Below, one piece after another: positions 1-64,000 of a stretch of 64,000 nucleotides of DNA (the stretch's first letter is position 1; the number at the start of each line of letters is the position of its first letter). Position numbers and translations under genes: made by a program. Origin of the DNA: Hallella colorans (GTDB lineage: Bacteria; Bacteroidota; Bacteroidia; Bacteroidales; Bacteroidaceae); assembly GCF_003096815.1 (NCBI RefSeq), contig NZ_QENY01000001.1:124001-188000 (forward strand). The letters run 5' to 3'. The notes below the pieces were generated by a model, which worked only from the letters and a program-made list of their open reading frames with translations, was not told where the DNA came from and did not search any database.

Positions 1-1
1 T

Positions 2-745
2 GTTGGAACTCGGCATCCGCTGACCATTGTCAAGAATGAGATTATTAGTATTTTCCAACGTATGGGTTTTGTGCTCTACCAAGGACCAGAGATTGATGAC
101 GACAATCATGTTTTCACCATGCTCAACTTTGCGGCTGACCATCCCGCACGTGACATGCAAGACACGTTTTTCATTTCTAAGAATGACAAAGACGTAACCA
201 AAAATGTAATTTTGCGCTCGCATACCTCTGGTGATGAGGCTCATTTTATGGAAAATCACCAACCGCCCATACGTATACTTTGCCCAGGCCGAGTTTATCG
301 TAACGAGGCTATTTCTGCGCGTGCGCATTGTTTTTTTCATCAAGTGGAAGGGCTATATGTTGATAAGGGGGTGAGTTTTGCTGACCTCAAGCAAGCGTTG
401 TTGACGTTTGCTCGTGAAATGTTTGGCACAGAAACTAAGATACGTCTTCGCCCGTCATACTTCCCATTTACAGAACCCAGCGCGGAGATGGACATATCAT
501 GCAATATTTGTGGTGGCAAGGGTTGTGGATTTTGCAAGCACACAGGATGGGTGGAAATCTTGGGATGTGGCATGGTTGACCCTCATGACCTTGAGGCTTG
601 TGGCATAGATTCGAGCGTTTATACGGGTTTTGCTTTTGGCATGGGCGTGGAGCGCATTACGAACTTGAAATATCGCGTGAGCGACCTCCGCTTATTCTCC
701 GAGAATGACACTCGCTTCTTGGAACAGTTCAAAAGCGCTTATTAA
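2..745 (+). CDS. pheS: Phenylalanyl-tRNA synthetase alpha subunit, 3' part
   Basis: Charges tRNA-Phe with phenylalanine as the catalytic alpha subunit of the cytosolic alpha2beta2 enzyme. The reading frame is open from the window edge and begins with the class II core motif GTRHPLTIVKNEI, so the true start and the N-terminal coiled-coil arm lie upstream. Motif 2 (VYRNEAISARAHCFFHQVEG) and motif 3 (GFAFGMGVERI) are both present, as is the Cys/Gly-rich stretch CNICGGKGCGFCKHTGW that is normal in this family. About 247 codons are visible, ending at TAA. The gene is truncated only by the window. Confidence 0.97.
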   Translation, partial: VGTRHPLTIVKNEIISIFQRMGFVLYQGPEIDDDNHVFTMLNFAADHPARDMQDTFFISKNDKDVTKNVILRSHTSGDEAHFMENHQPPIRILCPGRVYRNEAISARAHCFFHQVEGLYVDKGVSFADLKQALLTFAREMFGTETKIRLRPSYFPFTEPSAEMDISCNICGGKGCGFCKHTGWVEILGCGMVDPHDLEACGIDSSVYTGFAFGMGVERITNLKYRVSDLRLFSENDTRFLEQFKSAY

Positions 746-903
746 GGCAAGCGTAAGTCAGTACGACTATGCTTTGAAATGTAAATCAAGAACACAGCTC
801 TGTATTGTTGAATCTCTAAATATTTAAGATAGAATTGTATTTTTGTATCGAGAAGAAAATATTCTTCCTGAGGCAAAATAATAAATAGCACAATACAAAT
901 AAT

Positions 904-1136
904 ATAAAAATCTTTTTCCCATGAGTAGTAGGGATAGGCAATATATATCGTATCCAATGCTTTGACCTACCACTTGTGGTCTGCAAATTCTGCTCTGTTA
1001 TCTGTGGTTATACTTCTTGCGCTACGCTTGTAAGGCTGCAATAAGAGGTATACGGTTCGAGACAAGCCTTTGACATCCTTGTCCTTCTTATTATTTAATC
1101 ATAGTAAATCCTGTGTGGCGTTCATCTTTACGCTTC
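904..1136 (-). pseudogene. IS30-family transposase remnant
   Basis: Reading the minus strand gives a degraded piece of an IS30-type DDE transposase. The conserved stretches ITTDNRAEFADHKW and YIAYPYYSWEKD correspond to the ITTDNG.EF...H and YFAHPYSSWEKG blocks of IS30 transposases, and KDVKGLSRTVYLLLQPYK lies just before them. An in-frame TAG follows HKW, and a frameshift is needed to join the upstream block RHTGFTMIK. There is no start codon and no terminal inverted repeat was recognised. A related fragment at 62195-62568 offers a direct comparison inside this window. It is a relic and not a functional gene. Confidence 0.75.
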
Positions 1137-1432
1137 TTTTTGTTTATCTACAAAACTTGCATTTCTTAATTGAACTAACGCTTACGATAATCAATATCTT
1201 TGAAAACTTTTTAGAAACGATTAAATAAGTATCCTTGGCTGAAAAAAGTTTTCTTTCAGATGTCGCCATAACTTAAATCAAACAATATTATTCATTTCTT
1301 TTTACCATTTATCACATGTCTTTTTATTCTAAATCCTGATGGAAAAATACGATTTTTAGAATAAATCATAAAAAAAAGGTTTCAATCTTGCAAATATAAT
1401 GTTTTTTACATGCTACAAAGCAAGTTTTTTGC

Positions 1433-1441
1433 TATATTTGC
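1433..1441 (+). promoter_or_regulatory. -7 element upstream of ATPase gene
   Basis: TATATTTGC matches the Bacteroidota -7 consensus TAnnTTTG and lies 25 bases before the ATG at 1466. No clear -33 TTTG was found at the usual distance. Confidence 0.55.
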
Positions 1442-1465
1442 CAAGAACAAAGGTGCTTGACTATC

Positions 1466-2281
1466 ATGAAAAAATATGCAGATTATATCAAACGGATAGA
1501 GATTGACTCACTATGGAACGACCAAAGACACATCATTTGGGACCTTGACCGACAAGTTAATATCCTTAGTGGTGTTAATGGCGTGGGCAAAACTACAATT
1601 CTCAACAAAGTGGTGAAACTCTTGGCAAGTGCTAAAGATGACAAAACTTTTACGGTGAAAGGCGTGCATCTGACCATCGAACCAGAAGACGCAACACATA
1701 TCAGATTTGATATTTTTCGCAGTTTTGACCGTCCACTGATGACATCAGACACACTTTCAAAAATTAATATGTCTTTGGTCACAGAACTTGATTGGCAACT
1801 TTTTCAGCTACAACGCAAGTTTTTAGACTATCAAGTGAATATTGGTAATCGTATCATCCAGGAACTTCAAAGTGGATTGCCAGAGTCAGCACATCGCGCG
1901 CACCTATTGTCAGAACCTAAAGTAAGATTTCAAGACGACATTGATAACCTATTTGCAGACACTAACAAAACCATCATTCGAACTGAAAATGAGATACGTT
2001 TCTTGCAGCAGAATGAAATCCTTGAACCTTATCAACTATCAAGTGGAGAGAAACAGATGCTCGCCATCTTGCTAACCGTGCTCGTGGAAGATAATCAAAA
2101 CTACGTGTTTTTTATGGACGAGCCTGAGGTGAGCCTGCATGTGGAATGGCAGAAACAACTCATAGACCTTATCATCGGACTAAACCCGAATGTGCAAATT
2201 ATATTGACCACACATAGTCCAGCGGTTATCATGAACGGCTGGATGGACAAAGTGACAGAGGTGAGCGACATCACCACTTAG
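1466..2281 (+). CDS. ABC-type AAA ATPase (OLD/AriA-like)
   Basis: A SMC/ABC-class ATPase of about 271 residues. Walker A GVNGVGKTT lies near residues 36-44, the ABC signature LSSGEKQ near 191-197, Walker B FFMDEPEVSLH near 215-225, and the H-loop TTHSP near 248-252. The region between Walker A and the signature is short, so there is no long coiled coil as in SMC or RecN. An upstream TTG at 1457 is possible, but ATG at 1466 sits better behind AAAGG. The next gene encodes a DUF4435 TOPRIM protein. This two-gene pattern is that of OLD-like and PARIS (AriA/AriB) defence ATPase-nuclease pairs. The defence role is inference; similar pairs also occur as fixed chromosomal genes in Bacteroidales. Confidence 0.85.
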   Translation: MKKYADYIKRIEIDSLWNDQRHIIWDLDRQVNILSGVNGVGKTTILNKVVKLLASAKDDKTFTVKGVHLTIEPEDATHIRFDIFRSFDRPLMTSDTLSKINMSLVTELDWQLFQLQRKFLDYQVNIGNRIIQELQSGLPESAHRAHLLSEPKVRFQDDIDNLFADTNKTIIRTENEIRFLQQNEILEPYQLSSGEKQMLAILLTVLVEDNQNYVFFMDEPEVSLHVEWQKQLIDLIIGLNPNVQIILTTHSPAVIMNGWMDKVTEVSDITT

Positions 2282-2403
2282 AAACAAATACGCCTTCCAT
2301 AAATCACATACCATTATAGAGACTCTCCCACTCTGTTTTCAATGATGGTTCCAAGTTTAAAATCAGTTTGCACGCACGTGCAACAAGACAATCATTATAA
2401 ACT

Positions 2404-3420
2404 ATGGGCAAACGATTACATGACCATTTAAACTCAACATATTTCGAGGCGGCCAACAAGTTGAATTCCAAATCTTCTCGAAGAAGAGTTGTGGCATACG
2501 TCGAAAGCTATGACGACGTATTTTTCTGGAGACAAATTTTGAGCCAGTTTGAGACCGATGACATATATTTTGAAGTAATGTTGCCCTCTCGCGTAGAACG
2601 ACTTGAGCGTGGAAAAAAAGCCGCTATCATGCAATTATTTTCCAACAAGGTGGGACAAGACATGATTGTTTGTATCGATGCTGATTACGATTATCTTGAA
2701 CAAGGTGCCACACAAACATCGCGTGATGTCAACAATAATCCATATATTTTCCACACATACGCCTACGCTATAGAGAACATGCAGTGTTATGCGCCATCAC
2801 TACACGACGTGTGCGTAGCCGTGACGCTCAATGATCATTTGATTTTTGATATTGAAAAATACTTGTCAGACTATTCAGAGGCTATCTTTCCACTATTTAT
2901 ATGGAGTATATGGTATTATAGAACACCTAACTACAACGAGTTTACCATTACTAATTTTCTACATATCATCGAAATGGGAAACTTCTCTTTTTTTCACGTC
3001 GAGGATATGTTGAAAAGGTTGAGGAGCAAGGTTGGGAAAAAAGTAAAACAGCTGCAAAAAAACAATCCGAACGCATACGAGTCGTATGCAAAAGTCAAAG
3101 AAGAGTGCAAACGGTTGGGAGTTACCCCCCAGACCTCCTATTTATATATACAAGGACACCACCTCTTTAACAGAGTGGTTGTGCCCATGCTCACTAAGAT
3201 TTGCGAGCACCTTGTCAAAGAGAGAGAAAGAGAAATAACAAGCCAAAGCTTGCATGGTACTCAACGCCGAAACGAATTGTCTTGTTACTCCAACAGTGTG
3301 GAAGAAATCATTCCTATGTTAAAAAAGAACGCAGGTTTCATGCGATCGGACGAGTATTTGCATATCAAGCAAGATTTGGAAGTATTCATGCAAAAAATAA
3401 GCAGAAACATAAAAAAATAA
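2404..3420 (+). CDS. DUF4435 TOPRIM-type protein (AriB-like)
   Basis: A 338-residue protein recognised as DUF4435, a family with a TOPRIM-like fold. The N-terminal Glu is in VESYDD (E34) and the acidic triad in CIDADYD (D92, D94, D96), spaced as in TOPRIM nucleases such as OLD and AriB. The middle is aromatic-rich and the C-terminal third is lysine-rich and helical. It follows the ATPase gene by 122 bases on the same strand, so the two are probably one functional unit in which the ATPase controls the TOPRIM effector. A role in phage defence is inferred from architecture only; a housekeeping nucleic-acid role cannot be excluded. Confidence 0.8.
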   Translation: MGKRLHDHLNSTYFEAANKLNSKSSRRRVVAYVESYDDVFFWRQILSQFETDDIYFEVMLPSRVERLERGKKAAIMQLFSNKVGQDMIVCIDADYDYLEQGATQTSRDVNNNPYIFHTYAYAIENMQCYAPSLHDVCVAVTLNDHLIFDIEKYLSDYSEAIFPLFIWSIWYYRTPNYNEFTITNFLHIIEMGNFSFFHVEDMLKRLRSKVGKKVKQLQKNNPNAYESYAKVKEECKRLGVTPQTSYLYIQGHHLFNRVVVPMLTKICEHLVKEREREITSQSLHGTQRRNELSCYSNSVEEIIPMLKKNAGFMRSDEYLHIKQDLEVFMQKISRNIKK

Positions 3421-3588
3421 AGCAAGAACACAATTGTCAATAAATTAATAAAGGTACTTATTCTTTGGCATGTCAAACCATGACATTACTATCAATACAT
3501 TTTTAAATCAAAGTTGTAAAATTATTTGTTATATGCCATGACAATAAACAACAAATTCGTATAATCTTAAACATCAATATTTTTACTT

Positions 3589-4497
3589 ATGAGAAAATTT
3601 TTTATCACAATTTTTTTGGTCTTGTTTTATATTGTTGGAGTTCACGCCCAACTACTTTACAAAATCTCTGGCAACAATCTGCCTCGGCCCTCTTATATCA
3701 TAGGCACACACCATTTGGCTAACGTAGGGTTCGTAAACAAAATTAAAGGTGTGAACGATGTACTTACCAACACCGAACAGGTGTATGGCGAATTGATATG
3801 GGACAATATGACCAACGCTGACAGCGTGGCGTACATGAAACAACAAATGACCCTACCCGACGGAAAAACATTAAAAGATGTGCTATCCACGGAACAATAC
3901 GCTAAGCTGAACGCCTATCTAAAGAGTGCTATGCAGGCCGACCTCAACAATCCTATCGTACAAGCACAGATGGGTAAACTTACTCCATTGGCCATGGTCA
4001 TACAGCTCACCATTCTCTCCTATATGACCAAACACATTGGTGAATTTGACCCTACAAGCACCTTTGACCAGTATTTTCAGGCACAAGCCAAGAAAAACAA
4101 GGAGTATGTTGGTGGGTTGGAGACCGTGGCTTTTCAAGCCAAAGTGCTCTATGGGAGCATGCCCTTACAACGGCAGTTGGTAATGTTGGAATGTTTTCTC
4201 GACCACACTGCGTTCATGGAGGAGATGGCAGAAAAGATGTCTGAAGCTTTTTACGCCCAAGATTTAAACGCGTTAAAAGCCGCCCAAGACGAGAAACTTA
4301 ACAATAGTTGTGATAACACGCCTGAGGAAAATGATCTCCTTATTTACAGCCGAAACACCGATTGGCTCAAAAAAATGCCTGCCATCATGGCCAAGGCTCC
4401 TACTTTTTTTGTTATTGGAGCGTTGCATCTGCCTGGTGATAAAGGCGTGTTGGATGGTTTGAGGAAATTGGGTTACACCGTGGAGGGCGTGCGATAA
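3589..4497 (+). CDS. TraB/GumN family protein
   Basis: A 302-residue secreted protein of the TraB/GumN family, proposed to have a metalloprotease-like (Tiki/EreA) fold. A signal peptide covers about residues 1-20 (ends HAQ). The family hallmarks are GTHH near residues 39-42 and the C-terminal GALHLPGDKG block followed by L..LGYTV. Length is typical for Bacteroidota members. It stands alone and ends at a strong terminator at 4548-4586. The natural substrate is unknown; unrelated to TraB of conjugation systems despite the name. Confidence 0.85.
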   Translation: MRKFFITIFLVLFYIVGVHAQLLYKISGNNLPRPSYIIGTHHLANVGFVNKIKGVNDVLTNTEQVYGELIWDNMTNADSVAYMKQQMTLPDGKTLKDVLSTEQYAKLNAYLKSAMQADLNNPIVQAQMGKLTPLAMVIQLTILSYMTKHIGEFDPTSTFDQYFQAQAKKNKEYVGGLETVAFQAKVLYGSMPLQRQLVMLECFLDHTAFMEEMAEKMSEAFYAQDLNALKAAQDEKLNNSCDNTPEENDLLIYSRNTDWLKKMPAIMAKAPTFFVIGALHLPGDKGVLDGLRKLGYTVEGVR

Positions 4498-4547
4498 CCA
4501 TCGCATACCAATATTTCCAAAGAGCATACCAAGCTAAAATCCCTCAT

Positions 4548-4586
4548 AGCCAAACGTATATTGCAAACTATACGTTTGGCTTTTTT
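4548..4586 (+). terminator. Rho-independent terminator
   Basis: A perfect 13-bp stem (AGCCAAACGTATA paired with TATACGTTTGGCT), an 8-base loop and a run of six T. It ends the TraB/GumN transcript. The converging ZIP gene ends at 4665, so it could only act on that transcript after an 80-base extension. Confidence 0.9.
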
Positions 4587-4664
4587 AATCGATGCTGTGG
4601 GATATATTTTACTGTCATAAGTTGCGCCACTCACTGGATGAGCTGTCAAACTCTATCAACAATG

Positions 4665-5447
4665 TTAGCCCAGCACCACATCAAGCGACATCATAAGTAC
4701 AAAACCTATGGCAAACCCTATGGTTGACCAGTTGGAGTGCTCACCCTCCGATGCCTCCGGAATGAGTTCCTCTATAACGACATAAAACATTGCGCCCGCT
4801 GCAAAAGCCAACAAATAAGGCAATATTGGAGTCATAATGGAGGTTAGGAGTATGACAAGAATAGCCCCCAGAGGCTCCACCGCCCCACTAAGCGTACCCA
4901 TGACAAACGATTTTGTTTTGCTTCCACCCGCAGCCTTCATAGGCATGGATATAATGGCGCCCTCTGGTATGTTCTGAATGGCTATGCCAATGGCCAAAGT
5001 CAGTGCACCTGCGGCAGATATCCACTCGCTGCCCTGAATCGCTCCCGCGACCACAACGCCCACAGCCATGCCCTCCGGGAAATTATGGATCGTGACAGCC
5101 AATGATAACATGGCAACTTTGGATAAATGTGCTTTAGGCCCTTCAGGTCTGGTTTCGCCTATATGAAGGTGTGGAGTGATCACATCCATGAGCAACAAGA
5201 AAGCCATGCCTACTAACATACCTACTGCTGCCGGCACCACACTCAATTTGCCCATTGCTGAAGACATCTCCATGCTCGGTATAAGTAGAGACCATACAGA
5301 GGCGGCAACCATCACCCCAGAGGCAAATCCCAATAATGTCTTTTGTAGTTTGGTGGACATCTCGTCTTTCATAAAAAACACAAAAGACGCTCCTAACATC
5401 GTGCCCAAAAATGGAATGACCAATGACAATATAATCTCTAAATTCAT
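4665..5447 (-). CDS. ZIP family metal transporter (GufA type)
   Basis: An inner-membrane divalent metal importer or exchanger of 260 residues with about eight hydrophobic segments. The two metal-site motifs of the family are HNFPEG (residues 121-126, helix IV) and QNIPEG (158-163, helix V), and EELIPEA lies near the C-terminus. A short histidine-containing loop (TPHLHIG, about 91-97) precedes helix IV. Substrate is probably zinc, with iron or manganese possible. Single gene, convergent with the TraB/GumN gene. Confidence 0.92.
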   Translation of the reverse strand: MNLEIILSLVIPFLGTMLGASFVFFMKDEMSTKLQKTLLGFASGVMVAASVWSLLIPSMEMSSAMGKLSVVPAAVGMLVGMAFLLLMDVITPHLHIGETRPEGPKAHLSKVAMLSLAVTIHNFPEGMAVGVVVAGAIQGSEWISAAGALTLAIGIAIQNIPEGAIISMPMKAAGGSKTKSFVMGTLSGAVEPLGAILVILLTSIMTPILPYLLAFAAGAMFYVVIEELIPEASEGEHSNWSTIGFAIGFVLMMSLDVVLG

Positions 5448-5784
5448 GATAGAAAATTCTCGTGCCTTATTATGAGCTGTTTATAATAATTAGACTTGTC
5501 AGATTAAAAGTTCATTTTCAAGGCTAATATGTTGGGTGATTGACGGATTATGGCGAGTCACTCGGCTTAACAGACTTACATCATGAGCCGATAAAAAGCC
5601 AAATTGTGACAAAATCCAATTCATATTTCGTTTAAAAAAATATGCAGTGGCAATTTTCAGAACACGCAAATTCCAAATCATGCCATATGATACACCCCAC
5701 CCCTCTTAAATGTTTTAATTTATAAATGCAAAAATAAAAAAATAATTTTACATGAAACATTTAATATAGCAAATAAATCTAACA
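5448..5784. other. Intergenic region upstream of ZIP gene
   Basis: Gene-free AT-rich stretch between the ZIP gene and the terminator of the repeat-protein gene. No promoter with both elements, no RNA gene and no repeat was recognised. Confidence 0.5.
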
Positions 5785-5810
5785 ACAAAAAACGTGTACA
5801 TCACACGTTT
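5784..5810 (-). terminator. Terminator of the repeat-protein gene
   Basis: On the minus strand AAACGTGT, loop GATGT, then ACACGTTT followed by a T-run. It lies about 90 bases past the stop codon of the Lys/Asp-rich gene. Confidence 0.75.
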
Positions 5811-5897
5811 CATCCTCATATATCACAGATGAACACAGTATGTGCACACGTCCATTATTAATCTACAATTTAAATTTAAAAAATGAAATAATCCTGA

Positions 5898-6953
5898 CTA
5901 TTTACCTCCAAACAGTGATTTTAGTTTGCTGAAGAAGCCCGATTTCTTTACATTCTCCTCTACTTCTTCTACCTTGTCTTGAGCATCATCAACCAAGTCT
6001 TCCGCTTCCTCACTAACATCCTCCACGAAATCTTTCGCTTTCTTGGCGGCGTCACTCTCTTTTAAGTCGTTAACGGTGCCCCAAAGCTTATCGCGCATTT
6101 TCTTAACATTTTCGTTAGCGCGCGCATCCTCGATAGCCTCCACTGTCTTCTTGGTAAGGTCATGGCGCGTTTCCGAAATTTTCTCTTTAGCGTCATTGAT
6201 AGCTTTTTTCACGTCGTCTACCATACTTCCAACCTTATCCTTGGCTTCATCGGTCATGTTTTCAACCTTTTCTTTAGCCTCTTTCACATTTTCATTGTCT
6301 TTCAAATCTTCCATTTTGTCTTTAATTTTGTCTTTGATATTCTTGGCGGATTCTTTTATATCCTTTCTGGCATCATTGGCTTTGTCCTTGGCGTCCTTGG
6401 CGATATTCTCAGCTTTGTCCTTTACATCCTTGGCCACGTCTTCTGCCTTTTCTTTCATTTCTTGTGTCTTTTCCTTAGCCTTGCAGTCTTTTTTTGTGTC
6501 GTCAACAGCATCCTCAACTTTTCCTTTCAAATCTTTGGCAAGATTTTCAGCTTTGTCTTTGGTCTCTTTCGCTGTTTTTTTCACATTGTCCGCTATATCA
6601 TTGGCTACATCCTTGACACTCTCTGCTGCGTCATTAACGTCATCTGCCACGTCTTTGGCTGCGTCTTTTGTTTGCTTAACAGCATCGGTATCCTCAACGT
6701 CGTCCACAACATTCTTGACTTTTTGCTTCACATCCTTAGCCACGTCTTTCGTCTCTTTTGCCACATCTTTGACTTTATCCTTGACCTTTTTGGTGGCATC
6801 CTTCACGTCATCAGCTACATCTTCAGCCACATCTTTAGCCTTGTCTTTAGCCTTTTTTACAGACTCATCATCCTCAGCTTTCTTGACAACATCTTTTACT
6901 TTGTCTTTTACTTTATCAAGATCATTGTTGTTTTTATCTTCTTTTGGTCTCAT
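5898..6953 (-). CDS. Lys/Asp/Ala-rich LEA-like repeat protein
   Basis: A 351-residue protein made almost entirely of degenerate repeats built from DKAKDVA, KDVKDKV and similar units of roughly 7-11 residues. It is nearly devoid of aromatic residues, has one cysteine, and has no signal peptide or membrane span. The C-terminus FFSKLKSLFGGK is the only non-repetitive part. Composition and periodicity resemble group 3 LEA proteins and apolipoprotein-like amphipathic helices. A role in desiccation, osmotic or envelope stress is a guess from composition. Overlapping frames on the opposite strand are long and open only because of the biased composition. It has its own promoter and terminator, so it is a monocistronic unit. 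Confidence 0.85.
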   Translation of the reverse strand: MRPKEDKNNNDLDKVKDKVKDVVKKAEDDESVKKAKDKAKDVAEDVADDVKDATKKVKDKVKDVAKETKDVAKDVKQKVKNVVDDVEDTDAVKQTKDAAKDVADDVNDAAESVKDVANDIADNVKKTAKETKDKAENLAKDLKGKVEDAVDDTKKDCKAKEKTQEMKEKAEDVAKDVKDKAENIAKDAKDKANDARKDIKESAKNIKDKIKDKMEDLKDNENVKEAKEKVENMTDEAKDKVGSMVDDVKKAINDAKEKISETRHDLTKKTVEAIEDARANENVKKMRDKLWGTVNDLKESDAAKKAKDFVEDVSEEAEDLVDDAQDKVEEVEENVKKSGFFSKLKSLFGGK

Positions 6954-7017
6954 ATAATTATAAAATTAGATGGTTATGATAATATTATACAAGGTAAATA
7001 ACTCTCATGTATACTTT

Positions 7018-7050
7018 GCAAATATAGTGATTTTTAGGCAGAAATCCAAA
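7018..7050 (-). promoter_or_regulatory. Promoter of the repeat-protein gene
   Basis: On the minus strand TTTG (7047-7050), 20-base spacer, TATATTTGC (7018-7026). It fits the Bacteroidota sigma-70-type consensus. The predicted transcript has a leader of about 55-60 bases before the ATG at 6953. Confidence 0.75.
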
Positions 7051-7695
7051 TTTTTTACCAAGAAAAAAACATATTTGTTAGTCTTATTTGAAGGATTTTT
7101 TTATTTTGTAAAATCTATGATAATTGCTGAAAAACCACTTTTAAAATACATATACTCCACAAAAAGTATGGGTACATAAGATGTAAAAAAAATCATTCAC
7201 AGTTTCCTACTATTTAAGCTAAGCATCTACATTGCTTCAAACTTTTGCAACATATTAGCGACTAATATAAAAAAATAATGCTGAATTAAGCTGACAGATC
7301 CTTGTCAGAGTATTGATTATTATAGTAAACCACATAAATGCTGCTGAAATTCTCAAAAAAAACGCATTTCAACAAAGTTTTACAAATCAGCATTTTATAG
7401 AGGTTTGTTTATGTTAAACGCCAAAAATATGTTCAACATTTGTTGCGATTAATACTTGAACACATGTCGTTTAAGGCCTAATCATAAATCGATTAGGCCT
7501 TAAACATCATACAAATAGTACTGAATTGCAACACGATTAGTACCTGATCGTACAAGGATGTGAAAAACACGCAAAGAATACAAAGGACTAATGGCACCTG
7601 ATTAATCTAAAAAAGGGAAAAAATATTTGCATTCCTCTCCAAAAAGACAATCATAAAGTGCATTTATTTTGAGTATTTATTTTGACAAATCGTGG
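7051..7695. other. Intergenic region between repeat protein and PBP1A
   Basis: About 650 bases with no gene. It contains the hairpin at 7470-7504. Short related words cluster around it: CGATTAATACTTGA near 7446 and CGATTAGTACCTGA near 7528. The rest is AT-rich with no recognisable feature. Confidence 0.5.
7470..7504. repeat. Intergenic hairpin (14-7-14)
   Basis: A perfect 14-bp inverted repeat, TTTAAGGCCTAATC and GATTAGGCCTTAAA, around a 7-base loop. No T-run flanks it on either strand, so a terminator is unlikely. A second hairpin with the same size and the same inner CTAATC/GATTAG core lies at 22510-22544. Confidence 0.7.
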
Positions 7696-10008
7696 TCACT
7701 CATACACCTCGTCAATGCCATTTTCGTCTATGTCATCGTCGTGTTTCTGACAAGGATTAAAATCCTCTGGAATGTCAAATGTGGCAGTTGGGCTGTATGG
7801 CAAACTTACGTCACGGTACACTTTTTTCATAAAATAGGCCCAAATAGGTAATGCCATTGTCGCACCTTGTCCCATTCGCATTGAATCAAAGTGTATGTCA
7901 CGTTCCTCGCCACCAACCCAAACACCACTCACCAACTGTGGCGTGAACCCCATAAACCATGCGTCAGAGTTGCGGTTGGTGGTGCCGGTTTTGCCTCCAA
8001 TCTCCCCTTCCATGTTGTATTTAAACCGTAGTCGATGTGCTGTTCCCTCATCGACGACAGCCATCAGTTCGACAAGCATTTTGTAAGCACTTTCTGAACT
8101 TATCACCTCTGTCATGCGAGGTTGGAACTCTGCGAGCTCATTGCCCTCATTGTCTTCTATGCGTGTCACGAACATGGGGGCTATACGGATACCATTGTTG
8201 GGAAAGGCGGTGTAGGCACTCACCATCTCGCCCACCGACACGTCGCATGGGCCAAGACACAAAGACATGGAGGGATGTATATCAGGATTGTCTATACCAA
8301 ACTTATGTAGAATGCTTACAAATTGCCGAGGGTTGAGCCTACTCATCAGATAAGCCGATATCCAGTTGTTGGATTGGGCCAATCCCCATTTCAAAGTGAC
8401 CATCTGCCCATAGCGTCGCCTATTGGCGTTGCGGGGCGTCCATGGCTTGCCCGCCACCACATACGTGCGTTGCACGTTAGGCACAAGGTCGCAAGGCGAC
8501 GCTCCGTTTTCCATAGCGAGCGAATAAAGGAACGGTTTGATGGCCGATCCTATCTGTCGGCGGCCGCCCATCACCATGTCATATTGGAAATGCTCAAAGT
8601 CGATTCCACCCACATACGCCTTGACATGCCCCGTGTGCGTGTCCATACTCATAAATCCTGCGCGCAAGAACGATTTGTAATACCTGATGGAATCTAACGG
8701 TGTCATCACCGTGTCAACGTCTCCGTGATAGGTAAAGATAGACATATCTGTGGGTGTTTTGAAAGCCCTGTCTATCTCGTCGGCCGAATAGCCCGCCTGA
8801 GACATTACTCTGTAACGCTCGCTCTGACGTATGGCTCGCCCCATGATCTGGCGCACCTGCTCGCGAGTGAGATTTTCGGTGAAGGGCGCATTGGGTTTGT
8901 CGCGATTTTCTTTGTCGAACGCTGGTTGTAGGTATTGCGCCACATGGCCATATACGGCCTCCTCCGCGTAACGCTGCATGCGCGAGTCAATGGTGGTGTA
9001 AATACGAAGCCCATCTGCGTACACGTTGTAAGAGCTGCCATCTTTTTTGGTGTTTTTCTTGCACCAACCGCACAGCGGATCTGTGGCGAAAGCTATGGAG
9101 TCGATGACATATTGATGTTTGTTCCACGTCGGGTAATTCTTCTTCTCGGGTCTGTCCATCATCATGTATTGTCGCAAAAACTCACGCATGTACACGGCCA
9201 TGCCGTCCTTATGAGTGGTGCGGTGGAAGTTGAGGGCCACTGCCTCAGATGCGAGCTGGTCATATTCCGCGCGGGAAAGATAACCAGCCTTAACCATTTG
9301 GTTGAGCACCACGTTGCGACGGGCTTTGCTTCGCTCTGGATAGCGCACAGGGTTGAAATAAGATGGATTTTTGCACAAGCCCACCAAGAGTGCCGATTCT
9401 GTCACGGAAAGCGCTTGGGGGTCTTTGTTAAAATAGGTCTTAGCTGCGGTCTTAATACCCGTGGCTCCATGCAAGAAGTCGAAATAGTTGAGGTATAGCG
9501 CAATGATTTCTTCCTTGGTGAAATTGCGTTCCAGTTTGACGGCTATGATCCACTCTATTGGTTTCTGCAACATGCGCTCTAAAGTGGATTTCGCTGGAGT
9601 GGAATAAAGCTGTTTGGCCAATTGTTGAGTGATGGTACTGCCACCGCCGGCACTCTCTTGTCCGAGGATGCCACGCTTGATAACAGCGCGCGCCAAGGCT
9701 ATGAAATCTATGCCTGAATGTTCGTAAAACCGCTCGTCCTCCGTGGCCACAAGGGCATGAACCAAGTGTGGCGAGAGCTTTGAATACGAAACTGGGATGC
9801 GATTGGCTCGATCCAAGTTATAGGTTCCTATCACTTTGCCATCAGCCGAATAGATAAGCGAAGCCGACTTATTGATTGGGTTTTGAAGATGCTCGATGTC
9901 AGGAGAGTAGCCTATAATGCCATACCAAATGAGAAAAAACAGAATGGCGATTGTCACCACTATGAAAAACGAAAAGATCCAAAGAGATTTTATAATGCAC
10001 TTTCTCAT
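7696..10008 (-). CDS. Penicillin-binding protein 1A (class A PBP)
   Basis: Bifunctional peptidoglycan glycosyltransferase/transpeptidase, about 770 residues, anchored in the inner membrane by one helix (about residues 10-32). The glycosyltransferase domain shows EDERFYEHSGID (90-101) and STITQQLAK (124-132). The transpeptidase domain has the nucleophile motif SAIK (488-491), SNN (546-548) and KTGTT (673-677). The ATG at 10008 gives a normal N-terminus; an in-frame ATG at 10035 would add nine residues. It is divergent from pyrB. All catalytic motifs are intact, so it should be an active cell-wall synthase. Confidence 0.95.
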   Translation of the reverse strand: MRKCIIKSLWIFSFFIVVTIAILFFLIWYGIIGYSPDIEHLQNPINKSASLIYSADGKVIGTYNLDRANRIPVSYSKLSPHLVHALVATEDERFYEHSGIDFIALARAVIKRGILGQESAGGGSTITQQLAKQLYSTPAKSTLERMLQKPIEWIIAVKLERNFTKEEIIALYLNYFDFLHGATGIKTAAKTYFNKDPQALSVTESALLVGLCKNPSYFNPVRYPERSKARRNVVLNQMVKAGYLSRAEYDQLASEAVALNFHRTTHKDGMAVYMREFLRQYMMMDRPEKKNYPTWNKHQYVIDSIAFATDPLCGWCKKNTKKDGSSYNVYADGLRIYTTIDSRMQRYAEEAVYGHVAQYLQPAFDKENRDKPNAPFTENLTREQVRQIMGRAIRQSERYRVMSQAGYSADEIDRAFKTPTDMSIFTYHGDVDTVMTPLDSIRYYKSFLRAGFMSMDTHTGHVKAYVGGIDFEHFQYDMVMGGRRQIGSAIKPFLYSLAMENGASPCDLVPNVQRTYVVAGKPWTPRNANRRRYGQMVTLKWGLAQSNNWISAYLMSRLNPRQFVSILHKFGIDNPDIHPSMSLCLGPCDVSVGEMVSAYTAFPNNGIRIAPMFVTRIEDNEGNELAEFQPRMTEVISSESAYKMLVELMAVVDEGTAHRLRFKYNMEGEIGGKTGTTNRNSDAWFMGFTPQLVSGVWVGGEERDIHFDSMRMGQGATMALPIWAYFMKKVYRDVSLPYSPTATFDIPEDFNPCQKHDDDIDENGIDEVYE

Positions 10009-10084
10009 AATTGATAGGTGAAATAATTTCTGCAAAAATACTATTTTTCTTTTAATTGATGCTTAAATAATAGAAAATTATCTG

Positions 10085-10093
10085 TAACTTCGC
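10085..10093 (+). promoter_or_regulatory. Possible -7 element of pyrBI
   Basis: TAACTTCGC, one mismatch to TAnnTTTGC, lies 33 bases before the pyrB ATG. No convincing -33 element. Confidence 0.35.
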
Positions 10094-10125
10094 ACTCAAA
10101 TACGCAACCATTAATCAATTAACAA

Positions 10126-11073
10126 ATGAAAAATCATGACTTTGTGACGATTGCCGACTTAACCAAGGAGGAGATAAGCTACCTGCTTGAGATGGCACAG
10201 GAGTTTGAAAAACACCCTAACAGGGACATCCTAAAAGGTAAAGTCGTGGCTACGCTGTTCTTCGAGCCATCCACCAGAACGCAGCTCAGCTTTCAGACGG
10301 CCGCCAATAGGTTAGGCGCACGGGTCATCGGTTTTTCTGACGCGAAGACATCGAGTACAACAAAGGGTGAGACGTTGAAAGACACCATCCTCATGGTGAG
10401 CAATTATGCTGATATTATCGTGATGCGCCACTATATAGAAGGAGCCGCGCGATATGCCTCTGAGGTGGCCCCCGTGCCCATCGTCAACGCTGGCGACGGC
10501 GCGCACATGCACCCATCGCAATGTCTGTTGGACCTCTACTCTATTTACAAGACACAGGGCACGTTAGAAAACCTAAACATCTATTTGGTGGGCGATTTAA
10601 GATATGGGCGAACCGTGCACTCGCTTATCACAGCCATGCGACACTACAACCCAACGTTCCACTTTATCGCACCGCAGGAACTTGCTATGCCACAAGAATA
10701 TAAATTGTATTGCAAACAGAAAGGCATTAAATATTATGAGCATACAGATTTTGACGAGAAAGTGATAGCAGATGCGGACATCTTGTACATGACGCGGGTG
10801 CAGAAAGAGCGTTTCTCTGATTTGATGGAATATGAAAAAGTCAAGAACGTGTATATCTTGCGCGCCGCAATGCTCTCAAACGCCAAACCTAACATGAGAA
10901 TATTGCATCCACTGCCACGCGTCAATGAGATAGCTTATGACGTGGACGATAATCCGCATGCTTACTACATACAGCAAGCCAAGAATGGACTTTACGCTCG
11001 TGAGGCCATTTTCTGTCACTGTTTGGGAATATCGCTCAATGACATCCGAGCTGACAAAACGATCATAGGCTGA
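10126..11073 (+). CDS. pyrB: Aspartate carbamoyltransferase, catalytic chain
   Basis: Condenses carbamoyl phosphate with L-aspartate, the committed step of pyrimidine synthesis. 315 residues. The carbamoyl-phosphate motif FEPSTRT is at residues 46-52, HPSQCLLDL near 126, and HPLPRVNEI near 265. The regulatory chain gene pyrI follows after 32 bases, so the product is likely the allosteric PyrB-PyrI holoenzyme. pyrF, a later step of the same pathway, is found separately at 21373. Confidence 0.97.
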
Positions 11074-11105
11074 CAAGACTTAACCTTTATAGCATAAATA
11101 TCGAG

Positions 11106-11561
11106 ATGGGAAAAAAAGAACTGCAAGTTGCCGCCATTGAGAATGGCACCGTTATTGACCATATACCCGCCGACAAAACATATCAGGTGGTGAGACTGCT
11201 CAACCTGCACAATTTGGACGTGCAAGTAACCATTGGCTACAATCTCCCTTCCAAAAAGATAGGCAAGAAGGGCATAATAAAAATTGCCGATAAGTTTTTT
11301 ACAAATGAGGAAATAAGCCGCCTGTCTGTCATTGCGCCAAAAATTATCCTTAACACCATCAAAAACTATGAGGTGGTGGAGAAAAAAACTGTTGAGACAC
11401 CAGACGCATTGCATGGCATTATAAAATGCAACAACCCCAAGTGTATCACCAACAATGAGCCTATGCCAACCTATTTCACCATCGTAGACAAAGCGTTGGG
11501 CATTGTGAAATGTCATTATTGCGACATGGAGCAAGACATCGAGCAGGTGGAATTGGCATAG
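11106..11561 (+). CDS. pyrI: Aspartate carbamoyltransferase, regulatory chain
   Basis: 151-residue regulatory subunit that binds nucleotide effectors in the N-terminal domain and a structural zinc in the C-terminal domain. The zinc ligands are seen as CNNPKC and, after about 20 residues, CHYC together with the preceding KC. The start ATG at 11106 follows pyrB by 32 bases, so the two are one operon. Length is normal for the family. Confidence 0.96.
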
Positions 11562-11629
11562 TCGAAAGGGAATAAGCGGAGAAAATGACCTTTAAATTAA
11601 ATATTCACAAATTTTCAACGCTATTATAC

Positions 11630-11661
11630 TTGTTATTAAAAGATTAAATGCTTATATTTGC
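11630..11661 (+). promoter_or_regulatory. Promoter of glyA
   Basis: TTG at 11630-11632, a 20-base spacer, and TATATTTGC at 11653-11661. This is a close match to the Bacteroidota consensus. The expected start site is near 11668, giving a leader of about 40 bases. Confidence 0.75.
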
Positions 11662-11708
11662 AACCAAATCGGAACTTTACAATTCATTAATCCTATAAAA
11701 TCAAATCT

Positions 11709-12989
11709 ATGGAAAAAGACCAAGAAATTTTTGACCTTATCGAACAGGAACACCAACGCCAACTTAGGGGTATGGAGCTCATTGCGTCTGAAAACTTCGT
11801 GAGCGAAGAGGTAATGAACGCGATGGGTAGTTTTTTAACCAATAAATATGCAGAGGGACTTCCTGGCAAACGATATTATGGAGGTTGCCAAGTGGTAGAC
11901 CAAGTGGAGACACTTGCCATTGAGCGCGTAAAGAAACTCTTCGGCGCAGAGTTTGCCAATGTACAGCCTCACTCTGGCGCACAGGCTAACCAAGCTGTAC
12001 TGTTGGCCGTGCTTAAACCCGGAGATACGTTTATGGGACTCGACCTTGACCACGGTGGGCACCTCTCACACGGTAGCCCTGTGAACACGTCGGGCATCCT
12101 GTACAAACCAGTGGGCTATACACTCAACCGTGAGACAGGGCGCGTGGACTATGACGAAATGGAGCGTTTGGCCAAGGAGCACAAGCCCAAACTCATCATT
12201 GGCGGAGGCTCTGCCTACAGCCGCGAGTGGGATTACGCCCGCATGCGCAAGATAGCTGATGAGGTGGGTGCCATATTTATGGTAGACATGGCTCATCCCG
12301 CCGGACTGATCGCTGCCGGACTGCTGGAAAATCCAGTGAAATACGCTCACATTGTAACAACCACTACGCACAAAACCTTGCGTGGTCCACGCGGTGGAGT
12401 TATATTAATAGGTAAAGACTTTGACAATCCTTGGGGATTGACTACCAAGAAGGGAGTGGTGAAAAAGATGAGCACCCTCATCAACTCTGCCGTTTTCCCT
12501 GGCAACCAAGGTGGCCCATTGGAGCACGTCATCGCAGCCAAGGCTGTGGGCTTCAATGAAAATCTTGCCCCATCGTGGAAAGAATATGCCAAGCAGGTGA
12601 AAGCCAACGCCAAAGTATTGGCACAAGATCTTGTGGACCATGGGTTCAGCATCGTGAGCGGTGGCACAGACAACCACTCAATGTTGCTTGACCTTCGTCA
12701 GAAATATCCAGACTTGACGGGTAAAGTAGCAGAAGCAGCTTTGGTGGCCGCTGACCTCACTGTGAACAAAAACAAGGTGCCCTACGATGAACGCAGCGCA
12801 TTCCAGACATCAGGCATTCGCTTGGGAACAGCTGCCTTGACCACTCGTGGCGCCAAGGAAGATTTGATGCACTTGGTGGCAGACCTCATCGATACCGTGC
12901 TGAAAGATCCTGAGAACGATCAGGTGATCAAACAAGTACGTGAGAAAGTAAATGCCACCATGAAGGAATATCCTTTGTTTGCATACTAA
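11709..12989 (+). CDS. glyA: Serine hydroxymethyltransferase
   Basis: PLP enzyme that interconverts serine plus tetrahydrofolate with glycine plus 5,10-methylene-tetrahydrofolate; main source of one-carbon units. 426 residues. The PLP lysine lies in [14 protein letters not shown] (about residue 223), and the N-terminal LIASENF and GKRYYGG blocks are intact. It has its own promoter and is followed by a hairpin at 13025-13069. Cytosolic; full length for the family. Confidence 0.98.
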
Positions 12990-13024
12990 AATAAAAGATT
13001 AAAACACTCGCACCTGCAAAGGAT

Positions 13025-13069
13025 GATAGGGACGCTGAATTGGGAATATTTCCTGGTTGCGTCCCTATC
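13025..13069 (+). promoter_or_regulatory. Hairpin between glyA and the next start codon
   Basis: A perfect 11-bp stem, GATAGGGACGC and GCGTCCCTATC, around a 23-base loop, ending four bases before the ATG at 13074. There is no T-run, so it is a poor terminator. Its position would cover the translation initiation region of the downstream gene. A frame open from 13023 through the hairpin is less likely to be the real start. Confidence 0.6.
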
Positions 13070-13073
13070 TGTT

Positions 13074-13643
13074 ATGAAAAAGAAATTGAAAATTAGACAC
13101 GTCATATTCATCACGCTCGCACTATGCAGTTTGGTAGCGTTTGGTCAAACACCTATTGCCAACCGTGTAAAAGCCGTGGCAAAAAAACTTCCGCAAAGCG
13201 CCACGGTGGTGGCGAAATACACAGACAACCAACGTCATTGTCTATACTACATTCACGACAATCGCCTTTTCTGTTATGATGTTATGACCAATCGTTGCGA
13301 GGAAACCGTATTCTCGAGCGATGCCTATCACAGCATCGTCTCATCATGGCTCAGTCCAGACGGAAACTTCTTTTTTTTAGTGGTGGACCGGGGTTTCTCT
13401 GGAGCGGCATATTGGAATGCTGGACAAGCGCTTTGGCGCTACGATTCGCGTCGAAAGCAATCATACAAGGTGGGAGAAGGGTTTGAAATAAAGCACCGAA
13501 GGGGTTGCAACGTCATTAAACGAGGCACGCGCTGTCTAAATCCACATGCAACAATCAAGCAACAAAGATGGATGGCAAAAGACCATTATTACGACCTCTA
13601 TGGCAAAGTGATATGGAGCAAAGATGAATATGAGGTAAAATAA
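13074..13643 (+). CDS. Secreted protein of unknown function
   Basis: About 189 residues, not assigned to a family. An N-terminal signal peptide (MKKKLKIRH, then a hydrophobic stretch, cut near AFGQ) predicts export to the periplasm. The body contains a motif like a beta-propeller blade, with LSPDGNFFFLVVDRG followed by ALWRYD, as in WD40/PD40 repeats. The C-terminus is basic and cysteine-containing. It is too short for a full propeller. The start at 13074 is chosen because it begins the signal peptide and lies just after the hairpin. Confidence 0.6.
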   Translation: MKKKLKIRHVIFITLALCSLVAFGQTPIANRVKAVAKKLPQSATVVAKYTDNQRHCLYYIHDNRLFCYDVMTNRCEETVFSSDAYHSIVSSWLSPDGNFFFLVVDRGFSGAAYWNAGQALWRYDSRRKQSYKVGEGFEIKHRRGCNVIKRGTRCLNPHATIKQQRWMAKDHYYDLYGKVIWSKDEYEVK

Positions 13644-13725
13644 GGTAGATGATAAACCTTATTTACACCACGTTTTTTGATAGAAGCAGCCACGGAAGCC
13701 ATCAGAAATCGTGACATAGGAAACC

Positions 13726-14562
13726 CTATCTCACGGTGATGTGAAAACAACCTTGTTTCACTTCGTACTTGATATAACATCGGCCAGACTCTCGCATATC
13801 GCGCAAAACTTCAGCAAGGATGTATTTCAAGGTGTCATTGCGCACTTTCCAACGATTTTCGCCGGGTGCCTCAACCGTTTTATAACGATTGTAGCACACG
13901 TCAAACGTGGTGCCGTACAGATGACAACTGTTCTCGGTGGCGTTGAAATTTCTATTTCTCAACTTAGCCACATCATCCTTGGTACGCAGCGCGCTGGTGA
14001 CGATCACTTGATGAAGGGGTACGCCTTTCATCTGCAAACTGTCATAAAAATTGCGCCCAATGTCATGCAACAAGTTCGAGGCGCGAGGCACTAAGTAAGG
14101 TATGCTGTTGTTAAGTTTGTCTATATGGAAATAAGGATTGCTGCCCACGTAGACCAACTCAGACTTGCGCCGCTCCGCATCATCGCGATTTAAGACAGGC
14201 TTCACGCCCCATTGTTTGGCCGCGACATGCTGAACGTCTTGCATGTCAGGAAATGTTTTGGAATAACTGGATACACTCATGATCTTGGTTTGGGCCACAG
14301 AGCCATCCGCATTAAAAAATCTTGAATGAGGCGAACCATCATGATGAACATCAATTGGCACTGGCTCACTCTTTATTCTGTTGGCAACTTGAGTGCTGTC
14401 AGATTTTGGCCGTTCGACTTTACGTTCCGCTGTGACAATGTCATTAGACTTGTTGGCAGGCATTTTGTCATTGGCAACTGATGGAAAGATGCAGCGCACG
14501 ATCGCCAACACGACAGTGACGACCAGAAAACCTTCAAGATACCTCTTCTTCGTTATTTTCAT
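13726..14562 (-). CDS. DUF5715 family protein (peptidase M15-like)
   Basis: About 278 residues, recognised as DUF5715, a Bacteroidota family related to D-Ala-D-Ala carboxypeptidases of the M15/VanY fold. An N-terminal signal anchor follows MKITKKRYLEG. The zinc-type pattern is seen in CHLYGTTFDVCY (His and Asp ligands) and the C-terminal GCFHITVR (second His), preceded by SALRTKDDVAKL. It probably acts on peptidoglycan stem peptides in the periplasm. ATG at 14562 gives a proper signal anchor; longer in-frame starts upstream cross the promoter. Ends convergent with the gene at 13074. Confidence 0.82.
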   Translation of the reverse strand: MKITKKRYLEGFLVVTVVLAIVRCIFPSVANDKMPANKSNDIVTAERKVERPKSDSTQVANRIKSEPVPIDVHHDGSPHSRFFNADGSVAQTKIMSVSSYSKTFPDMQDVQHVAAKQWGVKPVLNRDDAERRKSELVYVGSNPYFHIDKLNNSIPYLVPRASNLLHDIGRNFYDSLQMKGVPLHQVIVTSALRTKDDVAKLRNRNFNATENSCHLYGTTFDVCYNRYKTVEAPGENRWKVRNDTLKYILAEVLRDMRESGRCYIKYEVKQGCFHITVR

Positions 14563-14569
14563 TTCAATT

Positions 14570-14578
14570 GCAAAAATA
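14570..14578 (-). promoter_or_regulatory. -7 element of the DUF5715 gene
   Basis: On the minus strand TATTTTTGC lies only seven bases before the ATG at 14562, so the transcript would start at or next to the start codon. This supports 14562 as the earliest usable start and suggests a leaderless or near-leaderless message. Confidence 0.5.
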
Positions 14579-14675
14579 GTACAATTCAAAAGAATTACAA
14601 AACAAAATGATAGGAAAAGCAAAAACGTAAAAAGATATTTTCAAGCATTTTGTTTTCTGTTTCACATAAATATTG

Positions 14676-14684
14676 TAATTTTGC
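14676..14684 (+). promoter_or_regulatory. -7 element of the phoH gene
   Basis: TAATTTTGC, a full match to TAnnTTTGC, lies 34 bases before the TTG start at 14719. A TTTG at 14649-14652 is a possible -33 element, though the 23-base spacer is long. Confidence 0.6.
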
Positions 14685-14718
14685 ATCAATACAAATTATT
14701 ACTTTATAATCAAGCAAC

Positions 14719-15750
14719 TTGATAGAGAAGCATATAGTTTTGGAGGACATTGACCCTGTGGTCTTCTATGGTGTTAACAACACCCACCTTCAAATGTTGA
14801 AATCTTTGTTCCCACGATTTAGAATAATGGCGCGGGATAACGTTATCAGAATCTTGGGCGATAGCGATGATATGCCACGTATTGAAGTCTGCATTGAGAA
14901 AATGCGCAAGCATGTACTGAAATACAACGCTATTTCCGACGAGGATATTTTGGACATAATTCACGGCCATCAAACCAAGGCTGACTCCGTCAAAAACGTT
15001 GTTGTGTACAGCACTTCTGGCAAACCTATCAGAGGCAGGTCGGCCAACCAACAGCAACTCGTCGACGCTTTTGAAAAAAAAGACATGATCTTTGCGGTAG
15101 GTCCAGCAGGAACGGGAAAGACATACCTTAGCATCGCCTTGGCCGTAAAAGCCTTGAAAGAGAAAAGTGCAAAAAAAATCATACTGAGCAGGCCGGCTGT
15201 TGAGGCTGGCGAGAAATTGGGATTTCTGCCCGGAGACATGAAAGAGAAGATAGATCCCTATCTCCAACCACTCTACGACTCATTGGAAGACATGATCCCC
15301 GCCAACCGTTTGCAAGACCTGCTCGACAAGAATATCATACAAATTGCCCCCTTGGCATTCATGCGCGGTCGCACGCTCAATGATGCCGTGGTTATTCTCG
15401 ACGAGGCGCAAAACACGACCACGGCACAAATAAGAATGTTTCTTACCCGAATGGGATGGAACTCCAAGATGATAATAACGGGCGACATGACTCAAATAGA
15501 CTTGCCGCACAACCAAAAAAGCGGTCTCAAAGAAGCTCTTGAGATACTCTCGGGCATAGACGATATTGCTGTTATCAATCTCACACAAAAAGATATTGTA
15601 AGGCATAAACTTGTAACAAGCATTGTCAACGCATACCAAGCTTACGACAAAAAAAAACTTTATGAGCATGACGATGACCAAAAAAGCGACCCTAACACAC
15701 ATGCGTCACGTCATATTTCAGAGCACAATGGCGAAAACGATAGTAAATAG
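14719..15750 (+). CDS. phoH: PhoH family ATPase
   Basis: Cytosolic P-loop ATPase of 343 residues linked in other bacteria to RNA metabolism and ribosome-associated YbeY. An N-terminal KH-like region (about 1-90) precedes the PhoH domain, with Walker A GPAGTGKT at 128-135 and Walker [12 protein letters not shown] near 226-236. The C-terminal tail is acidic and His-rich. The start is probably TTG at 14719 (TTG ATA GAG AAG), because no in-frame ATG exists upstream of the conserved N-terminus. Followed after 68 bases by purC. Confidence 0.92.
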
Positions 15751-15818
15751 TCAAATCATTTAAAATAGGAGCCCCACTGCCAAAGGCACTTCTTGCAATA
15801 GGTAAGGGGAAAGATTTT

Positions 15819-16769
15819 ATGAAAGCATTAACAAGTACCGATTTCCATTTTGATGGACAAAAGAGCGTTTATCACGGTAAAGTCCGCGATGTTTACAACA
15901 TTAACGACGACCTGATTGTAATGGTCGCCACCGACAGAATTTCTGCTTTTGACGTGGTTTTACCCAAGGGTATCCCTTACAAAGGACAAGTTTTGAACCA
16001 AATCGCCTCCAAATTTTTGGATTCCACGAGTGACATTTGTCCCAACTGGAAACTCGCCACACCAGACCCAATGGTTACGGTGGGCGTGAAATGCGAGGGG
16101 TTTCGGGTTGAGATGATTATTCGGTCTATCCTTACAGGCTCTGCATGGAGAGCTTACAAAGACGGTTGCCGTGAGCTTTGTGGCGTAAAATTGCCTGATG
16201 GAATGCGTGAAAACGAGCGTTTTCCTGAGCCTATCGTAACCCCAACAACTAAGGCGGACGAGGGCCATGACCTGAATATATCGCGCGAGGAAATCATTAA
16301 ACAAGGCATTGTGTCTGCTGAAGATTATTCAGTTATTGAAGATTGGACACGCAAACTCTTTGCTCGCGGACAGAAAATAGCTGCCGAGCACGGACTCATA
16401 CTTGTGGATACCAAGTATGAATTTGGAAAAAACGGCGATCAAATCTATCTCATTGACGAGATACATACCCCCGATTCAAGCCGCTATTTCTATGCTGATG
16501 GCTATGAAGAACGCTTCAAGAAGGGAGAACCACAACGGCAACTCTCTAAAGAATTTGTTCGCCAGTGGCTCATAGAGCACGATTTTATGAACGAGCCAGG
16601 CCAAAAAATGCCAGAAATCACCGATGAATACGCAGAGAGCGTATCCGAAAGATATATAGAGCTCTATGAGCACATCACTGGTGAAAAGTTCCAAAAAGCA
16701 GCACAAGAAGATAATCTTGCCGCTCGTATTGAGAAGAACGTGAAGGATTATCTTGCTTCACGCAAGTAA
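15819..16769 (+). CDS. purC: SAICAR synthetase
   Basis: Phosphoribosylaminoimidazole-succinocarboxamide synthase, the ATP-dependent ligation of aspartate to CAIR in purine synthesis. 316 residues, the long form usual in Bacteroidota. The N-terminal ATP-binding region contains GKVRDVY and [19 protein letters not shown] and LVDTKYEFG with [12 protein letters not shown] follow. First gene of a close + strand series with menG/ubiE and aroE; purM lies 1.6 kb downstream. Confidence 0.97.
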
Positions 16770-16778
16770 ATCTCATAC

Positions 16779-17513
16779 ATGTATCAGCAAGAAAACATAA
16801 AACCCTACGGCAAAAGCGGTGAGAAAGGCAAGCTCGTGGAAAAGATGTTCGACAACATCGCAGACCATTACGACTTCCTTAATCACGGCTTGTCGTGGAA
16901 TATTGACAAAGGATGGAGGCGCAAAGCCATCAAGCGACTTGAGCGTTTCCATCCTCAAGTTATTCTCGACATAGCTACCGGGACGGGAGATTTTGCCATG
17001 TTGGCAGCCAGAACATTGCATCCCAAACAAGTGATCGGCGCGGATATATCAGAGGGAATGATGGCTGTGGGCAAAAAAAAAGTGGCCGAAGCCAACTTGC
17101 AAGACATTGTAACGTTCCAAAAGGAAGACTCTCTCAACATGTCTTTTGCTGACAATAGTTTCGATGCCGTGACCGTAGCATTTGGTATCCGAAATTTCCA
17201 AGACCTTGACAAAGGCCTTCGAGAAATATGCCGCGTGCTGAAACCCAATGGCCATCTTGTCATCATCGAGCTAACCACACCGATCTCTTTTCCGATGAGA
17301 CAACTTTTCAAGCTCTATTCGCACACCTTTTTGCCTGCTTATGCTCATCTCATTTCAAAAGACAAAAGCGCTTACCAATATCTCACGGCCACAATCGAGG
17401 CGTTTCCGCATGGCGAGCAACTCATGGGCATCCTTCAGAAAGCAGGATTTAAAGAAACAGCTTTCAAGCGAATGACTTTTGGCATTTGCACGCTCTGCGT
17501 CGCGACAAAATAA
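16779..17513 (+). CDS. ubiE: Demethylmenaquinone methyltransferase
   Basis: SAM-dependent C-methyltransferase for the last step of menaquinone synthesis (MenG/UbiE). 244 residues, a normal length. SAM motif I is [11 protein letters not shown] (about residues 63-73), followed by GADISEGMM and the post-motifs AFGIRNFQD and NGHLVIIEL. Bacteroidales use menaquinone, so MenG activity is the expected one. Starts 9 bases after the purC stop, so the two are cotranscribed. Confidence 0.95.
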
Positions 17514-17563
17514 CATCCGGAAACTTTACACACCATTCATAGACTCACTAAAAGCAAATCATC

Positions 17564-18310
17564 ATGGATATATACGGACTTATAGGCTATCCACTTGGAC
17601 ACTCTTTTTCCATCAGTTATTTCAACGAAAAATTCCAAAACGAGGGTATCGATGCCGTTTATAACAATTTCGAGATACCGACCATAGAGGATTTTCCAGA
17701 AGTAGTCGACACAAATCCAGACCTTCGAGGTTTGAATGTCACTATACCCTACAAGGAGCAAGTGATCAAGTATTTAGACGAATTAAGTCCTGAAGCTCAA
17801 GCCATTGGAGCCGTCAATGTTATCAAGGTGACTCGTCGAGGCAAAAAAAACACACTAAAGGGCTTTAACAGCGATGTTATTGGCTTCACGAAGAGCATCG
17901 AGCCATTGCTCAAATCATGCCATAAGAAAGCCTTGTTGCTTGGTACGGGCGGCGCCTCCAAAGCCGTGGACTATGGCCTGAGATCTCTCGGCCTCAAAAC
18001 CTTAAAAGTGAGTCGTACAAACAAACACCCTGCCATAACATACGAAGACGTTACACCCAAGATGGTCAAAGACTACAACGTCATCGTCAATTGTACGCCG
18101 GTGGGAATGTATCCGCACGCTGACGAATGCCCTCGACTACCTTACGAGGCTATGGACAGCAACACTTTATTGTATGATTTGTTATACAACCCAGACGAAA
18201 CGCTCTTTATGAAAAAGGGCAAAGCGCAAGGCGCCACGGTAAAAAACGGCTTGGAAATGCTTCTCTTGCAAGCATTCGAAAGTTGGAGATTTTGGAATCA
18301 ACAAGATTAA
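17564..18310 (+). CDS. aroE: Shikimate dehydrogenase
   Basis: Reduces 3-dehydroshikimate to shikimate with NADPH in aromatic amino acid and folate synthesis. 248 residues. The substrate site shows LGHSFS near the N-terminus and LNVTIPYKE with the catalytic lysine; the dinucleotide loop is LGTGGASKA. The C-terminal NGLEMLLLQAFESW is typical. It lies between menG/ubiE and purM on the same strand with 50- and 16-base gaps. Confidence 0.95.
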   Translation: MDIYGLIGYPLGHSFSISYFNEKFQNEGIDAVYNNFEIPTIEDFPEVVDTNPDLRGLNVTIPYKEQVIKYLDELSPEAQAIGAVNVIKVTRRGKKNTLKGFNSDVIGFTKSIEPLLKSCHKKALLLGTGGASKAVDYGLRSLGLKTLKVSRTNKHPAITYEDVTPKMVKDYNVIVNCTPVGMYPHADECPRLPYEAMDSNTLLYDLLYNPDETLFMKKGKAQGATVKNGLEMLLLQAFESWRFWNQQD

Positions 18311-18326
18311 ACACAACTTTTCAATT

Positions 18327-19490
18327 ATGAACAACAGATATATGCTGCGTGGCGTAAGCGCGGCCAAAGAGGATGTACACAATGCTATCAAGCACATAGA
18401 CAAGGGCCTCTTCCCCCAAGCCTTTTGTAAGATCATTCCTGACATTCTTGGCGGTGATCCCGATTACTGCAATATCATGCACGCCGATGGCGCTGGCACC
18501 AAATCGTCATTGGCTTACATGTATTGGAAAGAGACCGGCGACTTAACCGTATGGAAAGGTATCGCACAAGATGCCATAGTGATGAACACAGACGATTTGC
18601 TCTGCGTGGGAGCCGTGGACAACATTTTGGTATCGAGCACCATCGGTCGAAACAAAATGTTAGTGCCGGGAGAGGTCATCAGCGCCATTATCAACGGCAC
18701 GGACCAACTGCTCGCACAAATGCGCGACATGGGCATAGGCATCTATCCCACAGGGGGAGAGACAGCCGACGTGGGCGACCTTGTGCGTACCATCATTGTC
18801 GACTCCACCGTGACATGTCGCATGAAGCGAGCCGATGTCATCAACAACGCCAACATCCGTCCGGGCGACGTCATAGTCGGACTCAGCTCCACGGGCCAAG
18901 CTACTTACGAGACACGTTACAACGGTGGCATGGGCAGCAATGGCCTTACAAGCGCACGCCACGATGTATTCGCCAAATATTTGGCTGGGAAATTTCCCGA
19001 AAGTTATGACCACGCTGTGCCCAACGAGCTGGTTTACAGTGGCAAATACAAACTCACTGACCCCGCGGAAGACACCCTATTGAACGCAGGCCAACTCGTG
19101 TTGTCGCCCACTCGCACTTACGCGCCGGTCATCAAAAGGCTGCTTGACCATTTGCGCCCAGAAATTCACGGCATGGTACATTGTACAGGTGGAGCGCAAA
19201 CCAAGGTACTTCACTTCGTGGGCGAAAATTGTCGTGTTGTCAAAGACAACATGTTCCCCACTCCACCACTGTTCAAAATCATCCACGATTGTTCCGGAAC
19301 CGACTGGAAGGAGATGTACCAAGTGTTCAACATGGGGCATCGCATGGAAATATACGTCCGTCCTGAAATAGCCAGTCAGGTCATTGACGTAAGCAGAAGT
19401 TTCAACATCGACGCTCAAGTGGTGGGGCACATCGAGGAAGGTCATCGCTCATTAACTATTAAATCAGAATACGGAGAATATAATTACTAA
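18327..19490 (+). CDS. purM: Phosphoribosylformylglycinamidine cyclo-ligase
   Basis: AIR synthetase, closing the imidazole ring in purine synthesis. 387 residues, longer than the E. coli enzyme but usual for the Bacteroidota form. The AIRS N-terminal domain contains HADGAGTKSSL and NTDDLLCVGA; PTGGETADVGD follows. The C-terminal AIRS domain includes HCTGGAQTKVLHF. Starts 16 bases after aroE. A downstream gene begins 4 bases after its stop. Confidence 0.92.
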   Translation: MNNRYMLRGVSAAKEDVHNAIKHIDKGLFPQAFCKIIPDILGGDPDYCNIMHADGAGTKSSLAYMYWKETGDLTVWKGIAQDAIVMNTDDLLCVGAVDNILVSSTIGRNKMLVPGEVISAIINGTDQLLAQMRDMGIGIYPTGGETADVGDLVRTIIVDSTVTCRMKRADVINNANIRPGDVIVGLSSTGQATYETRYNGGMGSNGLTSARHDVFAKYLAGKFPESYDHAVPNELVYSGKYKLTDPAEDTLLNAGQLVLSPTRTYAPVIKRLLDHLRPEIHGMVHCTGGAQTKVLHFVGENCRVVKDNMFPTPPLFKIIHDCSGTDWKEMYQVFNMGHRMEIYVRPEIASQVIDVSRSFNIDAQVVGHIEEGHRSLTIKSEYGEYNY

Positions 19491-19494
19491 TGGC

Positions 19495-20232
19495 ATGACT
19501 ATCAAAGACGCAGTTCTAAAAAGTTTGGAAGATTTCCCTCAAGGAGCTACGATAAGAGAATTATTCGATAATATTATCGAAAAAAACATATTCTCTTTTA
19601 ATCCTGAAGCCAAGACGCCCTTAGCCAGCACCTCGGCTATTTTGTATGTAATGTGCAAGGAAGGCGACCCGAGAATTCTGAAAATTAAAGATGCCAACAG
19701 AACGACTCGTTTCGCTTTAAGTGACCGATATGTATCCTCATGTGGCACGTCACGCAGCGAAAAAACTGTCGTCGTCGCCAAACCATTATTCAATGAACGC
19801 GCCTTGCACCCCTTGTTATGCAAATACATATCCACCATGAGTGTCATGGCGAAAACCATCTACCATGAGAAATCCAACAAAGAGGAGGAGCATCAGAAGT
19901 GGATTCATCCAGACATTGTGGGCGTGAAATTCTCCAAAAGGCACAACAAGGCATGCGACGCGCTCTTCAAGGCAGTGAGCAGAAAAGAAAACATATGCCT
20001 ATATTCATACGAGCTCAAAAAAGCTATCCATAGTGATTACGAGCTGAAAAAATGCTTTTTCCAAGCAGTGTCAAATTCAAGCTGGGCCAATTATGGATAC
20101 GCGGATGACAAATATTTCGAGTCATCCATCAAGGCTTTGCATGACAAATGCGACAAAATATTACGCACGGAAGACGATATTAGAAATTACTGTGCGCTTA
20201 ATGGCGTACCTTTCGACATTGAAAATCATTAA
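19495..20232 (+). CDS. HARE-HTH plus PD-(D/E)XK-like protein (COG2958-like)
   Basis: A 245-residue protein. Residues 1-80 fit the HARE-HTH winged-helix fold (TIKDAVLKSLEDFPQGATIREL, then a conserved ILYVMCKEGDPRI strand). The C-terminal half has HPDIVGVKF and then LYSYELKKAI, which match the PD and E-x-K parts of a PD-(D/E)XK nuclease core. The combination resembles COG2958/HrgA proteins. It may be a DNA-binding nuclease or a repair or restriction relative. It sits tightly between purM and prfA, so it is cotranscribed with housekeeping genes. The catalytic call is inference. Confidence 0.7.
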   Translation: MTIKDAVLKSLEDFPQGATIRELFDNIIEKNIFSFNPEAKTPLASTSAILYVMCKEGDPRILKIKDANRTTRFALSDRYVSSCGTSRSEKTVVVAKPLFNERALHPLLCKYISTMSVMAKTIYHEKSNKEEEHQKWIHPDIVGVKFSKRHNKACDALFKAVSRKENICLYSYELKKAIHSDYELKKCFFQAVSNSSWANYGYADDKYFESSIKALHDKCDKILRTEDDIRNYCALNGVPFDIENH

Positions 20233-20257
20233 CCGTAAACAATAAAAATCATTATTG

Positions 20258-21370
20258 ATGACAGAGAATAACGAAATATTAAGCAAACTTGACGGCCTCG
20301 AGGCACGCTTCGAGGAGGTGAAAACGCTTATAACCGACCCAGCGGTCATCGCGGACCAAAAACGCTATGTTAAGCTCACCAAAGAATACAAAGATCTCGG
20401 TGACATCATGGACGCTCGCCGGCGCTATGTCAATTGTCTCAACGCCATCAGCGAGGCCAAGGACATCTTGGCCAACGAGGGCGACCCCGACATGAAAGAA
20501 ATGGCTCGCGAAGAACTGGCGACCAATGAGGATTTACAACCCAAGATAGAGGAAGAGATAAAGCTCGCCCTTGTGCCCAAAGACCCTGAAGACGCCAAAA
20601 ACGTGCAAATGGAGATACGCGCTGGCACCGGTGGCGACGAGGCCGCGCTCTTTGCGGGCGACTTGTTCAATATGTACAAGAAATTTTGTGACAGCAAAGG
20701 CTGGAGCCTTAGCGTCACAAGCGTGTCAGAAGGCTCCGTGGGCGGTTTCAAGGAGATAGACTTCGCCGTGAGCGGCGATGGTGTCTATGGAGTGCTCAAA
20801 TATGAGAGCGGCGTTCACCGGGTGCAGCGTGTGCCAGCCACCGAGACGCAAGGACGCATGCACACCTCCGCCGCCACCGTGGCCGTGCTGCCCGAGGCCG
20901 ACAAGTTTGAGGTGAACATCAACGAGGGAGACATCAAATGGGACACCTTTCGCTCAAGTGGAGCCGGCGGACAGAACGTCAACAAGGTTGAGTCTGGCGT
21001 TCGGTTGCGTTACCCTTGGAAGAACCCAAGCACGGGCGAGGTTGAGGAAATTCTCATTGAATGCACCGAGACGCGCGACCAACCCAAGAACAAGGAGCGT
21101 GCCTTGAGCCGTCTCTACACGTACATTTATGACCACGAGCGTTCCAAATATCTTAGCGATATATCAAACCGTCGCAAGAGCTTGGTGTCCACTGGCGACA
21201 GAAGCGCCAAGATACGCACCTACAATTTTCCTCAAGGCAGGGTCACCGACCACCGCATTGGCTACACCACGCACGACCTACAAGGATTTCTGGGCGGTGA
21301 CATACAAGACATGATAGACCATCTCACCGTGGCCGAAAACGCCGAAAAACTCAAAGAAAACGAACTATAA
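20258..21370 (+). CDS. prfA: Peptide chain release factor 1
   Basis: Reads UAA and UAG and triggers hydrolysis of peptidyl-tRNA. About 370 residues. The codon-recognition tripeptide PAT is in RVPATETQG, and the catalytic GGQ is in [17 protein letters not shown] at 20258 is preferred to the TTG just before it. The next gene, pyrF, follows after two bases. Confidence 0.97.
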
Positions 21371-21372
21371 AT

Positions 21373-22194
21373 ATGGAGAAGAAACAATTAGTAGAACAGA
21401 TTTTCGCCAAGAAATCATTTCTATGCGTGGGACTTGACACCGACATCAAGAAAATTCCCTCGCATTTACTTGACGAGGAAGATCCCATTTTCGCTTTCAA
21501 CAAAGCCATCATCGATGCCACGGCACCCTATTGCGTGGCTTACAAACCCAACCTTGCGTTCTACGAATGTCTTGGCGTCAAAGGCTTAGTGGCATTCGAG
21601 CATACAGTCGAGTATCTCAAAGCCCTCTACCCCAACCATCTCATTATAGCCGATGCCAAGCGAGGCGATATTGGCAATACGTCGGCCATGTACGCCCGCA
21701 CGTTTTTTGAGCAATATGACATAGACGCCCTCACGGTTGCCCCCTATATGGGTGAGGACAGCGTGACGCCATTTCTTGATTACGCGAACAAGTGGGTCGT
21801 GCTGTTGGCGCTGACCTCTAATAAGGGGTCGGGCGATTTCCAGCTCATGGAGAACGCCCATGGAGAACGCCTCTTCGAGCAGGTGTTGCGCAAGAGCCAA
21901 GAGTGGGCCGACGATGAGAGAATGATGTATGTGGTTGGAGCCACACAGGGCAGAATGTTCGAGGACATCCGCAAGATAGCGCCACGCCATTTTCTGCTTG
22001 TTCCCGGCGTGGGCGCGCAGGGTGGCAGCTTGCAAGAAGTGTGTCGCTATGGCATGAACCAAGAGTGCGGCCTGCTCGTCAATTCCAGTCGTGGCATCAT
22101 CTATGCCGCCACTGACGAGCGTTTCGCCGATGCTGCCGCTACACAAGCTCGCCAACTGCAAGAACAGATGGCTGTTGAGCTGGATAAAATATAA
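21373..22194 (+). CDS. pyrF: Orotidine 5'-phosphate decarboxylase (type 2)
   Basis: Converts OMP to UMP, the last step of de novo pyrimidine synthesis. 273 residues, the longer type 2 form. The active-site lysine and aspartates are in [21 protein letters not shown] lies at the N-terminus and [11 protein letters not shown] near the C-terminus. Translationally close to prfA (2-base gap). A 9-bp hairpin at 22223-22250 may end the transcript. Confidence 0.96.
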
Positions 22195-22222
22195 CGACAC
22201 GCGCCCGACTGTTTTTTACGCT

Positions 22223-22250
22223 TTGCCATCACTCAGACACATGATGGCAA
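22223..22250 (+). terminator. Possible weak terminator after pyrF
   Basis: Perfect 9-bp stem, TTGCCATCA and TGATGGCAA, loop of 10 bases, followed by GGTGTTTCTT rather than a clean T-run. It lies 29 bases past the pyrF stop. Confidence 0.4.
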
Positions 22251-23017
22251 GGTGTTTCTTGTCTTGTCATTTCCATACATAGCTACATGCACTATGGGTG
22301 GAAGAATTTGTGACATGTGTCTGATGTGTCAAAAAAAATCACCAAAAACAACACATTGCGGATTGTCCAATCCGTGCAGGAAAACCGAGACAAATGACCC
22401 AAAAATACAGACGTGACATCGCAAAAAACGCAACCAGCATGCGATAAATACATAATCAACGTGCATTTAGCCCATAATGGCAAGCTGATTAGAACGTAGA
22501 CGCCACCCCATTAACCACTAATCACACCTCGATTAGTGCTTAATGACAAACCGAATAGAAAACTTCTTTTAAGCAAACTGTTGATAGAATACTACAACTA
22601 TATAATATATAGGTACTTATAGAAAACTCTCATTTCTCGCATATTTGCCAGCTATTTGCAGGATGTTTACACATAAACAATTTTTGAGAGACTACTTGTA
22701 GTAATTTTTCACCATGTTTTTTTTGTTTTATTGATTATACTACGTACTTATTATTCTTATTAAACAAATACTTATCACTTTCCACTTGGCAACCATACGT
22801 GTTACTTTCAACTACACATAGGGCTATGTAATTGCCACCATGAACCTAATATTACGGAAGTAGTCTATGCAGCCTTTCTCATCTGGAAAGTGCGAGAATA
22901 AAGTATTGAGTAACATTTCTGCCATTTTTGAGCAACGTTACTTATTATAAAGTAAACATAAAAGTGTTTATATTCTTTATAGTGTTGTATCCCTCCGAGG
23001 CATTATCGAGATGTACT
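22251..23017. other. Intergenic region between pyrF and tRNA-Thr
   Basis: About 770 bases without a gene. It carries the hairpin at 22510-22544. The remainder is AT-rich; short frames are open but none shows a protein-like composition or a recognised family. Confidence 0.5.
22510..22544. repeat. Intergenic hairpin, second copy of the 14-7-14 type
   Basis: ATTAACCACTAATC and GATTAGTGCTTAAT around a 7-base loop, 13 of 14 positions paired. Size and the inner CTAATC/GATTAG core match the hairpin at 7470-7504, while the outer arms differ. Confidence 0.6.
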
Positions 23018-23057
23018 AAAAAACGACAGACATTGGGCGTCACACCTAATGTCTGTC
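23018..23057 (-). terminator. Terminator of the SRP RNA/tRNA-Thr unit
   Basis: On the minus strand a 10-bp stem, GACAGACATT and AATGTCTGTC, followed by G and a run of six T. It begins 22 bases past the tRNA 3' end. Confidence 0.85.
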
Positions 23058-23079
23058 TAAATAACCTATTGAGTCTTGA

Positions 23080-23152
23080 GCCTCTTGTCGGATTCGAACC
23101 AACGACCCCGAGATTACAAATCACGTGCTCTGGCCAACTGAGCTAAAGAGGC
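23080..23152 (-). tRNA. tRNA-Thr (anticodon TGT)
   Basis: 73 bases on the minus strand with a 7-bp acceptor stem (GCCTCTT/AAGAGGC), D arm GCTC/GAGC, anticodon loop TTTGTAA giving UGU, and T arm GTTGG/CCGAC around TTCGAAT. The anticodon stem has one U-U mismatch. CCA is not encoded. It follows the SRP RNA after only four bases and shares its terminator. Confidence 0.93.
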
Positions 23153-23156
23153 AGGT

Positions 23157-23252
23157 GGGCAAGCTATTCTTATCGCGTCGCTACAACCAAGTACCCTTGC
23201 TACGTTCCCATCCTGGGGGATTCCGAGGGAGCTGACCGTAAGAGACTTGCCC
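23157..23252 (-). ncRNA. ffs: Signal recognition particle RNA (small bacterial type)
   Basis: On the minus strand a 96-base foldable RNA closed by GGGCAAG and CTTGCCC. The core shows GGTCAG on the 5' side and GTAGCAAGG on the 3' side of an inner stem-loop with TCCC/GGGA and ATCC/GGAT pairs. This matches the layout of the SRP domain IV that binds Ffh, in the variant I associate with Bacteroidota. The promoter element at 23287-23295 suggests transcription from about 23280 and 5' trimming. The exact mature ends are not known. Confidence 0.78.
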
Positions 23253-23286
23253 ATGTCTTTCGGCAGTGTTTACTGCTTTAGCGAGT

Positions 23287-23295
23287 GCAAAGATA
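23287..23295 (-). promoter_or_regulatory. -7 element of the SRP RNA unit
   Basis: TATCTTTGC on the minus strand, a full match to TAnnTTTGC, 35 bases before the folded SRP core. No clear -33 element. Confidence 0.55.
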
Positions 23296-23402
23296 ATACA
23301 TTCCATCGTAAAAGGCATATTGAACAAAAGAAAAGATACCTCATTTAACATAATTTTTGAAAAGTAGAAGCGAGCCGTTCGAGGTATTCGATATAAAATG
23401 AT

Positions 23403-23411
23403 TATCTTTGC
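23403..23411 (+). promoter_or_regulatory. -7 element of the DUF4199 gene
   Basis: TATCTTTGC at 23403-23411. The first ATG of the gene is at 23420, only eight bases downstream, so the message would have almost no leader. It rules out the TTG at 23408 as the start. Confidence 0.55.
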
Positions 23412-23419
23412 AACCAATT

Positions 23420-23965
23420 ATGATCAATGTATCAGCACTTGTACAAGTCAAGGCTTTTGCTCGTCAAGACGGTGCTTTTCTCGCCTTGCTGTGGATAGCG
23501 AGCTTCTTGCTCGTTGTATTCGCGCCACTGTCTTCATGGGGCAGCCTATTAGCCTTCTCCACTCCTTTTTTTGTGGGTTGGAGATTGGTGCGTTTTCGGG
23601 ATTATGCCCTCGAAGGCGTCATATCTTATAGGCGAGGATTGGTTTTCTCGTGGTACACGTTTTTTTATGCTGCTCTCATCTTTGCTATCGCCCAATACGT
23701 GTATTTTCGTTTTTTCGATCATGGGGCCATGTTGGACATGATGCAAGCCAGCGTAGCCAAACTACAAGGAGCGTACAAAGACAATATGGGCAACGTCAAG
23801 CAGGTCGTTGATGAGTTGAACCAGAGTTTAACGATCGTTTCACAAATGCCGGCCATAGAAGTTTCGTTCATCTTTATGATGCAAAACCTGTTTTGGGGCA
23901 CTTTGCTGAGCTTGCTCATACCACTGTTTGGCATGAGAAAGAAAGCAACAACAAACAAGCAGTAA
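23420..23965 (+). CDS. DUF4199 membrane protein
   Basis: About 181 residues with four hydrophobic helices, recognised as DUF4199, a Bacteroidota inner-membrane family of unknown function. Helices lie about residues 20-40, 42-58, 77-100 and 145-168, with a soluble Lys/Gln-rich segment between the third and fourth. The C-terminus is basic (KKATTNKQ). The start at 23420 is set by the promoter. The GT2 gene follows after 14 bases; this pairing is common in Bacteroidales. Confidence 0.85.
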   Translation: MINVSALVQVKAFARQDGAFLALLWIASFLLVVFAPLSSWGSLLAFSTPFFVGWRLVRFRDYALEGVISYRRGLVFSWYTFFYAALIFAIAQYVYFRFFDHGAMLDMMQASVAKLQGAYKDNMGNVKQVVDELNQSLTIVSQMPAIEVSFIFMMQNLFWGTLLSLLIPLFGMRKKATTNKQ

Positions 23966-23979
23966 CCTTATAAAATAGT

Positions 23980-24933
23980 ATGGATATATCCGTTATAATA
24001 CCCCTGTTCAACGAGGAGGAATCGCTGCCCGAGCTACACGCATGGATCAAGCGTGTAATGACGACTAACAATTTCAGCTATGAAATCATATTTGTCAATG
24101 ACGGCTCCACAGACCGCTCATGGCAAGTCATCGAAGACTTAAGGTCCAAAGACCCCAACGTCAAGGGTATTAAGTTTCGTCGCAATTATGGCAAGAGCCC
24201 TGCGCTGTTTTGTGGTTTCAGCAAGGCCAAGGGCAATGTAGTTATCACAATGGACGCAGACCTGCAAGATTCGCCTGACGAAATACCAGAGCTTTACCGC
24301 ATGATCACCGAGGATGGATACGACTTGGTTTCGGGTTACAAGCAAAAACGCTATGACCCAATATCCAAGACGCTACCTACCAAGCTATTCAACGCCACGG
24401 CGCGAAAAATATCGGGCATTCACAATCTGCACGATTTCAACTGTGGGCTTAAGGCTTACAAGCAAGCTGTGGTGAAAAACATAGAGGTCTATGGCGAGAT
24501 GCATCGCTACATCCCCTATTTGGCTAAAAACGCTGGTTTTACCAAAATCGGCGAGAAAGTGGTGCAACACCAAGCACGCAAATATGGCAACTCCAAGTTT
24601 GGAATTAACAGATTTTTCAACGGTTACCTGGATTTGCTGTCGCTATGGTTTCTCACCAACTTTGGTAAAAAACCCATGCACGTGTTCGGCTTTGTCGGCA
24701 GCCTCATTTTTTTCATAGGTTTCGTGGCCTTGTGTTGGCTCATCATTGAGAAAGTTATAAATTTGTACAACGGCAACTATGGTGACCTGTTGGCCAACCA
24801 CGCCTCGTTTTTCATCGCCCTCACGGCGTTGATCCTTGGTTCTCAGTGTTTTTTGGCAGGATTTGTGGGTGACCTTTTGAGCAGGCAAAACCCTGAAAGG
24901 AACGATTACCATATAGAAAAAACAATCGACTGA
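23980..24933 (+). CDS. Family 2 glycosyltransferase, polyprenyl-phosphate type
   Basis: 317 residues. The GT-A domain begins with VIIPLFNEEESLPEL and has the metal-binding MDADLQD (about residues 91-97), as in dolichol-phosphate mannosyltransferase, GtrB and ArnC. Two C-terminal membrane helices (about 228-250 and 264-288) match the GtrB/DPM-like type. It probably transfers a hexose or aminoarabinose-like sugar to undecaprenyl phosphate on the cytosolic face. The acceptor and sugar cannot be read from sequence. The stop overlaps the start of the next gene. Confidence 0.88.
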   Translation: MDISVIIPLFNEEESLPELHAWIKRVMTTNNFSYEIIFVNDGSTDRSWQVIEDLRSKDPNVKGIKFRRNYGKSPALFCGFSKAKGNVVITMDADLQDSPDEIPELYRMITEDGYDLVSGYKQKRYDPISKTLPTKLFNATARKISGIHNLHDFNCGLKAYKQAVVKNIEVYGEMHRYIPYLAKNAGFTKIGEKVVQHQARKYGNSKFGINRFFNGYLDLLSLWFLTNFGKKPMHVFGFVGSLIFFIGFVALCWLIIEKVINLYNGNYGDLLANHASFFIALTALILGSQCFLAGFVGDLLSRQNPERNDYHIEKTID

Positions 24934-25421
24934 TGACGCGTAGACCATTCAAACATTGCTTTTCTCATATCCGCATGGCATTCGTCGTCTTCATCTTGAT
25001 GGCCTGCTCAAGCGTGGATTGCCCTTTGAACAACACGGTTTACACCAACTACAAGCTCATGGGCGACGTAACCAAGCTGCCAGACCCACTTACCATCTTG
25101 ACACAAAGGCACGATGGCACGGATACGATACTCATCAACCAATTGGCCCAAGCAGATAGTTTCTCGCTGCCCATGAGCTATGGCGGCAACAAAGACGTGC
25201 TCTATTTCAAAACCAAAGAAATACTCGACACCGTGTGGGTGACAAAAACCAACAGACCCCATTTTGAGTCAGTGGACTGTGGGCTAAACTATTTTCACAC
25301 TATCACCGACGTGCGCTGCACGCACAACGCCATAGACTCCGTGGTTATAAAAGAAAAGGAAGTGACCTATGACATGTCTCCCAAACATTTCTATATCTAT
25401 TTTAAGAAATATCGTTTTTAG
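24933..25421 (+). CDS. DUF6452 lipoprotein
   Basis: 162 residues. A lipoprotein signal ends at the lipobox LMAC (cysteine near residue 25), so it is membrane-anchored in the periplasm. The body matches DUF6452, including DCGLNYFHTITDV and the IDSVVI element near the C-terminus. Its ATG overlaps the glycosyltransferase stop (ATGA), and its 3' end overlaps the next gene by 53 bases. Function unknown. Confidence 0.8.
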   Translation: MTRRPFKHCFSHIRMAFVVFILMACSSVDCPLNNTVYTNYKLMGDVTKLPDPLTILTQRHDGTDTILINQLAQADSFSLPMSYGGNKDVLYFKTKEILDTVWVTKTNRPHFESVDCGLNYFHTITDVRCTHNAIDSVVIKEKEVTYDMSPKHFYIYFKKYRF

Positions 25422-26085
25422 CCTGCTATTACTGGCAACGGCCCAACAAGCAAGCGCCCAAGACGTGCGCAAGGACGCATTGGAAAAGCTACGCCGCAAG
25501 CAATTGAACGATTCCATACCTTTTTTCCGTGGCTTCCAAATCAAGGCCGACATGGTGGGATTGATTCAAAAAATGGTCTCCGACTATGGCCAATACGAGG
25601 TAGGCCTACGCGTAAACCTCAAGGACAAATACTTTCCCGTACTCGAATTGGGTATTGGTTCGGCCAATCACACCAACATTATAACCGAGACGTCATACAA
25701 GACCTCGGCTCCATACGGCAAGATTGGCGCCGATTTCAATATCCTGAAAAACAAGCACGATATCTATCGCATGTACGTAGGAGCACGCTACGCCTACACT
25801 TCTTTCAAGTTTGATATTGATCACACCGACATCCCCGATCCCGTATGGGGTGGTTTCACGCCGTTTTCACACCACGACATCAGCGCGTCTTATCAATGGG
25901 TAGAGGCATTGGCCAGTGTCTCGGCCAAGATATGGGGTCCACTGCACCTCGGTTGGAGCGCGAGGTACAAGCTTCGAGTGAGACACAACGACGGAGAATT
26001 GGGCAACGTGTGGTACGTACCGGGATATGGTATAAAAGGCACTTCAAGGCTCTCGGGGACGTTTGACGTGATATTAGAATTGTAA
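25369..26085 (+). CDS. DUF6048 outer-membrane protein
   Basis: 238 residues. A signal peptide ends near QQASAQD. The mature part is rich in alternating hydrophobic strands ending in FDVILEL, as expected for a small outer-membrane beta-barrel, and fits DUF6048. DUF6452 and DUF6048 genes regularly sit together, which suggests one envelope function. The start at 25369 overlaps the preceding gene by 53 bases; a later start would lose the signal peptide. Confidence 0.8.
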   Translation: MTCLPNISISILRNIVFSLLLLATAQQASAQDVRKDALEKLRRKQLNDSIPFFRGFQIKADMVGLIQKMVSDYGQYEVGLRVNLKDKYFPVLELGIGSANHTNIITETSYKTSAPYGKIGADFNILKNKHDIYRMYVGARYAYTSFKFDIDHTDIPDPVWGGFTPFSHHDISASYQWVEALASVSAKIWGPLHLGWSARYKLRVRHNDGELGNVWYVPGYGIKGTSRLSGTFDVILEL

Positions 26086-26086
26086 C

Positions 26087-27112
26087 ATGGAAATACAGAA
26101 AAACAAAAAACGAGCGTGGCAATTAATTTTTCTTGTCCTGCTGGTCATTGGAACGATATTGATTATAAAGCAACAACGAGATCTACCCTACCAACATGAC
26201 GAGGGCTTTGTTTTTGGCACGGTTTACCATATAACATACCAACACCACACCAATTTGCAACAAGGCATCGAGGCCGAATTGCAAAAAGTGGATCGAGCGC
26301 TGTCCACATTCAACAAGAACTCGACTATATCCAAGGTAAATCGGAACGAAAGTGTCGTGCTTGACGACATGTTCACAGACGTGTTCACGTTGGGAGAGCG
26401 CATCGCCAAAGAGACCGACGGAGCCTTTGACATGACCGTAGCCCCTCTCGTCAATGCTTGGGGATTTGGTTTCAAGGCCAGCCCTCCCCCCACGCGAAAG
26501 GCGATCAATGATCTAAAAAACATTGTAGGCTATCAAAAAATAAGGTTGAGAGCGGGAAAAATCGTCAAGGATAACCCTCGTATTATGCTTGATTGCTCGG
26601 GCATAGCCAAAGGGTACGGTGTGGATGTGGTGGCCGCTTTTCTCAAGAAACAGGGCGTAAAAAACTACATTGTTGAAATTGGTGGAGAGATAGTCTCGGC
26701 CGGAATCAACGAGAAACGATTGCCATGGAAAATAGGCGTGACAAAACCCGTGGACGATTCGGTCAGCGTAGACCAAGAGTTGCAGACGGTATTAAACGTC
26801 ACAGACAAAGCCATGGCCACCAGTGGGAACTACCGTAACTTCTATTACAAAAACGGCAAGAAGCTTGCTCACACCATCGACCCCAAGACAGGCTATCCTG
26901 TACAGCACAGCATCTTGTCAGCCACGGTTCTCGCCGACCACTGCGCAACGGCAGACGCATACGCCACTGCTTTCATGGTGATGGGCTTGGACAAGACGAA
27001 ACTACTGCTGAGGAAACATCCGGAACTGATGGTTTACATTATCTATGCTGACAAGAAAGGACAAAACCAAGTGTGGTATTCGCCCTCAATGAAAGAAAAA
27101 ATTGTGGAATAA
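26087..27112 (+). CDS. apbE: FAD:protein FMN transferase (ApbE)
   Basis: Covalently attaches FMN to threonine of target flavoproteins such as Na+-NQR or RnfG subunits, using FAD and Mg2+. 341 residues. An N-terminal hydrophobic segment (about 13-26) anchors it on the periplasmic side. Motifs DCSGIAKGYGVD, EIGGEIVSAG and HTIDPKTGYPV are intact, as is the ATADAYATAFMVMG region that helps bind Mg2+. Follows the DUF6048 gene with one base between. Confidence 0.94.
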   Translation: MEIQKNKKRAWQLIFLVLLVIGTILIIKQQRDLPYQHDEGFVFGTVYHITYQHHTNLQQGIEAELQKVDRALSTFNKNSTISKVNRNESVVLDDMFTDVFTLGERIAKETDGAFDMTVAPLVNAWGFGFKASPPPTRKAINDLKNIVGYQKIRLRAGKIVKDNPRIMLDCSGIAKGYGVDVVAAFLKKQGVKNYIVEIGGEIVSAGINEKRLPWKIGVTKPVDDSVSVDQELQTVLNVTDKAMATSGNYRNFYYKNGKKLAHTIDPKTGYPVQHSILSATVLADHCATADAYATAFMVMGLDKTKLLLRKHPELMVYIIYADKKGQNQVWYSPSMKEKIVE

Positions 27113-27130
27113 CCACGCCATATATCCACC

Positions 27131-27814
27131 ATGGAGACGTTCGAGCTACATAAAAAACTAATCTCGCTACCACTCTTCGTAGGCATGGGACATGAAGAGT
27201 TGAGTGAGATTATCGCCAAAACAAAGTTCGATTTCAAGAAAGCCAACCCCGGAGAGACCATTGTGCGCGAGGGAGAGAAAAGTGGGCAGCTGCTTTTGTT
27301 GGTTGATGGCGATATACAAACAAGCACCTATGCCGATGACCACGGTTATGAGGTATGCGAGTATCTCCGCGCTCCCTTGGCCTTGCAACCGGAGCGTACG
27401 TTTGGCTTGGCTCAACGCTACTCATCCACCGTGTTTGCCCTGACTGCTTGCAACATTATCTGTATCAATAAAAACGAGACCCTCAAGCTCTCTAACTACT
27501 CTCTTATATTCAGGCTGAACTTACTCAATGCAATCTCAACGGCGCTACAGAAAAAATATCATCAAGACTGGCTCAGTGTACCTACGCATTTAGAGCAACG
27601 AATATGCCGTTTTTTCCTCTCACATTGTATACGCCCTGCTGGTCGGAAAACGTTCAAAATCAAAATGACACGTATAGCTGAAGAGCTTAACGATAACAGG
27701 TTGAACGTATCACATGTATTGAACGACATGGCACGCAAAGACCTATTGACGCTACACAGGGAACGGATAGACATTCCCGCTATAGAGCGACTGTCAAACA
27801 GTGCCATAAGTTAA
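27131..27814 (+). CDS. Crp/Fnr family transcription regulator
   Basis: 227 residues with an N-terminal cyclic-nucleotide-binding-like beta-roll (about 20-125, includes ANPGETIVREGEKSG) and a C-terminal winged helix (about 150-220, with TRIAEELNDNRLNVSHVLNDM as recognition region). No Fnr-type cysteine cluster is visible. Effector and targets cannot be read from sequence. It is 18 bases after apbE and is the last gene of that transcript, since a new promoter follows at 27852. Confidence 0.88.
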   Translation: METFELHKKLISLPLFVGMGHEELSEIIAKTKFDFKKANPGETIVREGEKSGQLLLLVDGDIQTSTYADDHGYEVCEYLRAPLALQPERTFGLAQRYSSTVFALTACNIICINKNETLKLSNYSLIFRLNLLNAISTALQKKYHQDWLSVPTHLEQRICRFFLSHCIRPAGRKTFKIKMTRIAEELNDNRLNVSHVLNDMARKDLLTLHRERIDIPAIERLSNSAIS

Positions 27815-27851
27815 AATTTACTTATTAATAATAGGTGTAGCATCTTTTTAT

Positions 27852-27860
27852 TACCTTTGC
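27852..27860 (+). promoter_or_regulatory. -7 element of the M3 peptidase gene
   Basis: TACCTTTGC, a full consensus match, 30 bases before the ATG at 27891. Confidence 0.55.
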
Positions 27861-27890
27861 AATACGTAATTGAGAAAGTCATAGGATGTT

Positions 27891-29960
27891 ATGAATCAAC
27901 CTGAGATAAAAAAAAATCCGTTCATGGAGCCATATGAAACACTCCATGACACGGTTCCATTTGATAAAATTAAGTTCGAGCACTATGAGGAGGCCTTCAT
28001 GGAGGGCATACGAAGGGATAACGAGTCCATAGCCAAAATAGTAGAAAATCCTGACACCCCAACTTTCCGTAACACCATTGCAGTGGAAGACGACTCCAAA
28101 GGCAAGCACTATTACGACTTGTTGGACCGCGTGTCGACGGTGTTTTCTTGCATGATGAGCGCCAACACCAACGACAAGATGGAGGAGCTGGCTCAAAAAA
28201 TCAGCCCTATATTGACACAGCATGGCAACGACCTGATATTCAACAAGAAACTCTTCGAGCGTGTGAAATATGTGCACGACCATCACGAGAAGCTCACCCC
28301 GGAGGAACAAACACTCCTTGACAAGGAATACGACGCGTTTGTGAGAAGCGGCGCCTTGCTCGGAGATACGGATAAAGAGCGACTGCGCAAGCTGACGGAA
28401 GAGGCAGGTATCCTGACACTACAATTCTCGCAAAACCTACTGAAAGAAAACAAGGCGTATACCCTTCATATAACTGACAAGGCTGACTTGGAAGGTCTTC
28501 CCGACACTGCCATAGAGGCCGCGGCTGCCGCCGCCAAGGAGAAGAATATGGAAGGATGGTTATTCACGCTCGACTATCCCAGTTATTCTCCATTCATGTC
28601 ATATGCCAAAAACCGCGATTTACGCGAGCAAATGTATATGGCACGCAATACGGAATGTATTAAAAATAACGATGAGAACAACTTGAAGATATGTCAACGA
28701 CTCATTAACTTGAGACGTGAAATGGCTCAATTGATAGGCTATGAGACCTATGCCGACTACGTGTTGAAGCACCGGATGGCTGGCAGCACACGCCGAGTGT
28801 ACAAACTTCTTGACGATCTTATAGAAGCCTACAAGCCTAAAGCCATCGAGGAGTTGAATGACATAAAAGCCAAAGCCAGGACCATGGAGGGCGAGAACTT
28901 TGAGCTGAAGCCTTGGGATTTCTCGTATTACGCGCACAAACTGCAAATGGAAAAATTCAATCTCGACGCGGAAATGCTTCGGCCTTATTTTCAGCTTGAC
29001 AAGGTGGTTGAGGGCGTATTTGGGCTGGCCAACAAACTGTACGGCATATCTTTTAAGGAAAACAAGGAAATACCCGTGTATCATCCTGACGTGAAAGCCT
29101 ATGAGGTATTTGACGAGGATGGCAGTTTCCTTGCCGTGTTCTACGCTGATTTCTACCCCAGAGACGGCAAACAGGGCGGTGCGTGGATGACGGAATTTCA
29201 AGGGCAATATATCAACAGCAAGGGTGAGAACATTAGGCCGCACGTAAGCGTGGTGATGAACCTCACAAAACCTACGGCTTCCAAGCCAGCCCTGCTCACT
29301 ATGGGCGAGGTGGAGACATTCTTGCACGAGTTCGGACACTCGCTCCACGGCATGTTGGCCAACACTCGGTTTGAGAGTTTGTCGGGCACAAACGTATGGT
29401 GGGATTTTGTGGAAATGCCATCGCAATTCATGGAAAACTACTCCACCGAAAAGGATTTCCTGCGTACTTTTGCGTTTCATTACAAGACAGGAGAGCCTAT
29501 TCCAGACGAGCTAATAGACCGTATACGCCAAAGTCGCAATTTTAACGTGGCGTACGCTTGCCTACGACAGGTGAGCTTCGGACTGCTCGACATGGCTTAC
29601 TACACACAGAAAACGGAGTTCAAGGAAGACATTATTCCTTTTGAGAAAAAAGCTTGGGATAAAGCCATGGTGGCCGAGCAACTGCCCAATACCTGTATGA
29701 CCACCCAATTCTCGCATATTATGGCTGGCGGATACGCAGCTGGATACTATAGCTATAAATGGGCAGAGGTACTTGACGCGGATGCTTTCAGCGTGTTCAA
29801 AAAGAACGGCATATTTGACCATGATACAGCCAAACGATTGCGATCATGCGTCCTTTCAAAAGGCGGTACGGAAAACCCGATGACACTGTACAAGCGTTTT
29901 CGCGGGCAAGAACCCACAATTGACGCTTTGTTGGTACGCAATGGCATCAAAGAGGCATAA
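27891..29960 (+). CDS. M3 family metallopeptidase (Dcp-like)
   Basis: 689-residue zinc peptidase of the oligopeptidase A/dipeptidyl carboxypeptidase group. The zinc motif HEFGHSLHGM lies near residue 481, with the third ligand Glu in FVEMPSQFMENY about 25-30 residues on. No signal peptide is seen, so cytosolic degradation of short peptides is expected. Length is that of the normal family. The dCMP deaminase gene starts 12 bases later. Confidence 0.93.
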   Translation: MNQPEIKKNPFMEPYETLHDTVPFDKIKFEHYEEAFMEGIRRDNESIAKIVENPDTPTFRNTIAVEDDSKGKHYYDLLDRVSTVFSCMMSANTNDKMEELAQKISPILTQHGNDLIFNKKLFERVKYVHDHHEKLTPEEQTLLDKEYDAFVRSGALLGDTDKERLRKLTEEAGILTLQFSQNLLKENKAYTLHITDKADLEGLPDTAIEAAAAAAKEKNMEGWLFTLDYPSYSPFMSYAKNRDLREQMYMARNTECIKNNDENNLKICQRLINLRREMAQLIGYETYADYVLKHRMAGSTRRVYKLLDDLIEAYKPKAIEELNDIKAKARTMEGENFELKPWDFSYYAHKLQMEKFNLDAEMLRPYFQLDKVVEGVFGLANKLYGISFKENKEIPVYHPDVKAYEVFDEDGSFLAVFYADFYPRDGKQGGAWMTEFQGQYINSKGENIRPHVSVVMNLTKPTASKPALLTMGEVETFLHEFGHSLHGMLANTRFESLSGTNVWWDFVEMPSQFMENYSTEKDFLRTFAFHYKTGEPIPDELIDRIRQSRNFNVAYACLRQVSFGLLDMAYYTQKTEFKEDIIPFEKKAWDKAMVAEQLPNTCMTTQFSHIMAGGYAAGYYSYKWAEVLDADAFSVFKKNGIFDHDTAKRLRSCVLSKGGTENPMTLYKRFRGQEPTIDALLVRNGIKEA

Positions 29961-29972
29961 CCCAATAGAAAG

Positions 29973-30407
29973 ATGGAAGAGACCAACCGAGAAACAAAAA
30001 GACGACTGCTTGACGGGAGATACCTGCGTATGGCTCGCATTTGGGCGGAAAACTCATATTGCAAACGGCGACAAGTGGGAGCGTTGGTGGTCAAGGACAA
30101 AATGATTATCAGCGATGGCTACAACGGCACCCCCAGTGGTTTTGAGAATGTTTGCGAAGACGAGAACAACGTAACCAAGCCATATGTGCTGCACGCTGAA
30201 GCCAACGCCATCACTAAATTGGCGCGTTCGCACAACAACAGTGACGGCGCGACCCTCTACGTCACGGCCTCGCCATGTATAGAGTGCGCTAAACTCATCA
30301 TACAATCTGGCATCAAACGCGTGGTATACGGAGAGACCTACCGGTTAGATGACGGCATAAGGTTGCTTGAGCGAGCTGGCATAGACGTGGTGTTATTAGA
30401 CAAATAA
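29973..30407 (+). CDS. dCMP deaminase family protein
   Basis: 144-residue zinc-dependent deaminase. The catalytic HAEANAI (His and Glu) and SPCIECAKLI (two Cys zinc ligands) are both present, in the spacing of dCMP/ComEB-type deaminases. It supplies dUMP for thymidylate synthesis. It is short relative to phage enzymes but complete. Cotranscribed with the M3 gene upstream and probably the S41 protease downstream. Confidence 0.92.
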   Translation: MEETNRETKRRLLDGRYLRMARIWAENSYCKRRQVGALVVKDKMIISDGYNGTPSGFENVCEDENNVTKPYVLHAEANAITKLARSHNNSDGATLYVTASPCIECAKLIIQSGIKRVVYGETYRLDDGIRLLERAGIDVVLLDK

Positions 30408-30489
30408 ACCCGAGACAAAACAGTTTAGCCAGTGCGGCGCCACATTGCTTAAATGGTTTCCACACACTGACAAGCCTAAAAAGTTTAAA

Positions 30490-32145
30490 ATGAAAAACGA
30501 AAATAGAAACAGATTTATGCCCCTGCTGATGGCACTGTGCGTTGTTATCGGCGTTATGATTGGTTCGTTTTATGCAAATCATTTTTCAGGCAATAGGCTC
30601 ACCATCATCAACAACGGTAGCAATCGCCTCAACAATCTGCTGCATATCATCGACGACCAATATGTGGACAAGGTTAACATGGACTCGCTTGTCGACGATG
30701 CCATACCCAAAATTCTGGCCGAGTTAGATCCACACTCGGTCTATATCAGCGCCAAAGACGTGCAGGCCGCCAACGATGATTTGAAAGGATCATTCTCAGG
30801 AGTGGGCATTGAGTTTATTATTCGCGACGACACTATACGTGTTCAGAACGTCATCAAGAATGGTCCGGCTGAAAAAGCAGGCATTATTGCCGGCGACAAG
30901 ATAGTATACGTGGACGGCAAGAAATTTGTAGGCAAGGTGGTTACCAATGAGGAAGCCATGCGCAGACTGAAAGGACCTAACGGCACCAAAGTGAAAGTGA
31001 GCGTGCAGAGATATGGTCACGGCAAGCCCATCACCTACGACATAACGCGTGGTGAAATTCCTACGAAAACCGTCACGGCAGCCTATATGCTTGACAAACA
31101 AACTGGATATATTAAGATTAAGAGTTTTGGCGAAAAGACATATCCAGAACTTCTCATTGCTCTTGCAACTTTGCAGCAAAAGGGATTTAGCAACTTGGTC
31201 ATCGATTTGCGTGACAATACCGGTGGCTATCTGCAAAGCGCGGTGCAAATGGCAAACGAATTCTTGCCAGCAAAAAAACTCATCGTCTACACCGAAGGTC
31301 GCAAATCGCCCCGCCAAGACTATCGTTCCGATGGACATGGAGCTTACCAAAGCATGCCGTTAGTGGTGCTCATCAACGAAGGGTCGGCTTCTTCCTCAGA
31401 GATTTTTGCCGGTGCTATTCAAGACAATGATCGTGGCACAATTATTGGCAGACGCTCGTTCGGCAAAGGTTTGGTACAGCAACAAATTCCATTTCCTGAC
31501 GGAAGCATGGTGCGTCTGACCATAGCTCGTTATTACACACCATCTGGACGCTGCATCCAAAAGCCATACACCGATGGCGAAGATGCCGATTATGCCACTG
31601 ACATCCTATACCGTTACGAGCACGGAGAGTTTTTCTCACGCGATAGCATACACCATACTGGCCCAGCCTATCACACCGCGCTGGGGCGCGTGGTATATGG
31701 CGGTGGAGGCGTAACGCCCGATATTTTTGTACCCGAAGACACCACCAATGTCACCTCTTATTATAAAAAGGCGGCAATAAGCGGTCTCATTCTCCAATTC
31801 GCCTTCACCTACACGGACAACAACAGGCAAAAAATGAAGAAATTCAACGAGTTGCTTCAATTGGTTAACTATCTTGACCGACAGAACCTTGTGGACAAAT
31901 TTGCCACCTACGCTGACAAGCATGGATTGGCGCGGCGCAACTTGATGATTAAAAAAAGCTATTCATTGCTCAACCAATATATCAACGCGCGTATTGTCTA
32001 CAACATGCTTGATGAGCAGGCTCTAACACAATATCTCAATCAAGACGACCCTGTTATAACCAAAGCAATGATGGTTTTAAAAAATAATATGGCTTTCCCC
32101 AAAGCACCAATAAAAAGAATAACCAAAAAGAAACGCGCAAAATAA
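30490..32145 (+). CDS. S41 family C-terminal processing protease
   Basis: About 551 residues, periplasmic, held by a single N-terminal helix (FMPLLMALCVVIGVMIGSFY). A PDZ domain (about 80-160) is followed by the S41 catalytic domain. The nucleophile Ser is in EGSASSSEIFAGAIQD and the general-base Lys in GRRSFGKGLVQQ. A C-terminal basic tail (KRITKKKRAK) ends the protein. The ATG at 30490 places the membrane helix correctly; an ATG at 30445 would add 15 residues. Confidence 0.94.
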   Translation: MKNENRNRFMPLLMALCVVIGVMIGSFYANHFSGNRLTIINNGSNRLNNLLHIIDDQYVDKVNMDSLVDDAIPKILAELDPHSVYISAKDVQAANDDLKGSFSGVGIEFIIRDDTIRVQNVIKNGPAEKAGIIAGDKIVYVDGKKFVGKVVTNEEAMRRLKGPNGTKVKVSVQRYGHGKPITYDITRGEIPTKTVTAAYMLDKQTGYIKIKSFGEKTYPELLIALATLQQKGFSNLVIDLRDNTGGYLQSAVQMANEFLPAKKLIVYTEGRKSPRQDYRSDGHGAYQSMPLVVLINEGSASSSEIFAGAIQDNDRGTIIGRRSFGKGLVQQQIPFPDGSMVRLTIARYYTPSGRCIQKPYTDGEDADYATDILYRYEHGEFFSRDSIHHTGPAYHTALGRVVYGGGGVTPDIFVPEDTTNVTSYYKKAAISGLILQFAFTYTDNNRQKMKKFNELLQLVNYLDRQNLVDKFATYADKHGLARRNLMIKKSYSLLNQYINARIVYNMLDEQALTQYLNQDDPVITKAMMVLKNNMAFPKAPIKRITKKKRAK

Positions 32146-32152
32146 AACAACC

Positions 32153-32683
32153 ATGGAGAAATCTACCCTCAGAAAAGACATACGCAATCTCAAAAAACAA
32201 TTCACGAGAGACCAACTCATAACGATGTCACACCCTGTCATTGACCGTCTGCTGTGTCATCCCAAATTGGTTCAAGCTAATACGATTTTTCTATACTACT
32301 CGCTCCCCGATGAAGTTTACACACACGACATCATTGACGAGTTGGCTCAAAAGGGAAAAAAAATCTTACTGCCCAAAGTCATCGGCGACAACGAAATGGA
32401 GATTAGGCTATACCAAGGCAAGAAGAGTATGTGCGAAGGAGATTTTCACATCATGGAACCTGAAGGTCCGGTTTTTACCGACTATGCTTCCATTGACATA
32501 GCCGTTGTTCCGGGAATGGGTTTTGATACCGAGGGAAACCGACTGGGAAGGGGCAAAGGATATTATGACCGATTCTTGGGCAAGGTTCCATGTGTTTACA
32601 AGATAGGGATATGCTTTGATTTCCAAAAGGTAGACCATGTGCCGACTGAGCCAACTGATATCCGTATGGATGAGGTGATATGA
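32153..32683 (+). CDS. 5-formyltetrahydrofolate cyclo-ligase
   Basis: ATP-dependent enzyme returning 5-formyl-THF to the folate pool as 5,10-methenyl-THF. 176 residues. The ATP/folate signature VPGMGFDTEGNRLGRGKGYYDRF is intact in its spacing (residues about 121-143). Starts 8 bases after the S41 gene, so it belongs to the same transcript. Confidence 0.93.
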   Translation: MEKSTLRKDIRNLKKQFTRDQLITMSHPVIDRLLCHPKLVQANTIFLYYSLPDEVYTHDIIDELAQKGKKILLPKVIGDNEMEIRLYQGKKSMCEGDFHIMEPEGPVFTDYASIDIAVVPGMGFDTEGNRLGRGKGYYDRFLGKVPCVYKIGICFDFQKVDHVPTEPTDIRMDEVI

Positions 32684-33132
32684 AAATGAAATAGATTCCA
32701 GTTGGCTGTTAACAAAGGGCTTGGAGAAATAGGTAAAACTAAAAGCATTTTTAAACTCTGCATGTAATCCTTAATACATTGGATTACAAAATATGCACAG
32801 AACGGATTTTGCTCATTTCTCAAATTTCTCCAAATCAGAAACGTCCTCACTTGTGCAATACTTTTCTTCCACGCCATTGGCGCGCATGCACCTCCAATTT
32901 ATGACGGTCGCCCACCTAATCACAGCTCCAGTTATGCCCAGAATTAATGGGGGCATTATTTCAAGTTTAACTGGCGCTGATAGTCTATAATGGGAATCTT
33001 GGACACATGATAACAATACAAATTCTAAGCTGCGGGGACGTGTCCAACAAAAATAATCCATGAAATGTTTTAGCGTTCGTATAAATTTGCCTTTAAAAAA
33101 TTAGTTTGTTTATTCAAATTTAGAACAAATAA
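32684..33132. other. Intergenic region before ansA
   Basis: About 450 bases with no supported gene. An 8-bp inverted repeat (TGTAATCC at 32763, GGATTACA at 32781) lacks a T-run. A minus-strand frame at 32813-33061 (82 residues, one hydrophobic stretch containing LILGITGAVIRW) could be a remnant of a small membrane protein, but it has no recognised family. Confidence 0.45.
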
Positions 33133-33164
33133 TTTGAAATGTCAAGGCTTTTAACTATATTTGC
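33133..33164 (+). promoter_or_regulatory. Promoter of ansA
   Basis: TTTG (33133-33136), 19-base spacer, TATATTTGC (33156-33164): a textbook Bacteroidota promoter. The leader to the ATG at 33183 would be only about 12 bases. Confidence 0.8.
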
Positions 33165-33182
33165 ATAAAATATAAAACCTTG

Positions 33183-34208
33183 ATGAATAAAGTACTACTT
33201 ATCTATACCGGAGGCACTATCGGCATGGGGAAAAATCCACTCACCGGTGCATTGGAACCACTTGATTTTAACCTTTTAGTTGACTCTATGCCGGAGTTTA
33301 AACTTATCAAAGCTGACATTGATGTTTATCAATTCTCCGCACCCATTGACTCGAGCGACATGGCACCTGCCCAATGGGCACAATTAGTACGTATCGTCTC
33401 TACCAATTATGAAGATTACGATGGTTTTGTCATTCTCCACGGCACTGACACTATGGCCTACACAGCTTCCGCTCTTTCTTTCATGTTTGAAAATCTCACC
33501 AAACCCATCATTCTTACCGGCTCCCAACTTCCCATCGGACAGCTACGAACAGATGGCAAAGAAAATTTGGTTACAAGCATAGAACTAGCCTCTTTGAAAA
33601 ACCAAGATGGACGTGCGCGCGTGCCCGAAGTATGCATCTATTTCAGTGGTCATCTCATTCGCGGAAACAGGGCCACTAAAATAGACGCCGATGGCTTCCA
33701 CGCTTTCGAATCTTTCAATTACCCACATCTATGTGACGCTGGCGTAAATTTTGTGTTTCAAGACCATCACATTCTAAAACCAGACTTTGACAAGCCTATG
33801 ATTCCCCATCTCACGCTCAACCCAAATGTCGTGCTGTTCAGCTTGTTCCCAGGCATACAAGAGCATATTTTGCACAATGTGTTGCTATCCAAGGAAGTGC
33901 GAGGTATCGTCATGCGCACATTTGGTAGTGGCAATGCGCCACAAACCCCATGGCTTGTGCAAGCTCTCAAAAAATCCACCATGCGTGGTATCGTTGTGGT
34001 TAATATCAGTCAGTGCGTGGCAGGAACAGTGGCGATGGGACGGTATGACACAGGATATCAGCTAAAAGACAACGGCGTGGTATCTGGGTACGACTCAACT
34101 GTAGAGGCAGCCATCACCAAAATGATGTTCTTGTTGGCCCATCACAGTGATGTTAGCACGATAAGAAACTTAATGAACAAATCGCTCGCTGGAGAGATCT
34201 CGGTATAA
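33183..34208 (+). CDS. ansA: Type I L-asparaginase
   Basis: Hydrolyses asparagine to aspartate and ammonia. About 341 residues. The first catalytic Thr is in IYTGGTIGM near the N-terminus, and the second Thr-Asp pair in LHGTDTMAYTASAL. LTGSQLPI and FGSGNAPQ are further family motifs. No signal peptide, so the cytosolic type. ATG at 33183 is preferred over the TTG just before it. A bidirectional terminator follows. Confidence 0.95.
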   Translation: MNKVLLIYTGGTIGMGKNPLTGALEPLDFNLLVDSMPEFKLIKADIDVYQFSAPIDSSDMAPAQWAQLVRIVSTNYEDYDGFVILHGTDTMAYTASALSFMFENLTKPIILTGSQLPIGQLRTDGKENLVTSIELASLKNQDGRARVPEVCIYFSGHLIRGNRATKIDADGFHAFESFNYPHLCDAGVNFVFQDHHILKPDFDKPMIPHLTLNPNVVLFSLFPGIQEHILHNVLLSKEVRGIVMRTFGSGNAPQTPWLVQALKKSTMRGIVVVNISQCVAGTVAMGRYDTGYQLKDNGVVSGYDSTVEAAITKMMFLLAHHSDVSTIRNLMNKSLAGEISV

Positions 34209-34253
34209 TGACAATGGTCATACCCATTGCCCCAACTTAAATTACAAAATATA

Positions 34254-34301
34254 AACCGAAAGTCATAATAAACATTGGTCTATCATGACTTTCGGTTTTT
34301 T
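34254..34301. terminator. Bidirectional terminator between ansA and DUF4295 gene
   Basis: Perfect 13-bp stem, AACCGAAAGTCAT and ATGACTTTCGGTT, loop of 18 bases, then TTTT on the plus strand. It ends ansA. The minus-strand ribosomal protein transcript converges on it from 34358. Confidence 0.88.
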
Positions 34302-34357
34302 ATGGTAACTCAAGCATGTTACATAACATTGTTAACACGCTTTGTTCTCGTTTCTAT

Positions 34358-34516
34358 TTACTTCTTGAAAAAATCCTTAACGGCTTCGTTAGGAACCATT
34401 TTCTCATCAAAGATGTAAGCACCAGTCTTGGGACTTTTCACCATCTTGATAACTTTGGAATATGCGCGACCATCCGTTGATCCTTCGTGGAGGGTAGCGA
34501 CCGCTTTCTTTGCCAT
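34358..34516 (-). CDS. DUF4295 small protein
   Basis: A 52-residue basic protein starting MAKKAVATLHEGSTDGRAYS and ending DFFKK. It matches DUF4295, a family found almost only in Bacteroidota directly downstream of the L28 and L33 genes. Basic charge and position suggest a ribosome-associated protein. Starts 30 bases after rpmG and is the last gene before the terminator. Confidence 0.9.
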   Translation of the reverse strand: MAKKAVATLHEGSTDGRAYSKVIKMVKSPKTGAYIFDEKMVPNEAVKDFFKK

Positions 34517-34546
34517 AGTTTATCTCATTTAATTGTTAATGCAAGA

Positions 34547-34735
34547 TTACTTGATCTCCTTGTGAAGAGTCATTTTCTTCAATATCGGGTTGTATTTCAT
34601 CATTTCCATACGTCCCGGAGTGTTCTTGCGATTCTTGGTAGTTATATAGCGGCTTGTGCCAGGCAGACCAGAGTTTTTCATCTCGGTGCATTCCAATATA
34701 ACTTGCACCCTGTTTCCTTTAGCTTTCTTTGCCAT
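34547..34735 (-). CDS. rpmG: 50S ribosomal protein L33
   Basis: 62-residue basic protein beginning [18 protein letters not shown] with the L33 features [13 protein letters not shown] and YNP. It lacks the paired cysteines of zinc-binding L33 forms, so it is a zinc-independent type. It sits five bases after rpmB and is cotranscribed with it. Confidence 0.96.
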
Positions 34736-34740
34736 GTCAA

Positions 34741-35004
34741 TTATTCTCCTATTACTTTAATGTCTTTCCAGTCGCAATAACCTTTGGCAACTGCCTGCTT
34801 CAACGCAGCATCAAGACCTACCCTATTAATAAGACGGAGACCAGCTGCGCTGATCTTTAGCGATATCCAGCATTGCTCTTCTACATAGTAGAACTTTTTG
34901 CTGAAAAGGTTAACGTCAAAGCTTCTCTTCGTGCGGTGCTTTGAGTGAGACACATTACAACCTATCTGCGCCCTCTTTCCTGTGATCTGACAAATCTTAG
35001 ACAT
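34741..35004 (-). CDS. rpmB: 50S ribosomal protein L28
   Basis: 87-residue ribosomal protein with the N-terminal [23 protein letters not shown] hallmark (positions 5-27). First gene of the rpmB-rpmG-DUF4295 operon with its own strong promoter. Full length. Confidence 0.96.
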
Positions 35005-35056
35005 TGCTATTCTTTGTTTTTTGAATTCGATTTTATATACTTATTCCAAACAGTGT

Positions 35057-35088
35057 GCAAAATTACAAATAAATTCTGTCACAGCAAA
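35057..35088 (-). promoter_or_regulatory. Promoter of the rpmB operon
   Basis: On the minus strand TTTG (35085-35088), 19-base spacer, TAATTTTGC (35057-35065). Full consensus in both boxes. Confidence 0.8.
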
Positions 35089-35150
35089 ATAAATACACCG
35101 CTAAATCTATTTTTTATAATATTTTAATTCACAATTCACTTCCGCTTGGC

Positions 35151-35657
35151 TCATACTTCAGCGCTCGCACGTTGTTCCCTAAGATAGTCAAGAAGTAGCT
35201 GTAACGACTTATTGGTGGCAAATGCAAGGTTGCGATCGCGCCCATGATCTTGTGAGATCTGGAATGTTCGCACATCGTCGACCGAGCCATAGCCTATCCA
35301 AATGGTGCCAACTGGTATGGCGGGAGTGCCACCTGTAGGACCTGCCACGCCCGTGACAGAGATGGCATAATCGCATTTCAGGGCATGGCATGCGCCGACA
35401 ACCATCTGCCGAGCTACCTCACCACATACAGCCGTCTGCTCTTCTAACACTTCACGCGACACCCCCAACAAGTTTTCTTTCACCTCATTGGTATATGACA
35501 CTACTCCACCTTTGAAATAGAGAGACGCACCGGGAACCGAAATGATGGCTTCGGCGACGCGCCCTCCAGTGCAACTCTCTGCTGTTCCTAATGTTTTTCC
35601 ACTATCGTAAAGAGTCTCTTGTATCAATTGACTCAATATTTTGCTTTCCAATTCCAT
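35151..35657 (-). CDS. CinA C-terminal domain protein (NMN amidase, PncC-like)
   Basis: 168 residues, the stand-alone CinA_C form that deamidates nicotinamide mononucleotide in NAD recycling. Signature TAESCTGGRVAEAI lies near the N-terminus, and ISVTGVAGPTGGTP with PVGTIWIG follow. The N-terminal CinA domain is absent, as in PncC. Starts four bases after tsaD, so it is cotranscribed. Confidence 0.92.
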   Translation of the reverse strand: MELESKILSQLIQETLYDSGKTLGTAESCTGGRVAEAIISVPGASLYFKGGVVSYTNEVKENLLGVSREVLEEQTAVCGEVARQMVVGACHALKCDYAISVTGVAGPTGGTPAIPVGTIWIGYGSVDDVRTFQISQDHGRDRNLAFATNKSLQLLLDYLREQRASAEV

Positions 35658-35661
35658 GTCT

Positions 35662-36684
35662 TTATTCGAATGTTACTTTTGAGAATGCGGGCACGTCAAT
35701 GGGACAGAAATCTTTGTCCAAGTATTTGAAATACCCCACGATACCTATCATGGCCGCATTATCTGTTGTATAACTGAATTTAGGGATATATATAGTCCAT
35801 CCATATTTTTCGGCGTGCTCTCTGAAAGAATTGCGCAAACCATTGTTTGCCGATACACCACCCGCCACGGCGACATGCATGATACCCGTCTCTTTGACAG
35901 CCAATCGCAGTTTTTTCATCAGTATATCTACGATGGTAAATTCTAAGCTCGCTGCCAAATCTTCTTTGTTACGCTCCAAGAAATCAGGGTCCTCGGCAAC
36001 CCATTTGCGCATGTTATAGAGAAAAGATGTTTTCAAGCCAGAGAATGAGTAATCCATGCTAGGCACATGCGGCTCGGCAAACTTATAGGCGCGAGGGTTG
36101 CCCTGACGAGCCAACCTATCAATAATTGGGCCACCGGGATAGCCTAACCCCATCACCTTGGAACACTTGTCGATGGCCTCGCCAGCTGCGTCATCGATAG
36201 TTTGGCCCAGCACCTCAATGTCGTTGTAAGCGTTGACTTTGACTATCTGCGAGTTGCCACCCGACACCAACAGGCATAAATATGGAAAAGGAGGCATGTG
36301 ACTGTCATCGTCGCTCTCCTTAATATAGTGTGCCATCACGTGACCTTGCAAATGGTTCACGTCGATCAGTGGTATGCCAAGGCTGCGCGCCATGCCCTTG
36401 GCAAAGCTCACGCCCACCAATAGCGATCCCATCAGTCCGGGACCGCGCGTGAATGCGATAGCCGACAATTGTTCTTTTTTGATACCCGCACGTGCCAGAG
36501 CCTGATCTACCACAGGCACTACATTCTGCTGATGCGCTCTGCTGGCCAACTCAGGCACCACTCCACCATAGGCCCGATGGACCTCCTGAGAAGCCGTCAC
36601 GTTGCTGAGCAACACTCCGTTTCTCAACACAGCAGCCGACGTGTCGTCGCAACTGCTCTCTATACCTAATATATATATGTCCAT
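35662..36684 (-). CDS. tsaD: tRNA N6-adenosine threonylcarbamoyltransferase
   Basis: Transfers the threonylcarbamoyl group to A37 of ANN-decoding tRNAs with TsaB and TsaE. 340 residues. The N-terminal ILGIESSCDDTSAAV and the iron-ligand histidines in VNHLQGHVMAH are intact; GGVSANNGLR lies in the C-terminal lobe. Full length. Confidence 0.97.
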   Translation of the reverse strand: MDIYILGIESSCDDTSAAVLRNGVLLSNVTASQEVHRAYGGVVPELASRAHQQNVVPVVDQALARAGIKKEQLSAIAFTRGPGLMGSLLVGVSFAKGMARSLGIPLIDVNHLQGHVMAHYIKESDDDSHMPPFPYLCLLVSGGNSQIVKVNAYNDIEVLGQTIDDAAGEAIDKCSKVMGLGYPGGPIIDRLARQGNPRAYKFAEPHVPSMDYSFSGLKTSFLYNMRKWVAEDPDFLERNKEDLAASLEFTIVDILMKKLRLAVKETGIMHVAVAGGVSANNGLRNSFREHAEKYGWTIYIPKFSYTTDNAAMIGIVGYFKYLDKDFCPIDVPAFSKVTFE

Positions 36685-36799
36685 TTTTCTTTATTGTGTT
36701 TGCGTCATATTATGAGCGAGGTTAAAAAGATACCTCGTGTCTCACATTGTCCACGCCTCATGATAACAGGACGTCGTGTACATAGAGGCCGAACCTTGC

Positions 36800-37666
36800 T
36801 TAGTAGGACAACACCTCCACGCCATTCTCGGTCATCAAGAAAGTATGTTCCCATTGCGCTGAAGGTTTCTCGTCGCCTGAGATGACCTCCCATCCGTAGG
36901 GATCGTCTTCGTCTATAAACACTTGCCATGTACCCATGTTGATCATTGGCTCGATGGTGAACACCATGCCAGGAACAAGCATCATGCCAGTGCCTTTGCG
37001 CCCATAGTGCAACACTTCTGGTTCCTCATGCATAGCCAATCCCACGCCATGTCCGCACAAGTCGCGCACCACTCCATAGTGATATTTCTCGGCATGTTTC
37101 TGGATGGCATGCCCTATATCTCCCAAGAATCCGTAGGGTTTGGCAGCTTCTGCACCTATCTCAAGGCACTCCTTGGTTACTCGCACCAATTGCTCTTTTT
37201 CAGGTGTAGTCTCCCCACCAATGATAAACATACGCGACGCATCGCCATAGTATCCGTTATAGTCCAAGGTCATGTCCACGTTCACGATATCACCAACCTC
37301 CAAAATATCGGTTTTCTTGGGAATGCCGTGGCAAACTACCTCGTTGACACTTGTGCACACGCTCTTGGGAAAGCCTTCATAGTTAAGACAAGAGGGGTGG
37401 CAGTGATTCTCCTCGCAGTATTTCATGCACACGTTGTCAATCTCTTGCGTGGAGATGCCAGGCTTGATCATAGCCGCCACAGCGTCAAGACATCCCGTGT
37501 TTAATTTGCCGGCAATGCGTATGCCCTCTATCTGTTCAGGTGTTTTAACCATCTCACGAGTGGGCACCAATTTGCCTTTGTTCTGCCAGTACAACACTTT
37601 CTTGTCAAGTTCTGTCAGTGGTTGGCCTGGCAGACACCTCCACCTGTTTTTTTTATTGGAAACCAT
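36800..37666 (-). CDS. map: Type I methionine aminopeptidase
   Basis: Removes the initiator methionine. 288 residues, with a short N-terminal extension (about 35 residues, MVSNKKNRWRCLPGQPLTEL) typical of the Bacteroidota form. Metal ligands are seen in VNVDMTLDYNGYYGDASRMF, the His in CGHGVGLAMHE, and Glu in FTIEPM. The 115-base gap to tsaD holds nothing recognisable. Confidence 0.95.
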   Translation of the reverse strand: MVSNKKNRWRCLPGQPLTELDKKVLYWQNKGKLVPTREMVKTPEQIEGIRIAGKLNTGCLDAVAAMIKPGISTQEIDNVCMKYCEENHCHPSCLNYEGFPKSVCTSVNEVVCHGIPKKTDILEVGDIVNVDMTLDYNGYYGDASRMFIIGGETTPEKEQLVRVTKECLEIGAEAAKPYGFLGDIGHAIQKHAEKYHYGVVRDLCGHGVGLAMHEEPEVLHYGRKGTGMMLVPGMVFTIEPMINMGTWQVFIDEDDPYGWEVISGDEKPSAQWEHTFLMTENGVEVLSY

Positions 37667-38123
37667 ATCTGTATGTCTAAATGTTATGCAAAGGTAACAC
37701 TTTTAAGAATAACCAAATAACATAAAGATGAAAAATACCATAAAATTATGATACCCCCTAATCAATTCAAGGCAATACCATAAATGATTTTCAGGTGAAC
37801 TTGAGACATACATCAAAAAAAATGATGTCTCACCTTATTAAGCTGGGCTACAAGCAATGTCGCACACGATACAAAAAATAGAGTAAAGAATATAACTGCT
37901 GATTAGTAAGATTTAGAACTATTTGTATAAAATCTCATTTTTCGTAAAAAGTAGGAAAGTGCATATATTAAGTAGTGTTCACTGAATTAATAAATTGCCA
38001 TGGCTGCAAAGCAGCGGACTCTAAACTTTGCAATGGCATTTGCCCACCAATACTTATTTGTTAATAAATTATAATGTTGAAGAATTTAAAAAAGATTTAA
38101 AGTGATTTTTGGTTTAAAAGATG
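37667..38123. other. Intergenic region before tRNA-Ser
   Basis: About 460 bases without a gene. It contains a hairpin at 37996-38038 (TGCCAT and TGCAAAG pairing with CTTTGCAATGGCA, with a 3-base bulge) and an imperfect TGAGACAT/ATGTCTCA repeat near 37805-37835. Neither has a T-run. Nothing else was recognised. Confidence 0.5.
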
Positions 38124-38132
38124 TAATTTTGC
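38124..38132 (+). promoter_or_regulatory. -7 element of tRNA-Ser
   Basis: TAATTTTGC, full consensus. The expected leader then contains a 9-bp hairpin, TTTTGATAT and ATATCAAAA (38139-38167), which ends four bases before the tRNA. Confidence 0.6.
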
Positions 38133-38171
38133 ATTCAGTTTTGATATAAAGATATTCCATATCAAAATTTT

Positions 38172-38256
38172 GGAGAGATGGTAGAGTGGTCGATTACAAC
38201 GGTCTTGAAAACCGTCGCACTGAGAGGTGCCGGGGGTTCGAATCCCTCTCTCTCCG
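38172..38256 (+). tRNA. tRNA-Ser (anticodon TGA)
   Basis: 85-base class II tRNA with acceptor stem GGAGAGA/TCTCTCC and discriminator G. The anticodon loop CTTGAAA gives UGA, reading UCA codons; a long variable arm is present, and the T arm has GGGGG/CCCTC around TTCGAAT. The gene is complete. It is the attachment site of the integrated element that starts immediately downstream. Confidence 0.95.
38237..38256 (+). other. Putative left attachment site
   Basis: The tRNA-Ser 3' end directly precedes a tyrosine recombinase gene and element DNA. The exact core cannot be set because no second copy of this sequence was seen in the window. Confidence 0.4.
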
Positions 38257-38314
38257 CTAATAGGCTTCAAAAGGACTTCACAAGGGTTGTCAATTTAGCC
38301 TTCAAAATTTAGAT

Positions 38315-38350
38315 AATCGTTGTAAAATCAAGGTTTTACAACGATTTTTC
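38315..38350 (+). terminator. Terminator downstream of tRNA-Ser
   Basis: Perfect 13-bp stem, AATCGTTGTAAAA and TTTTACAACGATT, loop TCAAGG, followed by a T-run. It is the first feature inside the element and would insulate the integrase region from tRNA transcription. Confidence 0.88.
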
Positions 38351-38417
38351 TTTGTATATACCTTTATCGCCTGACGGCATAACCCTATGTTTTGACAATC
38401 ATCATTCGGTCAATTTT

Positions 38418-38556
38418 TGCTACATAAACTGCTACACAAAAATTGTAGCAGCAAAAAATGTAGCAGTGACGGGATTTTGAATACCATATTGACGGCATTA
38501 ATTCTTTCTTTTTCAGAGTGTTATATATTAACTTTGCAGCCGAGTGCTACACAAAA
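38418..38556. repeat. TGCTACA repeats at the integrase promoter
   Basis: Five copies of TGCTACA or its complement TGTAGCA: plus orientation at 38418, 38430 and 38545, inverted at 38444 and 38459. Two extend to TGCTACACAAAA. The copy at 38545 overlaps the expected transcription start of the integrase gene. This is the pattern of arm-type integrase/excisionase sites or repressor operators. Confidence 0.65.
38529..38537 (+). promoter_or_regulatory. -7 element of the integrase gene
   Basis: TAACTTTGC, full consensus, 31 bases before the ATG at 38569 and eight bases before a TGCTACACAAAA repeat. Confidence 0.65.
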
Positions 38557-38568
38557 GAATGATGCATT

Positions 38569-39801
38569 ATGAGAACAACTTTCAAGGTGTCCTTCTACCT
38601 ACGCTCAAACTATGAGAACAAAGAAGGAAAGTCGCCTGTAATGCTCCGTGTATTCCTTAACGGAGAGATGGCAAATTTCGGATCTACGAAAATCTTCGTG
38701 GACAAGACAGTATGGAACAATGCCACAAGTCGGCTCAAAGGTCGGACGACAGAAACCTTATCCGCTAATGCCGCATTGGACTCTATTTCTGCTACACTGA
38801 GTAACATCTATCACAAATTTGAGGACGACTCCTCCCTGTCATTGGAGAAAATCCGCTCTTATTTTGTGGGAAAAGACAGGGAGTATACAACTTTCCTCCC
38901 TGTATTCGACAGATTCAACGAAGACATCAGGCAACGCGTCGGACACACCATCAGCAAAGACAGCCTACAAAAGTACAGCGTTTTAAGAAGACATTTCTCA
39001 GAATTCCTTATTCATAAGTATGGAAGAAAGGATGTAGGACTGACAGAGTTCACACCATCCGTGGTACAGGATTTTGAGTTATATCTGAGTACAGTGGCAG
39101 GTTGCGCTTACAACACATCAGTCAAGAAGATGAAGGCACTCAAGACCGTAACTATCTATGCGCAAAAACGTGGTTATCTTCTTCACGACCCCTTCCTCAA
39201 TCATCGTTTTCACTTGGAGCCTGTCAATCGAGGTTTTCTCACGGATGAGGAGATTATGAAGATAGCCAACAAGGAAATTGCTATTCAACGCTTGGAGTTA
39301 GTAAGGGATGTTTTCATCTTTTCATGTTTCACAGGTCTAGCATATATTGATGTTTCCAATCTCACACCAGACAATATCGTAACACTTGATGATAAGCAGT
39401 GGATTATGACCAAAAGGCAGAAAACAAGTGTGGAGACAAATGTGTTGCTTCTTGACATACCCAAGAGTATCATTGCCAAATACAGTCATAAGACCTATCG
39501 GGACGGCAAACTGTTTCCCATCTTAACTAATCAGAAAACCAACGCATATTTGAAAGAAATTGCCGATATTTGTGGCATCAAGAAGAATCTGACCTTCCAT
39601 CTTGCCCGACATACGTTTGCAACCATGTCGCTCAGCAAGGGTGTTCCTATGGAAAGTGTATCGAAGATGTTGGGGCATACCAACATTAAAACTACACAAA
39701 TTTATGCCCGTATAACCAATAAGAAGATAGAACACGATATGGAACAGTTGGCTGGCAAGTTAGACAAGTTCAATGTTGCTATGGGCATCAACTCAAAATA
39801 A
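38569..39801 (+). CDS. Tyrosine recombinase (ICE integrase)
   Basis: 410 residues. An N-terminal arm-binding domain (MRTTFKVSFYLRSNYENKEG) and a SAM-like core-binding domain (about 105-205) precede the catalytic domain. HLARH (box II His and Arg) and GHTNIKTTQIYARI with the nucleophile Tyr are present. At the box I arginine position the protein has FTGLAYIDV, so Ala replaces Arg, as in other Bacteroidota integrases including the IntDOT group. Position next to tRNA-Ser marks it as the element's integrase. Confidence 0.93.
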   Translation: MRTTFKVSFYLRSNYENKEGKSPVMLRVFLNGEMANFGSTKIFVDKTVWNNATSRLKGRTTETLSANAALDSISATLSNIYHKFEDDSSLSLEKIRSYFVGKDREYTTFLPVFDRFNEDIRQRVGHTISKDSLQKYSVLRRHFSEFLIHKYGRKDVGLTEFTPSVVQDFELYLSTVAGCAYNTSVKKMKALKTVTIYAQKRGYLLHDPFLNHRFHLEPVNRGFLTDEEIMKIANKEIAIQRLELVRDVFIFSCFTGLAYIDVSNLTPDNIVTLDDKQWIMTKRQKTSVETNVLLLDIPKSIIAKYSHKTYRDGKLFPILTNQKTNAYLKEIADICGIKKNLTFHLARHTFATMSLSKGVPMESVSKMLGHTNIKTTQIYARITNKKIEHDMEQLAGKLDKFNVAMGINSK

Positions 39802-39826
39802 TGTACAACCCTAAACCAAGAAGATT

Positions 39827-40294
39827 ATGACAACAACAAAGAAAGAACTATCCTACTTCCGTTTGAAGTTGGAAGCGTATCTCGGAGAGCATTTTCCAGA
39901 GAGAGTGAATGAAAATACGTTTATAACTGCTCGCGCAGACGAAGCATTGACAACTTACTGCGATGCTATAGCACAAGGTTTTTCTCACCCAGAGGCGGAG
40001 ACGATGGCAAGCGAAGTGTTGCATCGAGGATTGCATTTTTCAAAGTATGATACACTTGTGTCTGTCTTAGAGAATGAGTTCGAGAAAGAACTGCCCTCTC
40101 CGCTCCCCGAAAGACTAACACCAATACTTCTAAAGAATAAGGCTGTGCAAAGCGTTTTCGACAAGTATGAACTAACAGACGACTTTGGCGCAACTCCAGA
40201 GTATGAGAAACTCTACACCGAACTGACAGGGACTATCGTTCTGCTCATAGAGGTCAATAGTCTGCCAACCGTAGGCGGTGAAAACATGGACTGA
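39827..40294 (+). CDS. DUF1896 protein
   Basis: 155 residues, acidic, helical, recognised as DUF1896, a family restricted to Bacteroidales mobile elements and normally near the integrase. It contains LSYFRLKLEAYLGEHFPE and a DFGATPEYEKLYTELTGTI C-terminal region. Function unknown. The start is 26 bases after the integrase stop, so it may be cotranscribed. Confidence 0.85.
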   Translation: MTTTKKELSYFRLKLEAYLGEHFPERVNENTFITARADEALTTYCDAIAQGFSHPEAETMASEVLHRGLHFSKYDTLVSVLENEFEKELPSPLPERLTPILLKNKAVQSVFDKYELTDDFGATPEYEKLYTELTGTIVLLIEVNSLPTVGGENMD

Positions 40295-40306
40295 TGTAGC
40301 ACCATA

Positions 40307-40432
40307 CGGAGCTTTTGTAGTGTCAAGAGCCAAGATAAACGCTCCACTCCACACGCCAAGAGTTTTTTCAAACACTTGTCTTTGTGTAGTCTGCGCATCT
40401 TGTTATTGCTCTTGAAACTATTAAAAGCTCCG
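40307..40432 (+). ncRNA. Candidate structured RNA 1 in the ICE
   Basis: A 126-base non-coding stretch closing on itself. CGGAGCTTTT (40307-40316) pairs with AAAAGCTCCG (40423-40432), TAGT (40318) with ACTA (40417), CAAGAGC (40324-40330) with GCTCTTG (40408-40414), and CAAGAT (40331) with ATCTTG (40397). That gives 27 pairs in nested order. It lies 18 bases before the ATG of the next gene and has no T-run. It could be a 5' regulatory leader or a stable RNA. Strand is uncertain. Confidence 0.6.
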
Positions 40433-40449
40433 ATATGAATATAATCATC

Positions 40450-40854
40450 ATGAATCAAGACGTTCTTAAAAGTGCGATTTCTCGCCGAGACAATAGAAGC
40501 GAGCTTACATTGTCCTCACGGCTTAACGAAATCGTTCACACACCTGCCTTCATCAGGGCAGACGCATCGAACAAAACCGATAAGGAAAAGCAGCAGCCGA
40601 CTTCTCTCAAGCAAGTCCGCCACTTCGGTTGGACACGCTTCATAGAACTCGCAATCCTGCTTTCCATCGTTATCGGTGCCATTTGGCTGATCTCAAAGAT
40701 AGTAACGCAACAAGTCGTAACTGTCGTGTCAGTTATTGCAAGTTTTCTGATACTACACTTTATAGTCAGGGTAATTCTGAAAGTGGCATTTACGCTGCTG
40801 AGCATTCTCTTCTGGCTGGCGATTCTCTGTGCCATCCTGCTCTGCGTGCTTTGA
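40450..40854 (+). CDS. Small membrane protein of unknown function
   Basis: About 134 residues. A charged, Ser-rich N-terminal half (DVLKSAISRRDNRSEL, with KTDKEKQQPTSLKQ) is followed by a very hydrophobic C-terminal half with two or three helices (about 68-86, 88-106, 112-134). No known family recognised. It sits between two structured non-coding stretches in the element. The ATG at 40450 is chosen over the ATG at 40435 because it lies after the folded region with more room for initiation; both are possible. Confidence 0.65.
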   Translation: MNQDVLKSAISRRDNRSELTLSSRLNEIVHTPAFIRADASNKTDKEKQQPTSLKQVRHFGWTRFIELAILLSIVIGAIWLISKIVTQQVVTVVSVIASFLILHFIVRVILKVAFTLLSILFWLAILCAILLCVL

Positions 40855-41024
40855 GAAGCACAGCTCTGTAAAACCTTCGTTTTATTTCATTAGGTGGTTA
40901 TCTCGCAATTTGAGAAAACCACCTTTTCTATTTTCCACTACGAGCGTTGCACTTTTGCTTCTTTTCCAATGCTCCACGATATGCGATGACAAGGAGATGG
41001 ATTCTGTTTCCTTTTTATCCGCAA

Positions 41025-41142
41025 AGGTAGTACGGGGCTTGTGGCTTTCAAAAGGTCTGTGCCACTTGGTTTGTCTGGAAAATCTCCACACCGTTGGGTA
41101 GTATTTTCCGCCAAAACCTTGTGTAAGCCTACCCCGCTACCT
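41025..41142 (+). ncRNA. Candidate structured RNA 2 in the ICE
   Basis: A 118-base non-coding stretch with nested pairing. The closing stem is AGGTAG (41025) plus CGGGG (41033) with CCCCG (41132) plus CTACCT (41137). Inside are GTGGC (41041)/GCCAC (41061), GGTTTG (41068)/CAAAACC (41112, one bulge) and GGAAAAT (41077)/ATTTTCC (41103). The frame that is open across it looks like an artefact, being Pro/Cys/Trp-rich, and the real gene start follows at 41206. I have an impression that this stretch recurs in Bacteroidales elements, but this cannot be checked here. Confidence 0.62.
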
Positions 41143-41205
41143 CTATTTTGCTACAAAAAGGAATCAGCATACTCCGATCTTTGGACGCATAAAAAAAATG
41201 TCGCT

Positions 41206-41637
41206 ATGGATAAGCAAAAGGTAAATACAACATCTTCGATGAACAGAAAAGGATATAGCTCCTCCTCTCATTACCGCATTAACCCTGTGGCTGAAAAAAG
41301 TGAGCAAGTGTTGGCAATTAAGTTTGTACAATGGGACGTACTCCCTTTGGAGAACCTCCGTAACAGCAAAGTATATCTCCTACGTGTGAAACTCAATCGT
41401 GGCGAAATGATGAGCCGTGAGGAAAAGAATTGGTTATGTGAAGCGGTAAACTCAAACACCTTTTTCCGAACAGCCGTTCCCCTACAAGGCTATCGCTTTG
41501 ACTTCTTTGATGTACTGAAGAAATACCTTGTCAATCAGTACGGACAATGGACAGAGTATTACGCACCCGACAGAACAAGCCTAAGAGCCTACCTATATGG
41601 GCGCATCAATCAAATTGTAGAAATCCCAAAATACTAA
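41206..41637 (+). CDS. ICE hypothetical protein
   Basis: About 143 residues, no recognised domain. It begins MDKQKVNTTSSMNRKG, is mixed alpha/beta, and contains WDVLPLENLRNSKVYLL and NWLCEAVNSNTFFRTAVPLQGY. Cytosolic by composition. It precedes the PcfK-like gene by five bases, so the two are probably cotranscribed. The frame stays open upstream to 41041 through structured RNA 2, but that extension has an odd composition, so ATG at 41206 is taken. Confidence 0.7.
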   Translation: MDKQKVNTTSSMNRKGYSSSSHYRINPVAEKSEQVLAIKFVQWDVLPLENLRNSKVYLLRVKLNRGEMMSREEKNWLCEAVNSNTFFRTAVPLQGYRFDFFDVLKKYLVNQYGQWTEYYAPDRTSLRAYLYGRINQIVEIPKY

Positions 41638-41642
41638 GCAAT

Positions 41643-42062
41643 ATGAAAGGAACAGAACATTTCACACGGACAATAGCCGAGTATCTCAATCAGCGTGCTA
41701 TGACAGACCCTTTGTTTGCCCCTAACTTGATAAAACCGAACAAGAATATCGAGGAGTGCATCACCTACATTCTTAATGAAGTGCAGAAAAGTGGTTGCAA
41801 CGGCTTTGATGATGATGAAATCTTCTCTATGGCTGTTCACTACTACGATGAGGACGATATAGAGGTCGGCAAGGCTGTTTCTTGCCAAGTTGCCGTTAAT
41901 CACGTTGTGGAACTAACGGAGGAAGAAAAAGTCGAAGCAAGGCAGGAAGCCATTAAGCAATATCTGCGTGAGGAACTTGCCAAGATACAGAGCCGTAACG
42001 CACGAGTGAAAAAGACGGAGAACATAGCAACCCAAGTACAACCATCACTATTTGATTTTTAA
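41643..42062 (+). CDS. PcfK-like protein
   Basis: About 139 residues. Resembles PcfK-like proteins of conjugative elements: an N-terminal FTRTIAEYLNQRA region, an acidic middle (GFDDDEIFSMAVHYYDEDDI), and a Lys/Glu coiled segment near the C-terminus ending PSLFDF. PcfK and PcfJ are named from the pCF10 conjugative plasmid; their biochemical role is unknown. The next gene is PcfJ-like, a fixed pairing. Confidence 0.82.
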   Translation: MKGTEHFTRTIAEYLNQRAMTDPLFAPNLIKPNKNIEECITYILNEVQKSGCNGFDDDEIFSMAVHYYDEDDIEVGKAVSCQVAVNHVVELTEEEKVEARQEAIKQYLREELAKIQSRNARVKKTENIATQVQPSLFDF

Positions 42063-42066
42063 GCCT

Positions 42067-43341
42067 ATGAAACCGAGAAACAAATTTGAAAAAGCAGTTT
42101 TGGAACAAAGCAAGCATCTTCGCCCGATAACCAAGACACAAAGTAAGTGGGCATTTCGTGAGTGTATAGACCACTTCGCCTACCGCTTGCCAAAAGGTCG
42201 CACCACTTGTATGGATTGTGGGTATAGTTGGGTAATGGACAAACATAGAGAAACTTGCACTTGCCCTCATTGCAGGGCAAAGTTGCAGGTCAGAGAAACA
42301 TACGAGCGTAAGTTACAGCAAAAGCAGTATTTCACCATACTTACCACTTGTGGAGAGTTTCAAGTATTACGTATGTTCCTACTTATTGTGGGTATGGAGA
42401 AAGGTTACAAAGCACAGGCTTCCATAATAGAGATTGGGCAATATTGGTGGAATATGCAGGGGCGAAAAGCTGTGGTTGCTATACAGAGGGTATTGGGACA
42501 CTATGTTGATACCTTTTCCTATTATAGTCCTATGGCGATACGCAACGATAATGAAGCCTATCAGCATATTGCCTACTCACCGATATATCCGAAGTTCAAG
42601 GTTACAGACATACTTCGCAGAAATGGTTTTAAGGATAATTTCTATGGCATCGTGCCTACCCAACTTATTCCTGCATTGCTTACAGACAGCCGTGTGGAAA
42701 CATTGCTAAAGGCAGGTCGTACAGACCACTTACGTTACTTTCTTGGCAACAGGAGGACTTTTGAGGAACTATGGCAGTCCTACAAGATTGCAGTCCGTAA
42801 CGGCTATGAGATAGCAGACATTTCTCTTTGGAGTGATTATGTAGATACACTTAGAAGATTAGGAAAGGATATTCATAATCCAAAATATTTATGCCCAACT
42901 GACCTTAAAGGCGAACACGACCGCAGACACGAGGAACTTCTCAGATTGCGTGAAAGGGAGGAGATAGAACAGAAGCAAAAGAAGGCAATGGAAGATGAAA
43001 AGCGTTTCAAAGAACTTAAATCCAAGTTTTTCGGTATCCATTTCACGGACGGCACTATCCAAGTCCACGTATTGGAGAGCGTGCAGGAACATTTGGAAGA
43101 AGGTGTATCAATGCATCATTGCGTATTTTCTAATGCATACTACCTCAAGGAGGACTCCCTTATCCTTTCGGCTACCATTGAAGGCAAGCGAATAGAAACC
43201 ATTGAAGTATCATTACGAACTTTGGAAGTGGTTCAAAGTCGTGGGAAATGCAACAAGAATACGGAATATCACGAGCAGATAGTAAACCTTGTGAATGCCA
43301 ATCGAGGTCTTATAAGCCGAAGAATGAAAGCAACAGCATAA
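42067..43341 (+). CDS. PcfJ-like protein
   Basis: About 424 residues. A zinc-ribbon-like region (CMDCGYSW, then CTCPHCRAKL) near residues 50-80 precedes a long helical part. The C-terminal conserved block has MHHCVFSNAYY, ILSATIEGKRIETIEV and CNKNTEYHEQI, characteristic of PcfJ. It starts four bases after the PcfK-like stop. The function is unknown, with a role in DNA processing or transfer likely from context. Confidence 0.85.
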   Translation: MKPRNKFEKAVLEQSKHLRPITKTQSKWAFRECIDHFAYRLPKGRTTCMDCGYSWVMDKHRETCTCPHCRAKLQVRETYERKLQQKQYFTILTTCGEFQVLRMFLLIVGMEKGYKAQASIIEIGQYWWNMQGRKAVVAIQRVLGHYVDTFSYYSPMAIRNDNEAYQHIAYSPIYPKFKVTDILRRNGFKDNFYGIVPTQLIPALLTDSRVETLLKAGRTDHLRYFLGNRRTFEELWQSYKIAVRNGYEIADISLWSDYVDTLRRLGKDIHNPKYLCPTDLKGEHDRRHEELLRLREREEIEQKQKKAMEDEKRFKELKSKFFGIHFTDGTIQVHVLESVQEHLEEGVSMHHCVFSNAYYLKEDSLILSATIEGKRIETIEVSLRTLEVVQSRGKCNKNTEYHEQIVNLVNANRGLISRRMKATA

Positions 43342-43368
43342 AGTATGAACCATTAAATTATCAGAGAT

Positions 43369-43623
43369 ATGAAAACAGAGATTGAAAACATTATCTACAA
43401 CTGGGCAGATGAGATACCGCATATTCTCATTAGGGTTATCAACGCAATAACCCTATCTGACAACAAAGAGGAGTTAAGGTCGGCTATCAACAAAATAGCC
43501 GAAGAAACAGAACTTGACAAATTCTTTGCATACGGCTATGGTGCACATCACTTTTGGCTCAAACACTGCAAATTATCCAATGGAGTGCCAAAGGAATACA
43601 GATTATTAAAAGTTGAATTTTAA
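43369..43623 (+). CDS. ICE hypothetical protein, 84 residues
   Basis: Small helical, acidic protein beginning MKTEIENIIYNWADEIPHIL and ending EYRLLKVEF. No family recognised, but it sits where Bacteroidales elements usually keep small conserved genes after pcfJ. Starts 27 bases after the PcfJ-like stop. Confidence 0.6.
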   Translation: MKTEIENIIYNWADEIPHILIRVINAITLSDNKEELRSAINKIAEETELDKFFAYGYGAHHFWLKHCKLSNGVPKEYRLLKVEF

Positions 43624-43627
43624 GATT

Positions 43628-43717
43628 ATGAAGAAGAAATTTTACAGAGTTCGGACACAATACATCTTCGATGCAGTGTTTGAACTAATTGCAGAAAGCT
43701 GGGAGGAAACATGGTAG
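43628..43717 (+). pseudogene. Truncated ICE small gene
   Basis: An ATG-started 29-codon frame, MKKKFYRVRTQYIFDAVFEL and nine more, ending TGG TAG. The N-terminus resembles a small conserved ICE protein that is normally about 70-80 residues. The rest of the gene is missing, and unrelated AT-rich DNA with the minus-strand cargo operon begins here. Confidence 0.5.
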
Positions 43718-43861
43718 AAAGTCTTACATTTTTTAGATTTCTACAAAAAACTCGTCCATAACTAGAAGAACAAATAAATCACTTTATATAATAAAACACT
43801 TATATTGATATAATGAATAGGAAATCAACAATAATTTTTTAAGCTTTATATCTTTTGTGTT

Positions 43862-44491
43862 TTACTCGTAAAATGCATCTGTATCAATTTCTAATTCTTC
43901 ACATTCTTTTATTTTATATTCTTTCCCACTATGACAGATAGCTCCTTTAAATTTAAAAGGAAAAGATATACACATGGAATCTTCTTCAGCATCTTGTTCT
44001 AAATCTGAACCATACTGAAGAGAAACTACTACCTTTCCATCACAAATGATATAAAGACTGTCGGATTTGATACTTATCTCACTTATATCTACCCCATATA
44101 CTTCTTCTATACTTGTATGGGTTGAAAGTTTATCTAATGCTGATGGGAAATCAAGTATAAAATAGTCATATAGTATAGAGTCAATATTATAAAAATCTAT
44201 TTTCTTTATCTCAGGGAAACGTGAAATGACTACTCTAAATTTAGCTTTAGGTACATTCTTAAAGTAATCAGCCATTGCCTTTATTCTTTGTTTTGCTTCA
44301 AAACTTTCCGTACGAGTTTTTAATTCTATATATACAATTTCATCATCCTTGATTGCTGCAAGGTCAACTCTAAAGGGACCTATCAAAACATTTTTTTTAA
44401 TAGTATATCCTTTTTTTTTATACTCATCAGCAATCTGCGCAAGAGTAGATTTTTCAAAGTTTTGTATTAAATAGTCTCTTAATGGTTTCAT
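43862..44491 (-). CDS. PD-(D/E)XK nuclease-like protein (cargo operon gene 3)
   Basis: 209 residues. Residues 40-60 read FRVDLAAIKDDEIVYIELKTR, the D-X12-E-x-K core of the PD-(D/E)XK fold (D43, E56, K58). An N-terminal helical part (MKPLRDYLIQNFEKSTLAQI) carries possible extra acidic ligands. The C-terminal half (about 125-209) is Asp/Glu-rich and does not match a family I know. Its ATG overlaps the stop of the RusA-like gene (ATGA), so translation is coupled. A DNA-cutting role is inferred from the motif. Confidence 0.75.
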   Translation of the reverse strand: MKPLRDYLIQNFEKSTLAQIADEYKKKGYTIKKNVLIGPFRVDLAAIKDDEIVYIELKTRTESFEAKQRIKAMADYFKNVPKAKFRVVISRFPEIKKIDFYNIDSILYDYFILDFPSALDKLSTHTSIEEVYGVDISEISIKSDSLYIICDGKVVVSLQYGSDLEQDAEEDSMCISFPFKFKGAICHSGKEYKIKECEELEIDTDAFYE

Positions 44492-44928
44492 ATACTAATT
44501 TCTCCTATTTTTACCATTGTATCATAAAATTTACTACATTCAAGATATAGACACTTAACATTCTTATCTGTTAATCCCTGCATTAATTCTACTGCCACAT
44601 CACCGTCTATTTTAGTTGCATCGATAGTAGTAATTGGATGACGTTCGACATCTATAACAGATGCCATGCGCAATACGATATTACAATCATCATCATATAA
44701 AAGCCCATTTAAAGCATCCCAAATTGGCTTACTAATGTTATCAGTATCGACATTAACTCCATCACTTGTGAAAAAAAACGCTTTTGCATATAATTCTATA
44801 CCAGTAGGGAATTTTGGCACATTCCCTTTGAATTTTTGCAAGAAAGCCGAGCGTATTTTTTTTTGATACACGTCTTTTCTTTTTGAGTTATATGATAGCG
44901 GTGCTACACCTCGAATTACTAATTCCAT
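44488..44928 (-). CDS. RusA-like Holliday junction resolvase (cargo operon gene 2)
   Basis: 146 residues. The motif DTDNISKPIWDALNGLLYDD (61-80) matches the RusA catalytic signature D.DN..K...DAL.G..Y.DD. The N-terminal half (MELVIRGVAPLSYNSKRKDV) fits the RusA strand arrangement. RusA enzymes resolve four-way DNA junctions; here the gene is held between a small protein and a nuclease-like gene. Its ATG directly follows the previous stop (TAAATG). Confidence 0.8.
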   Translation of the reverse strand: MELVIRGVAPLSYNSKRKDVYQKKIRSAFLQKFKGNVPKFPTGIELYAKAFFFTSDGVNVDTDNISKPIWDALNGLLYDDDCNIVLRMASVIDVERHPITTIDATKIDGDVAVELMQGLTDKNVKCLYLECSKFYDTMVKIGEISI

Positions 44929-45177
44929 TTAAAGTTCTAAAGAATTACAAATGTCATTAAATGAAGCCTCCCGTTCTAATTCATATATATTAAAGGATTC
45001 GTTCTCCTGTTTAATCCAAAAAATAACACCTCGTTTAAAAAAACATTCTCCTTCTTCTTCTCGCATCATAAGAGGATTCTTTTCAACAAAATCAGGAATA
45101 AATATGGGATAAGAATTTGCAACTTTCTTTAACTTTATTCCATTGTCATTATCTTTCGTTCTTAAGTACTTTAACAT
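44929..45177 (-). CDS. Small protein of unknown function (cargo operon gene 1)
   Basis: 82 residues, mixed charge, no signal peptide or membrane span. The N-terminal half is basic (MLKYLRTKDNDNGIKLKK), the C-terminal half acidic and aromatic (GVIFWIKQENESFNIYEL). No family recognised. It leads the three-gene operon and could be a regulator, an inhibitor or a DNA-binding partner of the two nuclease-like products. Confidence 0.6.
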   Translation of the reverse strand: MLKYLRTKDNDNGIKLKKVANSYPIFIPDFVEKNPLMMREEEGECFFKRGVIFWIKQENESFNIYELEREASFNDICNSLEL

Positions 45178-45206
45178 AAATATTTAATCATTTTTATTAA
45201 CGACAA

Positions 45207-45214
45207 CAAATATA
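45207..45214 (-). promoter_or_regulatory. -7 element of the cargo operon
   Basis: TATATTTG on the minus strand, 29 bases before the ATG at 45177. No -33 box at the usual distance. Confidence 0.5.
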
Positions 45215-45276
45215 CTCATTTAAAATGACATAACGATAATATATGAAACAAAAAGTTTCTTACAAGCCTTATTTGA

Positions 45277-45783
45277 TTAAGAAATAAAGAACAATGCAAA
45301 CTCTACTTTTCTTCGCTTGACTAACCCTCTCAAAACCTTTCCCTTATATCGGCAGAACGAAACATACTCCCGATAGAAGTTCCTGTCTCCAGCCTCTATC
45401 TTTCGTAGCAGCCTACTCTTAGAATGTTTGCCATAACCGAGCAGTCGCCCCACGCCCACGTTATAGGCAAGTAGACTGAGTAACAGCGCATCCTTACCAT
45501 ACCCCTTAAAGTGTTCAAAGCATTTCCAAAGGTCGGCACGGAGCAGGGAATCCGCCTGTCGTTCCGTTATATCTGCTGTGAAACGTTCTCCTGGTTGCAG
45601 CTGATGCCCATATCCAACATACGGATAATTCTTCCAGCCGTGCATACCCTCAAAGTATTTCACTACGACAACTGCACGCTCAAAAGGTGGCAAGTCTGCC
45701 AACCGTACCCTGCGCTGGGCAAGGATCGGCTGGCAGAGCAAGCACATTATACAGAATAAAGCAAAGCGTTTAGCTGTTCGCAT
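45277..45783 (-). CDS. GH24-type lysozyme of the transfer operon
   Basis: 168 residues with a signal peptide (MRTAKRFALFCIMCLLCQPILAQ, cut after about 23). YFEGMHGWKNYPYVGYGHQL carries the catalytic Glu and the family's GYGH, and AYNVGVGRLLG is the typical C-terminal element. It opens the peptidoglycan for the mating channel. Last gene of the tra operon; overlaps traQ by 14 bases. Confidence 0.85.
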   Translation of the reverse strand: MRTAKRFALFCIMCLLCQPILAQRRVRLADLPPFERAVVVVKYFEGMHGWKNYPYVGYGHQLQPGERFTADITERQADSLLRADLWKCFEHFKGYGKDALLLSLLAYNVGVGRLLGYGKHSKSRLLRKIEAGDRNFYREYVSFCRYKGKVLRGLVKRRKVEFALFFIS

Positions 45784-46255
45784 CGTTCAAGGCTCTGGTT
45801 ACTACTGCGGTGGTCTTTCCCCTTTCCTCCGCCTTTTCGTTGTTGAAACTGAAAGTCAGTTGCTGCATCTTACCGAAACTGTCCTCCACGTACACGTCAA
45901 TTGTCTGGCGGTCGGTGGAGAGCGAGGTGTAGTATAAGCGGAACACATCTTTCGTTAGCGGATAGCGGTCGTTCGGCTTGAAGATTGTACCGTTATCATT
46001 TCTTAGTAAGCCTTTGCCGTCAGACTGGAAATAACGTATCGTATAGCGAGTGTCAGCAAACTCACCACCTCGTTTTAGCGTGCAGCGTATCTCAGCCGTC
46101 TGTCCCTTTATGATGTCCTTCTGAACCGGCATCGTCTCGACAGTGAACGGATAAGACAGCTGAACATCCAGCTCCCTATCACAAGCAGATAGGCAAAACA
46201 CGGCAAGGGCAAGTACGCCCATTACCCATATTGAACTTAATATCTTCTTTTTCAT
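45770..46255 (-). CDS. traQ: Conjugation protein TraQ (DUF3872)
   Basis: 161 residues. A lipoprotein-type signal with LSACDRELDVQLSYPF follows an N-terminal helix. The Ig-like body (PFTVETMPVQKDIIKGQTAEIRC, positions about 36-58) matches DUF3872/TraQ of Bacteroidales transposons. Anchored at the periplasmic face. Downstream of traO; no traP primase gene lies between. Confidence 0.88.
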   Translation of the reverse strand: MKKKILSSIWVMGVLALAVFCLSACDRELDVQLSYPFTVETMPVQKDIIKGQTAEIRCTLKRGGEFADTRYTIRYFQSDGKGLLRNDNGTIFKPNDRYPLTKDVFRLYYTSLSTDRQTIDVYVEDSFGKMQQLTFSFNNEKAEERGKTTAVVTRALNDANS

Positions 46256-46267
46256 GTTTCTTTTCTA

Positions 46268-46858
46268 TTAAATATTAAACCTAAGTCCTGCTGATAGCGC
46301 AGGACGGAAACGATGTACGTCAGAGCCGAAGAGCAACCGCCCTTGTGCCTTGACAAGAAACAGAAGCCTGTCCGTAAGGAATACTTCCAACGAGCCATGC
46401 ACGGCACCGCCATAGACGAAGCGTGAGCGGTCAAGCAGTGTTGCTCCATCGGGCAGCAGCTTCTTGTCCTCATTCAATTCCTCGTAACCGCCCAATGCGG
46501 ATATGCCAGCATAGAGGAACACGTTCTTGCCTCTGTCGGAGAGAACAGGGTACATATAGCCCACCTGTAAGAGTGCATCCTTGAGTTTTACGTTATAACT
46601 TCTGTACGGCATATTCTGCTGTTCATACTCTGCCATAACAAAAGTATAATTCTCACGACCCAGATAGCGGGTGAGTGATGCTCCCATACCGAAATTGTCA
46701 GCAGCAAGGAACTTTTCACCCTTGATAAGTGGAACATTCCCCACGACCTCTACGCCCCTTTGCTTGGGTATCAGTTGCTGTGCCTGCGATGACAGACTGA
46801 AAGTCATGGCCACCGCAACGCATACTGTTAGAATGATATTGTTCTTCTTCATTACCAT
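46268..46858 (-). CDS. traO: Conjugation protein TraO
   Basis: 196 residues with a signal peptide ending near SSQAQQ. The mature part is a beta-rich outer-membrane-type domain with the C-terminal phenylalanine-containing strand LSAGLRFNI, as in TraO. Predicted outer-membrane part of the channel. Its start overlaps the end of traN by seven bases. Confidence 0.88.
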   Translation of the reverse strand: MVMKKNNIILTVCVAVAMTFSLSSQAQQLIPKQRGVEVVGNVPLIKGEKFLAADNFGMGASLTRYLGRENYTFVMAEYEQQNMPYRSYNVKLKDALLQVGYMYPVLSDRGKNVFLYAGISALGGYEELNEDKKLLPDGATLLDRSRFVYGGAVHGSLEVFLTDRLLFLVKAQGRLLFGSDVHRFRPALSAGLRFNI

Positions 46859-47802
46859 TTCAGTTTGAGGTTATCAATATTCTTTGCCAGCTGCAGGTCT
46901 TCTGCCGTTACATAAAAGGTCAGCGTACGACCGCCATTTCTCTCATAGAGCGTCACTTCAAGCTGCTTGTCTTCTGCAAGAGAAAACTGCTCGAGCGCAA
47001 ACACAGCGTGTTCACTACCCATGCCACGCACCTGCATCACCTGGTGATAGGCACGAAGTGGCTGTAATACTTGTTCTTGTATGGCGGTGCGCTTTGCTAC
47101 CTTCTTATCCACCACCTTGAATGTGATAAAATCCACTGAGTACGGCATATTCGTTCTGTTTTCCATACGAGTGTGGAAATACAGCAAGCCATTATGGGCA
47201 TACAAGCCACGAAGTAGGAACTTCATGCCGAACTGCTGCGTACCGATATGCTTAATGCAGCGTCTGTCGTTCTGATAGATAGTCTGCATCATCAGCTTTA
47301 CTAATACGGGCGACTCGTTGCCAAGTTCCTTAAAGTAAATATCAGAGCGATTGCTTGGCAGCCTGCCTTCTGTCGTGGAAAGAAAGTCTTTCATCTCAAT
47401 GCTGAGTTTCTCCGGTTCATCGGCATACTTGACGTTGAAAGCATAGAAAGAGCCGTCCTCACAGATGACACTCATATTGGTTTCCGTCTCAAAGTCCTTC
47501 ACGGCAGCCTTTACACGTAATACGTTCTCTGCGTCCTCCGCCTTTCCTGCAATGATGTTCTGCGAACCTAAGTCTACATAGCGAATGGCAGAAGGGAAGA
47601 TAAGATGCACGGTCTTGTCAAAGGTAACGTCCAGACCATACGGCAGTACGACACGCCCCGTTGGAATGGCACGGCTCATACCTTGAAAAAGCTCTCCCGA
47701 AGTAAGCAGACGGCTTGGTGTCAGACCATCATTGTTTTCCTGTGCTGTGGCTGTTGCTCCCACCATGGCAAGCATAGCCATTGATAAAATAAATTTCTTC
47801 AT
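46852..47802 (-). CDS. traN: Conjugation protein TraN (DUF4138)
   Basis: 316 residues with signal peptide (MKKFILSMAMLAMVGATATAQ). DUF4138 body with VTFDKTVHLIFPSAIRYVDLG near residue 58-78, typical of TraN. A VirB9-like periplasmic core-complex role has been proposed. Ends in the middle of the traO start. Confidence 0.9.
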   Translation of the reverse strand: MKKFILSMAMLAMVGATATAQENNDGLTPSRLLTSGELFQGMSRAIPTGRVVLPYGLDVTFDKTVHLIFPSAIRYVDLGSQNIIAGKAEDAENVLRVKAAVKDFETETNMSVICEDGSFYAFNVKYADEPEKLSIEMKDFLSTTEGRLPSNRSDIYFKELGNESPVLVKLMMQTIYQNDRRCIKHIGTQQFGMKFLLRGLYAHNGLLYFHTRMENRTNMPYSVDFITFKVVDKKVAKRTAIQEQVLQPLRAYHQVMQVRGMGSEHAVFALEQFSLAEDKQLEVTLYERNGGRTLTFYVTAEDLQLAKNIDNLKLKW

Positions 47803-47850
47803 TGTTGCTATTGATTTGATGTTATTTTTTACTTGTCATTTTCGATTGTT

Positions 47851-49116
47851 TTATTTGGACTGAACCAAGAAAAGGCGGTAGCCACCTTTGAGCGTTACCT
47901 TGACGGTGCGCAGTTTCTTCTGAAGCAGCTGACTTGCACCCTGCATCACCCCACGGGCAGCCTCGGAGATAATCTGGTCTTTGGCAGAGGAAGCGAAGGT
48001 AAAGGATGTGCCCATTGAACCGCCGATGTTCGCCCCAACTTCCTTAAGCGCATTGATATCCTCCGAGCCTGGTATATACACGCCCTCTTGTCCGTCCATG
48101 TCGTATGCCGAGAGTTTGACGGCTATGATATGCCCACCAACCTCAATACTCTTAATGAGCAGGTGCATACGGTTGCCCTCAATCTTGGCAATGGCTATGA
48201 GTCGGCTCTGTCGTGGAATACGCAAGCCCTGCACTTTGGCACTTTCAAGCAGACGAAGCACGACATTGTCGCCCTCCTTGAGCGTGGTCGTTCTGTCCAC
48301 CACCACTTTGAGCGTGTTGCGCATCGTGGGTGCAGCCGTACTTGTTAGCGAGTGGAAGCCCAAGTTGCGTGCTCTTGTTCCATATTCCTTGATAAAATCC
48401 GCATCGCTCATCGGCTGACCGAGCGAAGACACCACCTGTTTGCGTTCCGCCAAGACCTCCATAACTGGAGCGTTTGCTTGCATCTGCCCCTTTTCTGTTC
48501 CAATATCGGTGATTGTGGATGTGTTTCCCTTATCATTCGCAAAAGCATTCTCCAATGACGGTGGCACAGATGATGTCTTGGGCAGATACTTTGCTGCCAT
48601 CTGATAGCTCTTTTCCATCAGGGCAAGCTGCCTTTTCTCCTCATCGTCCTGCTTGCTGTCTTTGGAAGAGAGTTCCTTTTTAAGGTTATCGATTTCCGAG
48701 CGCAAGGCTTCACGCTCCTGCTCGTGTGGATCGGGGGCGTAAAAAGAGTTCAACAGCCGATTATTCTCCTCATAGCGGTGCATCGAGTTTTCTATCTTTT
48801 CCGTCGATGCAGCCACCTCCGCACGCTGCGCCTCTGATGGAGCAGTGCTCTGTGCGAAGTAGTCCGATAGCCTGCCCATCTCCTCACGGGTCTGTTCTTC
48901 CTCGTGTGTTTTGTCGCCTAATTCATAGGCTTTGAGCTTGTTTTCGGTGAGTTTTTCAGTCGTTGCCTGCGGGATACTGTCATTGAGCCCCTGCTCCGCT
49001 GCGGTCTTATCCTTGCCCGAAGGTGCGAAGATAAACCACATTGAAAGGGCAAACAGCAGTCCCAAACCTCCGAAGACCAAGCCTTTTTTCATTTGTTCTT
49101 TCTGTTTATTATCCAT
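47851..49116 (-). CDS. traM: Conjugation protein TraM
   Basis: 421 residues. A single N-terminal membrane helix (GLVFGGLGLLFALSMWFIF) followed by a long charged coiled region (about 85-160) and a C-terminal VirB10-like beta domain (SRLIAIAKIEGNRMHLLI, AYDMDGQEGVYIPGSEDI). Spans the periplasm in the mating channel. Ends 48 bases before traN. Confidence 0.92.
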   Translation of the reverse strand: MDNKQKEQMKKGLVFGGLGLLFALSMWFIFAPSGKDKTAAEQGLNDSIPQATTEKLTENKLKAYELGDKTHEEEQTREEMGRLSDYFAQSTAPSEAQRAEVAASTEKIENSMHRYEENNRLLNSFYAPDPHEQEREALRSEIDNLKKELSSKDSKQDDEEKRQLALMEKSYQMAAKYLPKTSSVPPSLENAFANDKGNTSTITDIGTEKGQMQANAPVMEVLAERKQVVSSLGQPMSDADFIKEYGTRARNLGFHSLTSTAAPTMRNTLKVVVDRTTTLKEGDNVVLRLLESAKVQGLRIPRQSRLIAIAKIEGNRMHLLIKSIEVGGHIIAVKLSAYDMDGQEGVYIPGSEDINALKEVGANIGGSMGTSFTFASSAKDQIISEAARGVMQGASQLLQKKLRTVKVTLKGGYRLFLVQSK

Positions 49117-49411
49117 TTTCTTTGATTGTTTGATGATGTTGTAGGTAAAAATTGCCGTGTAACTCTTGTAAAGTGCTGTCTGTCCGTATCGGACTGTCCG
49201 TCAACTTTCCCGTGGGAATGGGTAGTTTTTCCTTCTTTGGAGGAAGGAAAAACTGCGCTATCATCCAAAGGGAACAGATGAGATAGATAAAACTCAGCCC
49301 ATAGACGATAGCCTTGCGCTGCCTTATCGTGAGCCTTTCACATCGATGGCGGAGCCATAGGTGAAAACGCAGATATTGACGGGAGAGTAAAAAGTATCTT
49401 TTACTTGCCAT
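49109..49411 (-). CDS. traL: Conjugation protein TraL (DUF3989)
   Basis: 100 residues with one central helix (about 35-53) after a basic N-terminus (RFHLWLRHRCERLTIRQRKA). Matches DUF3989/TraL. Small inner-membrane component. Its 3' end overlaps traM by eight bases. Confidence 0.85.
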   Translation of the reverse strand: MASKRYFLLSRQYLRFHLWLRHRCERLTIRQRKAIVYGLSFIYLICSLWMIAQFFLPPKKEKLPIPTGKLTDSPIRTDSTLQELHGNFYLQHHQTIKENG

Positions 49412-49415
49412 AGCC

Positions 49416-50039
49416 TTATCGTTTATAGGTCTGTATATCCCTATTCTCCTTGACGAGGAAGTTCTCCATCAGGAAGCCCTGCGGGTTGTTGTCCGAACGG
49501 ACTGAGTTCTGCAGCGTGCAGGTCGTAACAAGACTGCGCTCTGTAACGTTACTCTGACGGACGATAAACTCTCGTGCATAGGTCGTTACCGCATAAGGGT
49601 AAGTATTAAAGTTACAGTGGATAGAGTCCACCTCTATGCGCTGATTGACATTACCCGATATGGCACGGTTATAATAGCCCTTCTCTGCCAAGTCCTTGTA
49701 ATAGTTGAAAGCTGACTTGTCGCAAAGCAGAAAAGCACGCTCCATGTTCTTTTCGATGGCGTCCTTGTCGGGCGCAATGGTGAAAAAGAGCTCATGGAAA
49801 CGACGCACGTGTTCTCTTGCCTCTACGGGACGGTTTCTACTTGCATCCTGACTGAGAGCCAGCATGAGCGACTTTCCCTGGTCAAGCACATAGATTTTCT
49901 CCCTCTGCTCCTTGGCGAAGCTGTACGAGGCATAGACAGCATAACCGCTTACTACCACACATACGATGGCAAAGACAAAGGCATAGAGCCGTATCTGTCT
50001 GAATGAGGTCTCGATATTATTAAGTGATTTGAATTCCAT
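49416..50039 (-). CDS. traK: Conjugation protein TraK
   Basis: 207 residues. Starts MEFKSLNNIETSFRQIRLYA, with one N-terminal helix (about 20-38) and a periplasmic NTF2-like domain as in VirB8-type TraK. SFRQIRLYAFVFA is diagnostic of this family. Starts 48 bases after traJ. Confidence 0.93.
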   Translation of the reverse strand: MEFKSLNNIETSFRQIRLYAFVFAIVCVVVSGYAVYASYSFAKEQREKIYVLDQGKSLMLALSQDASRNRPVEAREHVRRFHELFFTIAPDKDAIEKNMERAFLLCDKSAFNYYKDLAEKGYYNRAISGNVNQRIEVDSIHCNFNTYPYAVTTYAREFIVRQSNVTERSLVTTCTLQNSVRSDNNPQGFLMENFLVKENRDIQTYKR

Positions 50040-50087
50040 TTTTTCTCTTTTATACCTGTTGATTAATTAAGCATCGTTGCTCCATTT

Positions 50088-51125
50088 CTATTTTCCTTTG
50101 AGCAGTGCTCCCTTGATACGTCCACCGACATTTCCCACAGCGGCACCTGCGCCTGCCATGGCAGCCTTGCCACCAGTGTATGCACCTTGTGCGCCACGCT
50201 GTGCTGTCTGGTTGACATTGCGACCGTAGGAGCCGATACCGCCTCCAGCTTCAATAATCCAACCTGCCACAGTAGGTACACAGAAGTAGCCTACAATACC
50301 GATAAGGAAGAAGACGATGTAATACCACGTTCCCGAATCAGGCAGATAGTTCGGATCGCTGAGCGCATCTATGTCTTTCTGCATCATCAGCACCTGTATC
50401 TTGGTAAGCAGTGCCGTAAGAATAGAGCTGACAGGCAGCCACAGATAGACCGATATATAGCGTGAGAACCAAGCCGTAAGTGATCCTGCAAGACCATCCC
50501 ATACGGCTATGCCGAACACGATAGGTCCGAGTATCGAAAGGACAATCAGAATAAAGGTGCGAAGCGTGTCGATGATGAGTCCCGAAGCATGAAACAGCAA
50601 TTCCAAAAAGTCGTGAACAAGTTTCATGAACCATTGCTTGGTCTGATAGGCGGCACGCTCGGCATACATCCCCGCAATCGTCACGGCATCTTCTGGACCG
50701 ATAATGCCCATTTCCTCTATCTTCTGGTCGAACTTTTCGTTGGAAACCAAATAAGCCGTCTCGGGATTCCTGAGGTAGGCTTCCTCCTGCAGCTTATCCC
50801 TTTTTGCGGTCAGTTCCGCCAAGTTGCCTTCCTGCTGATGTACCATCATCTCCGTTCCCTGCACTACGGGCGAGAGAACGGCATTCATCGTACCCAGTAC
50901 GACTGTCGGGAAGAACATGATGCAGAAGCCCAAGACAAAGGGGCGTAGCAAAGGAAACACATCGATTGCCTCGGCACGAGCAATGGAAGCCCATACCCGA
51001 AGGGCAATATAAAAAAGCGCACCCAAGCCCGCTATCCCCTTAGCAATGCCCGTCATCTGGGCACAGAGTGGCATCATCTCGTCATAGGTGGAGCGTAGCA
51101 GCTCATGTAAACTGGCAAAATCCAT
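50088..51125 (-). CDS. traJ: Conjugation protein TraJ
   Basis: About 345 residues, polytopic, VirB6-like, with six or so helices between residues 30 and 290. FASLHELLRSTYDEMMPLC at the N-terminus and a Gly/Ala-rich C-terminal tail (GAQGAYTGGKAAMAGAGAAV) match TraJ. ATG at 51125 is used instead of a TTG two codons upstream. Confidence 0.92.
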   Translation of the reverse strand: MDFASLHELLRSTYDEMMPLCAQMTGIAKGIAGLGALFYIALRVWASIARAEAIDVFPLLRPFVLGFCIMFFPTVVLGTMNAVLSPVVQGTEMMVHQQEGNLAELTAKRDKLQEEAYLRNPETAYLVSNEKFDQKIEEMGIIGPEDAVTIAGMYAERAAYQTKQWFMKLVHDFLELLFHASGLIIDTLRTFILIVLSILGPIVFGIAVWDGLAGSLTAWFSRYISVYLWLPVSSILTALLTKIQVLMMQKDIDALSDPNYLPDSGTWYYIVFFLIGIVGYFCVPTVAGWIIEAGGGIGSYGRNVNQTAQRGAQGAYTGGKAAMAGAGAAVGNVGGRIKGALLKGK

Positions 51126-51178
51126 AAGCAAAAGTTTTTTTATGAAAGTTCGTTCAAGTTCTTTCTTTGTCTGTGGAT

Positions 51179-51808
51179 TTACCAGTACCTGCTTGCCGTG
51201 TTGCCGTAGAGTGCCTTGACAGAGGCAAGGTCGTTCTTCTCACGGGCACGGACATAACTCACGGAGATATTCTTCCTTGTATAGTACGACACCAAGGAGC
51301 GGTACTCGCGTAGTGTGGTATAGATACGGTCTATCTGCTGCATACGCTCGTGGTCGTTCATCGAGAAGACATTACTCTTGACGATGGACTTGAGTTCTTT
51401 CAGGCTCTCACCACTTTGCTCGAGAAGCTTGGTGTAGCCCGAAGCCATCGCAGCGAGTTCTGTCGGGCGGAAGTTCTTGTCAGAGAGCATCTTCTTGTAG
51501 GAAGTGACATAGACCTCAGAGATGTCGCCTACCATGAGAATACACTCCTTGACCTTATAGGCATCGCCTATGAGGTTATTCACCTTCTTTAGGGCATCGT
51601 AATACTTCTTGGTGTCGTTGTAGAGTTTTTCCACCTCCTTGAATCCGTCCAAGGTATTTTTTACTGTCTTCGAGGCGGTGGCTATCTCCTTGACCGTATT
51701 GGCAATGTTGCCGGCAAAGTTACCCGGGTCATAGACCGTCCACTGTGCGTGTGCTTTGGAAACTGAAAGGCTCAATCCTAAGAGAGCCATAAATAAAAAC
51801 TTTTTCAT
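51179..51808 (-). CDS. traI: Conjugation protein TraI (DUF4141)
   Basis: 209 residues with signal peptide (LFMALLGLSLSVSKAHAQ) then WTVYDPGNFAGNIANT, the DUF4141 signature. Helical periplasmic protein, VirB5-like in position. No traH gene lies between it and traG. Confidence 0.92.
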   Translation of the reverse strand: MKKFLFMALLGLSLSVSKAHAQWTVYDPGNFAGNIANTVKEIATASKTVKNTLDGFKEVEKLYNDTKKYYDALKKVNNLIGDAYKVKECILMVGDISEVYVTSYKKMLSDKNFRPTELAAMASGYTKLLEQSGESLKELKSIVKSNVFSMNDHERMQQIDRIYTTLREYRSLVSYYTRKNISVSYVRAREKNDLASVKALYGNTASRYW

Positions 51809-51835
51809 TGTTACTGCTATTTTGATTGTTCGTAC

Positions 51836-54349
51836 TTATTTCTTCTTATTATTTCTTTTCTCATTGGCAAGCTGTCGGATAGCGGTCTCTATATCGCCAC
51901 CGAGTTGTTCCGCACGCTGCATGACCTCTACCTTTTCTGTTTCCTCCGTGGTGTAGGTCAGGTATTCCTCCATGCTCACCTCCGTAGCATAGACAGCACT
52001 CTGCATACCGCCCAGACCTATCCACACCTCCTTGTAGAGTCGGTTCGGGTCATTGTTTTGATTGATGGAGAGTATCTGGCTCTTTTCCTTTTCCGAAAGA
52101 CCGAGCATCGCCTGTATGCCATCGAACTTGGTCATGTACTTGCGCTGGTCAAGCAGTATCTTGCAGTCGGAGTTGTTGATGATGCTCTCCTTGACAATGG
52201 GCGACTGAATAATGTCATCCACCTCCTGCGTTACCACAATGGCTTCTCCGAAATACTTTCTTACCGTCTTGTAGAGATACTTGATGTAGTCTGCCATGTT
52301 TGCCGAAGCAATCGCCTTCCACGCTTCCTCAATAAGTATCATCTTGCGGATACCCTTTAATCGGCGCATCTTATTGATGAAGGCTTCCATGATGATAATC
52401 GTTACCACAGGGAAAAGGTCTTTATTATCCTTCACTTGATCGATTTCAAAGACGATGAAGCGTTTGGAGAGCAGGTCAATATTCTTGTCCGAGTTCAAAA
52501 GGAAGTCGTAACGACCGCCACGATAGTATTGCTTCAATGTAGTTAAGAGGTTGTTAATGTTGAAGTCCGAGAGCGTTACCTTGATGTCACGCTTTTCCAT
52601 ATCCTTGCGGTACACGTCCCGCAGATACTCATAGAAGGTATTGAAGCAGGGAACGATGGTATGATCCGTCCTGATAAGTTCGATATAGGCATTGACGGCA
52701 GAACCGAGTTCGCCTGCTTCGGTCTTGGTGATATGTTCATCAGCACTTTTCCAGAGCGTGAGCAGCAGCGTACAGATACTCTCCCTTTTCTCTACATCGA
52801 AGAAGTAATCATCTGTATAAAAAGGGTTGAAGGATATCGGATTTTCATTGGTATAGGTAAAATACACACCGTCCTCACCCTTGGTCTTGCGGTGGATAAG
52901 TTCACACAAGCCTTGATATGAGTTACCCGTATCGACCAAGAGGACATGCGCTCCTTGCTCGTAATACTGGCGTACCATGTGGTTGGTAAAGAAAGACTTG
53001 CCACTACCCGAAGGACCCAAGATGAACTTGTTACGGTTGGTAATGACTCCTTTTTTCATCGGCAAATCCGATATATCCAGATGAATAGGTTTTCCAGAAA
53101 GGCGGTCAGCCATCTTGATGCCGAAGGGAGAGAGCGAGTCCTTATAGTTCGTCTCTGCCGTGAAGAAACAGAGGGCAGGCTCTATAAATGTATAGAATGA
53201 CTCTTCTGCGGGAAAGTCAGCTGCATTGCCGGGAATACCCGCCCAGTAGAGCGTTGCCGCATCAATGGTGTTGTGGCGAGGGTGGCATTCCATAAGAGCA
53301 AGTGCAGAACCCACGTCATTCTTAATCTGGCGAAGTTCTTCCTTATCGCTACTCCATGCCAATACATTGAAGTGGGCACGGATAGAGGTCAGACCCTGTG
53401 AATGGGCAATATTGAGATACTCCTGTATCCACTCCTCGTTGATTTGGTTGCTACGGCTGTAGCGTGCCAGCGAGTGCATATTCCTTGCCTGCTTCTCGAA
53501 ACGTTCCAAGTTAGCATCGCTGTCCTCGATGAAGATATACTGGTTATAGATGTGGTTGCACGGCAGCATCAAGCCCACGGGAGCGGCAAAGGACAACCTG
53601 CAATCCGAGCGGTCGGTGGATAACCGCTCATATCGGCTGTCCGTGCTGACCGCTGTCGGCAGGTCATCCGTGTCGGAGAGTGTGTGTAGACAAAGCATAT
53701 TGTCGCCCACACGCACAAGGTCTGCGCCCAGACGGATGTCCTCCAAAGACGAATGCCCCTCTTCAGATAAAGAGAAATACCTGTCGAGCAGTCCTCCTTT
53801 TTCATTTGTGCCAACCAGCTCTTCTTCAGTCATGCGGACAATCCTTATCTGCTCGGTATCATTGATGATACGCTCGAACTGGTCTACGGCTTCCATGAAC
53901 TTCATCACCTCGTCCTTGTTGGTGATTTCCTTAGGCAGCAGGTGTCCACGACAGAGTGAAGAGAAGTTACTCTGCTGAGCCATACGCTGCTTGTTGGTCT
54001 TGGTAAGGAAGAGATAGACAGAGTGGTATAGATACGGGCGCTCGTTAAAGTGCCGTTCAGAGGAACGGGCAAGGAAGCTCAGTCCGCCATCGGAGAGCTT
54101 TCCTTGATAGTCCTCCTTAATAAACCAGTCCTGCTTGTGTACGATACTGTAATTGGGTAGTACCTTGATTGCCTTATGCCAGGCAGAGTGCATTGCTTCG
54201 TATTCTGTAGAAGTGACGGTAAAGAGTTCGGGCAGTTCCATACGGAATGCGACCGTAATATCTGCGTCCTTGCTCACCATGCAGCCCTGCTCGATGGAGA
54301 GCAGTGGAAACTTCGACTCCAAGGTACTTATCTTACTGTTGTTTCTCAT
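51836..54349 (-). CDS. traG: Conjugation ATPase TraG (VirB4-like)
   Basis: 837 residues. A VirB4-family ATPase powering channel assembly. Walker A GPSGSGKSF and Walker B MILIEEAW are present, with TQEVDDI of the sensor region. N-terminal starts near LESKFPLLSIEQGCMV. Overlaps traF by four bases. Confidence 0.95.
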   Translation of the reverse strand: MRNNSKISTLESKFPLLSIEQGCMVSKDADITVAFRMELPELFTVTSTEYEAMHSAWHKAIKVLPNYSIVHKQDWFIKEDYQGKLSDGGLSFLARSSERHFNERPYLYHSVYLFLTKTNKQRMAQQSNFSSLCRGHLLPKEITNKDEVMKFMEAVDQFERIINDTEQIRIVRMTEEELVGTNEKGGLLDRYFSLSEEGHSSLEDIRLGADLVRVGDNMLCLHTLSDTDDLPTAVSTDSRYERLSTDRSDCRLSFAAPVGLMLPCNHIYNQYIFIEDSDANLERFEKQARNMHSLARYSRSNQINEEWIQEYLNIAHSQGLTSIRAHFNVLAWSSDKEELRQIKNDVGSALALMECHPRHNTIDAATLYWAGIPGNAADFPAEESFYTFIEPALCFFTAETNYKDSLSPFGIKMADRLSGKPIHLDISDLPMKKGVITNRNKFILGPSGSGKSFFTNHMVRQYYEQGAHVLLVDTGNSYQGLCELIHRKTKGEDGVYFTYTNENPISFNPFYTDDYFFDVEKRESICTLLLTLWKSADEHITKTEAGELGSAVNAYIELIRTDHTIVPCFNTFYEYLRDVYRKDMEKRDIKVTLSDFNINNLLTTLKQYYRGGRYDFLLNSDKNIDLLSKRFIVFEIDQVKDNKDLFPVVTIIIMEAFINKMRRLKGIRKMILIEEAWKAIASANMADYIKYLYKTVRKYFGEAIVVTQEVDDIIQSPIVKESIINNSDCKILLDQRKYMTKFDGIQAMLGLSEKEKSQILSINQNNDPNRLYKEVWIGLGGMQSAVYATEVSMEEYLTYTTEETEKVEVMQRAEQLGGDIETAIRQLANEKRNNKKK

Positions 54350-54681
54350 TGCTTCTTTCTTTTGGGTTGAAGGTTACAGATAAGGTGATAGACCGTCCGG
54401 CGGTTCAAAAGGTAGCGTGGGTGCATTCTCACGGCTCCCTTTTTCATGAGTCCGTATTGCCCATACTTTCGGTTCATGGCAAACGTTTGCCACACCACGA
54501 GGGTGGCACCCACTACGCCTATGACCAGACAGGCTATTTGGCTCACTCCGCAGAGATAGAGAATGACCACGAGGATGAAGACAGCCAGCAATCCTCCTGC
54601 AAAGAGGAATAGGTACTGCGCCTTCAAGCCCTTGAACTCCACCGTCCGACCTACACCTTTGATGATTTCCCACTCAGCCAT
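54346..54681 (-). CDS. traF: Conjugation protein TraF (DUF4133)
   Basis: 111 residues: MAEWEIIKGVGRTVEFKGLK, two close hydrophobic helices (about 24-43 and 46-66), then a basic tail. DUF4133/TraF, VirB3-like. ATG at 54681 fits the family start better than a longer frame through the intergenic spacer. Confidence 0.92.
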   Translation of the reverse strand: MAEWEIIKGVGRTVEFKGLKAQYLFLFAGGLLAVFILVVILYLCGVSQIACLVIGVVGATLVVWQTFAMNRKYGQYGLMKKGAVRMHPRYLLNRRTVYHLICNLQPKRKKQ

Positions 54682-54683
54682 TG

Positions 54684-54986
54684 TTACAAGAAGAAAGAAC
54701 GTAGGATGGTGGCAGCCACGATGAGGAAGATACACGCACCGAACCAAGAGGCTGCGGTCTTGCTCGTATCGGGGTCGCCACTAGAGAACTTGTTATAGAC
54801 TTTTATTCCTCCGATCAAGCCCACCACGGCGCCGATGGCATAAATCAATTTGGTACCGGGGTCAAAATAACTGGTTACCATCTTTGTGGCTTCGTTGATG
54901 CCCGCCATTCCATTGCCCTGCGCATAAGCTCCTACGGTGGCGGCAGCCATCAGGAGCAGCATTGTGATTTTCTTTTTGTTGTTCAT
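54684..54986 (-). CDS. traE: Conjugation protein TraE (DUF4134)
   Basis: 100 residues with a signal peptide (ending AYAQ) and two membrane helices, DUF4134/TraE, VirB2-like prepilin candidate. Contains MAGINEATKMVTSYFDPGTK. Stands two bases upstream of traF. Confidence 0.93.
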   Translation of the reverse strand: MNNKKKITMLLLMAAATVGAYAQGNGMAGINEATKMVTSYFDPGTKLIYAIGAVVGLIGGIKVYNKFSSGDPDTSKTAASWFGACIFLIVAATILRSFFL

Positions 54987-55043
54987 TGCTGTTTTTATTT
55001 TAAGTTGTTAAACAAATTATTTTCATTTTGGTGAAAGTGACAA

Positions 55044-55105
55044 GGGGTAGCTCGGTTTTATCGTATGACAGATATTGGCAGATTGTTTTACTTTTGAGCC
55101 ACCCC
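55044..55105 (-). promoter_or_regulatory. Hairpin upstream of traE
   Basis: GGGGT-A-GCTC (55044-55053) pairs with GAGC-C-ACCCC (55096-55105), nine base pairs around one mismatch. It lies between traD and traE. No T-run, so a transcript processing or attenuating role is only a guess. Confidence 0.4.
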
Positions 55106-55140
55106 CGCATCACTTTACAATATGAATAAAAACATTAGTC

Positions 55141-55914
55141 TTACAGATAGTATGACAGTGGACGCTCGCCCATATCGTCAGTTTCCGTCATCAGATTGTC
55201 AGAAGAGTTCTTTCTGGAGGCATCGAAAGTGGACAATTCATCTGTCTGCTCTTCTCCTTCCTCTGCGCTTCGGATTTTATCCAGCAGGATGGACTGCTCA
55301 CCTTGCATTTTGGCGACATACTCCTTGTATTTCTCCATAAAGTCAGTGCCTTTAAGTTGACCGACAATTTCCTTGACTTCGACATCATCTACCTCATCAC
55401 TGTTCTTACGCCACTTTCTCATGCGACCTAAGTCACGTGCGAGGATAGATTGACTGGATACCTCGCCATCTTCAGATGCGGACTCAATAGGCAGACTCAG
55501 ATCCTCGCGAGCAACCTCGTTTTCGTCCTCTCTTTCCATCTCATAGCTAACCTCCATCTCGTTATCCTCTTCCTTCATGTCATCTTTATTTTCGGAGTTT
55601 TGCGGTACAAAATTATTACTATTCTGCTTTGAATTTTCAGATGAAGAAGCAGAGGGAACTTGTGGGATAATAGGGGAAATGGAACGGCTTTTGCCAATCA
55701 GTACAAACTCGGCTTGATCTTCTGTTCCTTCTCCTTTTTGTCCGTCTTTTTCCTTCGTCGCTTCATTCTCCTTAGTCTGCTCATTGCCCTTTTTATTTTT
55801 CTTGATAAGGATGCCATACGGAGATACATACCGCATATAGAAGTACAGGATACCCAGCATTATCCAAATGATGATGAGTATCAGTATAAAACTGAAAAGT
55901 ATTGTTTCCATCAT
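55141..55914 (-). CDS. traD: TraD-like transfer protein
   Basis: 257 residues. N-terminal membrane helix (about 5-25, LFSFILILIIIWIMLGILYF) then a long acidic, low-complexity, Ser/Glu/Asn-rich linker (about 45-185) and a short C-terminal helical part (KGTDFMEKYKEYVAKMQGEQ). Position before traE and the anchor suggest TraD of this operon type. Exact assignment uncertain because the body is low complexity. Overlaps the DUF3408 gene by four bases. Confidence 0.65.
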   Translation of the reverse strand: MMETILFSFILILIIIWIMLGILYFYMRYVSPYGILIKKNKKGNEQTKENEATKEKDGQKGEGTEDQAEFVLIGKSRSISPIIPQVPSASSSENSKQNSNNFVPQNSENKDDMKEEDNEMEVSYEMEREDENEVAREDLSLPIESASEDGEVSSQSILARDLGRMRKWRKNSDEVDDVEVKEIVGQLKGTDFMEKYKEYVAKMQGEQSILLDKIRSAEEGEEQTDELSTFDASRKNSSDNLMTETDDMGERPLSYYL

Positions 55915-56438
55915 AGTGTTATTGTTGTCTTGCGTCTTTGTTTTGCTGCCGCACTGTTGAGCAATTCGAAATGTTCACGCAGGTGTTCCCTAAGAATGTT
56001 GTCTATATATGCGGCTATGGAAACACGCTCCCCCAAGTCCTGCAACACGTTGCGCAGGTTCTGCAGCGTTTCCAGATTAATGGAGAAGGCTGTCCGCATT
56101 TGGGAGCGGACGGGATGAAAGTACAGGGAACGGTAGTCCTCTATGGAAAGGGAGGACACGCAGGGCTTTTCCATTCTCGGCTTCCTTTCCCGTTTCTGTT
56201 CCGTGTTCCCCGTTTCCTCTCTTTCTATTTCATCTACCGGTTTTTCTTTTGCTGTTTTCGTTTCTTTCGTCTCTTCTAAATTATTGTCTTCCTCCCCTGA
56301 TGTTGCTGGGGAGGACTCAGTATCCTCGGAAGGGTCGAAGGAGTTTGGTATCGTGACAGGTTTCACCACGACATTGTCCTCTGCCATTTTCTTCAGCTTG
56401 TTTTCCAGCTGTTGCTTTCTTTCTTCAATCGTTGCCAT
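55911..56438 (-). CDS. DUF3408 transfer-operon protein
   Basis: 175 residues. A charged N-terminal half and a C-terminal helical domain with SIEDYRSLYFHPVRSQMRTA and FSINLETLQNLRNVLQDL, the DUF3408 pattern. In these operons DUF3408 proteins follow the ParA-like TraA and are named TraB or TraC. DNA-binding of the ribbon-helix-helix type is plausible. Overlaps traA by 14 bases. Confidence 0.8.
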   Translation of the reverse strand: MATIEERKQQLENKLKKMAEDNVVVKPVTIPNSFDPSEDTESSPATSGEEDNNLEETKETKTAKEKPVDEIEREETGNTEQKRERKPRMEKPCVSSLSIEDYRSLYFHPVRSQMRTAFSINLETLQNLRNVLQDLGERVSIAAYIDNILREHLREHFELLNSAAAKQRRKTTITL

Positions 56439-57228
56439 TTTCTGTTTTCGTTTTTAGTTTGAGACGTTGAATTATCTCATTGACGAGTTCGTCCAGCCCT
56501 GTACCCATTCGTAATCCCCTTGCAGGGGGCTGATAGGTAGAGCGGAACACTCCGCGCAGTCCGTATGTGGAAAGTTCGTGAGAGAAGCGGTGCGTGGCAT
56601 ATACATAGCCGGGCAGGAGCGTGAGTTCGTATTCGTCGATGAGCTTTGTATATTCATCGATGATGATGTTCCTTACTCTTCTGTCCACCTTGTTCCAGAA
56701 CAGGATAATATCCTTTATCCGGGAGTCGGACATCGAAACTCCAATCTCCGTGATAGTCTTGGCGTATGCCAGACATGAAACCAGCGACTGAATGTCGGCT
56801 TCAATCGGAGAAAGGATATAGTCCATCTGAAGGGACAGTTCCATCAGTTCGGTTGTTCCGGCATGTCCCGGGAAATCAAATATAACCAACTGGTACTTCT
56901 CGTTGCTGATTCCGTCGATTTTACTTCGTGCAGTCCTGACGGCTTCCTTGGGTGCGGACTTGTAAATTCTGTATGCTTTTTTGCCAAGGTGATGAAAGTA
57001 CTCCTGCATGGATTTGGAAAGTTCTTCGCTCTCCTGAACGATACTTTTCTCACGTTCCCTCAGTTTGTAGAAAGAGTCTTGCGACAGGTCGCAGTCCATC
57101 ACGAAGAGGTTGATGCCTTGTTCGTAGTACAATATGCTGCTTACGATTTCGGCAAGAGTACTTTTTCCCACTCCTCCCTTTTGCGAGGAGAACCCCAAAA
57201 AGAGGGGGCGTTGTTGTTTGTTCTCCAT
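56425..57228 (-). CDS. traA: ParA-type ATPase TraA
   Basis: 267 residues, first gene of the tra operon. Deviant Walker A KGGVGKSTL near residues 17-25, LFVMDCDLSQDSF, and Walker B-like VIFDFPGH are intact. A ParA/MinD ATPase, probably positioning the machinery or element DNA. Divergent from mobA with a 590-base spacer. Confidence 0.92.
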   Translation of the reverse strand: MENKQQRPLFLGFSSQKGGVGKSTLAEIVSSILYYEQGINLFVMDCDLSQDSFYKLREREKSIVQESEELSKSMQEYFHHLGKKAYRIYKSAPKEAVRTARSKIDGISNEKYQLVIFDFPGHAGTTELMELSLQMDYILSPIEADIQSLVSCLAYAKTITEIGVSMSDSRIKDIILFWNKVDRRVRNIIIDEYTKLIDEYELTLLPGYVYATHRFSHELSTYGLRGVFRSTYQPPARGLRMGTGLDELVNEIIQRLKLKTKTENGND

Positions 57229-57818
57229 AATGATAATTTCTTAGTTTATATTATTTGTCTATTTGATGTTTGGATGTTCTTTTACTCTTAAGAGTTATCA
57301 GCAGACAGTTTGTTTTGACTACATTTGGTTCATACGATAGTCCTAAAGAACTATTTCGAGTTCTTACAATCTGTTGTACTGACAATAGTTTGTCATGACA
57401 ATAAATTGTTATGAATATGTATTGTTCCTTCTTGTCATCTTTGGTGCAAGCAGGCGGTAATATGATATATCTTTTGCTTGTGTTATCATACCATTGTTCG
57501 CTCGTTCTGATTGCAAAATAAATGATATTTCTGCTGATTTTATTACAGCGATGAAGTGCAGGGAAATACGAGGAAAAAGAGTGAATATCGCTGATAATGA
57601 GATATTTGAAAATCTGCCGTAACTTTGCAGGCGAGAATAATACATGGAGGTAACGTCCCGAAGCAGACACCCCACAAGGGTGGATACTTCAATCGTATCA
57701 ACTCTTGATATTGGCAAGGTGTGTCTTTGTCCGACAAACTCCGTTTTTGCCGACAAAGACCCTTGCCCCAAAGGGGAATTAAATTACTCCAAAGTCGTAA
57801 TTACAAAAAGGAAAGATA
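57229..57818. promoter_or_regulatory. Divergent tra/mob region with oriT candidate
   Basis: A 590-base gene-free region rich in inverted repeats. CAAGG (57715) plus GTCTTTGTC (57723-57731) pair with GACAAAGAC (57752-57760) plus CCTTG (57761). TATCAACTCTTGATA is a perfect palindrome near 57700. Further TGACAA/TTGTCA repeats lie near 57380-57415. A -7 element TAACTTTGC at 57620-57628 faces mobA. oriT of this element class lies next to mobA, so 57640-57790 is the best candidate. Confidence 0.6.
57620..57628 (+). promoter_or_regulatory. -7 element of mobABC
   Basis: TAACTTTGC, full consensus, 190 bases before the mobA ATG, so the message would carry the repeat-rich region as a long leader. Confidence 0.5.
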
Positions 57819-58199
57819 ATGAATGACAAGATTGAACGATGGGACAGATGGGACACCCGGCTTCCCAACCCAAAAGATCAGCAAAGAGCGATTGATTTGT
57901 TTCAGCGTTCGGGCGCAGAAACCAAGTCGGATTTTGTGCGTGGTCGCATTCTTGGGGAGAGTTTCAAGGTGATAACGGTGGACAAATCTGCCGTGGAATA
58001 CTACCGAAAACTCTCAGAACTGACGGCACAAATCCATAAAATTGGCGTGCTCTATAACCAGACCGTGCGTGCCATTAACAGCTATCATTCGGTCAAGACC
58101 GCACAGATTCTGCTTGAAAAGTTGGAGAAACTCTCGGCTCAAATCATTGCATTGCAAGAACAGGCTATCCGTCTGACCATAGACTATCGCAAGAAATGA
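57819..58199 (+). CDS. mobA: Mobilization protein MobA (relaxosome accessory)
   Basis: 126 residues, small and basic, with a C-terminal coiled-coil segment (LEKLEKLSAQIIALQEQA). The N-terminal part (RSGAETKSDFVRGRILGESF) resembles ribbon-helix-helix DNA-binding relaxosome proteins. It would bind oriT and help the relaxase. Its stop overlaps the relaxase start (ATGA). Confidence 0.85.
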   Translation: MNDKIERWDRWDTRLPNPKDQQRAIDLFQRSGAETKSDFVRGRILGESFKVITVDKSAVEYYRKLSELTAQIHKIGVLYNQTVRAINSYHSVKTAQILLEKLEKLSAQIIALQEQAIRLTIDYRKK

Positions 58200-59476
58200 T
58201 AGCGAAGATTTCTGCAACGGAGAACCTTGGAGGAGCACTCGGCTATAACTTCAAAAAGGTAGAGAAAGAGGAAGCAAGCATTCTTTTTGCCCAAAACTTG
58301 TATCAAAACAAAGAGGGAACATATACGATGGCAGAGGTATTTGCCGATATGGAGTCTTTGATACCGGAAAAATGCCGAACAAAGAAGATGGTGTTCCATT
58401 GCTCGCTCAATCCACACCCGGACGAAAAACTATCCGATGAAATACTCGCACAGATTGTCAAGGAGTATATGGAAGCACTCGGCTATGGCAAGCAACCCTA
58501 CATCGTGTTCAAGCATAACGACATCGCTCGTGAGCATATCCACATTGTGTCGCTTCGGATAAATGGTGAGGGAAAGAAAATCAACGACAAATTTGAGAAG
58601 CGAAGAAGCAAGAAGATTACTGATACCTTGGAAAGGAAATACAATCTAATCCCAAGTTCAAAGGTTGGAGAGAAAGCGATAACAGAAACGCCAAAGGTGG
58701 ATACCACAAAAGGAAATATCAAGGAGCAGGTGGCAAGTATTCTTCGCATGGTGATGAAACATTATCGTTTCTGTTCTTTGGGCGAACTGAACGCCATTTT
58801 GGGCAAATATAACCTTGCCGTAGAGGAAATCAAAACAGAGTTTCGGGGAAAGAAATATGACGGACTTGTCTATGTTCCGACTAATGACAAGGGAGACAAG
58901 GTAAGCAGCCCTATCCACGCCTCGGACATTGGACGTGGTGTGGGCTATACAGCCGTGCAGAACAGGATGCAGAAGTCCAAACAAGCTATCAAGCCATTGA
59001 TATCAATCATAAGGTACAGGGTGTTACAAACAATGCGTACCTCTCTAAAGACAGAGGAAGAACTTCAGCAAAGACTGGAGGAACAAGGCTTGCGTGTGTT
59101 TATCCGAAAAAACGAAAGCGGGCGAATATATGGTATCACGTTCATTGACGACAAGGAGGGAATTGCTCTTAATGGCTCACGATTGGGCAAGGGATATGCC
59201 GCCAATGTTTTTAATGCCTATTTCTCCAATCCTGCCCATAACCCATTCTTGGACGAAACCTTGTATGGCAGTCCGTCTGTCCATTTGGAACAATCGGCAA
59301 CCGTTCAACCCTCGCAGCCAAATACGGAGGAAAGCGACAACCTTGTCGATGAACTTATCGAAAGTATGGCAGATGGCTCATTCCTATCTACGGGCAACGA
59401 TGATTGGAAGGAGGCGGCGTGGCAGCGTAAGCTCCGCAGGCAGAGTAAGGTAAATCTTAGGCGTCGAAAACATTAA
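58196..59476 (+). CDS. mobB: Relaxase MobB
   Basis: 426 residues. MobP-type relaxase domain in the N-terminal 150 residues, with the metal-binding HNDIAREHIHIVSLRI (H-x-H) and the conserved VFHCSLNPHPDE. It nicks oriT, becomes covalently bound and leads the strand into the recipient. The C-terminal half is basic and ends in RRQSKVNLRRRKH. ATGA overlap with mobA shows coupled translation. Confidence 0.93.
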   Translation: MIAKISATENLGGALGYNFKKVEKEEASILFAQNLYQNKEGTYTMAEVFADMESLIPEKCRTKKMVFHCSLNPHPDEKLSDEILAQIVKEYMEALGYGKQPYIVFKHNDIAREHIHIVSLRINGEGKKINDKFEKRRSKKITDTLERKYNLIPSSKVGEKAITETPKVDTTKGNIKEQVASILRMVMKHYRFCSLGELNAILGKYNLAVEEIKTEFRGKKYDGLVYVPTNDKGDKVSSPIHASDIGRGVGYTAVQNRMQKSKQAIKPLISIIRYRVLQTMRTSLKTEEELQQRLEEQGLRVFIRKNESGRIYGITFIDDKEGIALNGSRLGKGYAANVFNAYFSNPAHNPFLDETLYGSPSVHLEQSATVQPSQPNTEESDNLVDELIESMADGSFLSTGNDDWKEAAWQRKLRRQSKVNLRRRKH

Positions 59477-59496
59477 ACAAACGAGCATTTCTTTCT

Positions 59497-59513
59497 CCCC
59501 TCCTTTGGAGGGG
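59497..59513 (+). repeat. Hairpin between mobB and mobC
   Basis: CCCCTCC-TTT-GGAGGGG, a perfect 7-bp stem with a 3-base loop, 21 bases past the mobB stop and 30 bases before the mobC start. No T-run, so it is probably a message-stability or translation element, not a terminator. Confidence 0.5.
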
Positions 59514-59542
59514 ACGGGGGAGGCTCCCAAAACAATACGATT

Positions 59543-61546
59543 ATGGCACAAGAAGATGATTTAAGGGCATTAGGCAAAGTCATGGACTTTATGCGGGGTA
59601 TATCGGTGATATTCCTTCTTATCAACTGTTATTGGTTCTGTTACGAGGCATTTCATGTCTGGGGGGTTACGCTAGGCATCATTGATAAAATTCTGATGAA
59701 CTTCCAGCGTACCACGGGATTGTTTTCATCCATCCTTTGGACAAAACTCTTTTGTGTGGTTTTCCTTGCCTTGTCTTGCCTTGGGACAAAAGGCGTGAAG
59801 GAGGAGAAAATCACTTGGCCAAAGGTTTGGACGGTGCTTTTCTCCGGCTTCGTCTTTTTCTTTCTCAATTGGTGGCTGCTGGCACTGCCCATCGGCAAGG
59901 TTGGGGCAGCTACTCTATATATCTTCACACTGTCCGTGGGTTATATCTGCCTGCTGATGGCAGGTGTATGGATGAGCCGACTGCTGAAGAACAACCTGAT
60001 GGACGATGTGTTCAATACGGAGAATGAGAGCTTCATGCAGGAAACCCGACTGATGGAGAATGAGTATTCTGTCAATCTGCCTACACGTTTTTACTATAAG
60101 AAGAAGTGGAATAATGGCTGGATTAACGTAGTCAATCCTTTCCGCGCCTCGATGGTGCTCGGCACACCGGGTTCTGGTAAGTCGTATGCTATCGTGAACA
60201 ATTACATCAAGCAGCAGATTGAAAAGGGCTTTGCGATGTATATCTATGATTATAAGTTCCCTGACCTTTCCGAGATTGCTTATAATCACCTGCTTCATCA
60301 TTTAGATGCCTACAAGGTAAAACCGCAGTTCTTTGTGATTAACTTTGACGATCCACGAAGAAGCCATCGCTGCAACCCTATCAATCCTGCCTTTATGACG
60401 GATATATCGGACGCTTACGAGAGTGCCTACACGATTATGCTCAACCTCAATCGTTCGTGGATACAAAAGCAGGGAGACTTCTTTGTGGAGTCACCAATTA
60501 TCCTATTGGCAGCCATCATTTGGTTTCTCAAAATCTATGAGGACGGAAAGTACTGCACTTTCCCTCATGCCATTGAGTTTTTGAACCGTCCCTACGCACA
60601 GATATTCCCGATACTTACTTCCTACGATGAGCTTTCCAATTACCTTTCGCCTTTCATGGACGCTTGGGAGGGAGGAGCACAGGACCAGTTGCAGGGACAG
60701 ATAGCCAGTGCCAAGATACCGCTTTCACGCATGATTTCTCCAGCCCTCTATTGGGTAATGACAGGTGATGATTTCTCGCTCGACATCAACAATCCCAATG
60801 AGCCGAAAGTTCTTGTTGTGGGCAATAATCCCGACCGCCAGAATATCTATTCGGCAGCCCTCGGTCTGTATAACAGTCGTATCGTGAAGCTCATTAACAA
60901 GAAGAAGCAGCTCAAATCTTCAGTGATTATCGACGAGTTGCCGACTATATATTTTCGTGGACTTGATAATCTGATTGCTACTGCACGAAGTAATAAGGTA
61001 GCGGTATGTTTGGGCTTTCAGGACTTCTCCCAGCTCACTCGTGATTATGGCGACAAAGAGAGTAAGGTGATACAGAACACTGTGGGCAATGTCTTTTCCG
61101 GGCAAGTCGTTGGCGAAACGGCCAAGACGCTCTCTGAGCGGTTCGGCAAGGTCTTGCAGCAACGACAATCGATGACCATCAATCGAAACGACAAGTCCAC
61201 CTCTATCTCCACACAGATGGATAGCCTTATCCCTGCATCGAAAATCAGTAACCTTACTCAGGGTATGTTTGTTGGTGCCGTGTCCGACAATTTTGATGAA
61301 CGTATCGACCAAAAGATTTTCCATGCGGAGATAGTTGTGAATTCTGCCAAAGTATTGGCAGAGATGAAAGCCTATCAGCCTATACCCGTGATAGCGGATT
61401 TTACAAACGAAGTTGGCTCCGATAATCTCAAAGAGACTATTGAAGCCAACTACAAGCGTGTAAAATGGGAGGTTATTTCATTGATAAAATTAGAAATAGA
61501 GCGCATCAAAATAAATCCATCTTTACATTACCTCATAAAAGAATAG
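59543..61546 (+). CDS. mobC: Coupling protein MobC (TraG/VirD4-like, YWFCY domain)
   Basis: 667 residues. Four N-terminal membrane helices, the first containing NCYWFCYEAF, the YWFCY signature. Then a VirD4-type ATPase domain with Walker A LGTPGSGKSYA and Walker B SSVIIDELPT. Carries the relaxase-DNA complex to the channel. Last clearly functional element gene in the window. Confidence 0.93.
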   Translation: MAQEDDLRALGKVMDFMRGISVIFLLINCYWFCYEAFHVWGVTLGIIDKILMNFQRTTGLFSSILWTKLFCVVFLALSCLGTKGVKEEKITWPKVWTVLFSGFVFFFLNWWLLALPIGKVGAATLYIFTLSVGYICLLMAGVWMSRLLKNNLMDDVFNTENESFMQETRLMENEYSVNLPTRFYYKKKWNNGWINVVNPFRASMVLGTPGSGKSYAIVNNYIKQQIEKGFAMYIYDYKFPDLSEIAYNHLLHHLDAYKVKPQFFVINFDDPRRSHRCNPINPAFMTDISDAYESAYTIMLNLNRSWIQKQGDFFVESPIILLAAIIWFLKIYEDGKYCTFPHAIEFLNRPYAQIFPILTSYDELSNYLSPFMDAWEGGAQDQLQGQIASAKIPLSRMISPALYWVMTGDDFSLDINNPNEPKVLVVGNNPDRQNIYSAALGLYNSRIVKLINKKKQLKSSVIIDELPTIYFRGLDNLIATARSNKVAVCLGFQDFSQLTRDYGDKESKVIQNTVGNVFSGQVVGETAKTLSERFGKVLQQRQSMTINRNDKSTSISTQMDSLIPASKISNLTQGMFVGAVSDNFDERIDQKIFHAEIVVNSAKVLAEMKAYQPIPVIADFTNEVGSDNLKETIEANYKRVKWEVISLIKLEIERIKINPSLHYLIKE

Positions 61547-61736
61547 CATACATCTCAAGAAATAATTCTCTCGACTGAGATGTATATACCAACCATTTTT
61601 TATAGGACGATATAACTCTATATTTGCAGAATATCTTTGAGCAACTTGATCCAAATCAGGAGGTAATTCTTTCTACGAGATACATTTCAGTGCTGGGATC
61701 TAAGTCAACCTCTTTATCTTAGTTCTTTATATTTTC
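61547..61736. other. Gene-free stretch after mobC
   Basis: AT-rich DNA without a recognised feature. It separates mobC from the broken lipoprotein gene. Confidence 0.5.
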
Positions 61737-62110
61737 TCAAGATTTGGAGTATAGACATACTTCCTTGTACCCTCCGCTGATAGAAACATCCCATGTGTGA
61801 AAGAGCAAGCATACTTCCGAGATCCCATCATACTGTATACTAATAATATCCAGCCTTTTGATTAAAGAGTCCAATTCCTTTTTATCTTTAGATGAGATAA
61901 TATAGGCTGTACAATCTGTTTCATTATAGGGTGATAATGAAATCCATCGTACTTAACAGAAATTTTCCTCAATCTCTCAAATTCAGACTCGTGAAGATTG
62001 AAATTCTCTAACATTTGATGATCTCGCGGCACGTTATTTCTTGTACATCCAAAAATCAAAAAAATGAATGTAATTAAAAGAATATTAATAATTTGGGTAT
62101 TTCTTGATAT
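61737..62110 (-). pseudogene. Frameshifted lipoprotein gene
   Basis: On the minus strand one frame reads a lipoprotein signal (ILLITFIFLIFGC) and continues to KISVKYDG. A second frame continues in register with ISLSPYNETDCTAYIISSKD, then KKELDSLIKRLDIISIQYDG, and ends KEVCLYSKS at TGA (61737). A shift near 61940-61955 joins them into a roughly 120-residue product. No ATG precedes the signal in the open frame, which begins after a stop at 62111. Both changes point to decay. Confidence 0.6.
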
Positions 62111-62194
62111 TTACAAGTTTGTTATTCTGATAAGATTTATAGATTTTATCTAAGATAGCTTGGGTTGTTAAGAAAGAAGGATTTCCTCCATATC

Positions 62195-62568
62195 TATTAT
62201 ATATGGAAAAACTCGAAACAGGAAAGCAGGCTGTTCCCTTTGCGCATGTTGTAGTACGGCTGCTGAGAGGGTCTGGGGTGCCAGTAAGAACCATTACCAC
62301 GGACAATGGACGTGAGTTTGCAGCACACCAGATTATAGCAAAAGAACTCAATACAACCGTTTATTTCGCACATCCATACTCGTCGTGGGAAAAGGGCACC
62401 ATAGAAAACATGAACGGACTTATCAGACAATATATACCCAAGAAAACAGATTTCAGGGGAATATCAAAAAAATACATCAAGGAGATTAAGGAAAAATTAA
62501 ATAACAGACCCAGAAAGAAAAATGGATTTATAAAGCCAATAGATATGATTATGACAAAAATGGTATAA
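62195..62568 (+). pseudogene. IS30-family transposase, 5'-truncated
   Basis: 121 residues of the C-terminal DDE part: RTITTDNGREFAAHQ, VYFAHPYSSWEKGTIENMNG and LIRQYIPKKTDF are IS30 hallmarks. The N-terminal DNA-binding domain and first catalytic Asp region are missing, and sequence upstream of about 62190 is unrelated. It cannot be an active transposase. Compare with the older remnant at 904-1136. Confidence 0.88.
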
Positions 62569-62718
62569 CTTTGCACTTGCTTATGGAATCCGCCAAGTAT
62601 CCTTTTACTTTTAAATATTCACAAAACAAGTAGCAGGATAGTTAATATATATAAAATACCAATGCTGTTTATAAGGGTTTTTGATATCTTTCAAGTCATT
62701 ACAAAAAAACAATTAATT

Positions 62719-63234
62719 ATGTCATATAATATTTTTTCTAAATTTCTCTATTGTACCATCGCTATTACATCAATGTCTCTTATAGCATGTAATAAGGATG
62801 ATGATCATTTCTATGTGGAAAAGTTTCACAATAAAATGGTTTATATCAGTCTTCAAGATATGCAGGGGAAAATTGTTGATGATAGTATAACTATTGCAAA
62901 ACTTACTGGCTTTAAGGAGAAAATAACCGATCTAAGAGGAGCTACACAAGAGCGTCCGTTTGATTATGAGGATATACTATATATCAATAATACATGGTAT
63001 TATACAATTGTTCCTTCCAGTAGATATAATGTCAAATTTCCAGGTCGTGGTATATATATAGCAACGGATACCATTTCTTTCGCAAATACAAAATACGAAT
63101 TACAGCAAAAGGTTGACTTTGATCTCCAAAAAGAGGAATATGCTAAAGTTGTTTGGACTAAAATAGATGGGCAAACCGTTACAAGTCTATTGCCAAATTT
63201 AGAGGGTACTTACATTAAGCTTTCTTATAGATGA
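62719..63234 (+). CDS. Lipoprotein of unknown function
   Basis: 171 residues. Signal with lipobox LIAC (MSYNIFSKFLYC, then a hydrophobic core, cysteine near residue 25) followed by NKDDDHFYVEKFHNK. The body is beta-rich and has no recognised family. ATG at 62719 is chosen since it starts the signal; a longer frame upstream is unlikely. The next gene's ATG overlaps its stop (ATGA), so they were one unit. Confidence 0.7.
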   Translation: MSYNIFSKFLYCTIAITSMSLIACNKDDDHFYVEKFHNKMVYISLQDMQGKIVDDSITIAKLTGFKEKITDLRGATQERPFDYEDILYINNTWYYTIVPSSRYNVKFPGRGIYIATDTISFANTKYELQQKVDFDLQKEEYAKVVWTKIDGQTVTSLLPNLEGTYIKLSYR

Positions 63235-63913
63235 AACTCCAATCTCTCCTACTATTACTATTTTCTAGCTCTACTGTAATTCTGGAAGGTAAGGCTCAGA
63301 CGGAACTATATTTCAACAAGAAATATTAGATGAGCCAATTGAAGTAAATAGAAAAATAAATGTAGAAATGGAAGAATTGAGGAGAGGTCATATTTTATAT
63401 GGTGAAAGGCAATTAATTAACTCAAATTTTGCGATTCGGTATTTTCAACAAATAGATATTTTTCAAGTAATATCAGATAATAACTTTAATATAGTGCCCT
63501 ATGAAAAAAAGCGAAATCAACCAATTTTGACAAATCTTTCACATTTAGAGGGAGGGTATAGGCACTTGCTGTTAAACAATAGTGCATTCATTTTTACTGT
63601 TGAATTGGATTTTAAAATAAACAAAATAATTTCATTTGGTTTTACTGGGGCTTATTCATCAAGAATGAAAAGCTCTAATTACATTATCAATGAGTATGAT
63701 AAAACGAAGTTAAGGGGTACTCACTTCTACCATGTTATATCAAGCTATTCTGCCGAACCGTATTCTGAAGAGCATTTTGATGAAAACGCCTTTTTTGCGC
63801 TACCTAAACCTTTTGCTATGAAGATTATTATGAGCAAGAAAGAAACTAAGATGGAAAAACTGCTCCAAAGTGTCAATAAAAACTATATAATATACCCCAT
63901 ATATATACTATAA
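63231..63913 (+). pseudogene. Frameshifted secreted protein gene
   Basis: ATG at 63231, overlapping the previous stop, opens a signal peptide (MKLQSLLLLLLFSSSTVILE, then GKAQTELYFN) that ends at TAG after 32 codons. From about 63310 another frame continues QQEILDEPIEVNRKINVEME and stays open for about 200 residues to 63913. One shift near 63305-63325 would join them. The 181-residue part from 63368 lacks a signal by itself. Either a real mutation or a sequencing error; no family recognised. Confidence 0.6.
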
Positions 63914-64000
63914 TATTACTAACGGATTTCCAAAACTATGCAAAACAGAGATAAATAGTAATTGTATTGAATTTCTATCATGTACTACAGAAGAACTATA

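Follow-up and report, generated by a model that had tools for sequence, protein, structure and literature searches.

The closest described counterparts of the locus reported here are the RusA Holliday junction resolvases, the archaeal Holliday junction resolvase-like PD-(D/E)XK nucleases (Hjc), the Argonaute-associated pP_pnuc proteins, and Gabija. The abbreviation AHJR means archaeal Holliday junction resolvase (PMC1189080), and AHJR-like domains are found in proteins with a putative role in biological conflict, among them one HEPN-M fusion (PMC3710099). pPIWI-RE is another three-gene REase system, and terms relating to RusA are absent from the available part of its description (PMC3702460).

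The locus couples a RusA-family gene (gene B) to a gene for an AHJR-like nuclease with a pP_pnuc_2 domain (gene C). Gene B resembles the RusA resolvases in passing the Pfam cut-off and in keeping the conserved acidic residues and K67, but it is translationally coupled to a second nuclease and has the stretch LYxECxxF after the region covered by Pfam. Gene C resembles the archaeal resolvase-like nucleases in its N-terminal half and in its D-ExK motif, and a low-confidence structure model recalls Hjc and other PD-(D/E)XK folds; it differs in that pP_pnuc_2 is joined to it and RusA is its partner. With the Argonaute-associated pP_pnuc proteins it shares pP_pnuc_2 and a match to the C-terminal part of Aga_Nuclease; in contrast to them, a PD-(D/E)XK domain takes the place of pP_pnuc_1, and the genome gives no match to the Pfam Piwi profile (PF02171), which was matched in 1 of 14 control genomes. 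Gabija adjoins the pair in one genome (G1099), but none of genes A, B, and C matches GajA or GajB up to an E value of 1, which makes Gabija a neighbor and not the same system. The matches in Pfam, PADLOC, PHROGs, and NCBIfam name single domains and never the pair. No open-licence paper was found that has RusA together with defense island, nuclease, and phage, and those that join RusA and Gabija have unrelated content in the parts available. The view that no described system has this gene order thus holds for the pair within the profile libraries and open-licence papers searched. Each domain is known, and the combination of RusA with AHJR-like/pP_pnuc_2 appears to be new.

The window, by which we mean the whole 64,000-nt stretch of DNA analyzed, corresponds to positions 124,001 to 188,000 of the forward strand of NZ_QENY01000001.1 from Hallella colorans (GCF_003096815.1). 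Profile matches in the window identify the ICE genes TraQ, PcfK, and PcfJ in addition to an ICE lysozyme gene. Three minus-strand open reading frames had been proposed at 43862-45177 in a sequence-only reading of this DNA, and all three are present at those positions (Table 1). Their junctions are also as described there: genes A and B abut (TAA ATG), and the end of gene B and the start of gene C share 4 nt (ATGA). The stretch had been called AT-rich, and few parts of the window are more so: its GC fraction is 0.305 against 0.440 for the window as a whole, and only 15/1254 windows of equal length have a lower value.

Table 1. Positions of the genes of the cargo stretch and of the ICE genes at its edges (window coordinates)
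Feature	Position	Strand	Description
Gene A	45177-44929	-	82 aa, abuts gene B
Gene B	44928-44488	-	146 aa, RusA family
Gene C	44491-43862	-	209 aa, AHJR-like + pP_pnuc_2
ICE lysozyme gene	45277-45783	-	Pfam Phage_lysozyme, 1.9e-12; stop codon marks the left cargo boundary
Cut-down ICE gene, 29 codons	43628-43717	+	Right edge of the cargo

Gene B encodes a RusA-family protein, a predicted endonuclease. Residues 13 to 90 match Pfam RusA (PF05866) at 1.6e-6 (29.1 bits, cut-off 22.8), and the protein also matches PHROG 34 (1.2e-6) and PHROG 140, both RusA-like resolvase. Residues D61, D63, N64, K67, D80, and D81 are invariant in 5/5 complete copies, in keeping with the RusA signature noted earlier at residues 61 to 80. 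These residues presumably correspond to the catalytic region of Escherichia coli RusA containing D70, D72, K76, and D91. The LYxECxxF stretch, at residues 127 to 134, is likewise invariant in all five. The structure model of gene B (pLDDT 44.4) was too poor for a structure search, and no chain in the PDB was matched by sequence up to an E value of 10.

Gene C consists of two domains. Residues 10 to 90 match the Pfam AHJR-like REase family (PF18743) at 1.8e-10 (40.9 bits, cut-off 26.1), and D43, E56, and K58, the predicted D-ExK catalytic motif, are invariant in 5/5 complete copies, in agreement with the nuclease core previously assigned to these three residues. The second domain, absent from the sequence-only reading, is pP_pnuc_2 (residues 105 to 208; 2.3e-16, 60.5 bits, cut-off 25), and residues 102 to 209 match the C-terminal part of PADLOC Aga_Nuclease at 5.1e-15. 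No match to pP_pnuc_1 was found in gene C up to an E value of 1, its N-terminal half being occupied by the AHJR-like domain. In a structure model of mean pLDDT 58, built from two sequences, the secondary-structure elements run H-E-E-E-H-E, as in a PD-(D/E)XK core, and are followed, at low confidence, by four long strands with short helices. The structures matched by residues 12 to 95 are PD-(D/E)XK proteins, with a best Z of 7.8 and Hjc entries at Z 5.1 to 6.3; these values lie below the level of a clear match and are taken as supportive only. Matches of the C-terminal half to Cystatin/NTF2-like structures (Z ~5) were not relied on because of the low confidence of the model, and PDB sequence searches returned nothing usable.

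Our comparison of genomes suggests that genes B and C form, almost certainly, a conserved unit of two genes that is transferred as one. In 5/5 complete C genes for which the upstream sequence is readable, RusA directly precedes gene C, and the two genes overlap in each case, by 4, 4, 4, 11, and 11 nt. The five complete pairs are from the window, L007 (OMYJ01000006.1, a rumen contig of uncultured Bacteroidales RUG083), G1099 (same order as the window), G519 (same class, another order), and G1348 (from the order and family of G519). In the four pairs other than that of the window, identity to the window proteins declines in step for B and C (68/62, 60/59, 29/34, and 32/27 percent). Between the window and L007 or G1099, nonsynonymous change (pN 0.19 to 0.22) is far below synonymous change (pS 0.66 to 0.81); no ratio is given, as synonymous sites are near saturation. 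A sixth copy, in G1416, contains both genes but is broken: its C gene is split over two frames, and its RusA gene, although free of stops, lacks a usual start codon in the first 33 codons and has the invariant W70 replaced by G. In a divergent C gene of G1064, E56 is replaced by V; this gene begins at base 56 of its contig, and a partner would not be visible there. The claimed coupling of a resolvase with a second nuclease is thus conserved between orders, and it recurs at sites associated with defense; homologs occur as the pair rather than only singly, and the pair matches no named system in the libraries and papers searched.

The full-length pair is rare, with 1/149 relatives, 2/395 genomes of the class, and 2/344 genomes of the order carrying it in overlapping samples that each include the genome of the window. 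It is found in 3/291 genomes of the order of G519, the broken copy included, and a RusA alignment searched against 159 genomes of the window's order (E <= 1e-5) detected the window only. Searches with gene C alone matched more genomes at E <= 1e-3, namely 6/149 relatives (5 weakly) with query P0003 and, with query A1, 54/395 genomes of the class (52 weakly only) and 87/344 of the order (83 weakly only). The weak matches are limited to the nuclease core, most of them in frames of ~120 to 150 codons, and were dropped; we read them, by judgment and not from inspection of each, as YraN-type proteins, and gene C itself gives YraN matches below the cut-off in the NCBIfam search. The phage, plasmid, and viral collections searched yielded no copy, only matches to a domain of C in plasmids. 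Gene C of the window (P0003) matched nothing in them, and query A1, further C copies, and RusA had no match in viral contigs. The C copy of G519 matched 14 plasmid records, by the C-terminal domain only, and no phage, and gene B gave 51 partial phage matches, all in records named Mycobacterium phage, and none in plasmids.

Gene A is probably a local addition outside the conserved pair. It has no match in Pfam, PADLOC, PHROGs, or NCBIfam, of 109 genomes searched none but the window's own contains it (1/109), and among 144 loci it was seen only in the five that overlap the window itself. Phages gave no match to it, and plasmids gave one at chance level (E 0.9). An open reading frame of at least 82 codons arose in this stretch in 10/5000 first-order Markov sequences, which makes a chance frame unlikely. 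No exact match to a Bacteroides-type promoter lies ahead of it. In the other genomes, the space between RusA and the preceding gene is 59 bp (G1099), 32 bp (G519), or 29 bp (G1348), and the 346 bp ahead of RusA in L007 hold a 117-aa open reading frame unrelated to gene A. A three-gene system, and with it the small partner protein of the sequence-only reading, was therefore rejected, as gene A is missing from every other B-C locus.

The position of the pair in the window is a cargo site of the ICE. Seven other ICE loci are homologous to the window up to the lysozyme stop codon (45284-45268), and homology restarts at about 43639 in L117 and at 43683 in L119 and L128; for the other four, no restart was found within the compared stretch. 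At the right edge, the sister ICE L117 has a 75-aa frame at the corresponding position, and 14/27 residues of the 29-codon frame are identical to its beginning; the truncated ICE gene reported beside the block is this 75-aa frame, cut down in the window. The contents after the lysozyme gene differ among the ICEs compared, as expected for the variable position that had been proposed. Sequence after the lysozyme gene was read in 16/29 loci, and 10 long open reading frames from 8 of them were searched against PADLOC. Six of the 10 had matches at 1e-4 or better, four strong (PDC-S45, SIR2, NsnA/PD-T4-2_A, and PDC-S06/PrrC) and two weak (Ppl/LmuB and PDC-M63B), and four had none; 6/10 is not an unbiased rate, as the frames were chosen for length. 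The remaining eight loci, inspected by eye, comprise the window's own, three with DJ-1-like and HU-like open reading frames, one repeat of L119, one with a transposase-like and one with a methyltransferase-like frame, and L117, which is nearly empty. The site (45277-43640 in the window; loci L116 to L143) is a variable cargo site across the ICEs of this genus, with defense-type genes in several.

RusA is best known as a recombination enzyme of phages and hosts, as the PHROG names reflect, and a role in repair is possible for this reason. The pair might be a recombination or repair helper that resolves junctions formed in integration, excision, replication, or recombination, to the benefit of the element or its host, and the resolvase relationship of both nuclease families is consistent with this. 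However, B and C follow the lysozyme gene in only 1/29 ICE loci, the window's own (some flanks are shorter than 1.5 kb), and the 28 others indicate that ICEs do without the pair. The genome of the window contains two more ICE lysozyme loci, on contigs C25 and C5 (L128 and L139), with the pair absent from the flank; the lysozyme proteins of these loci are 90% and 57% identical, respectively.

The pairs found in other genomes bear on the same alternative from both sides. In family f71, the pair lies after the housekeeping gene folD in three species (G519, G1348, and G1416), with one copy, that of G1416, broken, a setting that would suit a repair helper. folD is present in 60/61 genomes of the family, and the pair was found at 2/30 of the folD loci fetched (G519 and G1416), that of G1348 having come from a separate search outside this survey. 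In G1358, of the same genus as G519, the site is empty: homology breaks off where folD ends and is regained shortly ahead of the following gene. Here 56 bp separate folD from the sequence that is conserved again, against 1,120 bp in G519. The comparison reveals an exact two-gene presence/absence between congeneric species, and hosts that lack the pair beside close relatives that have it argue against a helper role. No recognized defense gene lies next to the pair in the f71 copies. Two further copies, in contrast, sit among defense genes. In G1099, GajA (4.5e-224) follows C by 25 bp and is followed by GajB (2.4e-212), a SoFic-type gene precedes RusA, and an AbiLi-type gene lies ~7 kb away. In L007, HerA (PADLOC, 1.7e-148; two genes from RusA), a KTSC protein, and a 343-aa protein are encoded upstream. 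Downstream lie genes for an HNH_5-like protein (E 0.0065, below the cut-off) and a deaminase-HATPase protein. In the same stretch (L007:6177-10175), the 343-aa protein has no Pfam match and lies between HerA/KTSC and RusA, and the HNH_5-like protein directly after C is 513 aa long. We regard the repair helper as unlikely.

The Gabija and HerA genes raise the possibility that the pair is an accessory module of the adjoining defense systems and not a system of its own. The 25-bp distance to GajA in G1099 and the presence of HerA upstream in L007 point in this direction, but the neighbors differ from one copy to another, and within the stretches read neither Gabija nor HerA adjoins the pair in the window or in f71; this explanation appears highly improbable. 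From its genomic context, the pair itself is probably a defense system. The defense-like character proposed in the sequence-only reading fits this context of defense-rich sites. The housekeeping neighbors in f71, the rarity of the pair, the broken copy in G1416, and the divergent C gene in G1064 qualify this reading, and the lack of copies in the phage, plasmid, and viral collections searched speaks against it as well.

The second domain of gene C connects the pair with Argonaute systems. pP_pnuc_2 follows pP_pnuc_1 within the same protein in L008, L070, L080, and L083, and in L080 the gene for this protein overlaps an Aga_SIR2 gene that itself comes after a pAgo_II gene. L080:6098-10037 is thus a three-gene Argonaute-SIR2 operon (pAgo_II, Aga_SIR2, and pP_pnuc_1/pP_pnuc_2) with the domain of gene C. 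The joining of pP_pnuc_2 to a recognized nuclease domain in gene C suggests that it is a sensing or docking domain rather than a catalytic one. A protein of this kind could also act by abortive infection, with the C nuclease inactive until pP_pnuc_2 or RusA senses infection and then degrading the DNA of the cell. The Argonaute-SIR2 arrangement and the AHJR-like domains of putative conflict proteins (HEPN-M fusion; PMC3710099) would be in line with this, whereas a sensing role would be unusual for RusA, and a pure sensor would not need the predicted catalytic residues that are kept in 5/5 copies. We consider abortive infection, too, an improbable explanation.

The mechanism that we tentatively prefer is that genes B and C are a mobile cassette, the products of which form a two-nuclease complex that cuts branched DNA of invaders and thereby protects the ICE and its host. 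The RusA-like and Hjc-like proteins would form one complex, as the overlap of their genes and the conserved C-terminal stretch of RusA suggest. What it recognizes would be the branched or recombining DNA of phages, plasmids, or rival elements that enter the cell, a target suggested by the membership of both nucleases in resolvase-related families, and cutting of this DNA would protect the ICE and host; pP_pnuc_2, reused in the Argonaute-SIR2 operon, would serve as the sensing or docking domain. At the level of sequence, the support comes from the pairing, the overlap, the intact predicted catalytic residues, the excess of synonymous change, the two-gene presence/absence, and the defense-rich sites. 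That branched DNA is cut is the best mechanism we can infer, and it draws on family resemblance.

A further but doubtful possibility is a new type of prokaryotic defense in which two different junction-resolvase-type nucleases act in one complex and tell invader from self by the branch structure of the DNA. What is recognized in such a system would be replication or recombination intermediates, not sequence or modification, and pP_pnuc_2 would be a reusable domain for docking or sensing that Argonaute systems have in common with it. If true, this would be a compact defense built from recombination enzymes, and elements might use the shape of DNA as a mark of foreign DNA. pP_pnuc_2, although labeled a predicted nuclease, may be a sensing or docking domain in Argonaute systems too. 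pP_pnuc-type genes also occur on plasmid Rts1 (L070:3452-5922) and in Rahnella (L072:3452-5913), where each is followed by a gene for an unassigned protein of ~460 aa. That of Rts1 has no Pfam match, and in Rahnella, genes for an OLD-like ATPase and a UvrD-type helicase are located just before the pP_pnuc-type gene.
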